A stretch of DNA of 64,000 nucleotides from Periplaneta americana (taxonomy: Eukaryota > Arthropoda > Insecta > Blattodea > Blattidae). This document shows, one piece after another, positions 1-64,000 of this stretch. The stretch is from contig NC_091119.1 of the NCBI RefSeq assembly GCF_040183065.1, positions 197,276,543 through 197,340,542 of the forward strand, given 5' to 3'. A program made the position numbers and the translations under genes. The notes below the pieces were generated by a model. The model saw only the letters and a program-made list of their open reading frames with translations, ran no database searches and was not told the DNA's origin. The stretch's first letter is position 1; each line of letters starts with the position of its first letter.

Positions 1-36
1 AAAATACAATTAATAATAATACTAATAATTAATACT

Positions 37-71
<35 letters not shown>

Positions 72-86
72 ATGATAATAATAATA
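1..86. repeat. (TAA)n / AT-rich microsatellite
   Basis: Irregular TAA and AATAAT units fill the first ~85 bases. Many LINE copies in this window end in TAA tracts, so this could be the tail of an element lying outside the window. Confidence 0.8.
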
Positions 87-239
87 ACAGGGAACATCCT
101 AAATTAAATGAAGCACGATCAGTTAAAATAACATTTAAAGTAAATCTAATTTGTACCTTAAACCTATGTTCGAACTAAAACCCACGAGTATGATATGTTC
201 ATATCTGCACAAGTACCTTTCAACACTACACTCATTTCG

Positions 240-465
240 CTGTCAACTCACTCACTGCACTGGAACTACGACACATTTCACTGATTCTATCCTGATTTCA
301 CTAACACTTCAAAAACATTTCACTGTTCAAATACTTTGCACTGCCACTATAAACTATAAAGTTTCACTGACAGGAACACGTTTCACCTACTCAACACACT
401 TCACTGATACAACACACTTCACTGACACAACATAATTCTTCACTGATAGAACACTTCAATAGCAA
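240..465 (+). repeat. Imperfect short tandem repeat (TTCACTG-based)
   Basis: The words TTCACTG and CACTTCACTGA recur about every 17-25 bases, for example four times between 365 and 450 with ACAACACA spacers. An open frame through the region is low-complexity Thr/His-rich translation and is not taken as a gene. Confidence 0.5.
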
Positions 466-560
466 AATATCAATTACACCCTTTAAATCACACCTTATAA
501 ACAGAACTACAAAGTTCTATAAGTTCGATATTGCAAAAGAAACTATATAATGTAATGAAA

Positions 561-1857
561 TAACAATATATAATACAGTGGGATGCATACCCCTGGGAGT
601 AGCGTACCATGATTGAATACCATTGACCTATACCACTTTACCTTCATCTTGTACTGCTAAGGTTTAGGCCTAATTGACATGTCCTGAGAGATTCTTTCCA
701 GTCTGTTATTGGTCATTCAGGTTTCCCGTATCCTCTGGGTTTATACTCTATTATTTGTTGGCAGTCCTATCGTCTTGCATTCTTCAGAGTGGTCGAGAAG
801 TAGGCGTCCCCCCATTTATTTCGTGAAGATTTAAGTTGGGGTGTTGGTAAGTGTGCAGTGGGAGTATGACCTGTATTGCACAATGGAAGAGTTACGAACA
901 GCTGTGCAAGATGCCTTCACGTATGCATGCGACCTCAGATTAAGTCCACAGAACTTGGCACAGAGTTCAGCAATGACATCTCCATATCCATGTTCTGGAC
1001 CCTTAAACCATCAGGTAAGTGTCCATATCAAGCTTTCAGTCATAACAACTGTAGTGTCGAGAATAAAGGGGGGAATGTCCATTTCTTGGCCACTCCATGT
1101 AGACTATATCTCGTAATTTAGTTAAAAAATTGTGGTGTTATTATTCCATTTAACATGAATACATCTATAAGTTTGATCCAGTACTAGGACTGACACATTT
1201 ACAGGTCAGTTTTCTTGTGCCTATGATTTCTGTTGTTGTTTTCTAATGCCAGGCATTTGACAATAAAGTCATTTGACCTCTTGCATTCCAATATTTTTCA
1301 AATATATTGTCATGGTTAGCCACTGACGCACAGATTTTGAGATGTTCTGAATCCATTTCTTGATTTGAGTTGCACAAGTTAAAATGGCAAGTTGTAGCCG
1401 ATTTAAGTGAACACCATGTTTTAACGTTTTGGTGACTACTTCATTCACACACAACCCCCAGAATATCTGGAGGACCACACCTGCTGTTGGTCGACGGGTC
1501 CATTGGACCTAGCTGGGAGATCTTGTTGATCACCAGCTTTCCCTCCTTAAGCCACTGAAGGACGATTTTAGTGCCATAGCAGGTCAGCACTAGGAACAGA
1601 AAAGTAGGAAGAGTAGGAAGGAAAGTGAAATGAACCCCTAGGCCTCGAATGCTCTAATGCCGTCAGGGTCGAAGAAAGTAAGAGTTCAGTCAGAGGACTG
1701 GATAGGAAAGGGTAAAGAGGGAATTAGGTATTGAATAGAGGAAAATTATACCAAATTCGGTCATTAACCCATCAAGCTCACCAGTGCTAATTGATGAGTA
1801 GCCCCTCCCTTTAGTTCAGCTTGTAAAATTATGCTTACTAAAAGCTGCACCATGGAA
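561..1857. other. Stretch without recognised gene
   Basis: Short open frames at 841-1116 (+) and 1269-1478 (-) resemble nothing I recognise. A purine-rich, mobile-element-like stretch lies at 1580-1740, but I see no boundaries or target duplications. Confidence 0.3.
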
Positions 1858-2450
1858 CTTTTAGAGAACCTGGATGTTCATGCCACCCTCACATAAGCCC
1901 GCCATCAATCTCTGTCCTGAGCAAGATTAATCCAGTCCCTACCATCATGTCCCACCTCCCTCAAATCCATTTTAATATTATTCTCCCATCTACATCTCTG
2001 CCTCCCTAAAGGTCTTTTTCCCTCCGGCCTCCCAATTAACATTCTATATGCATTTCTGGATTCGCCCAGATTTAAAGTTCCTAATTATGTCAGGTGAAGA
2101 GTACAATGCGTGCAGTTCTGCGTTGTGTAACTTTCTCCATTCTCCTGTAACTTCATCCCTCTTAGCCCCAAATATTTTCATAACCACCTTAATCTCGAAT
2201 ACCCTTAACCTCTGTTCCTCTCTCAAAGTGAGAGTCCAAGTTTCACAACCATACACAACGACCGGTAATATAACTGTTTTATAAATTGCAACTTTCAGAT
2301 TTTTTGAGAGCAGACTGGGTGACAAAAGCTTCTCACCAATTAATAGCAGGCATTTCCCATATTTATTCTGCGTTTAATTCCCTCTCAAGTGTCATTTCTA
2401 TTTGTTACTGTTACTCCAAGATATTTGAATTTTTCCACGGTATTTTACTG
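1858..2450 (-). pseudogene. RTE-type LINE, 3' fragment (copy 1)
   Basis: On the minus strand, 2044-2325 translates to the connection and C-terminal region of a reverse transcriptase polyprotein (motifs [32 protein letters not shown]). The region 1858-2043 continues the same family's C-terminus out of frame: the block encoding [11 protein letters not shown] is recognisable as nucleotides but shifted. The piece lacks the RT catalytic motifs and is 5' truncated. Six other copies of this family occur in the window, at about 10.5, 28.1, 36.5, 39.8, 45.2 and 58.2 kb. Clade naming (RTE-like) is from memory of C-terminal motifs. Confidence 0.85.
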
Positions 2451-3364
2451 AATTTGTAACTGATAACAGTTTTCCATCAAAACGTAGCTCCATTTGCAAT
2501 GGCTTTTTCTTAGTAGAAAAACTGGTAGTTAGTGGGGTATGTGGATAAAAAGGGAATAACTGAACCGGGGTCTGGTTTAGAGAGTTCCTCAGTTCCAGAA
2601 AAATTTTTTCTTTGAAATTATTCAAGTCAGCTTTACAGGGAGCCATACCTGAGAAGTCAGATTTGACTCTTACGTATGTTAGGATTACAAGTACGTGTAG
2701 CGAACCTTATCATAAACCTATTGTCTGGTTTTCTGCAAACTGAAAATATTATGGGAACAGAATGCAATAAAAGTTTGTCAAAAAAAAAAAAAAAACTGTG
2801 TTTTAATGTTTGATGTTTCACATACATGTCATGCGACAATCCAATTCTCACGACATTGTTCTCTGTTTATTGATTCTCTCATCAGAGGGCAGACAGCAGA
2901 CTACCAGGTCCAATTCTAACAGATTTTGAAAGGTTGCTACAGTTGCTGGAGTGAGTCTAGAGTTTTCCTTTCTAGCTCTTCTTCTTTACTGACTAAATTG
3001 AACATAATTGTACCTACATCTGACACCCACTTTATAACACTGTGGCTATCCCAATGAAGGCCCTATAAGGTCATATGTGCTCTCCACCTTTTCCCCCAGG
3101 GAATGTTCCTAGTAAGAGACAGAGCGAGCCCAGGGATGTAGTGCGGCCACCAGAAGAATTACATCAGTGGACAAAATCCATGATTCCAACAGGAATAAAT
3201 TGTATCTGCAACATACAAGTTTGCAAAAAAAATTCGGGGTAGGTTATATTGAAGACACAGCCTTAAGCTTTATGCGTGAATACATTGCTAACAGAATTGC
3301 TGTGAACTCTTGTTACTACTTGCAATGTGTATATAAAACCAGTAATTACATACTACTTTGAAGA
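2451..3364. other. Stretch without recognised gene
   Basis: The minus-strand frame at 2398-2646 contains a phrase like a LINE post-RT region (ELRFDGKLLSVTNSVKYRG), so part may be another LINE relic. The rest, including an A-run at 2780-2793, holds nothing I can name. Confidence 0.3.
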
Positions 3365-3622
3365 TTTAATAACAGAAGTCGACCTGGTTGGCAAGTTGGT
3401 ATAGCGCTGGCCTTCTATGTCCAAGGTTGCGGGTTCGATCCCGGGCCAGGTCGATGGCATTTAAGTGTGCTTAAATGCGACAGGCTCATGTCAGTAGATT
3501 TACTGGCATGTAAAAGAACTCCTGCGGGACAAAATTCCGGCACATCCAGCGACGCTGATATAACCTCTGCAGTTGCGAGCGTCGTTAAATAAAACATAAC
3601 ATTTAACATTTTAATAACAGAA
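3365..3622 (+). mobile_element. tRNA-derived SINE (family 1) with 13-bp TSD
   Basis: The head at 3378-3450 is tRNA-like, with an A-box-like GGCAAGTTGGTATAGCGC and a perfect B-box GGTTCGATCCC. The body is unrelated, with AAATTCCGGCACA and GCGAGCGTCGTTAAATAAA near the 3' end. The direct repeat TTTAATAACAGAA lies at 3365-3377 and 3610-3622 and is a perfect target-site duplication. A second copy of the family lies at 25481-25701. RNA polymerase III transcription is expected from the boxes but not shown. Confidence 0.92.
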
Positions 3623-3807
3623 AATCTTAAAAAGATAAAATGGTTAGAAAATCAAAGTCAGAGGAGATGTCAGATCTTTTACAAACCTGCAATGTAACTA
3701 ATAGTTCATCGGTCTCCTGTTGGATATGAACTAGAAAAGGATCTATTCTTCAATACGAAAATTTGATCTGACTTCCATTTAGCAATTGGGAACTAAGAAC
3801 TAAGAAA
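3623..3807. other. Unassigned spacer
   Basis: AT-rich spacer between the SINE and a PLE terminal motif. Nothing recognised. Confidence 0.3.
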
Positions 3808-3892
3808 CTTCGGACAATGAAGAATATCACTTCGAAACTAGCCAGGTAATTTGCTAATGTTCACACAGTAAAGAAGTTATAAAGTTAATCAA
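3808..3892 (+). mobile_element. Penelope-like element terminal fragment with hammerhead-like motif
   Basis: About 85 bases closely match 7386-7472, which closes the last PLE copy downstream; shared words include GGACAATGAAG, ACTTCAAAACTAG or ACTTCGAAACTAG, and GGTAAAGAAGTT or AGTAAAGAAGTT. It is taken as the end of a further, otherwise missing PLE copy. Its core has a short stem (GAAG/CTTC) followed by GAAAC, as in the clearer motif at 6838. Confidence 0.55.
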
Positions 3893-4299
3893 TGGTTGAT
3901 TTTAAATCGGAGTGAAGTTTTCTCTCTAAAGAACATTAAAATCCCAGTGGAAACTAAAGTTGCCAAGAGAATAAAGCTTTACTGACTAGTTGATTTTAAT
4001 TTTGTTCGTTGTTCACAATAATTGGTGTGAAGTTCAAATGTCCTCCACTATTTTGAGTCAGGTTTTACTGCATCTGTTACTTTGTTAGTGCAGAAGAAAT
4101 TAATGAGGAGTGCACACACAAGATTCTCGACTGCTACACATTCCTTCAGTATTTTTTAATTTATTGGTCTGACCCAATATTTTGGGTTTGCCCTGCGACA
4201 CAGAATAGCTCACAGTAAAATTTAAAATGAAAAATTATATAAACAGGTTTCAGACAAAATTGATTAAGACATAAGAAAAAAAAATAGAACCAGATATAA
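3893..4299. other. Probable 3' flank of R2/NeSL-like LINE relic
   Basis: AT-rich DNA. Part of it (about 4160-4300) lies downstream of the minus-strand LINE frame and may be its 3' UTR. No gene seen. Confidence 0.3.
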
Positions 4300-4300
4300 T

Positions 4301-4700
4301 TTAAATTGAATGTACGCCATAAAGATGCTGACGAAATATCGCTACAGAAAATTTTATAATGGTGGTGACGATGGCATCTTGAAGATCTCTCGTCAGCTTG
4401 TATTTTTCCCTCCATTTTACAAAGGCTTTCGGAATGGTGCCTCTCGCTCCGAAGAAGAGACCGGCAACTGTGATTTTTTCAATGTTATATTTTGCCAATA
4501 GGTACTGAATCGTAGGCTCATAGATTTTCTTTTTCTCTTCGTTCACTTCAGATGGTTGAGTGGCTGAGATTTCAAAGCTGATTGTAGGATCAATTATTTC
4601 GGCTGTCTGTTTATTTCTATTTATAGCTATGATATCGATCCTACGATTGCTCCCACCATCAGCAATACAATGAACTTCCTCGTGAACTCTAGATAATTAA
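4301..4700 (-). pseudogene. Restriction-like endonuclease domain of an R2/NeSL-like LINE
   Basis: Read on the minus strand from about 4690, the frame gives HCIADGGSNRRIDIIAI, then TAEIIDPTISFE, then EVNEEKKKIYEPTIQYLL and VAGLFFGARGTIP, ending at 4301. The spacing of RIDII, IIDPTISFE and the following Lys/Glu-rich helix fits a PD-(D/E)xK restriction-like endonuclease such as those ending R2, NeSL and CRE-type LINE proteins. No reverse transcriptase is present, so this is a strongly 5'-truncated copy. Family assignment is by motif recall; a host nuclease-like gene is a less likely alternative. Confidence 0.5.
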
Positions 4701-4810
4701 TATATAATCTAAGTATAATTATATCTAACAATTGCTGCACAACAATTTCAATTACATAAATTATTAAGAACAGGTACACCTAGGAGAGCACTTCAACGAA
4801 GGATACTTCA

Positions 4811-4850
4811 CTGAAGATGTCTGCCGCAGTAGCAGACAAAACGTATGGTA
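4811..4850 (+). ncRNA. Hammerhead-ribozyme-like motif, PLE copy 1
   Basis: CTGAAGA (4811-4817) is followed by T, then a perfect 6-bp stem GTCTGC/GCAGAC, then AAAAC where a hammerhead would have GAAAC. PLEs are known to carry hammerhead motifs in their terminal repeats. The G-to-A change in the core suggests this copy is inactive. Confidence 0.5.
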
Positions 4851-4939
4851 GTAACAACACCAATAGACCACGGCATCTTAGCCCGGAAGACTTGTATCAC
4901 ATAGACACTGGCCATGAAAGCCTACATGCTAAGAAAAAA

Positions 4940-5371
4940 CAGATTGAAAACCAACACAATCACATAAACAAAATACACCCGAAACAACACTACACACTAG
5001 AAACAGAAAACAACAAATCCATAAATTTCTTAGACATTACAAAAACAAATACAGACAACAAACACATGTTCAAAATATACAGGAAATCCACTACCATGGT
5101 AACACACATACACAACACCTCCAGTCACCCCATACAACACAAACACGAGTATTCTGATCCATGATACACAGACTCATCAACATTCCTATGAGCTAACAAG
5201 GCTATTACGAAGAAATACATACTATCAAATACATAGCACAGGAAAATGGATACAACGCCAACATAATAGAAACACCATAAGAAAGACTAAATGCAAACAA
5301 GAAAACGCCACACAAAGGAAAGAAACAAATACATCACACTAACATGCGAAAACAGGAACACATACAAAAGT
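4940..5371 (+). pseudogene. Penelope-like element, copy 1 (post-RT fragment)
   Basis: The frame at 4817-5161 encodes HNHINKIHPKQHYTLETENN and NKHMFKIYRKST, which is the same protein segment found after the YVDD box in copy 2 (5920-6115). Homology continues, broken by stops, through ENRNTYK near 5370, where the N-terminal region of copy 2 begins. This is a head-to-tail partial array, the arrangement usual for PLEs. The first ~40 residues of the frame belong to the terminal motif rather than the enzyme. Confidence 0.7.
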
Positions 5372-6830
5372 GCATAATCATTCAAGAAACTAAAAATCAA
5401 CTACAAACAGGCACCAGCACACAAACTAGCCACACACATGGACAAAATCATCAGAAACAACATAAAATTCGAAAACAGAAAACAATAAAAAACACTATAG
5501 ACCTAGTCAACAAAACAAAACAACAACACATTCCACACAGTGCAACACTAGCATCTTTCGATATCACTAACTTATACACTAACATACCGATACAAGACAC
5601 ATTACAGATACTAAAACAAATGTTCATAGACAACAACACACCACAAGAATACATCGAAGAAATCATCGAAATCACAGACATCATAACAAAGCAAAACTAT
5701 TTCACACACAACAACAAATACTACACCCAAACCGAAGGATTGGGAATGGGATCACCCATATCTAGCATACTAGCAGAGATATTTTACACAACATAGAACA
5801 AACATACATACTCAACAATGACCACAACAAATATGCAGACAACATAATATACTGGCACAGATACGTAGACGACATACTCATACTATACAAAGGAAACAAA
5901 CGACAAATACACAAACTACACCAATACATAAACAAAATACACTCAAAACTCCAATACACACTGAAACTTGAAAACAATAACTCCATAAATTTCCTAGACA
6001 TCACCATAACAAAAGTTGATAACAAACACACCTTCAAAATATACAGAAAACCAACCACCACCACCACACACATACACAACACATCTAACCACCCCATACA
6101 ACACGAACATGCTGCATTCAGGACAATGGTACACAGATTACTCAACATACCCATGAACCAACAACACTACAATGAAGAAGTGAACACAATTAAATACATA
6201 ACACAAGAAAATGGTTACAACCCAAATATAATAGACAACATCATAAGGAAGACAAAACAAAAACTCAACAAACACACAAAACACAACACAAACACAAGAA
6301 ATACATCACACTTACATACGAAAACAAAAACACACACAAGATCGCATCCTCATTCAGAAAACAGAAATACAACATAGCATTACAGAACAGAAAACACACT
6401 ACAAAGACATCTCAACACACAAACAAATACAATCACACAGGCATTTACAAACTCACATGCAATAGTTGCGACAGTTCCTACATTGGACAGACAGGCAGAT
6501 CATTCCAAACTCGATACAAAGAACACATTAAAGCAATAACCAGAGGACACAATATATCTACATATGCCGAACACATAACTAATGCTAACCACACATATAA
6601 TAACATAAATACAGACATGGAAATCCTACACATACAACCCAAAAACCAAAAACTCAACACACTAGAACAATATGAAATATACAGACACACTAAAACACAC
6701 CCTGATCAAATTCTCAACACACAGATCAATTTCAGAACACACACACTATTTGAAACCACATTTCAACACTTTTCAACAATCGAAGGCACCCACACAACAG
6801 TGAGCGAAGTTCGAGATGACGCCGAGATCT
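5372..6830 (+). pseudogene. Penelope-like element, copy 2: reverse transcriptase plus GIY-YIG endonuclease
   Basis: PLEs move with a telomerase-like reverse transcriptase fused to a GIY-YIG nuclease. Order seen: N-terminal KINYKQAPAHKLATHMDKII (about 5395); RT motif A LASFDITNLYTNIP (about 5550); motif B GLGMGSPISSILAEIF (about 5735); a frameshift near 5790; motif C RYVDDIL (about 5860); the segment HTFKIYRKPTTT; a second frameshift near 6290; then the nuclease GIYKLTCNSCDSSYIGQTGR (about 6440) continuing to FRTHTLFETTFQH near 6770. All main motifs survive, but at least two frameshifts disable it. Its 5' start is truncated against copy 1. Confidence 0.88.
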
Positions 6831-6837
6831 AGTAGCT

Positions 6838-6877
6838 CTGAGGATGGTGTGAAGAAACACCGAAACAGCTGTAAGCC
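6838..6877 (+). ncRNA. Hammerhead-ribozyme-like motif, end of PLE copy 2
   Basis: Core CTGAGGA (6838-6844), one extra T, stem II GGTGT/ACACC (6846-6850 with 6857-6861), GAAA (6862-6865), a short stem III ACA/TGT, then an A before AGC, which can pair with GCT just upstream of the core (6835-6837). This is the hammerhead order stem I, CUGANGA, stem II, GAAA, stem III, UH, stem I. The extra base before stem II and the short stem III are caveats. Confidence 0.6.
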
Positions 6878-6930
6878 GCACATGCTTACACAATTAACAC
6901 GAGTAAGATCGCCATTTAATCAATTATTTA

Positions 6931-7378
6931 AAATACAGCATTGCATACAGAACACACTACAAAATATCTTAACACACAGACAAGACACACAAATAAATAC
7001 AACTTAACAGGTTTTTACAAACTATCATGCAACAGTTGCAACGACTTCTACATTGGACAGACTGGAAGATCATTTCAAACACGTTACAATGAACATATCA
7101 CAGTCATAACCAAACTACACAACAATTCAACCCTACACAGGACATACCACAAACTCCAATCACAACTACAGCAACATAGACTCTAACATGAAAATACTAC
7201 ACATCCAGCCAAAAAATCAGAAACTTGACACTCTAGAACAATATGGAATTTATAAACATATTGAAACACACCTGCATCACATCCTGTACACTCAACTCAA
7301 TTTCAAAACACACACTCTTTTCAACACAATCATGAACACACCCCACACAACAGGAAACCAGAAGATAGCATGAGATCT
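6931..7378 (+). pseudogene. Penelope-like element, copy 3 (GIY-YIG region)
   Basis: Starts inside the linker homologous to 6365 of copy 2 and encodes TLTGFYKLSCNSCNDFYIGQ and TGRSFQTRYNEHI (about 7005-7105). After a small deletion and frameshift it continues as MKILHIQPKNQKLDTLEQYG (7188 on). Only the nuclease end is present. It is followed by the terminal motif at 7386. Confidence 0.82.
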
Positions 7379-7385
7379 CACTAGG

Positions 7386-7472
7386 CTTTGGACAATGAAG
7401 CATAAGACTTCAAAACTAGTCAAGCAAGGTAAATCCTAAATATTAACACGGTAAAGAAGTTGGAAATTTAAT
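7386..7472 (+). mobile_element. PLE terminal motif, copy 3
   Basis: Matches 3808-3892 over about 85 bases. It occupies the position after copy 3 that the hammerhead-like motif occupies after copy 2. Confidence 0.5.
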
Positions 7473-7854
7473 CAGTCTTATTTGCATTTTGCATTGTAAG
7501 TAATGGACAAATAGGCTATAATATGTTTCCTATGTTGTTTTTCCATTTCATAAATCTTTTCCCGTGTCTAGCACTGTCTCACTTATAACGCTTTAAGGCC
7601 ACAGTCCCTTGAAGAGCGTATTAACGGGATTATACTTCATTTTCTTTTAAAATATTTGTTACATATTAGTCATAATTGAGACAGATAGCAAAATCGCAGG
7701 ATAACAATGACACAATTGAGAGGTATATCCCCCTTAAATTCTTTCTGGAAGGGTTAATTTACGAAATACCATGAAAAACATCATAAACTATAATAGCTAG
7801 ATAAATGACCAATCATTTGAAACCATAAACATATTGCCTGCACAAAATTAAGGT
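7473..7854. other. Unassigned spacer
   Basis: AT-rich DNA between the PLE array and a LINE fragment. No gene or repeat boundary recognised. Confidence 0.3.
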
Positions 7855-8430
7855 ATGTTGACAGCTTCAAATACTTGGGGTGTACTAAAAGCAATAACAT
7901 TAGTTGCTGCCGGGAAGTCAAAAGGAGGATAGCAATGACAAAGGACGCTTTTAATAGAAAAAAGGAGCATCTTCTGCGGACCTCTGGAGAAAGAACTAAG
8001 TAAGAGATTAGCAAAGTGCTTTGTGTAGGATGTGGAGGGCAGAAACATGGACATTACGATGAAGTGAAGAGAAGCATTTGAAATATGGATATGGAGAAGA
8101 ATGGAGCATGTGAAATGGCCAGACAGAATAAGAAATGAAGCAGTGTTGGAAAGAATGGATGAAAAAATAAAGCTGAAACTGATCAGGAAGAGAGAAAGTA
8201 ATTGGCTGGGTCACAGGCTAAGAAGAAACTGCCTACTGAACGATGCACTGGAAGGAATGGTGAACAGGAGAAGAGTTCGGGGCAGAAGAAGATATCAGAC
8301 GATTGACAAAATTAAGATATGGATTGTATGCGGAGACTAAGAGGAAGGCAGAAAATAGAAAAGACTGGACAATGCTGGGTTTGCAGTGAAAGACCTGCCC
8401 TTGGGCAGTACACTATGAATGAATGAATAT
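7855..8430 (+). pseudogene. LINE 3' fragment (second RTE-like family)
   Basis: Broken frames give FKYLGCTKSNN near 7865, REVKRRIAMTKDAFNRKKEHL near 7915 and, at 8101-8337, MEHVKWPDRIRNEAVLERMD, then NWLGHRLRRNCLL and RRRVRGRRRYQTIDKI. The order (post-RT YLG box, connection, then WxGHxLRR and RGRRR) is the C-terminus of an RTE-like LINE polyprotein. Several stops and frameshifts. Confidence 0.75.
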
Positions 8431-8520
8431 TATTTTAAACGTTTAAAAAAAAACTTGAAATGTTTCTCAAGAATTTAGTTTTTTTGCGCTTACGTCAGTA
8501 GTTCTGGAGGTGCGATATGC
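8425..8520 (+). repeat. Dispersed repeat shared with 46565-46665
   Basis: The two segments share TATTTTAAAC, AAGAATTTAGTTTTTTTGC and a following GCGATAT at similar spacing. Family unknown. Confidence 0.5.
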
Positions 8521-8710
8521 AATATATATATGCAATATTGGTTTATTATATATAATAGATCACAGACACATTACATACAACAATTTTACACAAAGATATA
8601 TTATTATTTAAATACAATTTCTACGTTTTACCTATTAACATATTTGTTTTGTCTTGCACTAGCTTTCAGTTATTGTGCAAGACTCAACTCATTCTAGAAT
8701 ATTGGTACCA

Positions 8711-8909
8711 TCAGTATTGGTTTACCTTCCTAAGATGCACTTCCCTCTTCACTCTGCAATGTGCAGCTAGCGTATCTAAATAATCTCTAATTCTAGTTTC
8801 TTCCATACCTCTTTCCTTACAAAAGTATTTATACAGTTCATACAAGCTCTCTCTCGTAGGTAAGCCTTCATTCCTTAATTTTATTTCATAATATTCTTTT
8901 GACGTATGG
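8711..8909 (-). CDS. Unrecognised open stretch, possible host exon
   Basis: The minus strand encodes ~66 residues of ordinary composition (LHTSKEYYEIKLRNEGLPTR, then YKYFCKERGMEETRIRDYLD) ending at 8711. No family recognised. The non-repetitive composition contrasts with its surroundings, and AAG|GTAAAC near 8722 (minus) could be a splice donor, so it may be an internal exon rather than a terminal one. A hAT-type element is inserted immediately upstream at 8924. It may equally be a fragment of an unknown transposon. Confidence 0.25.
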
Positions 8910-8923
8910 AGGTGCGATATATC

Positions 8924-9521
8924 TAGGGTTGCCAAACATCCTGGATTTCTCAGGATTGTTCTGGATTTTAATTATGTGTCCTGTATCCTAGATTGAGTTA
9001 TATTTGTGCTGGAATGTGAACAAAAAAAAATTAGGAAAAATGCAATTTTTTGCTCATTTCGTTAAAATTATTACTAAAATTCCTTATTCATTTTTTCAAG
9101 ATTCTGTCCATCTTATATTCATGTTGTCATTACCGCCACCTGGCGTCTCCTATCGGGTTCTATTGAAGTAAAAATGATAGTACTATAGTATGTATTAGAT
9201 ATTATACAATATCTCTGTTCTTCACGCTCTTTGGAATTTGATTTATTATTGATAGGATTTAAATATTGTATATATTGCGCATTTTTTACTGTACAGATCA
9301 GACTAATATGGCTTTTTTTTTTCCTTCAGATTTTACCAATAATTCAAACGAAATTTAATCTAGTAAAAATGCAACAAAATTAAAAAGCTTAGGCTGTATA
9401 TAATTAGCTGAAATACATAAAATCAGTTGTATTGCAAATTTAATTAATCCAAAATGTTTAGTGACATTGAGGTATGCAGCATTATCTGCCCTTGATTCCT
9501 GATGACAATCTGGCAACCCTG
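8924..9521. mobile_element. Non-autonomous hAT-like element, 598 bp, with 8-bp TSD
   Basis: Terminal inverted repeats TAGGGTTGCCA (8924) and TGGCAACCCTG (ending 9521). Flanks GATATATC (8916-8923) and GATATATT (9522-9529) form an 8-bp duplication with one mismatch, the size typical of hAT. No transposase inside; the interior is AT-rich. Confidence 0.85.
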
Positions 9522-9529
9522 GATATATT

Positions 9530-10487
9530 GAATCAGTAATAAATGTACGACTTCGAAAATAATAAACAGTACGCTAGTGTTGGTATTTTGCAAAAGATTT
9601 ATACATTTGAATGTAATAAAAGGCGTTCTAAAAGGCAGGAAAAATTTTGGTTGGGCGGGTGCTCTTTCTCTCCCTCCCCTAGCACCGTCAGCGTCCCTGT
9701 TGTATGGTTGTAAAAGGTTACGTTAGTACGTTACAACTTGGGAGGGAAACTTTCAAATATAAATTTCGTAAATCGTAGGTGCTCGATAATGTTCGTGGAT
9801 TGTCGTCTGGACAGGCGGAATTCAAACGCCAGCATTGAACGCATGCGCTGAGCAAGAATTAGAATAGCGATGTTTTCAATGCTCATTCCAGGGCCAAATT
9901 TCGAGTAAAGCGGGATGTCGGTTAACTTCACAGCTGCCTACCCCTACCCTGTGACGTATTGTGATCTGCCCAGTGTATTCTCGACGGAAAAATCGCACTG
10001 CCAGTCCCTGCCAGTAGTTAACAACATTCAACCAACCCTTCAAAAAACTATGGTTCTGCTATGGCGGTGATTGCCGAGCGAACAATGTTGACGATGGTCG
10101 TTCAGCGTTCAACGTCAGCTGAGTGGTTTTGTTACAGCGAACATCGTCCTCTTTTCTATCGAAACTGTATGCCATCAGAAAATTTGATAGATAGCATTAA
10201 AAGTTTTGAGGCAATAATTCTGCTGAATCATTTAGCGTTAGGGACAAGTTCAGGGCTTATTTTTTTCTAGTAGAGAAGCAAGAACTAAATTATATCGACG
10301 AGCTACCGTACAGTGTATGCCATTTATGCCTCTTTACACAGATACGTGTATTTAAATTTGTATTATCCGAGCGATCTGTGTCAAAATTAATTACATCTTT
10401 TGTTATAAATTATAATGGTTACAATATTCAAGGTATTGTCCCAGCTATTTAACTTAAAACTGGTTCTAAGACACACTTAATTAGCTT
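9530..10487. other. Stretch without recognised gene
   Basis: Small open frames at 9731-9931 (-) and 10061-10270 (+) show no recognisable domain. The DNA is less AT-rich between 9640 and 10130 than its neighbours. Confidence 0.3.
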
Positions 10488-10710
10488 ACAAATGACTTTT
10501 AAGGAACCCGGAAGTTCATTGCCGCCCTCACATAAGCCCGCCATCGGTCCCTATCCTGAACAAGATTAATCCAGTTTCTACCATCATATCCCACCTCCCT
10601 CAAATCTATTTTAATATTATCCTCCCATCTACGCCTTGGCCTCCCCAAAGGTCTTTTCTCCTCAGGTCTTCCAACTTACACTCTATATGCATTTCAAGAT
10701 TCACCCTGCA
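10488..10710 (-). pseudogene. RTE-type LINE, 3'-terminal fragment (copy 2)
   Basis: Minus-strand match to the last ~70 codons of the family and to its 3' end near the sequence complementary to CTTACAAATG, as at 36495 and 45140. Strongly 5' truncated. Confidence 0.8.
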
Positions 10711-10810
10711 TTATCATTTTAAAACAATCTCAAATAATTGATTACGCCTACATTAATCGTTGTTATTAAAGGTTGAAATATTAGAGAAGATATTCCATAA
10801 CATAATATAT

Positions 10811-11580
10811 AAACGTCCCTGCTCTAAAAACATTAAATTCAGCTTTTTTAAATAGAAACATTGTCTTATAAAGGTCATGATTTAATTATTGTTTCTCTAA
10901 TGCATTGAGATATAGTACACAGAATTAGCCTGTGTTCAAATACAGATGATTATGTATACCAATCTTGCATATAATTTTACCAACTTCCTTCCACAGCATT
11001 TCCTTTTCACGGGTAGGCCTATCTCTGCATATTTTGGAACTCATATCGTACAGGGCAGGATAAATTGAAACATATTAATTAAATATTCATAATTTATTTG
11101 CGAGATATTGCTAAATACACGATGTTTGCAGCCATATTTGTGATATCGTCATTCTTTTGTTTTATAAATGAGCGACGACCTTCGTTGTCAATTTGAAACG
11201 TCCCTGCTCTAAAAACATTAAATTCAGTTTTTTTTAAATAGAAACATTGTCTTATAAAGGTCATGGTTTAATTATTGCTTCTCTAATGCTTTGAAATATA
11301 GTACATAGAATTAGCCTATGTTGAAATACAGATGACTATGTATACCGATCTTGCATATAATTTTACCAACTTCCTTCCTCAGCATTTCCTTTTCATGGGT
11401 GGGCCTATCTCTGTATATTTTGGAGTCATATCGTACAGAGCAGGATAATTGGAAACATATTAATTAAATATTCATGATTTATTTGCGAGATATTGCTAAA
11501 TACACGATGTTTTGCAGCCATATTTGTGATATCGTCATTCTTTTGTTTTATAAATGAGCGACGACCTTCGTTGTTAATTT
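10811..11580 (+). repeat. Tandem dimer, ~385-bp unit
   Basis: Two units start at 10811 and 11196 with AAACGTCCCTGCTCTAAAAA and both end near GAGCGACGACCTTCGTTGT. They are highly similar, with scattered changes. Non-coding. Confidence 0.9.
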
Positions 11581-12738
11581 GAAGCCAAGTCAGTATAGAG
11601 TGATGAACGCCAGCGCTGATAGCTGCAACTCGCTCTGGGAAGAAACCAGCTCCGTATACACGTAGAGCTGCGTGGTTCGCCCGGCGATCGTCGCCATAGC
11701 GGAATCATAGCTTTAGTAAATCAAATTAAAGTATTTCGAAGACGCTGAACAAGACTATACAATTATCTAAATCAATTTAATGTTGGAGGAATAACATTTA
11801 TTAATTTTATTTTATTATTAATATGTTTAATAGGTAAAGTACGCACTTTTAAGACTTTCCAAATGTGTTGGGTAGGCTCAATCTAGGAAATCGTGTAGGA
11901 CCATTTAAAAAAACTACAAATAATGCCCGTGGCTTGTTAATATAATATGTTTTCATTAATAAATTTTCTCGTATGCAAACGTGAAAACTTTGTAACTAAT
12001 TCAACAGTCCATAGTATAAATAATCGGAAAAAAAAAAATACTTTCGTACTCCATCGGCAAATCTGTCATGCTATCAGAAATGAGTGCGTTATATGGCAGT
12101 AAAACTTTTAATAGCCTCCCTATGGATGTAAAAAAATCCAATTCAAAACATAAGATTTAGGGCCAAATTAAAGAAGTACCTAATTTTTCACGCCTTCTAT
12201 TCTGTAGGTGAATTTATGACATTCAGCAACGCTTCATGGATATTTCTGTCTTGTAGTAAGTATCGTTACTAACCCCTTGTGTTGTACTATTGTGCATTTC
12301 AAACTGGTGAATCAAGGTCACATACAAAAGTACAAATCACGCACAAGTCATTAAACTGAAAACTGTGATCTGAAGTAATGATAATTTCGGCTGTCCCAGC
12401 TGACTTTAGTTGAGGAGAATGGTCCAGAATTGGGTTAAGCAAACGTGGAAAATGCAGTCCATTGGTTGACCTTGAGTCGCCAGAACGAAATGCAATATCA
12501 GACTATATTGTAAAACTTTTCTGTATATATAGACTGTGATTACAATTAAGACTGTAGTACTATTAAATTTTTTGACATGTTCCATATTCTAGCTGTGAAG
12601 CGATGTATGAATACATTGGAATGTAAATAAGTAGAATACAAAATCTACTCTGAGGAACCGCCCCTGCCTCCAGATTCTGTTCACTGATTCAACACCAGAC
12701 GTAGACACAAAAAAAAAATACCGGTACGAAATGCCGTA
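11581..12738. other. Stretch without recognised gene
   Basis: Contains a GC-richer patch at 11590-11710 ending CGGCGATCGTCGCCATAGCG, distantly like the long TIRs at 27505 and 29985. The remainder is AT-rich with no coding signal. Confidence 0.3.
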
Positions 12739-12887
12739 GGAATTCTAGATTAAGAAAAAAGCATTAGCTTTGTGGGCCTTGCCTCGTACATTGTAAAAGC
12801 TCTGTGGTAAATAGGCGTTCCCATGGCAACTGATCATTTGTTGGAATAGTCCCATATGGCAAATGCTTTTTTCTTAATCTGGAATCC
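12739..12887. mobile_element. MITE, 149 bp
   Basis: Inverted ends: GGAATTCTAGATTAAGAAAA (12739) against the complement of TTCTTAATCTGGAATCC (ending 12887), about 28 bp with a few mismatches. A second, left-truncated copy lies at 13205-13307. No clear target duplication seen. Confidence 0.75.
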
Positions 12888-12899
12888 TCTAAATATCCA

Positions 12900-13160
12900 G
12901 CTAAAACCCTTACATGTTCTTAGATACATGTAATGATATTTTTTCACGTGATTTCTTAACAATTTTATCATAAAAACTCCAACCAGCAATGATTACTAAT
13001 ATTTTAGTATTCTCCCGCGCTCTGATTACAAAACGACTGTAGGCCCTCATAAGGTCCGGCTATGACCTTGGCCCGAGACCGATGCTCCGCCGCGAGAAAT
13101 CGTTCGCTACTTCGGGACGCTAGCCTTCGCGACCTTCTTCGGGGTGCCTTGGGCGGAAAA
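12900..13160 (-). pseudogene. Histone H1 3'-end relic 1
   Basis: Minus-strand sequence corresponding to the end of the H1 gene at 21826: a degenerate Lys/Ala-rich C-terminus near 13105-13150, the 3' UTR, and a histone stem-loop GGACCTTATGAGGGCC at 13042-13057 (minus). Flanking DNA at 12900-13040 is also shared with 16285-16435, so this pair arose as a segmental duplication including downstream DNA. Confidence 0.75.
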
Positions 13161-13204
13161 TTTTCATAAAACAATTCCTCAAAATATCCCCAGTTCCTCA
13201 CCCC

Positions 13205-13307
13205 GAGAATGTAGAAGCTCTGTAGTAAGTAGGCGTTTCTATGGTAACTGGTCATTTGGTGGAATAGCTCCATATTCCCAGTGTTTTTTTTTCCTTAACC
13301 TGGAATC
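13205..13307. mobile_element. MITE, second copy (left end missing)
   Basis: Shares AAGCTCTGTAGTAAGTAGGC-type interior and the right end CTTAACCTGGAATCCC with the MITE at 12739-12887. Confidence 0.65.
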
Positions 13308-13739
13308 CCAGGCATGTCAAAGTGAGCTATAGATGGTATTTGCCATAGGCCGTAGTTCGACTTTTCTACAGTGCCAGATGATTGACAGCTTAGCTGAGAG
13401 TTCGACCGCTCAAGGTTAAGTTGTTTGTCTCTTGTCATAGTAAACATACTAAAAGCATTGGTTGTACTCTGTTTCAGAAGATATAAAGCTTTTTTTTTGT
13501 TTTACCATTTATTGAGTTAGCTTTCTTGAAGTGTATCATTATTGTAATGTTATAATACAGTTTTCTAGTGACAGCAAAAAATACAACCTTGATAATTTGT
13601 GAATACTGGAAGTTTATTATTTCGTTTTTTCTTTTAGTTTTCAATTACATGCTGTACAATACTTACGAAGTAGATATTTTCGTACGCAGAATTTTGTCAA
13701 GGGGGGGGGGTCATTATTGAAATAGTCTACAATTTACGT

Positions 13740-13978
13740 TATCTGGCCGCGAAACCAGGTGGCCCGGGTTCGATTTCCGGTCGGGGCAAGTTACCTGGTT
13801 GAGGTTTTTTCCGGGGTTTTCCCTCAATCCAATATGAGCAAATGCTGGGTAACTTTCGGTGCTGGACCACGGACTCATTTCACCGGCATTATCACCTTCA
13901 TATCATTCAGACGCTAAATAACGTAAGATGTTGATAAAGCGTCGTAAATTAGCCTACTAAAAAAAACGTTATTTGTAT
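13740..13978 (+). mobile_element. tRNA-derived SINE (family 2), copy A
   Basis: Head with B-box-like GGGTTCGATTTCC, body GAGGTTTTTTCCGGGGTTTT and CCAATATGAGCAAATGCTGG, tail GTTGATAAAGCGTCGTAAAT then an A-run. Three further copies occur at 14160, 14722 and 39735. Confidence 0.85.
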
Positions 13979-13996
13979 TTTAAATTTTGTGTAGTC

Positions 13997-14041
<45 letters not shown>

Positions 14042-14070
14042 TACTATTATTATTATTATTATTATTATTT
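13997..14070. repeat. (ATT)n microsatellite
   Basis: About 24 ATT units with one CTACT interruption. Confidence 0.97.
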
Positions 14071-14159
14071 TTAGTATGTTACAGTATATTTATTAATATT
14101 ATATTGTGTTCTAACAGAACATATTCATGAATATCTTTATAAAATCTTTGAAACGTAAT

Positions 14160-14398
14160 TTGGTCAGCGCGTCTGGCCGCGAAACCAGGTGGCCCGGGTT
14201 CGATTCCCGGTCTGAGCAAGTTACCTAGTTGAGGTTTTTTTCGGGTTTTCCCTCAATCCAATATGAGCAAATACTGGGTAACTTTCGGTGCTGGATCCCG
14301 GACTCATTTCACCGGCATTAACACCTTCATCTCATTCAGACGCTAAATAACCTGAGATGTTGATAAAGCGTCGTAAAATAACCTACTAAAAAAAAAAA
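14160..14398 (+). mobile_element. tRNA-derived SINE (family 2), copy B
   Basis: About 90% like copy A, with a perfect GGTTCGATTCCC B-box and an A-rich tail at 14386-14398. Confidence 0.88.
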
Positions 14399-14721
14399 GA
14401 AACGTAATTTTTTCATAGTCATCCAATTTTTAACAAATTTGACTTGTGTTTAATTTTGTATAATAAAAAATGCTTGTGTCACTATTACACTCACACAATA
14501 ATTATATATAATAGCCAACAGTTATTTGTATATGGTAGGTAAGACACATTACATAACAGGAAAATCAATGGAAACAATCAAATATATTGAAATATATCGT
14601 CTTTGTTCTTGCAATAATTCCTATGTGATATTTTTATCGGTTTTCAGATTTTTGCTCTATTAAATAACGTAAATAGTGATACAGCAAATAATAAAATCTC
14701 CTATATGTAATTATTTTTTAT

Positions 14722-14978
14722 TTTCGTAGGTTATTTTACGACGCTCTATCAACATCTTAGGTTATTTAGCGTCTGAATGAGATGAAGGTGATAATGTCGG
14801 TGAAATGAGTCCGGGGTCCAGCACCAATAGTTACCCAGCATTTGCTCATATTGGGTTGAGGGAAAACCCCGGAAAAAACCTCAACCAGGCAACTTGCCCC
14901 GACCGAGAATCGAACCTGGGGCCACCTGGTTTCACGGCTAGCCGCGCAAACCGTTACTCCACAGATGTGGACTATATG
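14722..14978 (-). mobile_element. tRNA-derived SINE (family 2), copy C, longest head
   Basis: Minus-strand copy. Its head (minus strand from 14978) includes GTGGAGTAACGGTTTGCGCG, an A-box-like segment missing from the other copies, then GGTTCGATTCTC as B-box. The tail lies at 14722. Confidence 0.88.
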
Positions 14979-15243
14979 TAATTATATCTCTTTGTTTCGA
15001 AAATGTAAGAATTCACAGTCTCCTATGTACTGCCATAGGATGAATAACTTTGTTTTTTCCTCCTACTGAAAGATATTATATTTTGCACATAGGCGTTACT
15101 GCAGGAACAACGATGATATGTAATTTCTTTTCAAACGTTCAAGGGAGGGGGTTTAAACGCTTGCATACGCCCCTGTTTTTGTGCAATATTTGAAGTGTGA
15201 AATAATGGAATTTCAGTTATTTCAAAAATCGATTGCTTATAAG

Positions 15244-15913
15244 TAGGGCTAGGATTTTGATGAAGTGCATTTTTTTTTAGTAAACAAGAAACATTGTTGC
15301 TTTAGTATTTATATGTTATGTGATAAACTGAGTGTTTTAAAACATATTTGTTAGGGCATTTTTTTTTTTTTGCATTTTTCATCTCTTACAACTCATAAGA
15401 GCATTTTTTTGTTTTATTCGGTCATTTTTGGGGTATTTTCATTTAATTTTGGTCATAATACCCATTATTAATGTAAAATATTATTTATTTCCTTTGATAT
15501 TTTCTCTACATATTTTTTTCAATTAATACCCATTATTTTTTATATTAGTTTAATCGTTTTTATACACAAATATTGCCATTTTAATGTAGTATACCTCCAC
15601 GCAATGGATCAGTCCAGCCACCCCTTTAATATAGACTCCTCTATAGCTGCTAGTTCCGGATAGAGTGGCCTTGTGGTGGACTACATGGAAACTACATTAA
15701 TTAAACTGTACTACTTAGAAACATTATTAAAATTAAATATACTTGAATGTTGGTATTAGAATTTAGTTTAATTACTAGTCTAAATATTAATATTCCTACT
15801 AAGCCAATTATATAAGATCAATTTTAGGGCATTTTTTAAAGTTTTTAGTTCATAAATGCATTGCTTTTAGGACATTGTTTCATGATTTATAGGTCATCAA
15901 AATCCTAGCCCTA
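15244..15913. mobile_element. Non-autonomous hAT element, 670 bp, 20-bp perfect TIRs
   Basis: TIR TAGGGCTAGGATTTTGATGA at 15244-15263 and its exact complement at 15894-15913. Flanks CTTATAAG (15236-15243) and ATTATAAG (15914-15921) agree at 7 of 8 positions. Very T-rich interior, no coding capacity. Confidence 0.9.
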
Positions 15914-16284
15914 ATTATAAGCCTATTTTGCATACTTGAAAATATAAAAAAAAAGAATAGCAAGAGTTTAGAATCCGTTATTCATTACGTGAGGGGAGAA
16001 AATAATATATTATGTAGCACTAGTTACATATTTTACTATAAGCATGTTTAATATTACAGTTTCGGAGTGAATTCCTTGTATGAAACTATTTCAATACGAA
16101 CATATTGTATGTACACACATAGAATTCTGGATTTTACGTATATCATACATTTAACGCAAGAACGTTGAAACATTTGTAAATATCCCGCGCTTATAGTTCG
16201 TAGTAGATTATTTTTTATAGGAGACAGCTGCTACATTTCCCGCGCGAGCCAAAACCTCGTAGCGTTCAATGACCTTGACAAGAC

Positions 16285-16530
16285 TGTAACTAAAACTCTC
16301 ACATATTCTTAGACATATCTAGTGGTATACATATATTCAAATGTTTTTTTAACAATTTCATCTCCTAAAATCTCCACCCCGCAATGATTACTAACATTTT
16401 ATTATCTTCCCGCGCTCTGATTATAAAATAACTGTAGGCCCTCATAAGGTCCGCCTATGACCTTGTCCCGAGCCCGATGGTGGCGATGCTCCGCCGCGAG
16501 GAGTCGTTCGCTACTTCTACGGGCTAACGA
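16285..16530 (-). pseudogene. Histone H1 3'-end relic 2
   Basis: Parallel to relic 1: shared downstream DNA, stem-loop GGACCTTATGAGGGCC at 16437-16452 (minus) and the bases around the lost stop codon at 16500-16525. The coding part ends abruptly at about 16530. Confidence 0.72.
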
Positions 16531-17465
16531 CGGGCAAAAATAATTAGTTGTTTTTATACGGTTAACCCGTTATTTTTGTTTGCCGTTTTAACCTGATAAC
16601 TGGTTATTTTCCTGAATAACGGAACGACCAGTTGTTTCTTTAAATAAGCACCGAATAAAATTTAATGTATTTTAAGCTTATCTTAAATTTAATGTCAGTC
16701 GAGCATCGTTTCTTTTCATTATTTTGCATTCTTTGTAATAAATTCGGTATTCAAATTGTCTCGTAGATAGGATATTGGTTATTGATTTACTTATTTAATC
16801 TGTTCATAAATGGCAAAATGAAATTAATGCCAATAATCTACATAATATGCCTATCTTAATCGCCGACTGTCTCTGATTGGCTTATATGTAGTAGTATAAA
16901 ATCTGCTGGCATTGGAGTAATTAAAATGGCGAGAAATTTTGACTTCTTTTAGATTTTGGTTATAGGGGAACAGAGTTACCGTTGGAATGTGTCATAATCA
17001 AGATTATTATTGTAAAAATTATGGAATTTGTGTTATTTTCCATTTTTCTTAGCTGCAACTCTAATGTGAATCAAGTAATTAACTAAATCCAATTTCACAA
17101 CCTATTATTATTACTATTATTATTTCTTGTTTAAGAATGTCATTGATGATCTTTAGCATATAATGGCGTTCTTTCAACTATCTTCTGTTTGGTTTACAGT
17201 TATTTCAAATATGTATGAATTTATTACCGTCAGAATTACTTATCAATAATCAAAATTAAACCATACATATTTGAAATTTTATTATTATACTTATCGGACT
17301 CAACATGCCTTTGAAATTACAGTTATTTGCTAATTGTTATTTGATTTATATTGTAAATAACCTCTCGTTTTATTTTATTGACTGATTTGTTGACCTTAAA
17401 ATGTAAACAAATATAATAATGGGTTAACTTATTTTCGAATAACTTCCCATCCCTATATAATATAT
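16531..17465. other. Stretch without recognised gene
   Basis: AT-rich DNA. Two stretches (16540-16640 and 17400-17450) carry GGTTAACCCGTTATTTTTG-like and ATAATGGGTTAACTTATTT words in opposite orientation, which could be ends of an unclassified element. Confidence 0.3.
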
Positions 17466-17469
17466 TATG

Positions 17470-17545
17470 TACTTCGAACTCACCTTTTCGGAGCCTAAGC
17501 CTTCGCAATCTTCTTCGGTGTGCTTTGGGCGGGAAAACAAAAAAC
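17470..17545 (-). pseudogene. Histone H1 C-terminal relic 3
   Basis: GCCTTCGCAATCTTCTTCGG and the following GTGCTTTGGGCGGGAAAA match relic 1 at 13120-13160, hence the H1 C-terminal coding end. No stem-loop remains. Confidence 0.5.
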
Positions 17546-17659
17546 GTATTTCTCCGGATATCCCCCTCCCCCCGAAAGACTACGGGACCGTTGGATGTAC
17601 GGGGATGGGAAGGTGGCAAGGGAAGGGGGAAAATTACCCACTAGGTAGAAATTTCTTTC

Positions 17660-18057
17660 AAACATTGTCCCCTTTCTCTCTCTTCTCTCACCTGTTTTCC
17701 ATACTTCGTACTTCTACTGTGTAGGTTTCTTGTATTTCTTCGTGATGATCTTTTTTTTTTTTTTTTTTTTTTTTTTTCATTTCGTTCGACATTCGTTGTT
17801 TGTGTTCCTAGAAATCTCGAAGTAATGTTTAGTAACATCACGGAAGAACACGTATTCGTAAGGATTTCGGAAGCTCTATATTTCTAGCAAAGGCAAAAGA
17901 AAAATATATCCCTGACATGGAACTTTTTAAGAATAATTAATAAATAATAATAATTGTCCCTTTCTCTCTCTCTCTCTCTCTGTTTACTCTCTTCTCTCAC
18001 CTGTTTTCCATACTTCGTACTTCTACTATGTAGGTTTCTTGTATTTCTTCGTGATGA

Positions 18058-18088
<31 letters not shown>

Positions 18089-18545
18089 CATTTCGTTCGA
18101 CATTCGTTGTTTGTATTCCTAGAAATCTCGGAGTAAAGTTTAGTAACATCACGGAAGAACACGTATTCGTAAGGATTTCGGAAGTTCTATATTTCTTGCA
18201 AAAGCAAAAGAAAAATATAGCCCTGACATGGAACTTTTAAAGAATAATTAATAAATAATAATAATTGTCCCTTTCTCTCTCTCTCTGTTTACTCTCTTCT
18301 CTCACCTGTTTTCCGTACTTCGTACTTCAGCTGTGTAGGGTTCTTGTATTTCTTCGTGATGATATATATATATTTTTTTTTCATTTCGTTCCACATTCGT
18401 TGTTTGTATTCCTAGAAATCTCGGAGTAATGTTTAGTAACATCACGGAAGAACACGTATTCGTAAGGATTTCGGAAGTTCTATATTTCTTGCAAAAGCAA
18501 AAGAAAAATATAGCCCTGACATGGAACTTTTTAAGAATAATTAAT
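17660..18545 (+). repeat. Tandem array, three ~290-310-bp units
   Basis: Units starting near 17667, 17957 and 18267 share CACCTGTTTTCC, TTTCATTTCGTTCGACATTC, CACGGAAGAACACGTATTCG and CCTGACATGGAACTTTT. Each unit has a CT-rich microsatellite and the first two have a 24-30 base T-run, both of which vary in length. Non-coding; unit identity is above 90%. Confidence 0.93.
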
Positions 18546-19908
18546 AAATAAATATTTGCTACATGAATGTAATGTTTTAGATAAATTGGCTGTTGAGTAG
18601 TATTTTTCTACGGAAATTAAAATAAAAGTTAAAATATGTTATTAATAATAACTTACTGTCAAACAATAATAATTATTATTTTTAAATTTGAGGAATGAAA
18701 AGACAAGTGACTCGGTGGAAACCGCGCGGAAGGGTACCGGGACAATAGCGGTGACGCCTTGGCAGCTTCCCGTGGTTCCCGCGTTAGTAACGTCTTCACG
18801 TGCTTGCCAGGGTTGCCAGATTGTGATCAGTACTAGTCGCCTATTTCCATGTTGCGTTTAGCCAGAAGTCTCCTTAAAAACTAATAATAATCACCGTAGG
18901 CCTTTATCTGAATAAAATGCAATGAAAGTATGCGGCATACACAAACAGAATTCAAATTTCCCTCCATGCGACCTTGTTATTCCACTGCCTCCTTGATGTT
19001 ACTGCAACTGTTTGCAAAACCGGCTGTGTGTCATGGACAAGGAATAACTTGTCTTTTTGTGGGAATTTTTATGAAAATATAGAAAACATTGAACCAAGGT
19101 CAGTGAAGTAGAATTTTTTTTTGTAATTGTATGATTCCCAGGATCTATTTGGGTATTTCTACTGAAATTCAACATTCTACCTAAAGTGATTATAAAGTAA
19201 TTAATTCTTTTCACTCTAAAAATTGTAATTTTTGTACAGTGTACGCTCAAAACAAAATAATTAATAATTTAGACTCTAAAAGAGATACAGTGTTCTGGTT
19301 TTCATCAAAATACTCAATTTCCGATGAAGAAGTTGGCATAATTATTTCATAGCTCTAAGGACAGAAGTATAACTTTTTGTGTCGTGCCCTACTTTTCTAA
19401 ATAACGCTATATGAACTTATACTATAAAGTGCTATATTTATTTACATCAGTTCGTATCTTCGGTGGGGAATAGCGACAGTGAATATTATTATAGCGTTGT
19501 GAGAAAGCCGTATGAATAAAAATAATTAAGTAATTATTTAATTAATATTTAATTTAATAAAACAATAGCCTACCGAAATTTTCATAATTTTCACACCACT
19601 TACATTTACATTTCAAACACGTAAGATAGGTCTAGGAATTCTTCTAATTTCGGAGTCATCTTCTAAACTAGATACTTAAGAACATTAATGCTATTATTAT
19701 TTTTTTTAGACTACCGATAATTTTGATTTTGAGATAGAAACGTAATATACACAAGTATTAATTTAATTTTTGCATGTTTCTCTTATTTGTCGTAATATTT
19801 GAATCTTCATTAAATCAGTTTTATTAGCTCTCAGATTAGTGACAAACTTTACACCATTCTTCTTTACCAACGTCCTTGACATCATCTGGAGCTTCCTCCT
19901 ACTAACCT
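18546..19908. other. Stretch without recognised gene
   Basis: A hAT-like end CAGGGTTGCCAGATTGTGAT begins at about 18806, like the right end of the 8924-9521 element read inward, but no partner end was found. The rest is AT-rich. Confidence 0.35.
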
Positions 19909-21140
19909 AGTTTCGGATGCAATACAACAAAATTGATGATAATCCCATAAAACTGTAGTCATTAATAACGCCTATGCAATAAATAATATTATATACGAAG
20001 GCTTTCAATTTATCTTTAAATTAAGGAAATTCTCATAGATTTTGTGATATTGTATCTCATATTTGCCGTGTTTACCCGTTATCCCATTATTATTATTAGC
20101 AGTTAACACTAGCAGAACAATAATACAGCAATAAAATTACCTACATAAAACAAACAGCAAACGATAACGTATTCTGCGATCTTATGACATCACAATGTAA
20201 GATATTGGTCACAGAATACAGAAATGAAAGGAATTAATTTTGAAGCATGTTGCAACGATGATTTTAACACTGAACAATGACTTCCGATTTTTTAAATAAA
20301 ATCTGAGAATCTACTACATTACAAATATGTAAAAGGGAAAACATGTAGTCTAAATTTGCCCTTTCGATGTACTAAGTTAGAGTTTCGGATTCAATACAAT
20401 AAAATTGGTGATAACCCTATAAAACTGTCTGCAGTGTAAACATTAAAACGCCTATGCACTAAATTATTATATATGAAGGCTTTCAATTTATTTCTAAATC
20501 CAGAAAATTCCCCCAGGCTCTGCGATATTGTTTCTCATATTTGCCGTATTTTCTCTTAATATTACCATTATCAGCAGCAAGAATATCGCAATAAAAATAT
20601 GTAAAACAAACAGTGAACGATAACGTATTCTACTATCTTATTAAATTACGTCACAATGTAAGATATTGGTCAAAGACGAAGAGAACAAACTGGAAGCATG
20701 TTGCAACGATAATCTTAATGAACAGACTTGCAATTTAAAAAATAATCTGAAAATCTATGAATAATATTTCAATCTTTGAGGTAGCCTAAAGAGGGGTTCA
20801 GAGACTTTCAATTTATCTCTAAATCCAGAAGGCTTTGCGATATTGTTTCTCATATTTGCCGTATTTTCTCATTAATATTACCATTATCAGCAGCAAGAAT
20901 ATCGCAATAAAAATATGTAAAACAAACGAACAGCGAACGATAACGTATTCTACGATCTTACTAAATTATGTCACAATGTAAGATATTGGTCATAGAATAC
21001 AGACGAAAAGAATAAACTGGAAACATGTCGCAACGATAATATTAACAATGAACAGTGACTTCCGATTTTAAAAAATAATCTGAAAATCTATGAATATTTC
21101 AATCTTTGAGGTAGCCTGAAGAGAGGTTCAGAGACTTGAC
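19909..21140 (+). repeat. Diverged tandem array, three units (~475, ~425 and ~330 bp)
   Basis: Units at 19909-20382, 20383-20806 and 20807-21140 share CATATTTGCCGT, AACGATAACGTATTCT, CACAATGTAAGATATTGGTC and TGACTTCCGATTTT (the last is absent or partial in the middle unit). The third unit lacks the first ~95 bases. Divergence is greater than in the 17660 array, so it is older. Confidence 0.88.
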
Positions 21141-21766
21141 AATTTTATTATTCGCCGATTGCCCTTCATAGCCTAAATTGCGATAAATCACCCATATTAC
21201 AATCCTGTTAATGGATGTACGCCTATACAATACCCGAAATCGTGACCTACCTAAATGTAGGCTAACCAAAACTAATGAATCATTATTTTATTATGCCTTT
21301 AGAAATTGCAAATAAAGTTCCGTTGTGTTTTTAATCTGTAAACGATTTTATCGCTTTGTATGTCCTCTTTTTTTATTTTACATTTTCGTTAAGTATGCTA
21401 TTCCTACTTTGCGATTCATGTGTTCACTGAATTTAGATGTTCAATAAATTAAATATGCATCTGCAAACGTTTACTCTGATACAAATTGTTACTGCAACAG
21501 AAAGGAATCAGTGGCAATAATTTACCTTACAACAGCAAAGTAGGCTGCACCGGGGCGTCGGACGCGCATCATAGCTAGCCCGATACCCCGCTAGACAAAC
21601 GACAGCCTTCGCTCGTCGCGAGGAATAAAATTCCGCGGAACTACAGCGACCGATGAGGCGGGAGCTGGCAGCCGGCGGTGGGAGACTAGCTGTAAGAAAT
21701 GTACAAAGTAGCAGTGGGAAATGGGTATTGTGGAGTCTACCTCTGCTCTGATATGAAATAAATGTT
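21141..21766. other. Downstream flank of histone H1
   Basis: AT-rich until 21540, then GC-rich toward the H1 gene. No gene recognised; the GC-rich end may be H1-associated. Confidence 0.3.
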
Positions 21767-21782
21767 GGCCCTCATAAGGACC
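21767..21782 (-). promoter_or_regulatory. Histone mRNA 3' stem-loop
   Basis: On the minus strand GGTCCTTATGAGGGCC forms a 6-bp stem with a 4-base loop, matching the consensus bound by SLBP for replication-dependent histone mRNA 3'-end cleavage. It lies 43 bases after the H1 stop codon, a normal spacing. Confidence 0.93.
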
Positions 21783-21825
21783 GTTTATGACCTCATGCCG
21801 AGGTCGATGCTCCAGGAGGAGTTGT

Positions 21826-22431
21826 TCACTTCTTCTTTGGGCTGGCCTTCTTAGGTGACTTCGCCTTCGCCACCTTCTTCGGGCGGGGTGCCTTTGGCTT
21901 CTTAGTGGGCACCTTGGACGCCTTCTTGGTCTTGGACAGGGACTTCTTCGCCTTCGGTGTAGACGGCTTCTTCTTCTCGGACTTCTTAACGGCTGCCTTC
22001 TTGGGAGACTTGGCAACCTTAGCCTTGGCGGGCTTCTTGGCTTTCGCTCCGGCTCCCCTGACCCGGGTTGGTGCCTTGGTAGCGGCGGCCTTCTCGGGTT
22101 TGGCGGAGGAAGCCAGCTTGAAGGAGCCGGAGGCACCTTTCCCCTTGGTCTGCACCAGCTCTCCGGACGCCACGCCGGATTTCAGGTACTTCTTGATGAA
22201 AGGCGCCAATTTCTCGGAGTCGACCTTGTAGTTGGCGGAGATGTACTTCTTGATGGCCTGAAGTGACGATCCTCCCCTCTCCTTCAAGCTCTTGATCGCG
22301 TTGATCACCATCTCACTAGTCCGGGGATGTGCTGGTTTAGCCCGTGGCTTCTTCCCCGCTGATTTCGCCTTCTTCGTCGCTGCTTGCGCCGGAGCCGAAG
22401 CAGGAACTGGAGCTACTGATGCGTCTGCCAT
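21826..22431 (-). CDS. Histone H1 (linker histone), replication-dependent type
   Basis: Binds linker DNA at the nucleosome entry and exit and compacts chromatin in the nucleus. The 201-residue product has an Ala/Pro/Lys N-tail (1-35), a winged-helix H15 globular domain at about 36-108 ([20 protein letters not shown], then [10 protein letters not shown], then KGASGSFKL), and a ~90-residue Lys/Ala/Pro C-tail with SPKK motifs at about 142, 192 and 197. The ATG at 22431 is chosen because the residues after it ([10 protein letters not shown]) fit H1 N-tails; the frame stays open 23 codons upstream but that part is not H1-like. Length and domain order are normal, there is no intron, and the stem-loop at 21767 confirms the class. 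No TATA box was certain. Intact and probably functional. Confidence 0.96.
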
Positions 22432-23944
22432 TCTTCTCGAGTCTAGCTGCTGAGTCGCTGGATCGCTGAAGCTGAATGAGTGAACTCCGCAGCGGCGCAA
22501 GTAGTTTTGTTAAAGCCGCCTTTTCTCGGCGCGGACCGCGGCGACAACACAACAGGGAGTTTCCAAGGCAAGGAGACAGGGACAGCTTTTCGTACGTATT
22601 CTAAAAGTTAAAGCCACGAAAATAATTAAATATTTAATTTAGGTGACTGCAACCCGGTTTTAGATAAACATAAAAGTTCAAATTAAGTCCTAAACATGCT
22701 GGCACGGAACGAAAACATCCAGTAAGACGTATATAACGAATTCTCTGCGGAGCACCGGTGTTGCGATGCCCTTTTTAACTTAATTTGGCCGCTATCTTTC
22801 TTAAAAATAAATAATTAAATGTTTTTTCCTTTCAAGAACAACCGCAGGAATTCATTAATGGCGATTATTTGCAGTTAAGATGGATTGTATATGAATATTA
22901 TGTGACTTAATAAAGTAATTCCCTCATAAGGTGTCGATGCGAACTGAACGATGTTTTCCCTCCACAGTTTATTAAATTATTCTTTTCGCAGAATGAAACC
23001 GTCGTTTTTAATACTTAAAAATAAGATTCGTGTTTCTAAATCTATCGAAATATATTGGTAAATACAGAATCCGAGGCGCTACACAGGGAAAATAGGTCTA
23101 CTCTACTTTCAGACCTGTAACGACCCGTGCCATTTTTCAGAGTGTTTCCACTTAATATAACAACAACATAAACGTATTTGTCCTATCTCAAAATTATTTA
23201 ATGATAAAGTTAAGAATTATACATAGGTTTATGCTGTTTTGAAGTAAATGGCACTTATCATATTGTCATTATTCTCTCACTGCCACACAAGGCAGCTTTC
23301 CTGTCGTTGCCTGCCTGACCGTACATTCTAAAACGCAATTTTCTTACATTCTTTCTATTGCAGATGTATACTTTTTTCGGTACATTAAATTATGGTACGA
23401 CAGCGATAACTTATAGTAATATATTTTAAATACAAGCCAGTTTTGTGATATTTAAGTAAGCTGGTTAATTCAAGGACAAAGGGATTTTAATATCATGCAA
23501 CTACCAACCGAAATTGTTTTCAACGTTACAAAGGCTGGTATTGCACTATCGAAGAATATATGTCAAAGATCTTTCATACAAATATGTTTTATAATATACA
23601 TGACAGTATAATGGATTTTCTTTTATAAAAGTTTCTTTGATAAAAGATGTATGTGCATCTTATCTTTTATAAAAGATCTGCCTAGTTTGAAACCAATATG
23701 GCGCAACGTAAATATTCTTTGAACTACGTATTATTAAAATGCAGATAATGAGAATATGAAAGAAATGAAGTGTTATAAAAACAAAACACAGACTACGAAA
23801 CAAATAAAAGACGAACATTAAAAAAATAAAAAAAAAGCAAGAGACACTGTAACTGTTGTACAGGAATGATGCACATGCCAGGACAAATGAAAATTATCCA
23901 TCTTGATTAGAGAACTTTTAACACTAAGTTATATCAGTTAGAAA
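22432..23944. other. Upstream flank of histone H1, no gene recognised
   Basis: GC-rich for ~150 bases (probable H1 promoter area, 22440-22600), then AT-rich. A short imperfect hairpin around TTTTATAAAAG lies at 23620-23680. Confidence 0.35.
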
Positions 23945-24085
23945 TATAATTTATGGTGATCTCTTTCACGTGTTAATATTGAGTTCTGAAGATGTCTCCC
24001 AAGCTGAATCTAGTCAACTAGGTATTTATAAACTTTGTTTAATATTAATACGTAAAAGTGATCACCATAAATTTTATTATATTCT
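23945..24085. mobile_element. Short inverted-repeat element (MITE-like), ~140 bp
   Basis: ATAATTTATGGTGATC near 23946 is complementary to GATCACCATAAATTTTAT near 24060, and pairing continues inward through CACGTGTTAATATT against AATATTAATACGT. Ends and TSD are not defined. Confidence 0.6.
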
Positions 24086-24559
24086 TAAGTGAAAACTATC
24101 TTCAGCCATTTTCAAATAATTTGTGTAACTTTTCAAATCCTCGCATTGTACCTCTTTTTTTATTATTAAGTTTTGATAGATACTTTTCTTGTCATGTCTT
24201 GCAATCCATGGTTTAACCCTGAGGCGTTTTCTTTTCTATTTATTTTTCAGCAATATGCATATTGCAATACTTTGAATTAATTGTAGCTATACATGCATCA
24301 TTCATTTCCGCACATCTGCGATAAATAAAATATATATTTTATTTACGTAACTATAAATGGAAGCTGATGATTCTTTATTAATTTTAGATTATCTTTGATA
24401 AATATTGTATCATTTTGAATATTTTACACTATATTATAATGTAATACAGTGTTTCTCAGTTACACCAGATATTATTCTCGAATTTGTCATTTTACATTTC
24501 TAAGCATTTTTCACGAATAAATATTTTATAGTGAAAATATCTTTAGAAGAATAATTTTT

Positions 24560-24826
24560 ATGATTACTATAATTATGTCGGAAAGCACAGATCCAGATCG
24601 TCTTTATCCAAATTTACATGAAATAGCAATCAGAGTTCTTCTTTATTTTTCCACCACATATCTTTGTAACACTGAATTTTCTGCCATGGCTGTGCGTAAA
24701 ACAAAACAGAGAAACCTGCAACTTCTTGACTGCCTTCGTTTGACTATCACTTCAATTCAACACAGAATTAACGAGCTAACGGAGAAAATAACAACAAAAG
24801 TCTGCCTAGCCTCGCTAAGTCCTTAA
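24560..24826 (+). pseudogene. hAT transposase C-terminal dimerisation fragment (Buster/ZBED5-like)
   Basis: Encodes LYPNLHEIAIRVLLYFSTTY, then LCNTEFSAMAVRKTKQRNL and LRLTITSIQHRINEL. The order AxRVLxxF, TTYLC, FSAM, K(T)KxRN, then LRLxxxxIxPRI is that of the C-terminal dimerisation region in Buster-clade hAT transposases and domesticated ZBED5/FAM200 proteins. Only this end is present; the DDE core and BED finger are missing and no TIR is attached. Confidence 0.72.
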
Positions 24827-25011
24827 AAATTCTCAGTTGTAATACGAGTAAAAAATAATATAAACCAAACACTAAGGTTAGCTTTTTCAATATCTTATAA
24901 TTATTTATGTGGTAATGTGCTGAGATTTTAAATTCATAATATTAATTAATATTGGTACTAGCAGTGGCGCCAACTTATATGGGCCCGAGCCAACCCAATA
25001 ATTTGTTGTGC

Positions 25012-25053
<42 letters not shown>

Positions 25054-25072
25054 CATTATTATTATTATTATT
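25012..25072. repeat. (ATT)n microsatellite
   Basis: About 20 ATT units with one ATC variant. Confidence 0.97.
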
Positions 25073-25129
25073 TATGAGATTTATTTATTTTAATGTACTT
25101 CACTCTAAAAATGATAATAGAAAAATAAA

Positions 25130-25356
25130 GAGAGTTTAATAAAGAGACACATTTGGTTTTTATCGATTTTGTAAAGGTTTTTGATAAAGTTAATAGAAAA
25201 AAGTTATTTGAAATTTTGAAAGAAGATCATGTTCCAAATCAATTAATAAATGTAACCTATAATTTATATAGTGAAAATTATATTCCATTATGTACTTGAA
25301 ACAACGAAACTGAGTGTAAAACAATTAATCAAGGTATTCGACAAGGTTATAGCCTA
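25130..25356 (+). pseudogene. LINE reverse transcriptase fragment, part 1 of an interrupted copy
   Basis: Encodes FIDFVKVFDKVNRKKLFEIL (RT motif A region, F-x-D) and GIRQGYSLS (motif B). The frame continues at 26511 with YLDHMIRNWK after removal of the hAT element at 25365-26510. Contains at least one stop. Confidence 0.8.
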
Positions 25357-25480
25357 TCCCTGTTCAGGGGCGGACGCAGGATTTTTTTTCGGGGAGGGAT
25401 TTGAGGAGATAGTAAGAATGGAGTAATGAGAAATAAGTGTATATACTCACAATTTGTTTCCGAGTCACAAACATTTACAA

Positions 25481-25701
25481 GTTGGCCTGAGTAGCGTAGT
25501 CGGTATAGCCTTCTGTGCTCGAAGTTGCGGGTTCTACCCCAACCCAGCTCGATGGCATTTAAGTGTGTTTAAAGCGACAGGCCTCATATCAGTAGATTTA
25601 CTGGCATGTAAAAGAAGTCCTGAGGGAAAAAATTCCGGCACACCGGCGACGCTGATATAACGCGAGCGTTGTTAAATAAACCATAATTTTTTTTTAATTT
25701 T
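25481..25701 (+). mobile_element. tRNA-derived SINE (family 1), copy 2, with 11-bp TSD
   Basis: Same family as 3378-3609, with a mutated B-box (GGGTTCTACCCC). Perfect duplication AACATTTACAA at 25470-25480 and 25702-25712. It sits inside the hAT element and so is younger than it. Confidence 0.9.
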
Positions 25702-25844
25702 AACATTTACAATTACTGCAATACAAAAACAATGACAGAATGACATTTACAGAAGAAGGCGACGAGGCTTCTTAGACATTTCATCCAGTACTTCATGAGC
25801 TTTTACTTCTACATTTTTAAGTATATACATCAAGGCCAGTCCAT

Positions 25845-26174
25845 TTAATCTGTCTGCTCCCATCGTATACTCCTCAAGTACGTCTTCAAATACCGCAGTG
25901 TTGAGAACGACCGTTCTGGTGTTGCTGTAGTTACAGGCAACGTGCAGAAAAGTTTCAGCGCCTTGCGAGTGCAGGGAAAAATAATTTCATTACACCTGTT
26001 CAAAGATGATATAAAATCAGTAGGTATTAGGTGAAGATTTTTCTGATCAAGGAAACTTCTTCTCCACATCTTCAATTCATTGAAGAAAGACTCCGGTGAT
26101 GCATCAACATCATTGGGCCACTGATTTACTACAGCCTCAACAGCAGTTTCTAAATCTTCATCCGATGCTCGCAC
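25845..26174 (-). pseudogene. hAT transposase C-terminal fragment
   Basis: Contains FFNELKMWRRSFLDQ, then ALKLFCTLPVTTATPERSFS and TLRYLKTYLRSI. The phrase LPVTTATxERSFSTLRxLKTYLRS is the hAT dimerisation (C-terminal) signature, closest in my memory to P52rIPK/ZNF862-type hATs. The first ~500 residues including the zinc finger and first catalytic Asp are absent. It is in the correct place within a TIR-bounded element. Confidence 0.88.
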
Positions 26175-26510
26175 TATGTTTTTAGGCAGAAAAGTTTGTA
26201 TGGACTTTAGGATTCCCTTAAAAACCTGTCCTTGAGTTGACTAATGAAATAGTCTAAGAAGAGAAGGAAAATTACAAGCCTAAAATGCACTTCATGACTC
26301 TCTGTCTTGAAGTAAGAACTCTGTGTTTGTCTTCCTGCAGTTCATGGAATTTAACATTTTAGCAAAGAGAATTTACGTGGAAAACTCTCTTAATTCCTAT
26401 GTGCATTCACAAATTAAAATTAATATTATTTTTGTTTCTTGTTTCGTATTTTTCTCAAAATTTCGGGAGGGGATATATCCCCTTAATCCCCCCCCTTGCA
26501 TCCGCCCCTG

Positions 26511-27497
26511 TCCCCGTTACTATTTGGATCATATGATTAGAAACTGGAAAAGAACAAAACGTGGTAATTTGAACATCAATAGAAATTTAAAGTTAGATAT
26601 ATTACTGTTTACAGATGATGTAATATTATTAGCAGATTCTGAAGATGGCCTGCAACGTTCTGTTTTCCAATTACAACTCATTTCTGAGGAATACGGGATG
26701 GAAATTTCAATTAATAAAACTAAAGTAATGGGATTCATTAAATCATCTTCGCAGCAAAATTTGCCTTTATAATAAACTTGTAGAACAGGTCTCATTTTTT
26801 AAATATTTTGGGTTATCATTTGCGCTATTAACAAAAGAAAGTATTTCTACAAAAACGGAATTACTTTAACTATGCAATGAATACCATTAATAACCTTCAA
26901 ACCTTCTCTTGTCCAAAAACACACAAGAATTAAAGTCTATAAAACATTGGTGAGACCTGTTCTCATATATGGAAGTGAAGCTTGGACCATACGTAAATGA
27001 AGAGTCCACTGCAAGAATGATGGGTGTCATTTGGAATACATTTTGCAGGAGAAGCAATTGAAAGTTTGAAATGCCTAGCGCTCAAAGCTTAACTGTGATT
27101 TTCCGATCATTACTGGACAATGACTACCAGTGTTAATGCCATATAACTCTCTATGTACATCCTATATGGCTTAAGCTATGCATTGACAGTCTTGGTTCAT
27201 TTTCGACAAGAAAGTGACATACATCATTCTTGCAGTGGACTCTTCAAATGTGATGAACACCGAATCACTGCCAATGAAATGAAGTTTTTAAGAAGAACAG
27301 CTGCTGTACTAGATTAGAAATTTAAGAAAAATTAGGATATTTTGAAAGAATTAAATATTTACCCAATTTTAGAGAAAATTCAAAATTATAGACAGAAATG
27401 GACCTCTTATATGCTCAGGATGCCTGGAACAAGGATATCACGCCAAGCATTAAATTACCGCCCTTTAGGAACAAGATCTTTGGACCGTCCGCTGAAA
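26511..27497 (+). pseudogene. LINE reverse transcriptase and C-terminal region, part 2
   Basis: Encodes LDILLFTDDVILLADSEDGL (motif C as FTDD), then LQLISEEYGMEISINKTKVM, GSEAWTIRK | CDEHRITANEMKF across a MITE at 26999-27245, and a C-terminus MLRMPGTRISRQALNYRPLG ending where a long-TIR element begins. The remaining tail (GLIRDRRKKKK) reappears at about 29990. Stops and frameshifts show it is dead. Confidence 0.82.
26999..27245. mobile_element. MITE, 247 bp, inserted in the LINE
   Basis: Inverted ends GAAGAGTCCACTGCAAGAAT (26999) and the complement of ATTCTTGCAGTGGACTCTTC (ending 27245). Short direct repeat AAAT at 26995-26998 and 27246-27249. Removing the element and one AAAT restores the LINE reading frame (TIRK joined to CDEHR). 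Superfamily unknown. Confidence 0.88.
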
Positions 27498-27722
27498 TGA
27501 TGGAGTGTAGCTATGGTTTGTCTACGACGACCTTCGCCGAATGATCTTCGCTGACGATTGAAATCGCCAGCGTTCATCGTCAGAGAGTGGTTTCTTTATC
27601 GGCGAAGTTAGTAGGTGGAGAGTAAATTGTTTTATATAGTTGACCATGCCTGATCAGCTGATAAGTGGATGACAATCTGATAACGTTACAATATCTTAAA
27701 AGTAACTAATATCTTGGTTAGA

Positions 27723-27737
27723 AATAATAATAATAAT

Positions 27738-27810
<73 letters not shown>

Positions 27811-28085
27811 TTTTATTTTCGCTGGTAGAGTTAAGGCCATAAGGCCTTCTTTTCCACTCAACCAGCCTTAATCAATACAATACATATTTAAATTACAAAT
27901 ATTTACACTACACTTAAAAGGTTCTCCAGCTATATTCTTCAGTTAAGTTTTAAAGACTAGTAGACTACATATTTATTTAAATTTAGATAAACCTATAAGG
28001 TAAAGTAGTAACTTAATTTATGAGCTAATTTAATTCAATCAATTATAATTAATTTAAGATTTGAGATAGCTAGTAAAATGATGAA
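27723..28085 (-). mobile_element. 3' end of CR1-group LINE with (TAA)n tail
   Basis: (TAA)n at 27723-27810 followed by GCTGGTAGAGTTAAGGCCAT and AAGGCCTTCTTTTCCACTCA, matching the LINE 3' end at 60810-60860. On the minus strand the order is 3' UTR then TAA tail. Confidence 0.8.
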
Positions 28086-28089
28086 AATT

Positions 28090-28992
28090 AATTTAATATA
28101 AGCTTACTAGAAACATTCGAGATTTATATAAGGGTATAAAGGAATTTAAGAACGGATATCAGCCAAGGGTAAACGTGATCAAGGATGAGAATGGTGACTT
28201 GCTTGCAGACTTTCCATCAATCCTAAACAGATGGAAAAACTATTTTGCGCAACTACTAAATGTACATAGGCCAAATAGAAACGATCGGGACGAAATTGAA
28301 ATACAAACTGCTGAGCCATTTATACCCGAACCCACGCTTTCAGAAGTCGAAATTGCGATAGAAAATCTGAAAAAGTAAAAGTCTCCAGGTATCGATCAAA
28401 TTCCAGCAGAATTAATACAAGAGGGTGGGAGTGCATTATATAGCGAAATTTATAAACTTGTACTTGCTATTTGGGAAAAGGAAATTGTACCAGAACAATG
28501 GAAGGAGTCCATAATTGTACCTATTTTTAAAAAGGGGGACAAAACCAACTGTGGTAACTTTCGAGGAATATCACTTTTGTTGACGTCGTACAAAATTTTG
28601 TCCAATATTCTTTTGAGAAGATTAACTCCGTACGTAGATGAAATTATTGGGGATCATCAGTGCGGTTTTCGGCGTAATAGATCGACTATTGATCAGATTT
28701 TTTGTATTCGACAGATAATGGAGAAAAAATGAGAGTATAAGGGTACAGTACATCAGTTATTCATAGATTTCAAAAAGGCATATGACTCGGTTAAGAGGGA
28801 AGTATTATATGATATTCTTATTGAATTTGGTATTCCCAAGAAACTAGTTCGATTAATTAAAATGTGTCTCAGTGAAACATACAGCAGAGTCCGTATAGGT
28901 CAGTTTCTATCTGATGCTTTTCCAATTCACTGCGGGCTAAAGCAGAGAGATGCACTATCACCTTTACTTTTTAACTTCGCTCTAGAATATGC
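28090..28992 (+). pseudogene. RTE-type LINE, reverse transcriptase core (copy 3)
   Basis: The longest 5' part of this family in the window: NIRDLYKGIKEFKNGYQPRV, LLADFPSILNRWKNYFAQLL, a stop at about 28376, [52 protein letters not shown], a second stop, then [20 protein letters not shown] (motif A) and [20 protein letters not shown] (motif B). It is cut before motif C, at 28992, by sequence that ends like the mariner-type MITE at 63053. Confidence 0.9.
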
Positions 28993-29820
28993 AACTATCG
29001 CGAGATTTGCAAAAAATCATCCCAAGCTTCGTGACTGTATATAGTAGACTGTGAAGAAACCATGCACATTCAAATCAACGGGACAGAATCCCAGCGAAGA
29101 TCGCCAGCGATGATCGTCGGCGAAGATCGCCGTAGCCAAACCGTAGCTTAAATCATTTAATAACATGCGATTAACACATTATACATACCATAATGGCGGT
29201 AAAACAAATCTTTCTGAAATTTCTCTCCTAATGAAGACGAGATATTAATTGATTATGTCTCTAAACACAAATCCCTGTTCGACATGAGCCAAAAAGAAGA
29301 ATCAACGCAAACAATAACAAATTTATATTTTGCAACAACCAGAACTGTTAATACAATTGAGTAAAGTGATTCATAATTGAACGACACACACGATGCGGCA
29401 GATTTAGCTACTGAAGCAAAAGTTTGAGTGTGAAATAGTAAGTGAAGTGGGATGCCGAGCAAAAGAGAGAAGTGCAACAACCTCATCACATTATTTTTTT
29501 TATTTGTAACATTATTTTCTAAATAAATGCTCCTAAATGAAAAAAATAACACTGTAAAAAGTAGAAATAAAGTGTTAATATAATTGGTTACTGCTATCTT
29601 CCAGCTGGGCTTATTGGTTTGTGAATAAATTTTGTGCGTAATTTTACAATATCATTTTCAATTAAACTTAAAATCTGAAGTATTCCTTAAAATTGGTGGG
29701 ATCATTTTCAAGATGTCTTAATATCAATGAATTAAAAGAGCCCTCTGTATATCTATTTCTAAACATGACATTAACTACTTTAAAGATCCGTACTTGTTTT
29801 TCAAGTCAAAACTTATATTG
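28993..29820. other. Interior of the long-TIR element, no gene recognised
   Basis: CAAGCTTCGTGACTGTATAT at about 29023 matches the right end of the MITE at 63053-63231. The segment 29085-29150 is a further copy of the element's own TIR end. The rest is AT-rich. Confidence 0.35.
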
Positions 29821-30095
29821 TAACGTTATCTGATTATCATCCACTTATCAGCTGATCAGGCATGGTCAACTATATAAAACAATTTACTGACCATCCATGA
29901 AGTTCGCCGGTAAAGAAACCACTGACGACGAACGCTGGCGTCAGCGTTGATCGTTCGGCGAAGATCGTTGTAGACAAACCATAGCTTCAGGCCACCAGGC
30001 TTAATACGTGATAGGAGGAAGAAGAAGAAGAACTTAAAACTAAAGTGTTTGAGCCCACCCAATGTTTTCCAAAAGTTGGCACCACTGGAGACTAG

Positions 30096-30564
30096 TGTTT
30101 AGAATTGAGACATTCATTATTTTGATACACAAAATTCAGTAGTCTCCTCTTCGTTTCGGTGAAGTGGGGATGACGAACAGTACATATTGCATTTGATTTT
30201 TAACAATTGTTAGGAAGTTTTAATTATCCAAATACATTCAATAGTATCAAGCATTACGTTACTCAACAAGGATCCTTTTAATATTGAATTTATGACACAG
30301 TGGCCTTTTAAGTAGGCAGTAGTGTCGATAAGCCGGAAGTGAAGTGATACACAAAATTACACACCGGTACATTGCGTATAAAACATTTGTTGTGTGTATG
30401 TGTGACGAGTGTTTTGCCGACATATTGGCATCGTTCTTCTGCTCTTTCTGTTCAACTGACTTCTGTGGTGAGTTATAGTGGGTAGACATTCTCCTCATTA
30501 CCATTTCTTTTTCAAACAAACATAATTAAAATCAATTTAACAATACAATGATCAATGTTTAAAA
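30096..30564. other. Unassigned spacer
   Basis: AT-rich. A minus-strand frame (30259-30519) has no recognisable features. Confidence 0.3.
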
Positions 30565-31432
30565 ATTCTATTTTTTTCACTAGTTAGATCAAAACTTGAA
30601 TATTGCAGTACTGTATGGAACCCCTATCAAATTAAATATATTAACAAAATTGAGAGTTTGAAAGGCATGTTGGTCCGACAAGTTAACAAATTTAAAGAAA
30701 CAAATATCAAGAGTCCTTCAATAACTGTCTATTAATAGACAGTTATTGAAGGACTCTTGATATTTGTTTCTTTAAAATTGAGAGTGTTCAAAAAGATTCA
30801 TCAGATTTTTGTTTCTTAAATCATTTGGTTACTATCCCTCCTGGAATAATGAAAGTAGCATTTCGTACTCGTCTCTTTTGTCTCTCTTTAACTTTGAAAG
30901 TTTGCAACACAGAAGAAATAATACTGATATAAAATGCCTCCATAATTTATTAACAAGTTCTGTAAATAGTCATCTACTGTCCAGGATAGCAATACATGTA
31001 CCAAGAGAGAACTGTAGGACTAGTAAAACATTTAATATAAACTATGCAAGGACATGTTATTATAAGTACCTACTCTCCACTTCTTAGAATCTATTCCTTC
31101 TATAATAAATTGAGCAATATTGACATCTTTCAGGATAGAACCGCACTCTTGAGAGAAATAAATACCGGTAGCATTCAAAACACTCCATAAGTATTCTGCT
31201 AATAAATAGGTCTTAACTGGTTTGCTCTATTACTTTAATATAAACCAAGTTTTCTTCATACTGTAAATACTTTTGTTTTTGTTACATGTAATATTTGCTT
31301 AATATCTTTTGTTTAGTAGTATTGGATTGTAACTGTTTAAGTTTAAATACCATTATTATATGTATTACTCCTGTTATTTTCATTTTATCTACTCTAATTA
31401 CATTGTTGAGTGGATTAAATAAATAAATAAAT
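30565..31432 (+). pseudogene. CR1/Jockey-like LINE 3' end with (AAAT)n tail, carrying a palindromic insertion
   Basis: Encodes SKLEYCSTVWNPYQIKYINK IES near 30590-30657, is interrupted at 30658-30773, then resumes with LRVFKKIHQIF and, at 30809-31087, FLKSFGYYPSWNNESSISYS and LKCLHNLLTSS-like helices. This is the post-RT region of a CR1/Jockey-type LINE. It ends at 31410-31432 in ATTAAATAAATAAATAAA, a usual tail for such elements. Several frameshifts. Confidence 0.7.
30658..30776. repeat. 86-bp perfect palindrome within an insertion
   Basis: Bases 30691-30733 are the exact reverse complement of 30734-30776, with no spacer (centre GTCTATTAATAGAC). The insertion is bounded by the 12-bp direct repeat AAAATTGAGAGT (30646-30657 and 30774-30785). 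Confidence 0.95.
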
Positions 31433-32025
31433 GGAACAACTGGATAATACCCACGGCAGACGAATATCGATAGTCGTTACTCGCTGGCCACTAGTCACCA
31501 GGCCGTACCGAGCCGTTACAAACAAAACACAATCGAAATGGTGGTAGTAAAATTCGCGACTATATTCTTAAATAATTCACTGCATTAGTCAAGAGCAAGG
31601 TTTTATGTAGTACAACGGCGGTGTTTTGAACGCATTAAAAGAAATGCAGATGTAGTAAGATCTTAAAGTGGGCTATCACAAGGAAATGAATATGAAAAAA
31701 AGCGTGTTTGACGGAATATCATTCAAATGACGGAAAGTAAATTTGCGGTTAATGTTCCCCAAAACGTTAAGTACGTAATTATGACCGCGTTGCCGTTTTA
31801 TTTCTGGCCTAGAGAAAAATAGCCTGCCTTTTACGAAAAAAAATTTAGGGTCCATGAAATTATTCACCGCTTTCATTATAGGCCTATTATTGTTTATCAA
31901 TATTACGAAACAAAAACTATCATAAAGGCCATGACCGACTACAAAACATCGATACGAAAGAGATAAACACATTCGGCCGTAATAAAACAAAAGAAAATGC
32001 GACAGATGTTTTAGTTCCAGATAAA
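31433..32025. other. Upstream region of the Merlin relic
   Basis: May contain the 5' part of the Merlin element, but no convincing terminal inverted repeat was identified. A minus-strand open frame here (31676-32116) has no known features. Confidence 0.35.
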
Positions 32026-32993
32026 ATGGACACTTTAGAAGACATTGTAAAACGTTTCCAGAAGGAAATGACAGAAAGGTACAATTCTTGCGTCGGATCT
32101 TACAACAGATCAACAATAGGCAATGAAGGTAAACCCAACAGAAAATTTTTCGTAATATTATTCACTGATATTCAAATGAGTGTCAAATTTCTTCAGGAAG
32201 TGGGTCTTATGAAAACTTCTGCAAAAAATGTGGAATCCAAATGAAACTCAACACGAAATGCGATAAATGGCGATGTAACAAAAAGAATTGCAATACGCAG
32301 TTGACTACAAGATACGAGTCATTGTTCAACAACAGCAACTTAACATATGAAGAAATCATGTTCCTGCTATATGAAATCCTCAATAATACGCCCGGGAATA
32401 ACATAAAACAAGAGTACAATTTTGATGACCATACTCTCAGTAAGTAGAGATCCCTTGTAAGATCTGTGTTAATTTTCTATGTAGAAATGTCTTCCACCCA
32501 AATTGGCGGTCCAGGGAAAGTCATTGAAATAGAGGAGAGTAAATTTGGTAAACAAAAATACTACAAAGGTCGTTATGTACAGGGACAGTGGGTCTTTGGA
32601 GGTGTCGAACGTGGTACCGGACTGTGTTTTTTAGTGCCAATAGAGGACCGTAGTGAACAAACACTCCTAAAACTAATAAAAAAGTGGGTAAAACCAGGAA
32701 CAACTATCATCTCAGACTGTTGGAAATCATATAACAACATAAGTGAACATGGTTTTAATCATCTAACAGTGAACCACTCCGTACAATTTGTGAACAAATT
32801 ACCTGGTGCACACACAAATACGATTGAGTCAACTTGGCGCCATGTAAAAGCTTCGCTCCCCCAATACCACCGGCGCAAAAGTGAATTTACAGGCTACCTA
32901 GCAACTTACATATTCAACAAGGAATGCAGTGCAAAAGAAGAAAGCCGAATGCTAAAATTCATCCATCTAGCATCCTGTATCCAGTGGGACTAA
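32026..32993 (+). pseudogene. Merlin / ISXO2-type (IS1595-like) DDE transposase
   Basis: Cut-and-paste transposase of the Merlin superfamily, eukaryotic relatives of bacterial IS1016/IS1595. N-terminal LFTDIQMSVKFLQEVGLM (frame 1) shifts after about 32215 into a zinc-ribbon-like CKKCGIQMKLNTKCDKWRCN, then LTYEEIMFLLYEILNNTP. After an in-frame TAG at 32445 comes the catalytic domain: IGGPGKVIEIEESKFGKQKY, GQWVFGGVERGTG, TTIISDCWKSYNNI and HTNTIESTWRHVKASLPQYH, ending at 32993. Family triad is D-D-E; here the first position is Glu (EIEES, codon 32532-32534), and the other two (Asp in ISDCW, Glu in NTIESTW) remain. One frameshift, one stop and the D-to-E change mark it as inactive. Confidence 0.88.
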
Positions 32994-33059
32994 AAATAAA
33001 AACTGATATTGCAACCACGCTCCTGTGAAATCCCTGCTAATTACGTCTTTATCTTAAAA

Positions 33060-33210
33060 TTACTGTACAGCCCTCGGTTTTCTGTCACTTAGCTATCCCT
33101 CAAGAAACCCATTCTAACCTCATAGTAGTCCTCGGTCTCCTGTCACGAATCTATTCTCTCATCAAACCCACTCTAACCTTGTCACATTCTTCGGTCTCCT
33201 GTAACATTAT
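33060..33210 (+). repeat. Short tandem repeat, ~60-bp unit
   Basis: CCTCGGTTTTCTGTCAC, CCTCGGTCTCCTGTCAC and CTTCGGTCTCCTGTAAC occur at about 33073, 33132 and 33190, with CCCATTCTAACCT or CCCACTCTAACCT between. Confidence 0.75.
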
Positions 33211-33484
33211 TATACTGTAATTTTTCATGATATCAATCCAGTTTTACCTTACATCGGCAAGTTACAGAATTATAACACTAACAATACATTGTTTAATGAA
33301 GAGTTTGTTTAAAGTTCTATTTTTCCAAGTAAGTAAAATATTATATAATTTTAACTACTACATGAACAATTGAAATCAAATTTTATGTTGAAATAAAAAA
33401 GTTTCGTCAAATACATGAAAACAATATTTATATTACATAATATGTAAATAAACTTCATGTTAAAATCTTCTGTCACTTCCCCAT

Positions 33485-33685
33485 CCCTAACCTAACCTAT
33501 CCTAACCCAACCTAACCTATCCTAACCCAACCTAACCTATCCTAACCCAACCTAACCTATCCCAACCTAACCTATCCTAACCTAACCTATCCTAACCCAA
33601 CCTAACCCATCCCAACCTAACCCATCCCAACCTAACCCATCCTAACCTAACCTTACCCAACCCAACCCAACCTAACCTAACCTTC
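33485..33685 (+). repeat. Degenerate interstitial telomere-like array (CCTAA variants)
   Basis: About 200 bases of 5-mers CCTAA, CCTAT, CCCAA and CCCAT, many in the 20-base order CCTAACCTATCCTAACCCAA. CCTAA is the complement of the insect telomere unit TTAGG. Confidence 0.9.
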
Positions 33686-33849
33686 TCCCATTCCTCGACC
33701 TCATATCACTTATCACATGCGGCTCGAGTCAGGATATTGCCTGTCTGCGCATGCGCGGACTTGACTAATAAAAACCTAAACTAACCAAACCTACCCTTCG
33801 TATATCCAAGGTCTGTAACCGGAACAAGAAGGGATCTCAATCATTTAAT

Positions 33850-34250
33850 CTTCAATGTACACGCGAAAATAATTTCAAGAATCACGCTTCCACTGCAAAA
33901 CTGTTCCTGTCGCGAGCCTCTCATCTAAGCCACTCGAAATAATTTACCCGCAATATTTGCGCAAATACACCTTGTACCTAACAGTGGTGCTTAACATTTA
34001 ATAAAAAAACAAATATAGCAAAACTGTTTTGTCTCGAGACTCTCATCTAAGTCATGTAATAAGTTTCAAACAATTATAAAATACGATAATTTGGTCCAGG
34101 GAGCATCCGTTTTTGATGCAAAGATAATTCGTTTGGCTTGTTTCTTAAATGAAATTACGAAATGGCGTTCCTGTGCTTAAGTCACGTAATCTACTTGCAA
34201 TATATTTGCGCAAATATACCTTGTAGCTAACAGTGGTGCTATCTCTCAGT
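33850..34250 (+). repeat. Diverged local repeats
   Basis: GCAATATTTGCGCAAATACA plus CCTTGTACCTAACAGTGGTG (about 33950) recurs at about 34195-34235. TCTCATCTAAG occurs twice. The segment 34083-34150 (TTTGGTCCAGGGAGCATCCG) recurs at 56287 and 56378. Family unknown. Confidence 0.6.
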
Positions 34251-35140
34251 AATGTTCAGAACGAAGGAGGCACAGAAAGAAAATAAACAAATTTCTCTCT
34301 CCAATGACGCCACACACCAACGTCGTGTTCTTATGTTGGCGAGATTGTGTATTTAGTAAAATTTGGCGCTAAACTTAACGGCACAGTTCAATGATACCGT
34401 GGGAATTCTCCAGTATAGCGAAATAAATAAATAAATTTTTGGTGGTCAGAAAGGGTAATATGTCGATGAAAATTAGCATAAATTATGTGATGTTGGATTG
34501 AAGGAAGTACAACATGCCACAAAATTTAATTAATTCGGAACAGATGCATTATAGGACCCACCCTAAATATAAAAATCTGCTAAGCCACGAAAAAAAAAAA
34601 GGTCAACGGAAGTTGCGTTTCGATCAATTAAATGATCGATATATATTGTTTTCATTATGTTGCCAACCAAGCAATATTGTTGTAAATTAGTTTGATCATA
34701 ATCATGGCGGCAATTTCGAATTCTATAGTTAAATATAAAAAAAGAAGTGGATCAAATTCTCCCTCTTGATTTAAAATGTAGGCCTCGAAATGGAAATTAT
34801 GGAATTATAAATAAGTTGTAAACTTTTTAGTAGCTTTATCCATGATTAAAGACATGTAGGCTATGTTTATGGTTTTTTATGCGAATGTGGTTTACTTAGG
34901 AGTGAAATGTTTTGCGAAACATGCAATCCCGGGATGAGACTGAAGAAATTTAAAAGTAAACGAGATGAACTCCTGTGGAGAAATCATTGGAAATTACCTA
35001 CAAGGTATTAAATGATAGACACAGGGACGCCGTATCGTAGCACTTTGTGAAATCACTCGGATAATGGAAAAGATGAAACGGAACATCTCCAGTGAAGTCC
35101 ATGGTAAAATGCTAATTTTACACCAATTTCGTTTTTAATT
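34251..35140. other. Stretch without recognised gene
   Basis: AT-rich, with AAATAAATAAATAAAT at 34421. No coding signal. Confidence 0.3.
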
Positions 35141-35212
35141 CTTTGGTCCAAGGAAAATACTAGTAAAAATGTGTTTTTGTGAAAGACTAGTACTTTCCCT
35201 GGACCAAAAATG
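35141..35212. repeat. Imperfect hairpin, ~23-bp arms
   Basis: TTTGGTCCAAGGAAAATACT (35141) pairs with the complement of AGTACTTTCCCTGGACCAAA (ending 35209), with two mismatches. Probably a small MITE; GGTCCAGGGA also appears at 34093 and at 56290-56400. Confidence 0.7.
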
Positions 35213-35793
35213 CAGTATAAATGAGTAGAATTAGTATTTTATAATGTATTATAAAGATGACTAATATGAACTTAATTTTATTGTTGTATTAATACCGATG
35301 TTGTATTGTTTGAAAGTTTAATGTTACTGTGTTTAAAGTTTAGTTTTGGTTTGTTTCTTTAACTTTATTTTGAATAAAATTTAATATACTGTATAACTAA
35401 TATGAGCTTAATATCATTATTGTTGGTTTTATTAAATTATACATGTTTATAGTATTATGTATTTAGTATTGTTAAGATGGCATACTTGATATAATAATCG
35501 AAAATATACAATATATATGGTATAACTTTACAAATATACATAGGGACTATATCTGGAAAAAAATAATAATAATTAAGTGATTTTCCGTAAGATCAAGGGT
35601 CAGTTGTTCAGGCTTTTGGTACGCTTCGCATATACGCTTTTTGGTAAATAGATAGGCTTACGCAAATTATAGATTTACCCTGAACCGAAAAAAGAGTGCT
35701 TTACCGCATAGTACAACATAATGGTGGTATACCTCTAAATTACGTGATGATTTCGTGTGAAAATGTCTGAGAAAATCATCGGTCGGTTATGTA

Positions 35794-36195
35794 GGAGTGG
35801 ATCAGGACAGCACGTTTGCACATCTCCTTTTTATGTTAGGTTAAGTTCTTTTCAAACTGAAATGACGAGTGAAGATTTTGTCACAGTTAAAATTACTCTA
35901 ACCTAACCTAACCTAACCTAACCTAACCTAACATAAAAAGGAGCTTTGAAAGTATTTTATCTTATATTTCCAGTGTTCCTGACCATCTTGAAAAATATGT
36001 AAGAATTTAAAATATACAATCTAGATATCCCTGCTTTGTTAAAAAAAAAAAACATATGCATATTAAACGGTTAGGTTAGGTTAGGTTAGAGTAATTTTAA
36101 CTGTGACAAAATCTTCACTCGTCATTTCAGTTTGAAAAGAACCCAACCTAACATAAAAAAGGAGATGTGCAAACGTGCTGTCCTGATCCACTCCT
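35794..36195. mobile_element. Fold-back element with TTAGG repeats in its arms, 8-9-bp TSD
   Basis: Arms of ~125 bp (35794-35918 and 36070-36195) are inverted copies with only a few differences, starting GGAGTGGATCAGGACAGCAC. The direct repeat GGTTATGTA lies at 35785-35793 and 36196-36204. Each arm ends inward in CCTAA or TTAGG telomeric units (about seven and four). No transposase inside. Confidence 0.9.
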
Positions 36196-36301
36196 GGTTA
36201 TGTAAGAAACAAAGGTGTTGGGGCAGATAGGGCTGGTTTCATCACATCATGTCCTTAGAGTGGAGTGCTATAATTCTGAGATTATTTTTAATTATTTAAA
36301 T

Positions 36302-36490
36302 CAGTGGTTCCCAACCAAGGGTGCCGCGAGATATTTTGGGAGGAAATTTTATTGCGACTTTATTCTGCACCACCGATTCAATGAAACATCTGGGACCACT
36401 CAAACCACTGTAAAATTAATACCTACCTCGCTTTATATCCTGAAATTAATAAGGAACGAATAGTCGTCGCTTTTATATTGCGATCATTAC
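36302..36490 (+). mobile_element. Solo hAT-like end
   Basis: CAGTGGTTCCCAACCAAGGG starts at 36302, a hAT-style terminus. No partner end was found before the LINE that begins at about 36483. Confidence 0.35.
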
Positions 36491-37335
36491 TTACTTACAA
36501 ATGGCTTTTAAGGAACCCGAAGGTTCATTGCTGCCCTCACATAAGCCCGCCATCGGTGCCTATCCTGAGCAAGACTAATCCAGTCTCTATCGTCATATCC
36601 TACCTCCCTCAAATCCATTTTAATATTATCCTCCCATCTACGTCTCGGCCTGCCTAAAGGACTTTTTCCCTCCGGCCTCCCAACTAACACTCTATATGTA
36701 TTTCTGGATTCGCCCATACGTGCTACATGCCCTGCCCATCTCAAACGTCTCAATTTAATGTTTCTAATTATGTCAGGTGAAGGAAACAATGCGTGTAGTT
36801 CTGCGTTGTGTAACTTTCTCTATTCTCCTGTAACTTCATCCCTCTTAGCCCCAAATATTTTCCTAAGAACCTTATTCTAAGACACCCTTAATCTCTGTTC
36901 CTCTTTCAAAGTGAGAGTCCAAGTTTCACAGCCATACAGAACAACCGATAGTAGGCGTATAGCTGTTTTATAAATTCTAACTTTCAGATTTTTTTGACAG
37001 CAGACTAGAAGACAAAAGTTTCTCACCCGAATAATAACAGGCATTTTCCATATTTATTCTGCGTTTAATTTCCTCTCGAGTGTCGTTTATGTTTGTTACT
37101 GTTGCTCCAAGTTATTTGAATTTTTCAACCTCTTCGAAGGATGAATCTCCAATTTTTATGTTTCCATTTCGTACAATATTCTGGCCACGAGACATAATCA
37201 TATACTTTGTCTTTTTGGGATTTACTTCCAAACATATCGCTTTATTGGCTTCAAGTAAAATTCCCGTGTTTTCCCTAATCGTTTGTGAACTTTCTCCTAA
37301 CATATTCACGTCATTCGCATAGACAAGAAGCTATT
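36483..37335 (-). pseudogene. RTE-type LINE 3' end (copy 4)
   Basis: Minus strand from 37335: NMLGESSQTIRENTGILLEA, GLEV-like NPKKTKYMIMSRGQN and SFEEVEKFK, a stop, a broken middle, then [38 protein letters not shown] and a C-terminus at 36508. Tail complementary to TTACTTACTTACAAATGG. Motifs before YADD are missing. Confidence 0.88.
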
Positions 37336-38059
37336 GCAATTAAAGAACAAAACCATATAAAACTGAACAAATATTTGATCAACACCTTAAAAGTAAACAT
37401 CAAGAAAATATATTTTTAAATAGTCTTATAATATAAGAGACATAGTATCGGATTTTTTTTAGAAATTCCTGACTATACTAGTACATCATTTGTGTTCTTT
37501 TTATATAATAAAAAAACATTGAATTAGTTACTCTCGCGCCCGACAGATGGTGATATAGATCGATGTACGTTTAGTGAGCAGTAGGTGTTTCTGAGGATGA
37601 ATTAGTTACTCTCACGTCCGGCAGATGGCAGTACAGTTAATCATTCATTACGGACGCGTGCATTACCTCATGCTCGGCATTATGCAACCCAGGGTTGCCA
37701 TACGTACGACTATTTCACTGAAGTGAAAAAATAATTTGGGAACTTATAATGTTGGTCTATAATTAAAATAAAATTGATGGTTAATTCGTTCCTTTTAGAC
37801 AAGTTTTCTTCATTTAATATGTCCTGGATTAATATGAAAGAAACATGCTTTTAAGGGGGGGAGGGGAATGCTTTGAAAATCGATCTGGTAACGATGCTTG
37901 CCATGCAAGTCATAATTTGTCATCTTGAGCTCTAGGTTTCACGTATACGGCGTGGTTATATCAAAGTAATACGAGTTTAATTTTATTAACTTCCTTGTTT
38001 ATTCGATAAAGGAAATCTTTTGTCAATTGAATAGTTCCGCAGTAGCATTAACAAGACTA
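37336..38059. other. No gene; one 77-bp tandem repeat and a hAT-like end
   Basis: TGAATTAGTTACTCTCGCGC (37519) recurs as TGAATTAGTTACTCTCACGT (37596), each followed by GACAGATGG or GGCAGATGG. CAGGGTTGCCATACGTACG at 37691 resembles hAT termini but has no partner. Confidence 0.5.
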
Positions 38060-39427
38060 GGCCCGGTTGCAGAAACACCGATCAAAATATGATTGGCAAT
38101 CAAGGAGGGTTTGATTGGCCATCAGTTGTATTTCTGTTGCAGAAAGAACAATCAGTGTTTGATCGGAGATCAGTCTTCCATCAGATTTGATCAACAGATT
38201 TTTGCAGGTTAAGTCACTGATCATCGATCAAGTAGGCTATTTATGTTGTTCTGTTTATATGTATATAGTAAATAGTTATAGCGCAACAATATTGTTTTCG
38301 ACATAATGGATTCTTCTGATGAAATTTCAGAATGAAATAAATATTATTAAGATGAAGGCGTTTCCGTGATAGACATGAATTGTTCTTATGTATAATGACA
38401 GAGAATTTGAGCAAAGATTTAGGTTAAGTAAGGATTCGTGTGTTTTGTTACTTTAAAAAAATTGAAACAAATATATGCATACAGACAAATCGAAACCTTC
38501 CACTTTCTCCTATGAACCAAGTTCTAATAATGCTGAGATTTTATGCTGTTGGAATTTTTCAGGCGCTCTTGGGTTATCTTATTAGAGTCCACAAATCAAG
38601 TATTTGCCGAGTAGTCAGGAATGTTACGTATGAAATTGCTTTGTTATGGTAGGGTCTCATAAATCCCCAAACTTCAAACAGGGAACGATTTGAAATCCAG
38701 AGATAATTTTCAGTCATGTCAGGATTTCCAAGAGTAGCCTAATATTGGTTGTATAGACTGCTCACATCCCCATCCAATCACCTGGTTGAAATGATGCCGA
38801 TCTTTATCGAAATAGAAAAGGTTTCTTTTCTGTGAATATACAGGCAATATGTAGTCTACACCATCATTGAAATTCTGGAATGTTGTAGCCAGTTGGCAGG
38901 GTTCTACACATGACAACACAATATTTTTAATGAGTAGGTTACGTGCTCCTTTTGTAAACATTGAGATGGGAAATGGAATTATTTTGGGCTTTGGAGGCTA
39001 TGCATGTTCCAATTTCTTGTCGACTCCCCTAGCAAATCCCACAACAGAAGCCCCCTCACGTTTTTTTTTTTTTTGTTTGCTTCATTTTTTTCACTATATT
39101 GTAGTCTATTATATACAAATAGAATCCGCCTATTTTCTTTCTACAAAAAGCAACAAAACAGCAAAACATTCACTTGAACATTCACTTGTTTTCCTAGTCA
39201 CCGCCCACTTGATGCATTCGTTTCGCGACTTTTAAAGAGCATCAAATTGGCTGTGGTTGCTAAATAGCGCTGTTGTCAAATGTATTTCTTTCTCAAATCA
39301 GCAATTAATAAATTGAGACAAGTTGATTGGAGATTCACGTTTGTGCAACGCAATGAACAATCAAATAAATCAGACATCAACTGATTGGCGATCAGGGACT
39401 GATGTGATTTGCGTTTCTGCAACCATT
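38060..39427 (+). mobile_element. PIF/Harbinger element, 1368 bp, with decayed transposase
   Basis: TIRs share GGTTGCAGAAAC (38065 and, inverted, 39413-39424), with a 3-bp duplication CTA (38057-38059 and 39428-39430). Ends carry internal GATTGGCAATCA-like subrepeats. Inside, HARBI1-like transposase pieces on the plus strand: EFEQRFRLSKDSC near 38403, LPLSPMNQVLIMLRFYAVGI and LIRVHKSSICRVVRNVTYEI at 38495-38645, NVVASWQGSTHDNTIF at 38877 and MGNGIILGFGGYACSNFLST with PLANPTTEA to 39050. Several frameshifts; the enzyme is dead. Confidence 0.88.
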
Positions 39428-39732
39428 CTAAGCGCGCCGACATTATAGAGGTGTCGGGTTCGAGTCGACTGTAGATGAATTAATTTGATATAATTTTCAG
39501 CCGTCGCATTTATTGGCCAATCTGCCGCCGCGCCGGCCAAAGATCAAATTCTGGTGATTTTAAATGTAAGAAAGTTGATTCTAACCAAGCGTCATCGTGC
39601 ACGCCTTACAGCGATGACAGTATTGATGATGTAGAAATGGCTGATGATTTGTTTCAATGCTGAATGTCATTGTGGATGTGAACTATAATTAGTAATATTT
39701 TTAATTGGAACTAAAATTTACTGGTAGATATA

Positions 39733-39842
39733 TTTATTTTACGATTCTTTATCAACTGCATAATGAAATGAAGATGATAATGCCAGCGAAATGACTCCAG
39801 CGCCGAAAGTTAATCAGCATTTGCGCTTAATGGGTTGAGGGC
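39733..39842 (-). mobile_element. tRNA-derived SINE (family 2), 3' fragment
   Basis: Matches the 3' half of copies A-C (TTTATTTTACGATTCTTTAT, then ATGAAATGAAGATGATAATG and GCATTTGCGCTTAATGGGTT). The head is missing; a LINE fragment abuts at 39843. Confidence 0.75.
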
Positions 39843-40156
39843 AGTAGCGGCATGTCATCCGCATAGACAAGAAGCTGATGTAACCCGTTCAATTCCAAAC
39901 CCTGCCTGTTATCCTGAACTTTCCTAATGGCATATTCTAAAGCGAAGTTAAAAAGTAACGGTGATAGTGCATCTCCCTGCTTTAGCCCGCAGTGAATTGG
40001 AAAAGCATCAGATAGAAACTGACCTATACGGACTCTGCTGTATGTTTCACTAAGACACATTTTAATTAATCGAACTAGTTTATTGGGAATACCAAATTCA
40101 ATAAGAATATCATATAATACTTCCGTCTTAACCGAGTCATATGCCTTTTTGAAGTC

Positions 40157-40157
<1 letters not shown>
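39843..40157 (-). pseudogene. RTE-type LINE, RT segment in inverted orientation (copy 5a)
   Basis: Minus-strand frame with [20 protein letters not shown] (motif A), [15 protein letters not shown] (motif B) and LLVYADDM (motif C). Ends at a TAA tract beyond which the same family's 3' end runs on the opposite strand. Confidence 0.9.

Positions 40158-40211
<54 letters not shown>
40158..40211. repeat. (TAA)n microsatellite at an inversion junction
   Basis: About 18 TAA units separating two opposite-strand pieces of the same LINE family. Confidence 0.97.
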
Positions 40212-40213
<2 letters not shown>

Positions 40214-40518
40214 GCACGCATTGTATTCTTCACCTGACACAATTAGGAACATTAAATCCAGACGTTTCAGATGGGCAGGGCATGTAGCACGTATGTGCGA
40301 ATCCAGAAATGCATATAGAGTGTTAGTTGGGAGACCGGAGGAAAAAAGACCTTTAGGGAGGCCGAGACGTAGATGGGAGGATAATATTAAAATGGATTTG
40401 AGGGAGGTGGGATATGATGATAGAGACTGGATTAATCTTGCACAGGATAGGGACCGATGGCGGGCTTATGTGAGGGCGGCAATGAACCTTCGGGTTCCTT
40501 AAAAGCCATTTGTAAGTA
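40212..40518 (+). pseudogene. RTE-type LINE 3' end, sense piece (copy 5b)
   Basis: Open from [20 protein letters not shown] through [20 protein letters not shown] to the family C-terminus MNLRVP (stop at about 40500), then GCCATTTGTAAGTAG and a TAA tail. Confidence 0.93.
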
Positions 40519-40587
<69 letters not shown>

Positions 40588-40588
40588 G
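40519..40588. repeat. (TAA)n tail of LINE copy 5b
   Basis: About 23 TAA units directly after the LINE 3' terminus. Confidence 0.97.
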
Positions 40589-41009
40589 GCACAATCTCAC
40601 AATTTGATTTTCTTTTCATTCTTATTGCTATATTAATAGCAAACAATGTAACTGAAGCTGATTGGCCAATCAGATTGATTATTTAATATAGAAAAGCGCC
40701 CTGCATATTCATTGTAGTAAACAATTTAGCTCTCCTTCCAACATACTCAATTCTGAAGGAACTACTGTACACCCAAGGAGAACATTTAGGCTGGAACTGT
40801 TATGGTCTCTGAGAGAGAGTCTGCAGTGTTCCAGACAAAATAGTTGGACGGTACGTTACACAGTACTCCTGTTTCTATGAGAAAGATTCTGTCAACTCCT
40901 ACTGTTATTTTCGAACAGAGGGTTCCGACCTACAGTTCTTTTTTAGGAACTATTATTTTCTCGGAACTGTTCCGAAAGTACTGTTATGTTATTTTTCTCT
41001 ATCTCTATC
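40589..41009. other. Unassigned spacer
   Basis: No gene or repeat recognised. Confidence 0.3.
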
Positions 41010-41492
<483 letters not shown>

Positions 41493-41591
41493 GTTTATTT
41501 TGCAAAAACATGTGGAACATGTATGGCATCGTTATATACAATTTAAAATACATAATATCGTACAATGGATACAAATTAAGATACATGAATA

Positions 41592-42605
41592 TTAAAAAAA
41601 CTCACCGACATCATACAATGAATTTGCCAATAATATAGTCCTAATTCGTGTCCTAAACACTCGGAATGGAAGATTCTTTATATCAACAGGTAGACTATTA
41701 AATAATTTAAAAGCAAAGAATAGAAAACTATTTTGAGTAATACTGTATTTACATTTGTCAATATATAAATTTGTATTATTTCTTGTAGAATATTTATGAA
41801 GAGAAGTACATGCTATGTAATTATTAATGTTATTCCGAATGTAAAGAAGACAGGCCAATACATACATAGACGGCAATGTCAAGATTTGTGACCTTATAAA
41901 AAGAGGTTTACAATGAGTCGTATTTGGTACTCCATAAATTAATCTTAAAGCTTTCTTTTGTAATATGAAAAGAGCTTGAGCAGAAGTATGGTGACCCCAA
42001 AGAATAATACCATAATTTAAATGACTTTGTATATGGCTATGAAATATTGCAAACAATACCTTGTTAGGTAAATTATTCCTTAACAACCTTAACATATATA
42101 GGCCTTTACTTAATTTCTTAGCAACATAGTCAACATGAGTTTTCCATCCCATTCTAGGCTCAAGAAAGATGCCCAGAAACCTAACAGCAGTATTACTAAC
42201 AGTAGTAAGACGATTAATACCAAAGTTTAATTTAACAGTTTTGTTAGAATTAATCATAAGGTTCTTCGCACTACACCAATCAACAACCCTACTTGATACA
42301 TCAGCAAGTTCCATAGACAATATGTCACTATTTTTATGAATAGTATTAACGGCTAAATCATCAGCAAACATGAAAGACTTAGAACATCCATCCCGAATAT
42401 AATCGGGAAGATCATGAACATAAATAACAAACAATAAAGGTCCCAAAATTGAGCCTTGAGGCGCACCATGTTTTAATACCTGATACTGTGACCTTTTACC
42501 ATTTGCCAAAACAGATTGATGCCTATCATTCAAATAAGACGCTAAAAATTTTACACTAAGACCATTAAAACAATAATATTTAAGCTTAAAGAAAAGAGTT
42601 TCATA
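41592..42605 (-). CDS. CR1-group LINE reverse transcriptase, partial but open
   Basis: About 337 codons without a stop from roughly 42605 to 41592. Visible motifs: ETLFFKLKYYCFNGLSVKFL, SYLNDRHQSVLANGKRSQ, GAPQGSILGPLLFVIYVHDL (RT motif B), SKSFMFADDLAVN (motif C as FADD), NLMINSNKTVKLNF, VRFLGIFLEPRMGWKTHVDY, then the C-terminal YGIILWGHHTSAQALFILQK and FNSLPVDIKNL. Motif A and the APE endonuclease are cut off. An intact frame in a 5'-truncated copy suggests a recent insertion. Clade name is approximate. Confidence 0.88.
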   Translation of the reverse strand, partial: YETLFFKLKYYCFNGLSVKFLASYLNDRHQSVLANGKRSQYQVLKHGAPQGSILGPLLFVIYVHDLPDYIRDGCSKSFMFADDLAVNTIHKNSDILSMELADVSSRVVDWCSAKNLMINSNKTVKLNFGINRLTTVSNTAVRFLGIFLEPRMGWKTHVDYVAKKLSKGLYMLRLLRNNLPNKVLFAIFHSHIQSHLNYGIILWGHHTSAQALFILQKKALRLIYGVPNTTHCKPLFIRSQILTLPSMYVLACLLYIRNNINNYIACTSLHKYSTRNNTNLYIDKCKYSITQNSFLFFAFKLFNSLPVDIKNLPFRVFRTRIRTILLANSLYDVGEFF

Positions 42606-43395
42606 GACCCATCTACTGTGGATGTAGATTGTGCTCCTGCTTAGCTTCAGCTAGAAATGACAGACTGATAGTGTGATAATGAACTGAAGGTGATATACGT
42701 ACTGTATAAAAGCAGGAAGAAGTCTGTGTGATTTTTATTCACATTTTCCATTAGTCAGATTTCTCAGGCTTCATCAGCAGCTTTCGACAGACTGTGCATG
42801 TTCGGATCCACATACATATACGGACATTGTTTTCTTTAATGAAAATAAGTAAATCCCACCACAGACTAGCTAATTCATCTGACTACAATCTACAAAATTT
42901 TCTCAGTTCATGCACTACCCAGGTCATAGTGCATAATAATGAGCAATCAGTACGCAATAAAGAGGCTAAAAAATCTCGTAAAATTAGCATTACAGATCAG
43001 GAAATATTTCTACTAATGGTCATACATTAACAAAATGAAAAGAAAAAGTAGAAATTTAAAATGCAGTATAGTATTTAGTTTTATTCAGCTTTCATTTCAT
43101 CCCTAACTTGTCAACCAATTGCTTTCATAAATGTAAGTACTAGTATTAGGCATTCACATTACTTTATGTTTAATTTGATCAGTATGAGAAACATTTATCA
43201 CGAAAAAGCGGCCACCACCGCAAGCCTCCGCTGTGCCCGCGGCAGCGAAACACGAGTGCAGTGGGCTTCAGAGCTGCCTGAGATGACGTCACAGTGCATC
43301 GAGTTGACGACTACTGGTCTAGCCCATAAATGGGCAAACGTGCGTCACTTGAGAAAGTGTCTCAAGCCCACGCTCTGTATGACGTAAGGGTCTTA
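42606..43395. other. Stretch without recognised gene
   Basis: Open frames at 42794-43030 and 43166-43387 (+) show no domain. A GC-rich patch at 43205-43390 borders the Harbinger element. Confidence 0.3.
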
Positions 43396-44438
43396 GACCC
43401 GTAACACACTCGCAGAGTTTTCGTCAGCCAGAAATGTGTTGCGAGAAAGAGGCGAAGAGCCTTCCTCCACACACTTGGCGAGTTCTCGCTATCACAGATC
43501 ACACCTCGCTATGATCATCTGTGCACTGCCTTCATGCAGAAAGAAGTTTTCTGATTGTAGTAATGACTCGTTGGGGGAAATATTATAGGTTATGTATTTA
43601 CGTATATTGTCGTACTTAAATATATAACCTGTAAGTATATTGTCGTACTTTACAAATTACGTACGGACGCTCTGTTGAATCTGAGTATTCAGGTGATGAG
43701 GAAATGGAGTTACATTAACATATTTTGTTAATGAAAAGAAAAAGTAGGCCTAAAATTAAAGCCAGAAATATCTGAAAATAACATTGTATCTTACGAAAAT
43801 AAGGGCGAGTTTTGGACACTAGTTTCGATTTGAATGATGATACGTTTAGGCGTTATTTCAGGTTCAATGGACCACAGTTTTTTTTTGCCATTCATGATAT
43901 GATAAAGGATTCTTTGCTATGTTGTGATTAAAATTATGTAAACTGTTAAGACATATAGATACATTATTTCAAATGTTTAATTAATACTATTAAATCTCAT
44001 CAAAATAAAATATAGCCCTATTTATTTTGAGATAATCTCCAGATTTCTTCTTTAAGTTTCTTGTTTTTATAGTTTTCATCCCGTGTATCATATAAATAGG
44101 CCTACGGGTGACATCGTACAAGTTCGATAAGTTTCTGACTGCAATTATCAGCCATCTTTCCTCATTTTCAAATAAAAACAATACAATTCATCGCCACCTG
44201 TGATATCTTTTTCTACATTCAATCGTCATAAAGAGTATAAATGTCAAACATCTTTGATAAATGTGTCAAGAAAATTCGCTGAGCTACAGATTCCAGCAAG
44301 AAACTCGAGCGAGGTTTTTGCCTCGAACGAGAATCTCTTCCAGTATGTGGACGTCTATTTGAATCCATGTTATCAATTTTTTAATTTTCTCGCAACACAT
44401 TTCTCGCTGGCGAAAACTCTGCAAGTGTGTTATGGGCC
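43396..44438 (+). mobile_element. PIF/Harbinger element, 1043 bp, ~50-bp TIRs, TTA TSD
   Basis: Left end GACCCGTAACACACTCGCAG and the inverted right end (minus strand GGCCCATAACACACTTGCAG) pair over ~50 bp through GAGTTTTCG and AAATGTGTTGCGAGAAA. TTA duplication at 43393-43395 and 44439-44441. A transposase trace, DDTFRRYFRFNGPQFFFAIH near 43835-43900, matches the start of HARBI1-like nucleases; no catalytic motif remains. Confidence 0.9.
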
Positions 44439-45130
44439 TTACTCCCCTTTCCCCTCTCCTCTTTGGTGTGGGCAGATAACCCCGGGCTATAAGCTTGAAA
44501 CGGTGGAACCGAAAAGGTGTACTAGTATGGCGCCAAATTACCCATAGTCCATCTCTTTTTCCGGCGTGTTAAACAGCTGTTATGTTCGTAGTATTACGAT
44601 TATGACTTCTGTTTTGTGTTGTGAATATTTTGAAAGTCTAGTAAAATTCAGCGGGTGTTATTTTTATAAAAGCTAATATTATTTTCAGTTGGTGAATATA
44701 GTGAACAGCAATAAAAGAAAGTAGAAAGGAAGTGTTCAGTCCATGTAACAACCATAATACGTTTAATAAAGCTACAGTGAAATGTACATTGATATAATAA
44801 CCTACTAATTTTTCTCCTGTTCTCTCCACATCCATTCTAAGCCATTTACGTAAGACAAAATCAAATTTTTGAAGCTTCATATGTTACATAATGCATAGGT
44901 GGACATATTGTGCTGTTGAGTCTAATTTTTTTAATACCTGGCTTTATAAAGTATCGTAAGTTACTATACAGAAAAGTACAGGGTGAAGGTCAATCGTGAC
45001 AAATATAATTACGTAAGGTTGTTCGACAATAAAATATTATAGGCTGCGTATTTTCAAAGAGTGTAGGCTATTATTCTTATCATGTAGTTGCTACATGGCC
45101 CAATACTGGTAAATTACATTATTTTTTAAA
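44439..45130. other. Stretch without recognised gene
   Basis: AT-rich, no coding signal recognised. Confidence 0.3.
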
Positions 45131-46380
45131 TATTACTTACTTACAAATGGCTTTTAAGTAACCCGAAGGTTCATTACCGTCCTCACATAAGCTCGCAATC
45201 GGTCCCTATCCCATGCAAGATTAATCCAGTCTCTATCATCATATCCCACCTCCCTCAAATCCATTTTAATATTATCCTCCCATCTACGTCTCGGCCTCCC
45301 TAAAGGTCTTTTTCCCTCCGGTCTCCCAACTAACACTCTATATGCATTTCTGGATTGGCCCATACGTGCTACATGTCCTGCCCATCTCAAACGTCTGGAT
45401 TTAATGTTCCTAATTATGTCAGGTGAAGAATACAATGCGTGCAATTCTGCGTTGTGTAACTTTCTCCATTCTCCTGTAACTTCATCCCGCTTAGCCCCAA
45501 ATATTTTCCTAAGCACCTTATTCTCCAACACCCTTAACCTATGTTCCTCTCTCAGAGTGAGAGTCCAAGTTTCACAACCATACAGAAGAACCGGTAATAT
45601 AACTGTTTTATAAATTCTAACTTTCAGATTTTTGGACAGCAGACTGGATGATAAGAGCTTCTCAACCGAATAATAACACGCATTTCCCATATTTATTTTG
45701 CGTTTAATTTCCTCCCGAGTGTCATTTATATTTGTTACTGTTGCTCCAAGATATTTGAATTTTTCCACCTCTTCGAAGGATAAATCTCCAATTTTTATAT
45801 TTCCATTTCGTACAATATTCTGGTCACGAGACATAATCATATACATTGTATTTTCGGGATTTACTTCCAAACCGATCGCTTTACTTGCTTCAAGTAAAAT
45901 TTCCGTGTTTTCCCTAATCATTTGTGTATTTTCTCCTAACATATTCACGTCATCCGCATAGACAAGAAGCTGATGTAACCCGTTCAATTCCAAACCCTGC
46001 CTGTTATCCTGAACTTTCCTAATGACATATTCTAGAGCGAAGTTAAAAAGTAAAGGTGATAGTGCATCTCCCTGCTTTAGCCCGCAGTGAATTGGAAAAG
46101 CATCAAATAGAAACTGACCTATACGGACTCTGCTGTATGTTTCACTGAGACACATTTTAATTAATCGAACTAGTTTCTTTGGAATACCAAATTCAATAAG
46201 AATATCATATAATACTTCCCTCTTAACCGAGTCATATGCCTTTTTGAAGTCTATGAATAACTGATGTACTGTACCCTTATACTCCCATTTTTTCTCCATT
46301 ATCTGTCGAATACAAAAAATCTGATCAATAGTCGATCTATTACGCGGAAAACAGCACTGATGATCCCCAATAATTTCATC
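45131..46380 (-). CDS. RTE-type LINE reverse transcriptase, 5'-truncated, open frame (copy 6)
   Basis: Best-preserved coding copy of the family: open from about 46378 to 45154 (~407 codons). Order: [40 protein letters not shown] (motif A), [20 protein letters not shown] (motif B), [14 protein letters not shown] (motif C), [69 protein letters not shown] and [12 protein letters not shown] to the end. The upstream RT fingers and the endonuclease are missing. The 3' tail (minus) is GTAAGTAAGTAA. All three RT catalytic motifs are intact; truncation makes autonomy impossible. Confidence 0.93.
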
Positions 46381-46564
46381 TTGTACTGTATAAAATTGTA
46401 TTTAAGTGCTTGACGTAAGGAAAATGAAAATCCGTTAATAAGTCAGACAGTTGCTTCACTTCCCCTTTGGGTGTCCGCCTTCCTCCACAGGTGCTATGCA
46501 CGTTGCAGGTTACACAGTGGCTCGGCGCACGATGACGTTTTCGCCACGGCTGCTTTAGACACAT

Positions 46565-46665
46565 TATTTTAAACATTTGAAAAAACTTTAAATGCCTCTC
46601 CTGAAGAATTTAGTTTTTTTGCACTTGCATCATTGTTTCTCGAGATGGGCGATATAGTATCACCG
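46565..46665 (+). repeat. Dispersed repeat shared with 8425-8520
   Basis: AAGAATTTAGTTTTTTTGC and flanking words match; family unknown. Confidence 0.5.
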
Positions 46666-47634
46666 CTGAAAACATGTCGCCATGTTCGTTATTTCCCATA
46701 TAAAGAGGGACATCATTTTATTTTTACTTCAATTTTTATTGTACCTGAGTTTTTAATATACTTCATTCCCACCCCTTCTACTAATGAAGTTCAACCGTCC
46801 CTCACACAGATTCAAGACCGCATATACAGTCATAGTATCCATACGGTCGTAGTAAACAGAACGTTCCAAAAATATGTTCGCGTTTTCCAGTGACGAAAGA
46901 GCTTTCAATATTGAATCATTTTCGCACAAGTAGGCCTACTGTCGTCCATTTGCCTACGTCGTATACCGGTTTCCCCCACCAGCTTTTATTCGCCAGCTAG
47001 TGGCTGGGCTGTCTTAACTCTTTTCTGAGAACATTAATTTCTATTAGGAATTGGACGTCTACGTAATATTATACAACCGTTTAAAATAACTTAAATTAAA
47101 GGGTCTCGTTAAGTAATTAACTTTCACGTGATTTCCTCCCTTTCTACGACCCTACAACATAACCTCTTGGACGGACAGTAGATAGTATGTCTGAGTAATT
47201 TTATCTTTTTGGATCGGGCAGAAGTGAAGATTGAATTTACAGTACGTAAGGTATTCTTTTATAGAGTAGGTACAGAATTATTTCAACATGAGCTACTGAT
47301 ACGAAGTACGAACCTGATAATTGGGATTAGGTACAATAGTCTATAGTGCGATAATATGCACAAAAGAACTGAAGCCTATATCGAAATGAACGGCCACCAT
47401 TTTAAAAAATGTGTTTAGATATCCATGTTATGATTATTTTTCAATTTAACTTCATTCTCTATATTGTACGCTAATGTGCTGTAGACAGTATAATATACCC
47501 TGCATAATGAATACGTCCACATGCACAGCTCAGTTCGTGAGTAAAAACACTCATTGTTAATACTGTACTGTGTTTTGATTAAACAAAAACCTAATGAAAA
47601 TGATCAAACTTGTCGTACGCCGGACTCCTGGTCG
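46666..47634. other. Stretch without recognised gene
   Basis: Mixed AT-rich sequence, small frames only. Confidence 0.3.
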
Positions 47635-48030
47635 TTTCGCTCTCCGACGTGTTGTCGAGGTGGGGAGGGGAAACGGGAGTGACGTGACAAGATGGCTGCA
47701 GCTGGTGGGTGGGGTGATGATAAGAAACTGTGGTGAAGTTTAAAGGAAAGGCTGTTTTTTTAAAATAACATTTGTTTATTACAGAAATAGGCTAACAAAG
47801 AAAGTATAACCGTGGTTCCCTCCTAGTTCTATGGTAGGGGTAACGGGAGAGTCGTGATAGAAATTGTTTAGAAATTCGTCCTGAGGCTTCGATGCGAGGA
47901 CAGTTATGAGGGGTGATAGTAAAGTATGACTTGAATGAGAGGGAGGTAGGGGTAACGGGAGTGCCTGGGGAAAATCGGCTTGCTCTCAGGTGTGTTGTGG
48001 GGGGTAGGATAACGAGAGAGATGGAATGAG
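47635..48030 (+). repeat. G-rich diverged repeats
   Basis: GGGGTAACGGGAG or close variants occur near 47670, 47837, 47950 and 48005. GCTCTCCGACGTGTTGTCG (47639) resembles GCTCTCAGGTGTGTTGTGG (47982). This looks like repeated monomers such as occur in some LINE 5' UTRs, but no coding region follows directly. Confidence 0.5.
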
Positions 48031-48041
48031 GTAGAAGGTTA

Positions 48042-48223
48042 GTTCTCTAGTTCGAAGGATCAACACAGCGTGCTGTGCGACTTACCGACTTCGAGAACAA
48101 GCTCCTGGCATCGGAGGATCAACACAGCGTGCTGTGCGACTTACCGACTTCAGGAGCGGGGAAGGGTGACCTCTATCATCGACGGATCAACAGAGCGCAC
48201 TCGCGACTTACCGACTCTAGAGG
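48042..48223 (+). ncRNA. Three tandem ~57-bp units with covarying flanking stems
   Basis: Units 48042-48098, 48101-48157 and 48170-48223 share GGATCAAC, a small central hairpin, and GCGACTTACCGAC. Each is bounded by a different but complementary pair: GTTCTC/GAGAAC, GCTCCTG/CAGGAGC and CCTCTA/TAGAGG. The central hairpin also covaries (CAG/CTG in units 1 and 2, GAG/CTC in unit 3). That is the pattern of a conserved RNA fold. No known ribozyme class fits by eye. Confidence 0.5.
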
Positions 48224-48587
48224 GGGGGGGGGCTGAGGAGATGGTTGTGTTTAATCGAACAAGCCGGGATAAGAGCTGGGAGTCGAAGTCAGGATGATGA
48301 GAGATAAGTGTGATCAGGGGAGAGAAGTGTTCGGGTTGGAGGTGGTGATGAGGCTTGTAGCGAGACTAGAATAAAATAAGTTTAGAATACGGAAGAAGTG
48401 AGGCTAGTGTAGGAAAGAATACAGGAGACAGGGGCGCAGCTTGGCTCCCTGTTCCCGGAGTGGTGGCCGTGTGCAGACACGTCCGAACAAAAGACAACCA
48501 TAGCGTAGGCCTGGTTGGGAGACTGCTGTCAGTGACGGAGGTCGCGCTAGAGTTACCTCTTTGCCATCTGACGAACGAGTGACCTGG

Positions 48588-48948
48588 CCTCGAAAAATCG
48601 GAGGAGAATTGGGAGGAAAATTTAAAAGGTACGCAAAACGCGTCCTTGCAAGGGGTTGGGGGGCTGTACAAAACTAAATATGTGAGCTCCAAGCCTGTTG
48701 GCCACTAGTCTCACTCCGGGTTACGCTGCTCCCTGAAGGAGCTCTAGAAAATTTTGAAGGGGAAGCCGAAATTGGACGTAACCTCTTAGGTACCACATAC
48801 GCGAGGGGGGCTGAGATTGATCAATTGATCACGGAACGGGGCGAGGAGGATTTGGCTGGTGTTTGCCGTTAGGATGGCAAGACGCCGTCATCTGTTGTTC
48901 GATGACAAAGCAGGTGAAGGCCGTCGGAAGAAGCGCCGTGAAATCTAA
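48588..48948 (+). repeat. ~360-bp direct repeat, left copy
   Basis: Nearly the same sequence at 55758-56118, in the same orientation; shared landmarks are GGTACGCAAAACGCG, GAGCTCCAAGCCTGTTGGCC, GGAGCTCTAGAAAATTTTGA and GGCAAGACGC. It ends with a tiny frame starting MARRRHLLFDDKA. Family unknown. Confidence 0.93.
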
Positions 48949-49084
48949 TCTGCAATTTGAGAGGTCCCTGTCCTTTCAATTGCGACTTATTGAATGACCT
49001 CGTATATTTAATAGACTATTAATATTATCTGAACTAGGGCATACATCATTCATAATAAAGGTGGAATATATATGGGGAAGGGCA
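48949..49084. other. Spacer between direct repeat and Jockey 3' UTR
   Basis: Nothing recognised. Confidence 0.3.
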
Positions 49085-49640
49085 TATAGGTCCGTGGCCC
49101 ATTTCTTATAGGGCTCATCCCGACATTTGTCTTACGCCTGAGGAAAACCACGGAATACCTTAGGCGAGATGAGTTGTCTCATGTATAGGAGACTAGCCAA
49201 TTTGGCTATTATGTAGGAGGTGATTGTTATCATGAGCCTTGTTGATCGTCTCAATTTTGAGATAAGCCATTTGGCTATATGATGGCTCAATTACGAAGAG
49301 GGGGGAGAGATGTAATTAGTTAATTAATTTAAGTAATTAGGAAGATTGATGGGGATATGAGTGCAGGTCCGTGGCCCATTTCTTTTAGGGCTCATCCCGA
49401 CATTTGTCTTAGCGCCTTAGGAAAACCACGGAAAAACCTTAGGCAGGATGAGTTGTCTCAATATCAGAGACTAGCCAGTTGGCTCTTAGGTTGAATGACT
49501 CTATGAATCGATGGATATATACTAGCCAATTGGCTCTATTATAGTTCCATCGATCAACAAAAGTAGATAATGTTAGGGAGGGATTTTGTTTAGCCCAGTT
49601 AAGACAAGGTCATTTTACAGCGGTTGCACTATCCAAGGAG
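49085..49640 (-). repeat. Tandem duplication in Jockey 3' UTR, 278-bp offset
   Basis: AGGTCCGTGGCCCATTTCTT starts at 49088 and 49366, each followed by AGGGCTCATCCCGACATTTG and GACTAGCCA. Two copies, slightly diverged. Confidence 0.88.
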
Positions 49641-49661
49641 TCTCATGGAGTTGAGTCGTGG

Positions 49662-52390
49662 CTACCAAAACCTGGGAGTAACGTCAGCCTCCCTGTCCTC
49701 CTGTCTCAATAGTATAGCTAATGTAACTGTCTGGTGTCTACGCCGTAACCTAGGATCATACTGGCCGAGGCCAGATATGAGCGGGTTGGGGGTAGCACGA
49801 GCTTCCGCATACATGTTCCTAGCCAGTCGAGCAATGAACTCGTCTATGGTTGGCAACTCTAGTCCATCATGGAACTTTCTTCTCGAGGCGACTCGGGGGA
49901 GATGGGTAATGAGTCGAATCACCTGGTTTTGGACAACTTGGAGTTTACGGAGATGGGACACTGCCGCAAACCCCCATGCGGGTGCGGCATAGGTAATGAC
50001 AGAGCGAATGAGGGCCTTATACATGGTAAGTCCTACCCTCAGGTTGTCAGGAGTTAAGGCCGCCAGAATGGGATAGTGTCTAACTATCAGCCCGTTGGCC
50101 TTACGAAGAAGGGATTGGATGTGATCTCGGAAGTTGAGATGAGAGTCCATAATGATCCCTAAATATTTAATTTGGTTCATCCACGGCATTTCTCGTCCGA
50201 AAAGTGTGGGTGGTGGTGGTATGTCTTCGAGCCTCGCTCTTAGTGAAAAGAGTATGGCCTGACATTTCTCTACATTGACCTTGATTCTCCAGTCGTGGAA
50301 CCACGGCTGGAGGTGATCTAAGAACGACTGCAATCTACGGGACGCTAATCTATAGCTTTTGCCCATCGCCAAGAGGGCAGTGTCGTCTGCATAGATATAC
50401 AGATGACTACTTCTGCCGTTGATATAGCGAAACGGGACGTCATTAATGAATATATTGAAAAGTATGGGCCCGATAATGGAACCCTGTGGGACTCCTGCGT
50501 GAATTTCACGGGGGGTGGAGAAACTAGTGCCTACACGGGTTTTGAATGTACGGCCTCGGAGGTAGTTAGAAATGAGGCGTATCATTCCATCTGGGACTCC
50601 CATGCCCAGTAACTTAACGAGGAGTCCCTCATGCCAAACCTTGTCGAATGCTCGCTCAATGTCCAGGTAAGCTGCAGCTACTACACGCTTCGTGCTCATA
50701 GCCCAGGTAATGTCCTCCGTCATGCGGAGTGCCTGGAGTGTAGTGGAACGACCAGGGTGGAAACCGAACTGCTCGTTCCTGATTTGGGGCAACACTACTT
50801 CAGTGAGGCGTCTATGCATGACCCGCTCCGCCAGTTTGCTGAGACAACTGAGGAGAGTAATAGGCCTATAGTTGCTTGGATTCGTCTTATCCTTTCCGGG
50901 CTTTGGAAAGAGAACTACGTGAGCTTCTTTCCAGGGAATGGGATAGTGACCGGAAGCCAAGATGTTATTAATTATCTCTGCTATGCGCTTCATAGCTGAC
51001 CTTGGGAGATGCTGCAATATAATTCCTTGGATACCGTAGGCTCCTGCGGCCTTATGAGGGCCGAGGCGACGAATGAAATGGGCGACCTCGTGGGTGTTCG
51101 TAGGTCGTATCCCATTTTCCGGCTCCCTGCTAAGGAGGTGTCGAACCGATTCCTCAACAGCTCTGATATGGGACAAGTTTAAATTTTGTTCCACGGGTTG
51201 AGAAGTGGTCTCTAGAACGTCTGCCAGTGCGGTAGCCTTCTCCTCAGGAGTAAAGGCCGTGACATCTGGACCGACTACTAATGGGTGAATAGATTGAGAC
51301 GGATTGGACAGAGCTCGAGATACACGCCAGACATCTGACATGTTTCTGCTGTCCATCGTCTCAACCTTGGATTTCCAAGCATCCACGACCGTCTCGTGGA
51401 CCGCCTCACTGATCCGCCTGCGCAAGCGGTTCATTTCTATTCTATGTTGATCTAACCTAGTACGCTTCCACAATGTTCTTGCTCTATTGCGGGCGATCTT
51501 TAGGTCTCTAATATAGGCTGGGAGCTGCATCCGTCCCGGTTGTGAAGACCGTTTCGGTATTGCAGCAACCATTGCCTTCTTTATGCACTCCGTCAGGTCG
51601 CTAACTGACCTATCTATCCCTGCCGGAGTGACTTCAGGGGGGAGTGGTGGAAGCGTAGCGGCTACCTGGTCTTGAAAGAACACCCAGTCTGCCGCCTTGT
51701 AGTTGAATTTCTCAGCGGTTGGGGAGAGTTCGACTGGGTGCATGATCTCCATTATCACCGGTAGGTGGTCGGACGGAAGATCATCCAGGGTTGTTAGTCT
51801 CGCTCTAGTTGTGAGACCTTTCACCAGAGCGATGTCTAATATGTCAGGCAGTTGATTTGCAGCATCCGGTACGTGTGTGGGTTCCCTAGGGGCCATCACG
51901 ACGTATCCGTTTCCTGTAGAATTAAGAAAAAGCCTATCGCCCTGCCGATTGGGGCGTTGACAGTTCCAGCTAGCGTGCTTCGCATTGAGGTCGCCGGCGA
52001 CTACGAATCTATCGGATAGACTCGTCACTATATCTAAATCGCGTTCATTTAGTATGCCCGGAGGACTGTAGGCAGCCATAAGCAGAAAGGGGAGTCTGCC
52101 TATGTAGGCTCTAATAGCCACTGCCTCTAATGCCGCTAGCTGGGGAAGTGCGCGATCGTAGAACGAACGAACACCGCTACACCTCCGCCTCTTCTACCCG
52201 CTCTATCTTGTCTATAGACTTTAAACCCCGCGCATCTTAAATTTACTTGGGGTGTCAGGAACGTTTCTGTTATAAATGCTACGTCTATATTATTAGCGTC
52301 TAGGAAAGCCCTGAACTCATGTCTATCATGTCTAAGGCCCCTGGCGTTCCATATACACATCCTAGCAACTCCGTCACTTCGTCTGGCCAT
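49662..52390 (-). pseudogene. Jockey ORF2: APE endonuclease plus reverse transcriptase, one frameshift
   Basis: Nicks target DNA and reverse-transcribes the element RNA (target-primed reverse transcription). 52390-52136 encodes the endonuclease start RMCIWNARGLRHDRHEF, VAFITETFLTP and RRGGGVAVFV. A single-base loss near 52148 moves the frame, and 52121-49662 continues with GDLNAKHASWNC, DDLPSDHLPVIMEI (endonuclease SDH), FPKPGKDKTNPSNYRPITLL, AAAYLDIERAFDKVW (RT motif A), HAGVPQGSIIGPILFNIFIN (B), LYIYADDTALLA (C) and a Jockey-type C-terminus. Total length is one base short of 910 codons, so only this one change interrupts it. Catalytic residues are all present. Confidence 0.95.
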
Positions 52391-54402
52391 TGAGAGAAAC
52401 GAGGGAGGTTAGGAGCTTAAATATCTCCGGGAGGGCAGACATAGGATTCTCCATAAGGAGAACTATCACTCTGGTTAATCCTTCTAGGATTGGGGCGAGC
52501 GGGAGGTTAGGGTTTGCTAATTGCAACGCCTCGGCAAAGTGCTGAAATTGGTCCAAGGTCGCGCCTTGACCGGTCGGGCCTTTCGAGGTGCTTGCAATAG
52601 CTTCCTGCTGGGCCGGTGGGACGGGGGCGGAGATGGACTCTACCGTGGTAGCCTTGGTGGCTTTTCTGCTGCCCCTGTTGCGCTTAGGGCGCTGAGAAAG
52701 GGGTCCTACATTATTGGCAGCAGTTTGGGGGGCTGTCGCTGCCACGGTGGACCACAGAGGCGCGGCAGTGGGCATATCCAAAAGCGAAGGTATGTCCGCC
52801 TGCTGCTGCTGTTGGCGGACCGGCCCGAGTTCCGTGCGTCGTTCCGCACTGGGCCCCTGCACAGGGGCGCGAGCCTGTGGCTGCGGCTGCTGTTCTCGGA
52901 ACAGCTGCTGCTGCCTCGCAGCTCGCTCCACCCCGCTGCTGCCGGAGCCACTCGTATTGGAGCGTCCGCTGTTCCTCGATCTCTGCCCTCCTCCGTCGGG
53001 CAGCCCTGCTCGTTCCTTCCGTGGCATCTCTAACCTGTAGTGCTACGGGACACCCTCCGTAATTGGCGGTGTGAGCGCCAGTACAGAGTGCGCATGTAGC
53101 GGGGACATCGTGCGGATTGCGACAATCTTTAGTCCTATGGGGGCGTGCGGAAGCTCGACACATAGGCTGCGCTTTGCAGCTAGCTTGCGTGTGGTAGTAG
53201 CACTGGCAGTTGCTCCACTGAGGCGGGCGCTTGCTGGGGACGTAGTCCTCAACTGTTACCCTCATCAGGTAGCATTGCCACAAGGCTGTCATCCTATCCC
53301 GGGTTTCGGGGGAATTCTGCACATCGACAATGACCATTGGGAGTTTGGCCTTTGTCCTTGATGAGTGCATCCTCGTCACTCGCCGGACGATTATGCTTTG
53401 GAATTCCAGGTCGCCCTGGATGTCCTCATCTGTGTGAATATCTATTCCTCTCAAAACGAATCGCAGAGGCTTGTCGTTCTTGGGGCGCAGCAAGTTGTAC
53501 GCTACTCCCCGTTCGGTCAGGAACCTGCAAAGATTTGCGTAGTCCTTTTCGCAAACAGTTTTCACGGCCGTCCCGCCGCGCGCCCTGTACGAGCATAAGC
53601 CCAACGGTTCGTATTCGGCCTTGAACTCTAAGTTCAGTCGGCCCAGCGAGCCAGTGAAGGCTGGCGTAATAATAACGGGTGGGATATCACCACGTCGCCT
53701 AGTGAGGGCAGTCTCAACATCATCTTCCTCGTCCTCACTCTCCGACACGTGAGTACGAGCTGGGGAAGGGGGGCGGGGAACTGCCTCATCTACCTCAGGG
53801 GCAGCAGCCGTCTCCTGTGGGGCCTCAGGTTCGGCGGGGGGTGCTGCCTCCTCGGTCACGACTTGAAGAGTCGCCGCCTCCAATTGCTCCAAGGTAGAGA
53901 GAGCCGATCTCTCTTCCTTGGTGAGCTCACTAGCGGAAGGAATTCCGCCCTGCTGAGTCTTAGCTGAGCCCTTCTTCTTCTTTTTGGCCTTAATGACCTG
54001 AAGTGCGCCGGACCCAGATGGAATCGGCGGCACTTCATCAGCCAAGACCGTAACACCACGGCTATTCAGTCCGCTAGGACCGGGCAAGTCAATACGTGTC
54101 ACCTCAGTGACCTTGGGAGCTATCTTGGGAGGGGTGGGCTTTCTCGGGAGTCCTGAAGGGACTGGGATGGTGGTAGGGGGACGAAGCTCAAGGATCTCCG
54201 CAACGGGGACCGGGACAGGCGGCGTCCGTACAGGACCAGCCGATCTCAGGTTCCGACGCCTGGGCGGAGGAGTAATCTGCGCGGGACGCGACACGCGCAA
54301 GTAGGAGGTGGTGGGCCCTGTCTGGCTAGTGCAAACTAGCAACCGCTTTACGCCACCAGCAGTAGGATGGCTCGTGGCCTTGTTGCTCTTAACTGGAGCC
54401 AT
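52374..54402 (-). pseudogene. Jockey ORF1 (gag-like RNA-binding protein), one frameshift
   Basis: Binds element RNA in the particle. The first frame (54402 to about 52940) has a Pro-rich disordered N-half, the Jockey pre-knuckle domain (RFVLRGIDIHTDEDIQGDLE, then IIVRRVTRM) and a zinc-knuckle region. The third knuckle CALCTGAHTANYGGC is intact; the first (CQCYYHTQASC) is short and the second (CRASARPHRTKDC) has Ser for a Cys. The C-terminal 150 residues (QQQLFREQQPQPQ, LDQFQHFAEALQLANPN, EIFKLLTSLV) are in the next frame, ending at 52374. Length is 3n+1, so one extra base, probably near a G-run at about 52930, explains the break. Confidence 0.9.
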
Positions 54403-55390
54403 TCGAATTACAGATTCGATCCTGTCAGGGGGGGAGACCTAAGCGGCACTCTGTCCGCAGTGCAAGAACCTGCTAGGCCCCTTTCCCACTAAGGGTGGAA
54501 GCCCAGCAGTTACGCCCGACCGGTCGCCGAAGCCTAGCCCGGTTAGCCGATCGCAACAAGCGTTGCGGACCCCGCCGGGGACCGTCGGTTTGGTTCGCTA
54601 ATTTCGTTGGCCCTGATAAGGGCCGGACGAAAATTTGCGTAGCCCGCAGAAGGGCCGGGCAATAGTAGAAGAGTGGAGGGCGGAAAGCAAATTAGCCCGA
54701 AGGCCCTGCCTTTGGGCAGTCACTCCGGCACGAAGGCACAGAGTCTCTCCCTAGCAGGAAGCCTGCCTAGGGGCCGAGGACGGCTAGGGGTCTCCTCGAG
54801 AGAGGACCCAATCCCCGACCGGGATCCGCCTGGCCTAGGGAAGTTAGTGCGCACAGCCCTCCGTAGGCTGCGCGGCTTTCTTCGCGCTGAGCGCTGGTGC
54901 GGCAATGGAACCAATAGGCTGCTCTTTAAGAAGTGCCGATTACGTAGGTGTCCGCCGCCTGGCCGACAGAAGTACGATGCTCGGCGCCTCGAGCCTCCCT
55001 GGCCGAGAGCTGCTTGGCTGCTGCGCTCGCTTGCTGCTGTAGAACTGAGGAATCTGGTTGGTTGTCCGCTGTAGCTGCTTTCGCCGGTGCGCCAATCAGA
55101 AGTTCTCAGGACACGTCTTGCTCCTTTCACGTCCAAGAAAGAAGTTCTCTCTTACGTAACCTCTTGTGTCCAAGCCATATTTATACCCCTCGGAACAATG
55201 GTGGTTGAGGACGCCGTTGACGTCACAGTGCCTGGGTGTATCTATACTGCCAACGTGACTCGTCGCCGCGCAATCTTTGCTTTCTCCCTCACAAGAGGGA
55301 AAAAAGCGAGCCAACCTGCTTTCTGAGAGAGAGAAAGCAGCGACTCTCATTTGCGCGGGTAGGTTTGAACCGTTTAAAGTAGGACGCACG
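54403..55390 (-). promoter_or_regulatory. Putative Jockey 5' UTR with internal promoter
   Basis: GC-rich block without long sense frames between ORF1 and AT-rich flank. Jockey-clade LINEs carry promoters in this position; no specific element was identified. Its outer end near 55390 is estimated from the composition change. Confidence 0.45.
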
Positions 55391-55569
55391 GGCATCGAGA
55401 ATTGATATACACAACAAACTCAAAAGCGCAATATTTCCTAGTTTACGTAAAGGGATTAGATACTATTCTTGCCTCCTATACCTAATAAAGTGATTTGTTT
55501 GTATATTTTGGCAGTATCATCGAACTCCAGTCGTCGAAAGGGGTAGCAAACGGCGTTGATTCAGAGGTA

Positions 55570-55757
55570 TAGGCAAGTTAATATTAAAAATGTTAAACTG
55601 GCATGAGCATGTTCTACGGATGCCAAATGATAGACTACCCAGGAGATTATTAAATTACAGACCCCTTCGATTCCGAGATCGTGGACGCCCGAAGAAGCGA
55701 TGGAGAGACCAGCTTTTCACCTGAGACGGAACAGGCCAAATGGCCTAAACCCTGATA
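55570..55757 (+). pseudogene. LINE C-terminal fragment
   Basis: Encodes NWHEHVLRMPNDRLPRRLLN, then YRPLRFRDRGRPKKRWRDQ and NGLNPDS-like residues in an alternative frame, the C-terminal end typical of RTE-like LINEs and similar to 27390-27490. It abuts the right ~360-bp direct repeat. Confidence 0.75.
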
Positions 55758-56118
55758 GTCGAAAAAAAATCGAAAGAGAATTGGGAGGACAAATTTAAAA
55801 GGTACGCAAAACGCGTTCTTGCAAGGGGTTGGGGGCTGTACAAAAACTAAATATGTGAGCTCCAAGCCTGTTGGCCACTAGTCTCACTCCGAGTTACGCT
55901 GCTCCACTGAAGGAGCTCTAGAAAATTTTGAAGGGGAAAGCCGAAATTGGACGTAACCTCTTAGGTACCACATACGCGAGGGGGACGGAGATTTGATCAA
56001 GTGATCACGGAAAGAGGCGAGGAGGAGATGGCTGGTGGTTGCCGTTAGAATGGCAAGACGCTGTCATCTGTTGTTCGATGACAAAGCATGTGAAAGCCGT
56101 CGGAAGAAGCGCCGTAAA
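55758..56118 (+). repeat. ~360-bp direct repeat, right copy
   Basis: Matches 48588-48948 over its whole length with small indels and substitutions (roughly 93% by eye). Ends with MARRCHLLFDDKA in frame. Together the pair encloses the Jockey element. Confidence 0.93.
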
Positions 56119-56213
56119 AGATGATATATATGTATATATAGCTGCATTTCTTAGTTTCGAAGAAACAGCAATTAAATATCGGACTTCAGCTGTTTTACAC
56201 TTCTGGTTTAATT

Positions 56214-57650
56214 ACCTTATTAGCCGTACCCCGTGCGCTCCGCTGCACCCGTTAGAAATAAATATAAAGTAATTACATAATTAAAATAGGACATTTGATC
56301 CAGGGAACATTCGTGTTTGATAGAAGGATAAATCGTTTAATATGTTACTTAATTTAAATTGTATTTAACATATTAAAATGCGATCATTTTGATCCAGGGA
56401 CCACTCATTTGGTGCAATGACAATTCCTTTAACATGTTTCTTAATTGTTATTACAAATTATTTTTGGAAAAGCGAAAATTAACAGAAAAATTTTGGCTAC
56501 AGATTTATTATTATGTTTATATTATATTAAATTATGAAAAAGTGTGTTGATAACGGATGTACTCGAATTAGAAAGTTTTTAATTTGTTGTGGGAGCCCTT
56601 GAATCTCAGGAGGAACAACTTTTACAACAGCGCAACATAATCTGCTTGGCTCATTACCCAATTTTTTTGCATTGCATTTATTGCATATGTATTTTATGTA
56701 TTTTAACACGATTCAATTGAGCATAGTTAAAATTTGAATTATAAAATAATGGATTGCTAAGCTAACGTACTATTACTGCATACTAAATCAATACACTCTC
56801 GTTGTTCGTTAATTCTCTGACATAAAAATGAATATGTTCATAAACATTATTATAATAAATACAGGAAATGAATATACAGAATAACCTATCAATTTTTCTG
56901 TGCATAAGAAGCCATTTTATCTTACCTGTCCTCAATTCACCCACAAGTTACTGTAATAACATTATAGCATTATGTCCATCCAGAGAAACTACACTTTACA
57001 ATGATGAAATAATAATTAATTATACAAATCGGTTAATTTAGCTTCCGATATTACTTCATAAAAACACAGAAACATTGTCTGTAGGCTATGTTTCATAGCT
57101 TTCGATTGTTGTGTCCAAGGCCCCTTATAGACGAAGTCATTTGTTTTTTTATTTCAATACACCGTCTTTGATGGCAGTTATTTTATTTTTAAAACTCATT
57201 TATCTCATTAAATATCAGTCCTATCAAAATTTTTCAAAGAATAAAACTTATCGGAAATGATTTTTAAAGAAACTTTTGTTATGTAACATTTTTCATGAAA
57301 ATCAATAATAAGCGAAATATTTCGATTTATTTAATTCAGGCTCCCTTATAACTTCCCTTTTAAAAATGTATTTTGAATGCCATATAGCCTATAATCTAAG
57401 TTACAACGAACTTAATTTATATTCCAATTTTCATCGAAATCCGTTTAGCCATTATCGCGTGAAAAGGTAACAAACATACATACATACAGACAGACAGACA
57501 GACAGACAGACATACAAACAAAAATTTCAAATAGCGATTTTCGGTTTCAGGGTGGTTAATTATATATGTTAGGACCAATTATTTTTGGAAAATCGAAAAT
57601 TACCAGAAAAATTTCGGCTACAGATTTATTATTAGTATAGATTACGACAT
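56214..57650 (+). mobile_element. Unclassified dispersed-element region
   Basis: TTTTTGGAAAAGCGAAAATT plus GGCTACAGATTTATTATTA (56464-56515) recurs at 57573-57645. TTAGCCGTACCCCGTGCGCT at 56219, ATCCGTTTAGCCATTATCGC at 57440 with (CATA)n/(CAGA)n at 57472-57520, and TAGTATAGAT at the end resemble pieces of widespread arthropod repeats that I cannot assign. No coding region. Confidence 0.5.
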
Positions 57651-58131
57651 TTACTATTGTTAATGTAGGACTTTAGTTGTTTTCCTTAGTTGTTTTCCAT
57701 TCATGGTTTAGTTTCCTTTTTATCATGAGTGTTGGCAACAGAACAGCTGACAACAACAGATGATTTTCCAATTTGAATTGTGAAAAGAGCCAGCTTTGTG
57801 TGTCAGCGGTCAATGGTGTGGAGCTTGGGAGAGGAGAGGGGGAGCGAGCGGCATACCAGGGCACCACGCGTCTGGTTGGCTAGGACACGGAGGCTCGTGG
57901 GAATTTCACTGGCCTTGGTCACATATTTTGAGGCAGGCTGCGCCACGTCTGTAACAAAGCTATCGTCTGCTACTTCCAGTTTATTTCCGGACTTTTCGCG
58001 AGATATGCGAGCGCGACGTTGTCATATTCTCACCATCTATCTCTCTCAGCGGCAGTAGTTTTAAAACTGTGGAGCGCGACCCTTTACCTGAGATTGGTTT
58101 GCTAGGGAGATGCAGAAGGCTTCTTAATAAC
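57651..58131. other. Stretch without recognised gene
   Basis: GC-richer at 57780-58080; no domain recognised in small frames. Confidence 0.3.
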
Positions 58132-58134
58132 ATC

Positions 58135-58191
<57 letters not shown>
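58132..58191. repeat. (TAA)n tail of LINE copy 7
   Basis: About 20 TAA units at the 3' terminus of the minus-strand LINE. Confidence 0.95.
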
Positions 58192-58196
<5 letters not shown>

Positions 58197-58937
58197 CTTA
58201 CTGGCTTTTAAGGAACCCGGAGGTTCATTACCGCCCTCACATAAGCCCGCCATTGGTCCCACCTACGTCTCGGCCTCCCCAAAGGTCTTTCTCCCTCCGG
58301 CCTCCCAACTAACACTCTATATGCATTTCTGGATTCGCCCATACGTGCTACATGTCCTGCCCATCCCAAACGTCCGGATTTTATGTTCCTAATTATGTCA
58401 GGTGAAGAATACAATGCGTGCAGCTCTGCGTTGTGTAACTTTCTCCATTCTCCTGTAACTTCATCCCTCTGAGCCCCAAATATTTCCTAAGAACCTTATT
58501 CTCCAACACCCTTAATCTCTGTTCCTCTCTCAAAGTGAGAGTCCAAGTTTCACAACCATACAGAACAACCGGTAATATAACTGTTTTATAAATTCTAACT
58601 TTCAGATTTTTGGACAGCAGACTGGATGATAAGAGCTTCTCAACCGAATAATAACACGCATTTCCCATATTTATTCTGCGTTTAATTTCCTCCCGAGTGT
58701 CATTTATATTTGTCACTGTTGTTCCAAGATATTTGACTTTTTCCACCTCTTCGAAAGATAAATTTTCAATTTTTATATTTCCATTTCGTAAAATATTCTG
58801 GTCACGAGACATAATCATATACTTAGTCTTTTCGGGATTGACTTCCAACCCTATCGCTTTACTTGCTTCAACTAGAATTTCCGCGTTTTCCCTAATCGTT
58901 TGTGGATTTTCTCCTAGCATATTCACGTCATCCAATA
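58192..58937 (-). pseudogene. RTE-type LINE 3' end (copy 7a)
   Basis: From 58937: [53 protein letters not shown] and [11 protein letters not shown], then a frameshift at about 58485 and a C-terminus ([25 protein letters not shown]) with a ~75-base in-frame deletion after RRRW. Ends at the TAA tail. Confidence 0.9.
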
Positions 58938-59062
58938 TTACTTGAAGGAAAAACTGAATGAGGTAGAAACAAATAGTAAGAATAAAAACATTCGAGATTT
59001 ATATAAGGATATAAAGGAATTTAAAAACGGATATCAGGCAAGAGTAAACGTGATCAAGGATG

Positions 59063-59064
<2 letters not shown>
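58938..59064 (+). pseudogene. RTE-type LINE, pre-RT segment in inverted orientation (copy 7b)
   Basis: Encodes YLKEKLNEVETNSKNKNIRD and LYKDIKEFKNGYQARVNVIK, the segment that begins LINE copy 3 at 28090. It lies head-to-head with copy 7a and runs straight into a TAA tract. Confidence 0.9.

Positions 59065-59122
<58 letters not shown>
59065..59122. repeat. (TAA)n microsatellite
   Basis: About 19 TAA units bordering inverted LINE piece 7b. Confidence 0.97.
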
Positions 59123-59417
59123 TCATCAGATTGCACCGAATGAAATTAAGTCACAAAATATAGAACAATTAGTTGAGTCACACGTAAATAATCATTCTCG
59201 CTGAGTTTGTATCAGTTTTTGTAGTAGTTTTACTTTTATTGGGGCTTATAAAGTTGTCGAATAGCACAACGACGCAGTGTGATAAGATAATTGACTGATA
59301 GGTTAATATGAAAAAGTAATTTTCAGTACAAATGAATTGACATGGCCCTAAATAGCATTATGTCCAAGCTGCCAAAGCATATTCTTGTAAAAATAGCGGT
59401 TATTGTATGCCTGCACA

Positions 59418-60029
59418 TGTACGGTCTTACTAATAAAAACTCTATATACAGACGTTTAACTGTGTTATACTTATACAATGAGTAGCTCGTTTATAAGTCG
59501 TGTGTAAATTCCTTACTAATAATCACTACATACGTCGTGTATAACAGTATAACTGTTACACAGCTACGTCATAGATTCGTCATTACTTCGTTACGAAAGG
59601 CAATAGAATATCTGAGGTTTTCTATTGCATCCGGTAGAGCGCTCTAGTGTGGCGTGTTAAGTATCGATAGTACAACTGACTCTGATCGATTACCACACTA
59701 CATTTTGGTCAAAGAGTACAAGCTACAGCAATATTATTCTAATAATTCTATGATCTTTGGTTTGTTCTTCTGTGGCTACAAGGTAACCATCATCATAAAA
59801 TGACAGTCGATACGAACAGCTGTTAGAGGGTCGGCCATTTTTTCCCTATATACAACGCTTAAACAAGGGGTTTCGTGTATATAACTACTGCAAAGCAATT
59901 CCCATTGTATAGTTACAGCCTGTTTATACGTCCATAGCTTATTCACGGTTTATTAGTAATGTTTTCTGACTCAAGTCTGTTTAAGTCTCGTATAAAAACT
60001 ATACACGGTTTATTAGTAAGACTGTTAAT
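59418..60029. mobile_element. Non-autonomous TIR element, ~610 bp
   Basis: CGGTCTTACTAATAAAAACT (59420) pairs with the complement of TTTATTAGTAAGACTG (ending about 60027). Internal subrepeats such as CCTTACTAATAA and ACGGTTTATTAGTAA recur. No transposase; TSD uncertain. Confidence 0.7.
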
Positions 60030-60565
60030 ATATAACGCCTTTATAAAATGCCCCTTTGTTGTGCTGAAGTCCCGCATAATCCGCTATTTTTGTGGAATAT
60101 TTTCGATGTAATTTTCAGCACTGTACTGTAACAGCAATGAAACATTTTGGTTATTGAATGGAACATTTTGCTGTTTAGTTTGTTGTCTTTTATGCTGGGT
60201 TGCAAGAAAGCATTTATAGGTTCGTTAAACACTATTGGTCCTATAATTGTTTATTTAGCGTCAGTAAGCGTTGCAACAACGACCTTTAAAGCTATTGGTT
60301 CATTAAAGCACTCTGTAAACTATAGGTCGAAAATAGGAGCTATAAACTGTTAACAAATCGTTAGCCGTCATATTGTACGTATATTTCTTGTTTTTGTATC
60401 TGACAGTATTAAGTAATTTCGTGGATATGTTATCATCAGAAGTAAGTAAGTGAAATGTAATATAGGCTAAATATCACAGTGAACTCGAGATTTATGTGTG
60501 TATAGGAAAAGTTTCGTGAATAAAACAATTTTATTACTATTATAGAATCGTTTGACGTAGAGGTT

Positions 60566-60761
60566 ATGTTTGATATGGTACAATATCAACCAAGACCAAG
60601 AATACTGAGAGACAGATCGAATCCTCTAGAAGAATACGATAATATTGTTTTTAAGGTTAGATTTACATTATCGAAAGACACATTCATGGCTCTCTTGCAT
60701 GAAATAGGGCATCATATTGGAAAACAAATCGCACGCAGTAAATTGCCTTGCGCTATTACGC

Positions 60762-60766
<5 letters not shown>
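60566..60766 (+). pseudogene. HARBI1-like transposase, N-terminal fragment
   Basis: LRDRSNPLEEYDNIVFKVRF and TLSKDTFMALLHEIGHHIG match the N-terminal helix region of PIF/Harbinger nucleases (pattern RxxNPLExYDDxxFxxRFRLSKxTF). Cut by the LINE insertion; the DDE core was not found downstream. Confidence 0.82.
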
Positions 60767-60809
<43 letters not shown>

Positions 60810-62052
60810 TTATTTTAGCTGGCAGAGTTAAGGCCGTAAGGCCTTCTCTTCCACTCAACCAGCAAAAAGTGTATATACATATGCATGAACTTACAAAGAA
60901 TCCAACAATTTGATTTAGATGAGAGTTACATGTATACAAAAGTTATTTACAAATTAAACAACAAAATACTATGAACTATTAATTAAACACTGAAATAAAC
61001 TGTGTAGCAGAATTAAACTAAAATACATAGAATGTTAATATATTTCAAATAATATTAGATAATAGAAAGAGATTATTACGAGACAATTAAAATACAGCAC
61101 TATCGGGATGATGTCTAAAGAAAAAAGTAACAATGTAGTCAGTGATAGTTTAAATCAGTATGATTGGAGTGAAATGCTAATAAGGTTATCTTTTAAGCTG
61201 TTCTTAAAGGTGTTTATTGTCTTGCAGCCCCTAATACTTTGTGACAAGGAATTCCATTGACGCGAGGTGGATATTGTAAAAGATGATGAATAACAAGATG
61301 TTCTATGAAGAGGTATACTTAGCGTGCCACAGATAAGTGATCTGGTATTTACGTCGTGGTTAGAGTATAGATAAGAGAAACGAGACGAAAGGTAATTTGG
61401 TGTTGAAGTGTGCAGAATTCGAAAGAGTAAAGACAAAGAGTGTAAAGTTCTACGTTCTTTAAGTCGGAGCCACGAGAGACTTGCGAAGGACGGTGATATG
61501 TGATCATATCGTCGGATGTTGCACACGTATCTGACGCACATATTCTGAGCTCGCTGTAACTTGACTGACAATTCAGAACTTAGGTCACTTAACAAAACGT
61601 CACAATAATCGAAGTGCGGCGTTACTAGGGTTTGCACTAGGGTAAGTTTTAGTTGCTGGGGCAAGAAGTTTCTCAAGCGACTCAAACAGTGAATGGAGGA
61701 ACAGATTTTTTTTATCGTTTCTTTAACTTGAAAATTCCAACTTAGATTATTATCAAAAAAGAAGCCAAGATTTTTTACGACAGATGAATAAGGGATTAGC
61801 GTGTTGTTAAGGGTAACAACTGAAAGATTACTGTTATTAAGGGAGTTAACTAAACGCTTATGCCCAATAATTATGGCTTGAGTCTTACTTGGATTAAGTG
61901 CGAGTCCGAAATTGGCCGCCCAAGTGGAGACAGTGGCTAGGTCACAATTTAACTTGTCAATCGATTCATTGATCGTATTGGGTCTGGAATGTATGTAAAG
62001 TTGTAGGTCGTCGGCATAGAGGTGATATCGGCAATACTGTAAGTTCTTTCAG
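60765..62052 (-). mobile_element. CR1-group LINE, 5'-truncated, nested in the Harbinger element
   Basis: On the minus strand: RT from about 62050, 3' UTR with AGGCCTTACGGCCTTAACTC, then (TTA)n tail at 60765-60810. Same 3' end as 27723-28085. Confidence 0.88.
61155..62050 (-). CDS. LINE reverse transcriptase C-terminal half, open frame
   Basis: About 298 codons without a stop, and without any start codon near the beginning, consistent with a truncated RT rather than a gene. Order: YCRYHLYADDLQLYIHSRPN (motif C YADD), VSTWAANFGLALNPSKTQAI, LGFFFDNNLSWNFQVKETIK, SRLRNFLPQQLKLTLVQTLV, HFDYCDVLLSDL, ISPSFASLSWLRLKERRTLH and SRQWNSLSQSIRGCKTINTF to the stop at 61155. The unbroken frame implies a young insertion. 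Confidence 0.9.
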
Positions 62053-62647
62053 AATGTGATAGTGGATCATATTCATGTTTATAAATCTACAGTTTGTAGA
62101 ATAATAAGATGTGTGACTGCACTGCAAGAACGAGAGAACAATACATTACTATGCCTCAAGGACATTCTGTACAAACAGTAGAACAGGATTTCTTCTCAAT
62201 TTGCAACTTTTCCAACGTTACTGGTGCAAAGACTGAAAATTCAAAGCCCTAGTGGACACTTGAATGAGATGTACCAAAACAGGAAGGGTTACTTCTCTAT
62301 CAGTCTGTAGCAAGAATCGTTGCATGTTGGCCTGGGTCAGTATTTGATGCCTGTCTTGTGCAAAGTTTGAAAACAATGACTATCCAAAAACACAAAATTA
62401 CCATAGCGACACGCACGTATAATAAGCTAATTATTTGCGCCGGATACGATGGCTCTGTCGTTTTGAATCTTTTTCGTTTAAAGATGGAATAGCTAACAGA
62501 TCGTTAAATATCACATTTGCAACGATCTATACTTTAAAGACTGGAATAGTTTAAAGGTCCGTTACTTAACGAGAGAATAGCAATTTATGGAACAGGTTTC
62601 TTGCAACCCAGCATTAGTGTATTGAAGTGTCTGTGAGTGAGATTACA
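62051..62647. other. Right part of the Harbinger element
   Basis: Includes the right TIR. Subterminal AACAGATCGTTAAAT and TTTGCAACGATCTATACTTTAA mirror AACAAATCGTTAGCC and GACCTTTAAAGCTATTGG near 60280-60370. No transposase domain seen. Confidence 0.5.
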
Positions 62648-62872
62648 ATGAGTGTTATACGAAAAGCGTTTTCTGTGTCGGAAAAATTGGAAATCGTACG
62701 AAAGTATGATAAAACAGTATTCTTAATCATAAAGAACTCTCTGATTCATTAGGAATCCCATCATCGACATTAAGGACGATAATAAAAGTGAAGTGTGGAG
62801 AACACACACGCACACGGCAAACAACTATAAGTGACTTTTTTTTTTCTCGAAAGAATTAAGTACAGTACATAT
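62648..62872 (+). pseudogene. pogo/Tigger transposase N-terminal (CENP-B-type HTH) fragment
   Basis: ATG-initiated MSVIRKAFSVSEKLEIVRKY, a one-base shift, then HKELSDSLGIPSSTLRTIIK. This is the first helix-turn-helix of pogo-like transposases and CENP-B (pattern KLEIIRKxE...LAxxLGIPxSTLxTIxK). Frame decays after that. Confidence 0.68.
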
Positions 62873-63052
62873 TGTAAATGTCTTTGACGTACAGTATAGT
62901 AATTACATAATGGAGTAATACTGTATTACATTTCATGAATAATGTATTTCAATGAAGAAAAATGCTAATAGATACTGTATATAAATCAAAATTAGTATGC
63001 CCGCCTAATACACGGTCCCTTGAACAGCGTCTTATCGGGGTTTTACTACAAT

Positions 63053-63231
63053 CTAGTTAGTATATACAGTCACGAAGCTCAATAGTTAGTAAATATGTAT
63101 GCATAGATAGTTGCTAACCACTAGGACCGCTAATATCGCCTCATCACAGACAATGCGAAATAGTACCGGCACAGCCTATTGTTCCTAGCACCCTCACGAC
63201 TCAAGCTTCGTGACTGTTTATACTACAGAGT
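63053..63231. mobile_element. Short MITE, ~180 bp, mariner-like ends
   Basis: TATACAGTCACGAAGCT at about 63062 and its complement AAGCTTCGTGACTGTTTATA ending at about 63222 form the TIRs, flanked by TA. A solitary right end of the same family is at 29023-29043. Confidence 0.72.
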
Positions 63232-63339
63232 GATTTATATAGAACTGACGCATTTCTTTCATTAATTGTTTCAAAGCGAATTGTGCTAGCGACAACTTAT
63301 TATACCTAAAATGTAGAGGAATTTTGGGAGATTATTTAC

Positions 63340-64000
63340 CTCTATAGCAAATGTTGAAAATGTCCTCCATCCTGCATAAGGCACAACTCAACACGTCGTT
63401 CCATGTTACTGGCCACTCGTTGGAGGACTATGTTGTCAATAGCTTGAATCTCCTGTGTGATGTTGTGCTTCAGATCGTCCAATGTCTGGGGACATGTAAA
63501 CCCTGTCTTTTAAGTAACCCCATAGAAAGAGTCCGGCGTTGTCAAATCCGGAGATCTCGGTGGCTACAGGTTCCTGGAAATTATTCGGTCGTCACATAAC
63601 CGGATAAATGGAACCATGCTTCATCTGTGAACCATGTGATGGACAATATGGCAGGATTTTGCACAATGAACGTCTGAAACAAACGGCAATAATTCAATAT
63701 TTTATCCTTATCTGGTTCCTGTAGCTGATGAACAACCGTAACCCTATATGGCTTCAGGCTCTCTGACACATTGAGTAGGTGTACCCTGTCTCCTACGACA
63801 AACGTCTTAATGATTTTTTGGGTGACTGCTCCAGTCGTGCTCTTACGTCAACAACAACCGTGGGAAGCCTAGATGAACGATGCTTGCCCTTTTTACTCAA
63901 CCAGAGATCCAGTTGTTTCCAATTTGTTTACCAGTCCCAGTATTGTGTTTCTTTTGGGAGGATTGCGAACACCAAATTCTCTCTGTTATGCCTTTTGAGT
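63340..64000 (-). pseudogene. mariner/Tc1-type transposase with internal deletion
   Basis: Minus strand, entering from the window edge: VRARLEQSPKKSLRRLS (HTH region, about 63830), SESLKPYRVTVVHQLQEPDK, ITWFTDEAWFHLSGYVTTE (catalytic motif 1, Asp in TDEAWF, ending at 63590), then directly RIISRNL-PPRSPDLTTPD (third catalytic region) and a C-terminus PQTLDDLKHNITQEIQAIDN, MERRVELCLMQDGGHFQHLL ending at about 63347. Roughly 80-90 residues, including the second catalytic Asp, are deleted, and there are stops and shifts. Confidence 0.9.

What the first reader, a model, noticed from the sequence alone, without database searches (positions are those of the whole stretch)
48042..48223. Three tandem units whose flanking stems differ but always pair
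Seen: units of 57, 57 and 54 bases share GGATCAAC and GCGACTTACCGAC, but the hexamers at their two ends change completely between units while staying complementary (GTTCTC/GAGAAC, GCTCCTG/CAGGAGC, CCTCTA/TAGAGG). The central hairpin changes CAG/CTG to GAG/CTC. Direct duplication alone would keep the hexamers; change with kept pairing is the mark of selected RNA structure, or of recombination-site half-sites. I can match it to no known ribozyme or riboswitch by eye.
Basis: partly seen in the sequence, partly recalled or inferred. Interest (0 to 1): 0.8.

Follow-up and report, generated by a model that had tools for sequence, protein, structure and literature searches.

The report
Repeated RNA hairpins in cockroach retrotransposon LTRs
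Three look-alike hairpins in a cockroach genome turn out to be part of the terminal repeat of a retrovirus-like jumping gene, present in hundreds of copies, where RNA folding is kept while the stem letters change; they are probably a handle that a protein grips on the element's RNA.

Summary
The exact-core pattern occurs 933 times there, 0 in the reversed control. The array is not a free-standing gene: it lies in the LTR of Ty3/Gypsy-type retrotransposons, sense = window minus strand. The window holds a solo LTR (47611-55416, TSD AACT) split by a nested LINE. Of 57 LTR-PBS junctions fetched without regard to the hairpins, 54 have at least one unit. The array lies between a likely TATA box and AATAAA, so probably in R. 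Over 65 distinct units 94.2% of 1283 pair cells are kept; sense G-U pairs outnumber A-C mismatches 243 to 18, and 56 of 65 apical loops are YNCG. Between a pol-coding and a pol-less family the array is 82-100% identical while most of the LTR is 36-74%. It is a conserved RNA module without an Rfam match, most likely a multi-copy protein-binding cis element (packaging, or export/translation) of the retrotransposon RNA. Half-sites, a splice donor and pure template-switch upkeep fit worse. Function is inferred, not shown.

The parts
48042..48098 (-). hairpin unit 1 (outer stem GUUCUC/GAGAAC, sense strand)
48101..48157 (-). hairpin unit 2 (outer stem GCUCCUG/CAGGAGC)
48170..48223 (-). hairpin unit 3 (outer stem CCUCUA/UAGAGG)
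47611..48583 (-). 3' part of the Ty3/Gypsy-type LTR that holds the array (sense = minus strand)
   Evidence: about 95% identical to LTRs of L015 and L017; their LTR pairs are 99.76% and 100% identical; LTR end as
55177..55416 (-). 5' part (U3) of the same LTR, cut off from the rest by the nested LINE
   Evidence: 96-97% identical to the 5' part of the LTRs of L015 and L017
47607..47610 (.). target site duplication AACT, left copy
   Evidence: sequence, edges printed
55417..55420 (.). target site duplication AACT, right copy
   Evidence: sequence, edges printed
55177..55185 (-). TATAAATAT, likely TATA box of the LTR
   Evidence: motif in sequence; same place in other LTRs (43 of 57)
47775..47780 (-). 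AATAAA, likely poly(A) signal of the LTR, 170 nt from the LTR 3' end
   Evidence: motif in sequence; at 160-175 nt in 51 of 57 LTRs
48590..55160 (-). nested non-LTR retrotransposon (endonuclease-RT LINE) inserted into the LTR just after the TATA box; ends approximate
   Evidence: ORFs 49662-52121 and 52711-54402; uninterrupted LTRs lack it

Best explanation
The array is a modular cis-acting RNA element in the LTR of a group of Ty3/Gypsy-type retrotransposons. SHOWN: it lies inside LTRs in sense orientation. Each unit is predicted to be a rod: outer stem P1 of variable sequence that mostly stays paired; a small internal loop; a conserved helix GUCGR/YCGA; a conserved internal loop UAA/CCN; a conserved helix GUCG/UGAU with a bulged U; and a short apical hairpin with a mostly YNCG tetraloop. 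It is kept in a pol-coding family, in a pol-less family, and in a far diverged LTR (L054). INFERRED: because it lies between TATA box and AATAAA it is in R and so in the 5' leader and at the 3' end of the RNA; a protein reads the conserved core with its two internal loops, while P1 and the capped hairpin are scaffolding; several copies per RNA raise avidity. Most likely use: recognition of the genomic RNA by Gag (packaging/dimer formation). Next: a host factor for export or translation.
For: 933 exact-core units genome-wide, control 0. LTR pairs 99.76%, 100% and 99.94% identical in L015, L017, L020; PBS after the 5' LTR, purine tract before the 3' LTR and 4-bp TSDs, on the strand on which the units fold best. 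RT, RNase H and integrase domains in L020; an Arc_C capsid match above cut-off in the L015 frame, below cut-off in L020. 54 of 57 LTRs found by the LTR-PBS junction, not by the hairpin, have at least one unit; of the 3 others L041 has a deletion over the array and L062 aligns only at the LTR end (L063 overlaps L062). Covariation on 65 distinct units: 94.2% of 1283 cells paired, 0/500 shuffles; slid controls 30-48%. G-U 243, A-C 18 on the sense strand; 56 of 65 distinct tetraloops YNCG. L015 versus L020: 0.82-1.00 identity at LTR positions 601-850, 0.36-0.74 elsewhere except the last ~30 nt, 0.93. L054 keeps the array although most of its LTR no longer aligns; apical stem CACAG/CUGUG has become CAAAG/CUUUG. 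The L020 leader avoids AUG (3; shuffles 12.2, 0/500 as low), 2 of the 3 being inside the units, as expected of a scanned leader.
Against: No transcript, binding or function data. TSS and poly(A) site are inferred from motifs; TATA box, AATAAA and array all lie at the usual distances in 43 of 57 LTRs. Most units are young relatives, so covariation cells are not independent events: the number of pairs with double change (8; shuffles 7.1) and of pair types (23; 22.6) do not exceed shuffles. The arm-pairing test (32 of 35 at 5 bp or more; permuted mean 21.5, largest 30 in 2000) is only moderate, because arms of different units partly pair through G-U; counting antisense G-U instead gives 30 of 35. 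Hybrid units pair less well. The L015 leader does not avoid AUG (5 against 5.9). The pol-less family has its own Gag frame, so sharing the array does not prove packaging by another element's Gag. Packaging signals usually lie downstream of R (recalled). Nothing here tells packaging from export or translation.
Confidence: 0.45

Rival explanations
1. Nuclear export or translation element: the hairpins bind a host export factor or ribosomal factor so that unspliced, long-leader RNA leaves the nucleus and is translated, in the manner of CTEs or of R-region response elements.
For: Repeated identical internal loops with variable stems; position in R of a leader of about 1.1-1.7 kb (assumed start site); a CTE took over export in an endogenous retrovirus (PMC11379458, abstract only).
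Against: No Rfam match; AUG avoidance in the L020 leader argues for ordinary scanning rather than an IRES.
Confidence: 0.25
2. A catalytic RNA: each unit, or units together, form a small self-cleaving ribozyme in the LTR, as hammerheads do in retrozymes.
For: Size, conserved internal loops between variable stems, place in the LTR of Gypsy-type elements including pol-less ones; plant retrozymes carry hammerheads in LTRs (PMC4918200, passages).
Against: No match to any Rfam family in the window; rod-like fold without an evident pseudoknot; cleavage in R of elements that code for proteins would cut the mRNA; [quoted passage not shown]
Confidence: 0.06
3. DNA-level element: tandem binding sites for a DNA-binding protein (enhancer or insulator), with the inverted arms as part of the site.
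For: Tandem sites with copy number varying within LTRs (exact cores 2-19 in the 53 loci that have any), as in known insulator arrays of gypsy (recalled).
Against: G-U 243 versus A-C 18 on one strand; UNCG-type loops; as single-stranded DNA units 1 and 3 fold no better than shuffles, unit 2 somewhat better (z -2.8 and -2.4); arms vary while pairing is kept.
Confidence: 0.12
4. Neutral upkeep: arms are kept complementary by template switching in replication, not by selection.
For: Template switching can create and mend hairpin stems (PMC8794818, abstract and passages).
Against: It would also tend to close the internal loops, which are among the best kept parts (columns 17, 18, 44, 45 identical in 63-65 of 65 units); it does not predict G-U in place of A-C, nor a conservation peak at the array between LTR families.
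Confidence: 0.06
5. Splice donors: each unit holds GGUAAGU, so the hairpins could be structured 5' splice sites in R.
For: GGUAAGU is present in all three window units on the sense strand.
Against: The two bases that a donor cannot lose are among the less kept core columns: column 15 is G in 57 of 65 and column 16 is U in 60 of 65, while columns 14 and 17 are invariant; column 15 changes by compensation (A-U in 7).
Confidence: 0.04

Closest known systems
Cis-acting structured RNA of LTR-element leaders (packaging, dimerisation, export signals)
   Same: Structured, repeated hairpins in the probably transcribed terminal region of an LTR element, conserved above most of the LTR
   Different: Tandem array of near-identical, mostly YNCG-capped rods with one fixed core; placed in a long R (inferred); array size varies; no Rfam match
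Retrozymes (hammerhead ribozymes in LTRs)
   Same: Small conserved RNA motif inside LTRs of non-autonomous elements that resemble Ty3/Gypsy at their ends, with 4-bp TSDs in the Jatropha case (PMC4918200, passages)
   Different: No hammerhead or other known ribozyme core in the window; usually 2-3 or more units per LTR; the elements carry a Gag frame, some Pol
TRIMs with small-RNA sequence in LTRs (Cassandra, Helenus, Ajax)
   Same: LTRs carrying an RNA-like module in elements that depend on others (PMC10886601, abstract)
   Different: Module not tRNA- or 5S-like by ARAGORN (window) or Rfam
roX-type tandem stem-loops
   Same: Repeated focal structures as the working part of an RNA (PMC4719309, abstract)
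   Different: roX are host lncRNAs; this is a multicopy transposon part; no roX-box similarity was sought beyond Rfam

Membership tests
Ty3/Gypsy-type LTR retrotransposon (host of the array) | Two near-identical LTRs flanking an internal region | tested here: met
   L015 99.76%, L017 100%, L020 99.94%; the window copy itself is a solo LTR
Ty3/Gypsy-type LTR retrotransposon (host of the array) | PBS after 5' LTR, PPT before 3' LTR, 4-bp TSD | tested here: met
   L015, L017, L020 (read by eye); TSD of window; primer tRNA not identified
Ty3/Gypsy-type LTR retrotransposon (host of the array) | Domain order PR-RT-RNase H-integrase | tested here: met
   RT, RNase H and integrase in that order in L020; PR seen only as a weak RVP match in L015; no tree was made, so the clade is not placed
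Retrozyme | Self-cleaving hammerhead ribozyme in LTR | tested here: not met
   no hammerhead at Rfam gathering score in the window nor at E<=10 in 47500-48700; cleavage not testable here
TRIMp3 (Cassandra/Helenus/Ajax) | tRNA- or 5S-derived LTR segment | tested here: not met
   window only:
Retroelement packaging signal | Conserved structured RNA in the packaged transcript | tested here: inconclusive
   structure and conservation met; transcription inferred from TATA and AATAAA only
Retroelement packaging signal | Bound by Gag and required for encapsidation | not testable with these tools
   needs binding and encapsidation assays
Site-specific recombination half-sites | Conserved inverted arms, variable spacer | tested here: not met
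   arms vary, core is fixed

The most novel reading that the evidence does not exclude
The unit is a new class of self-acting RNA (ribozyme or other functional RNA fold) carried in tandem in the LTRs of animal Gypsy elements, a retrozyme-like system with a catalytic core unrelated to the hammerhead.
Probability: 0.06. Interest if true: 0.9.

Novelty: new variant of a known kind. Interest (0 to 1): 0.55.

Why it matters
Cis signals by which Ty3/Gypsy elements of animals mark their own RNA are poorly known (general knowledge). Here nature has run the experiment: hundreds of copies, several families, a fixed core, changing stems and varying copy number. The minimal motif is about 55 nt and can be probed, pulled down and mutated outside any element. 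It also gives a test case for how a pol-less element shares machinery with a pol-coding one, and a covariance model that can look for related LTR families in other insects.

Tried and rejected
Prokaryote and virus collections: 0 hits in viral contigs; 2 in bacterial genomes, which by eye lack complementary flanks and lie in open frames of 597 and 1147 codons, about the number I expect by chance. A relaxed pattern gave 4 viral-contig hits. With the model, three of these four gave no match; L005 gave 17.4 bits, and the two bacterial loci gave 23.3 (L002) and 12.1 (L001). L005 lies in a 441-codon open frame in which the core encodes VGKS (that it looks like a terminase is my reading, no call). 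All taken as coincidence, because the loci were selected for the core letters. A protein search with the ORF across the array found nothing. LINE ORF2 in viral contigs: none.

Coding: unit spacings 59 and 68 shift the frame, so no peptide is shared. miRNA cluster: total stem too short and both arms equally kept (recalled size limits). My early reading of 47640-47760 as promoter and first exon of a host gene was dropped when the stretch proved to be LTR. My early reading of the 355-bp direct repeat (48593-48943 and 55765-56119) as a terminal repeat of the LINE was dropped: the LTR edges lie elsewhere.

Literature: 10 answered searches. One search looked for the core letters (0 papers); for cockroach elements or tandem structured RNA; for analogues. 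No listed title or abstract start describes this motif. I saw listings, and abstracts or passages of PMC8794818, PMC4719309, PMC4918200, PMC10886601, PMC11379458 and PMC3362945, no paper in full. The library is open-access only.

Not done because the machine did not answer: further LTR families by RT, by an L054-type core, by a second core variant and by a relaxed LTR-PBS junction. The array in other insect species could not be tested.

Full report
1. What was checked. The three units are in the sequence as described. Arms of 6, 7 and 6 Watson-Crick pairs at corresponding places have a joint null probability near 1e-8. Aligned, the differing arm pairs are transitions, so the units probably share descent and the stems changed by paired steps. 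Exchanging 3' arms between units costs at least 3 kcal/mol in all six exchanges. The minus strand folds better than the plus strand for each unit and for the whole array (z -3.80 against -0.21).

2. Where it lives. The nested LINE's ORF2 is 84% identical over 58% of its length to a named Periplaneta americana protein; the tool gives the window's place in a 3.23-Gb genome without a name. The exact-core pattern has 933 places there, 0 for the reversed control; only the first places are listed. Twenty regions from the listed places were fetched. The window stretch 47611-48583 plus 55177-55416 is one LTR: in uninterrupted copies the two parts follow each other with about 20 nt between them. L015, L017 and L020 have LTR pairs at 99.76-100% identity, with internal regions of 2.45 kb (L015, L017) or 4.87 kb (L020). 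PBS, purine tract, 4-bp TSD and protein domains make them Ty3/Gypsy-type elements with sense on the window minus strand. The window copy is a solo LTR, TSD AACT, split by a LINE.

3. Sample not chosen by the hairpin. A pattern of this group's LTR end plus PBS gave 57 places, all fetched. At E<=0.001 the unit model finds 188 matches in 54 of 57; one of the 188 (28.6 bits) is the antisense of a unit already counted. The three without are L041 (deletion over LTR positions 636-1003), L062 (similar only at the LTR end) and L063, which overlaps L062. By exact sense core, 53 loci carry 2 to 19 units, 3 being usual, and 4 carry none; L054 is one of these 4 and is found by the model only. The 57 are not fully independent (several are neighbours). 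AATAAA lies 160-175 nt from the LTR end in 51 of 57, a TATA box at 930-1070 nt in 43, all cores at 470-690 nt in 48, all three in 43. R placement is an inference from these motifs.

4. Structure. From 36 sources, chosen by me from the held loci to include the diverged ones, 143 matches gave 65 distinct rows. The expanded arrays L018, L031 and L082, rich in hybrid units, were not in that set. With one fixed structure 94.2% of 1283 cells are standard pairs; 0 of 500 shuffles reach this, the number of double-change cells, or the covariation score; slid structures give 30-48%. Against this: pairs with any double change (8, shuffles 7.1) and number of pair types (23, shuffles 22.6) are not above shuffles, and the rows are related. 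The first set, which includes L018 and L031 (112 matches, 47 distinct), gave 94.4%, outer stem 92.0%. The structure stored with the alignment misplaced pairs of helix 2 (85.8%); I restated it by hand. Sense G-U 243, A-C 18, other mismatches 56. Tetraloops: UACG 31, UGCG 14, CACG 9, UUCG 2, others 9 of 65. PMC8794818 (passages) says that UNCG is stable only in RNA. P1: 37 of 64 with six pairs, 19 with five, 8 with four. By arm pairs, 32 of 35 distinct pairs reach 5 bp with G-U and 27 of 35 without; permuted arms reach 21.5 on average, at most 30 (one partial unit dropped before counting). Hybrid units: in L082, 16 of 19 exact-core units are hybrids; L087 and L088 hold the reciprocal kind.

5. 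Conservation. L015 and L020 LTRs share 0.82-1.00 at positions 601-850 and 0.36-0.74 elsewhere, apart from the last ~30 nt, 0.93. L054 aligns to the L015 LTR only near the 3' end, at the array and in short pieces; it has two recognisable units, with a changed apical stem and a paired P1, and by eye a poorer middle unit between them.

6. Mechanism. A sequence-fixed core in a structure-fixed scaffold, repeated, sense-strand biased, in the probably transcribed terminal region and kept across families, is what a protein-binding cis RNA looks like. Gag recognition is my first choice (0.45 for the whole statement), export or translation second (0.25). Ribozyme, DNA element, template switching and splice donor are rivals with evidence in their sections. 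The splice donor reading fails on columns 15 and 16. AUG avoidance in the L020 leader supports a scanned leader; L015 does not show it.

7. Novelty. LTR elements with structured leaders are known; retrozymes and TRIMs with RNA modules in LTRs are known. This motif has no Rfam match, and none of ten literature searches in an open-access library listed it. I rate it a new variant of a known kind.

Noticed in passing
window 48583-48590 and 55160-55177; L022, L023, L025, L028, L033: LINE 3' ends join the LTR at nearly the same place just downstream of the TATA box in the window and in five other loci, of both array types; in L030 a LINE piece sits inverted elsewhere in the LTR. The LINE may prefer this LTR site.
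   Followed up: partly
window 49088-49214, 49365-49491 and about 49500-49559: In the LINE 3' region: a 127-bp direct repeat (88%) and, by eye, several short AGCCA-TTGGCT palindromes, one within a very stable hairpin (z -6.3).
   Followed up: no
window 48593-48943 and 55765-56119: A 355-bp direct repeat (93.5%); the left copy lies at the LINE 3' end, the right copy follows a fragment that looks like part of a plus-strand reading frame outside the LTR.
   Followed up: partly
L018, L082: Strongly expanded arrays (11 and 19 exact-core units), mostly hybrid units, apparently from unequal exchange or slippage between unit types.
   Followed up: partly
L015:3319-5481 and L020:6143-7144, minus strand: Gag frames with Arc C-lobe matches (L020 below cut-off); the L020 frame also has a PHD-finger match below cut-off near its start, unusual for Gag as far as I recall.
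   Followed up: no
window 21826-22500, minus strand: Open frame with a linker histone H1/H5 domain.
   Followed up: no
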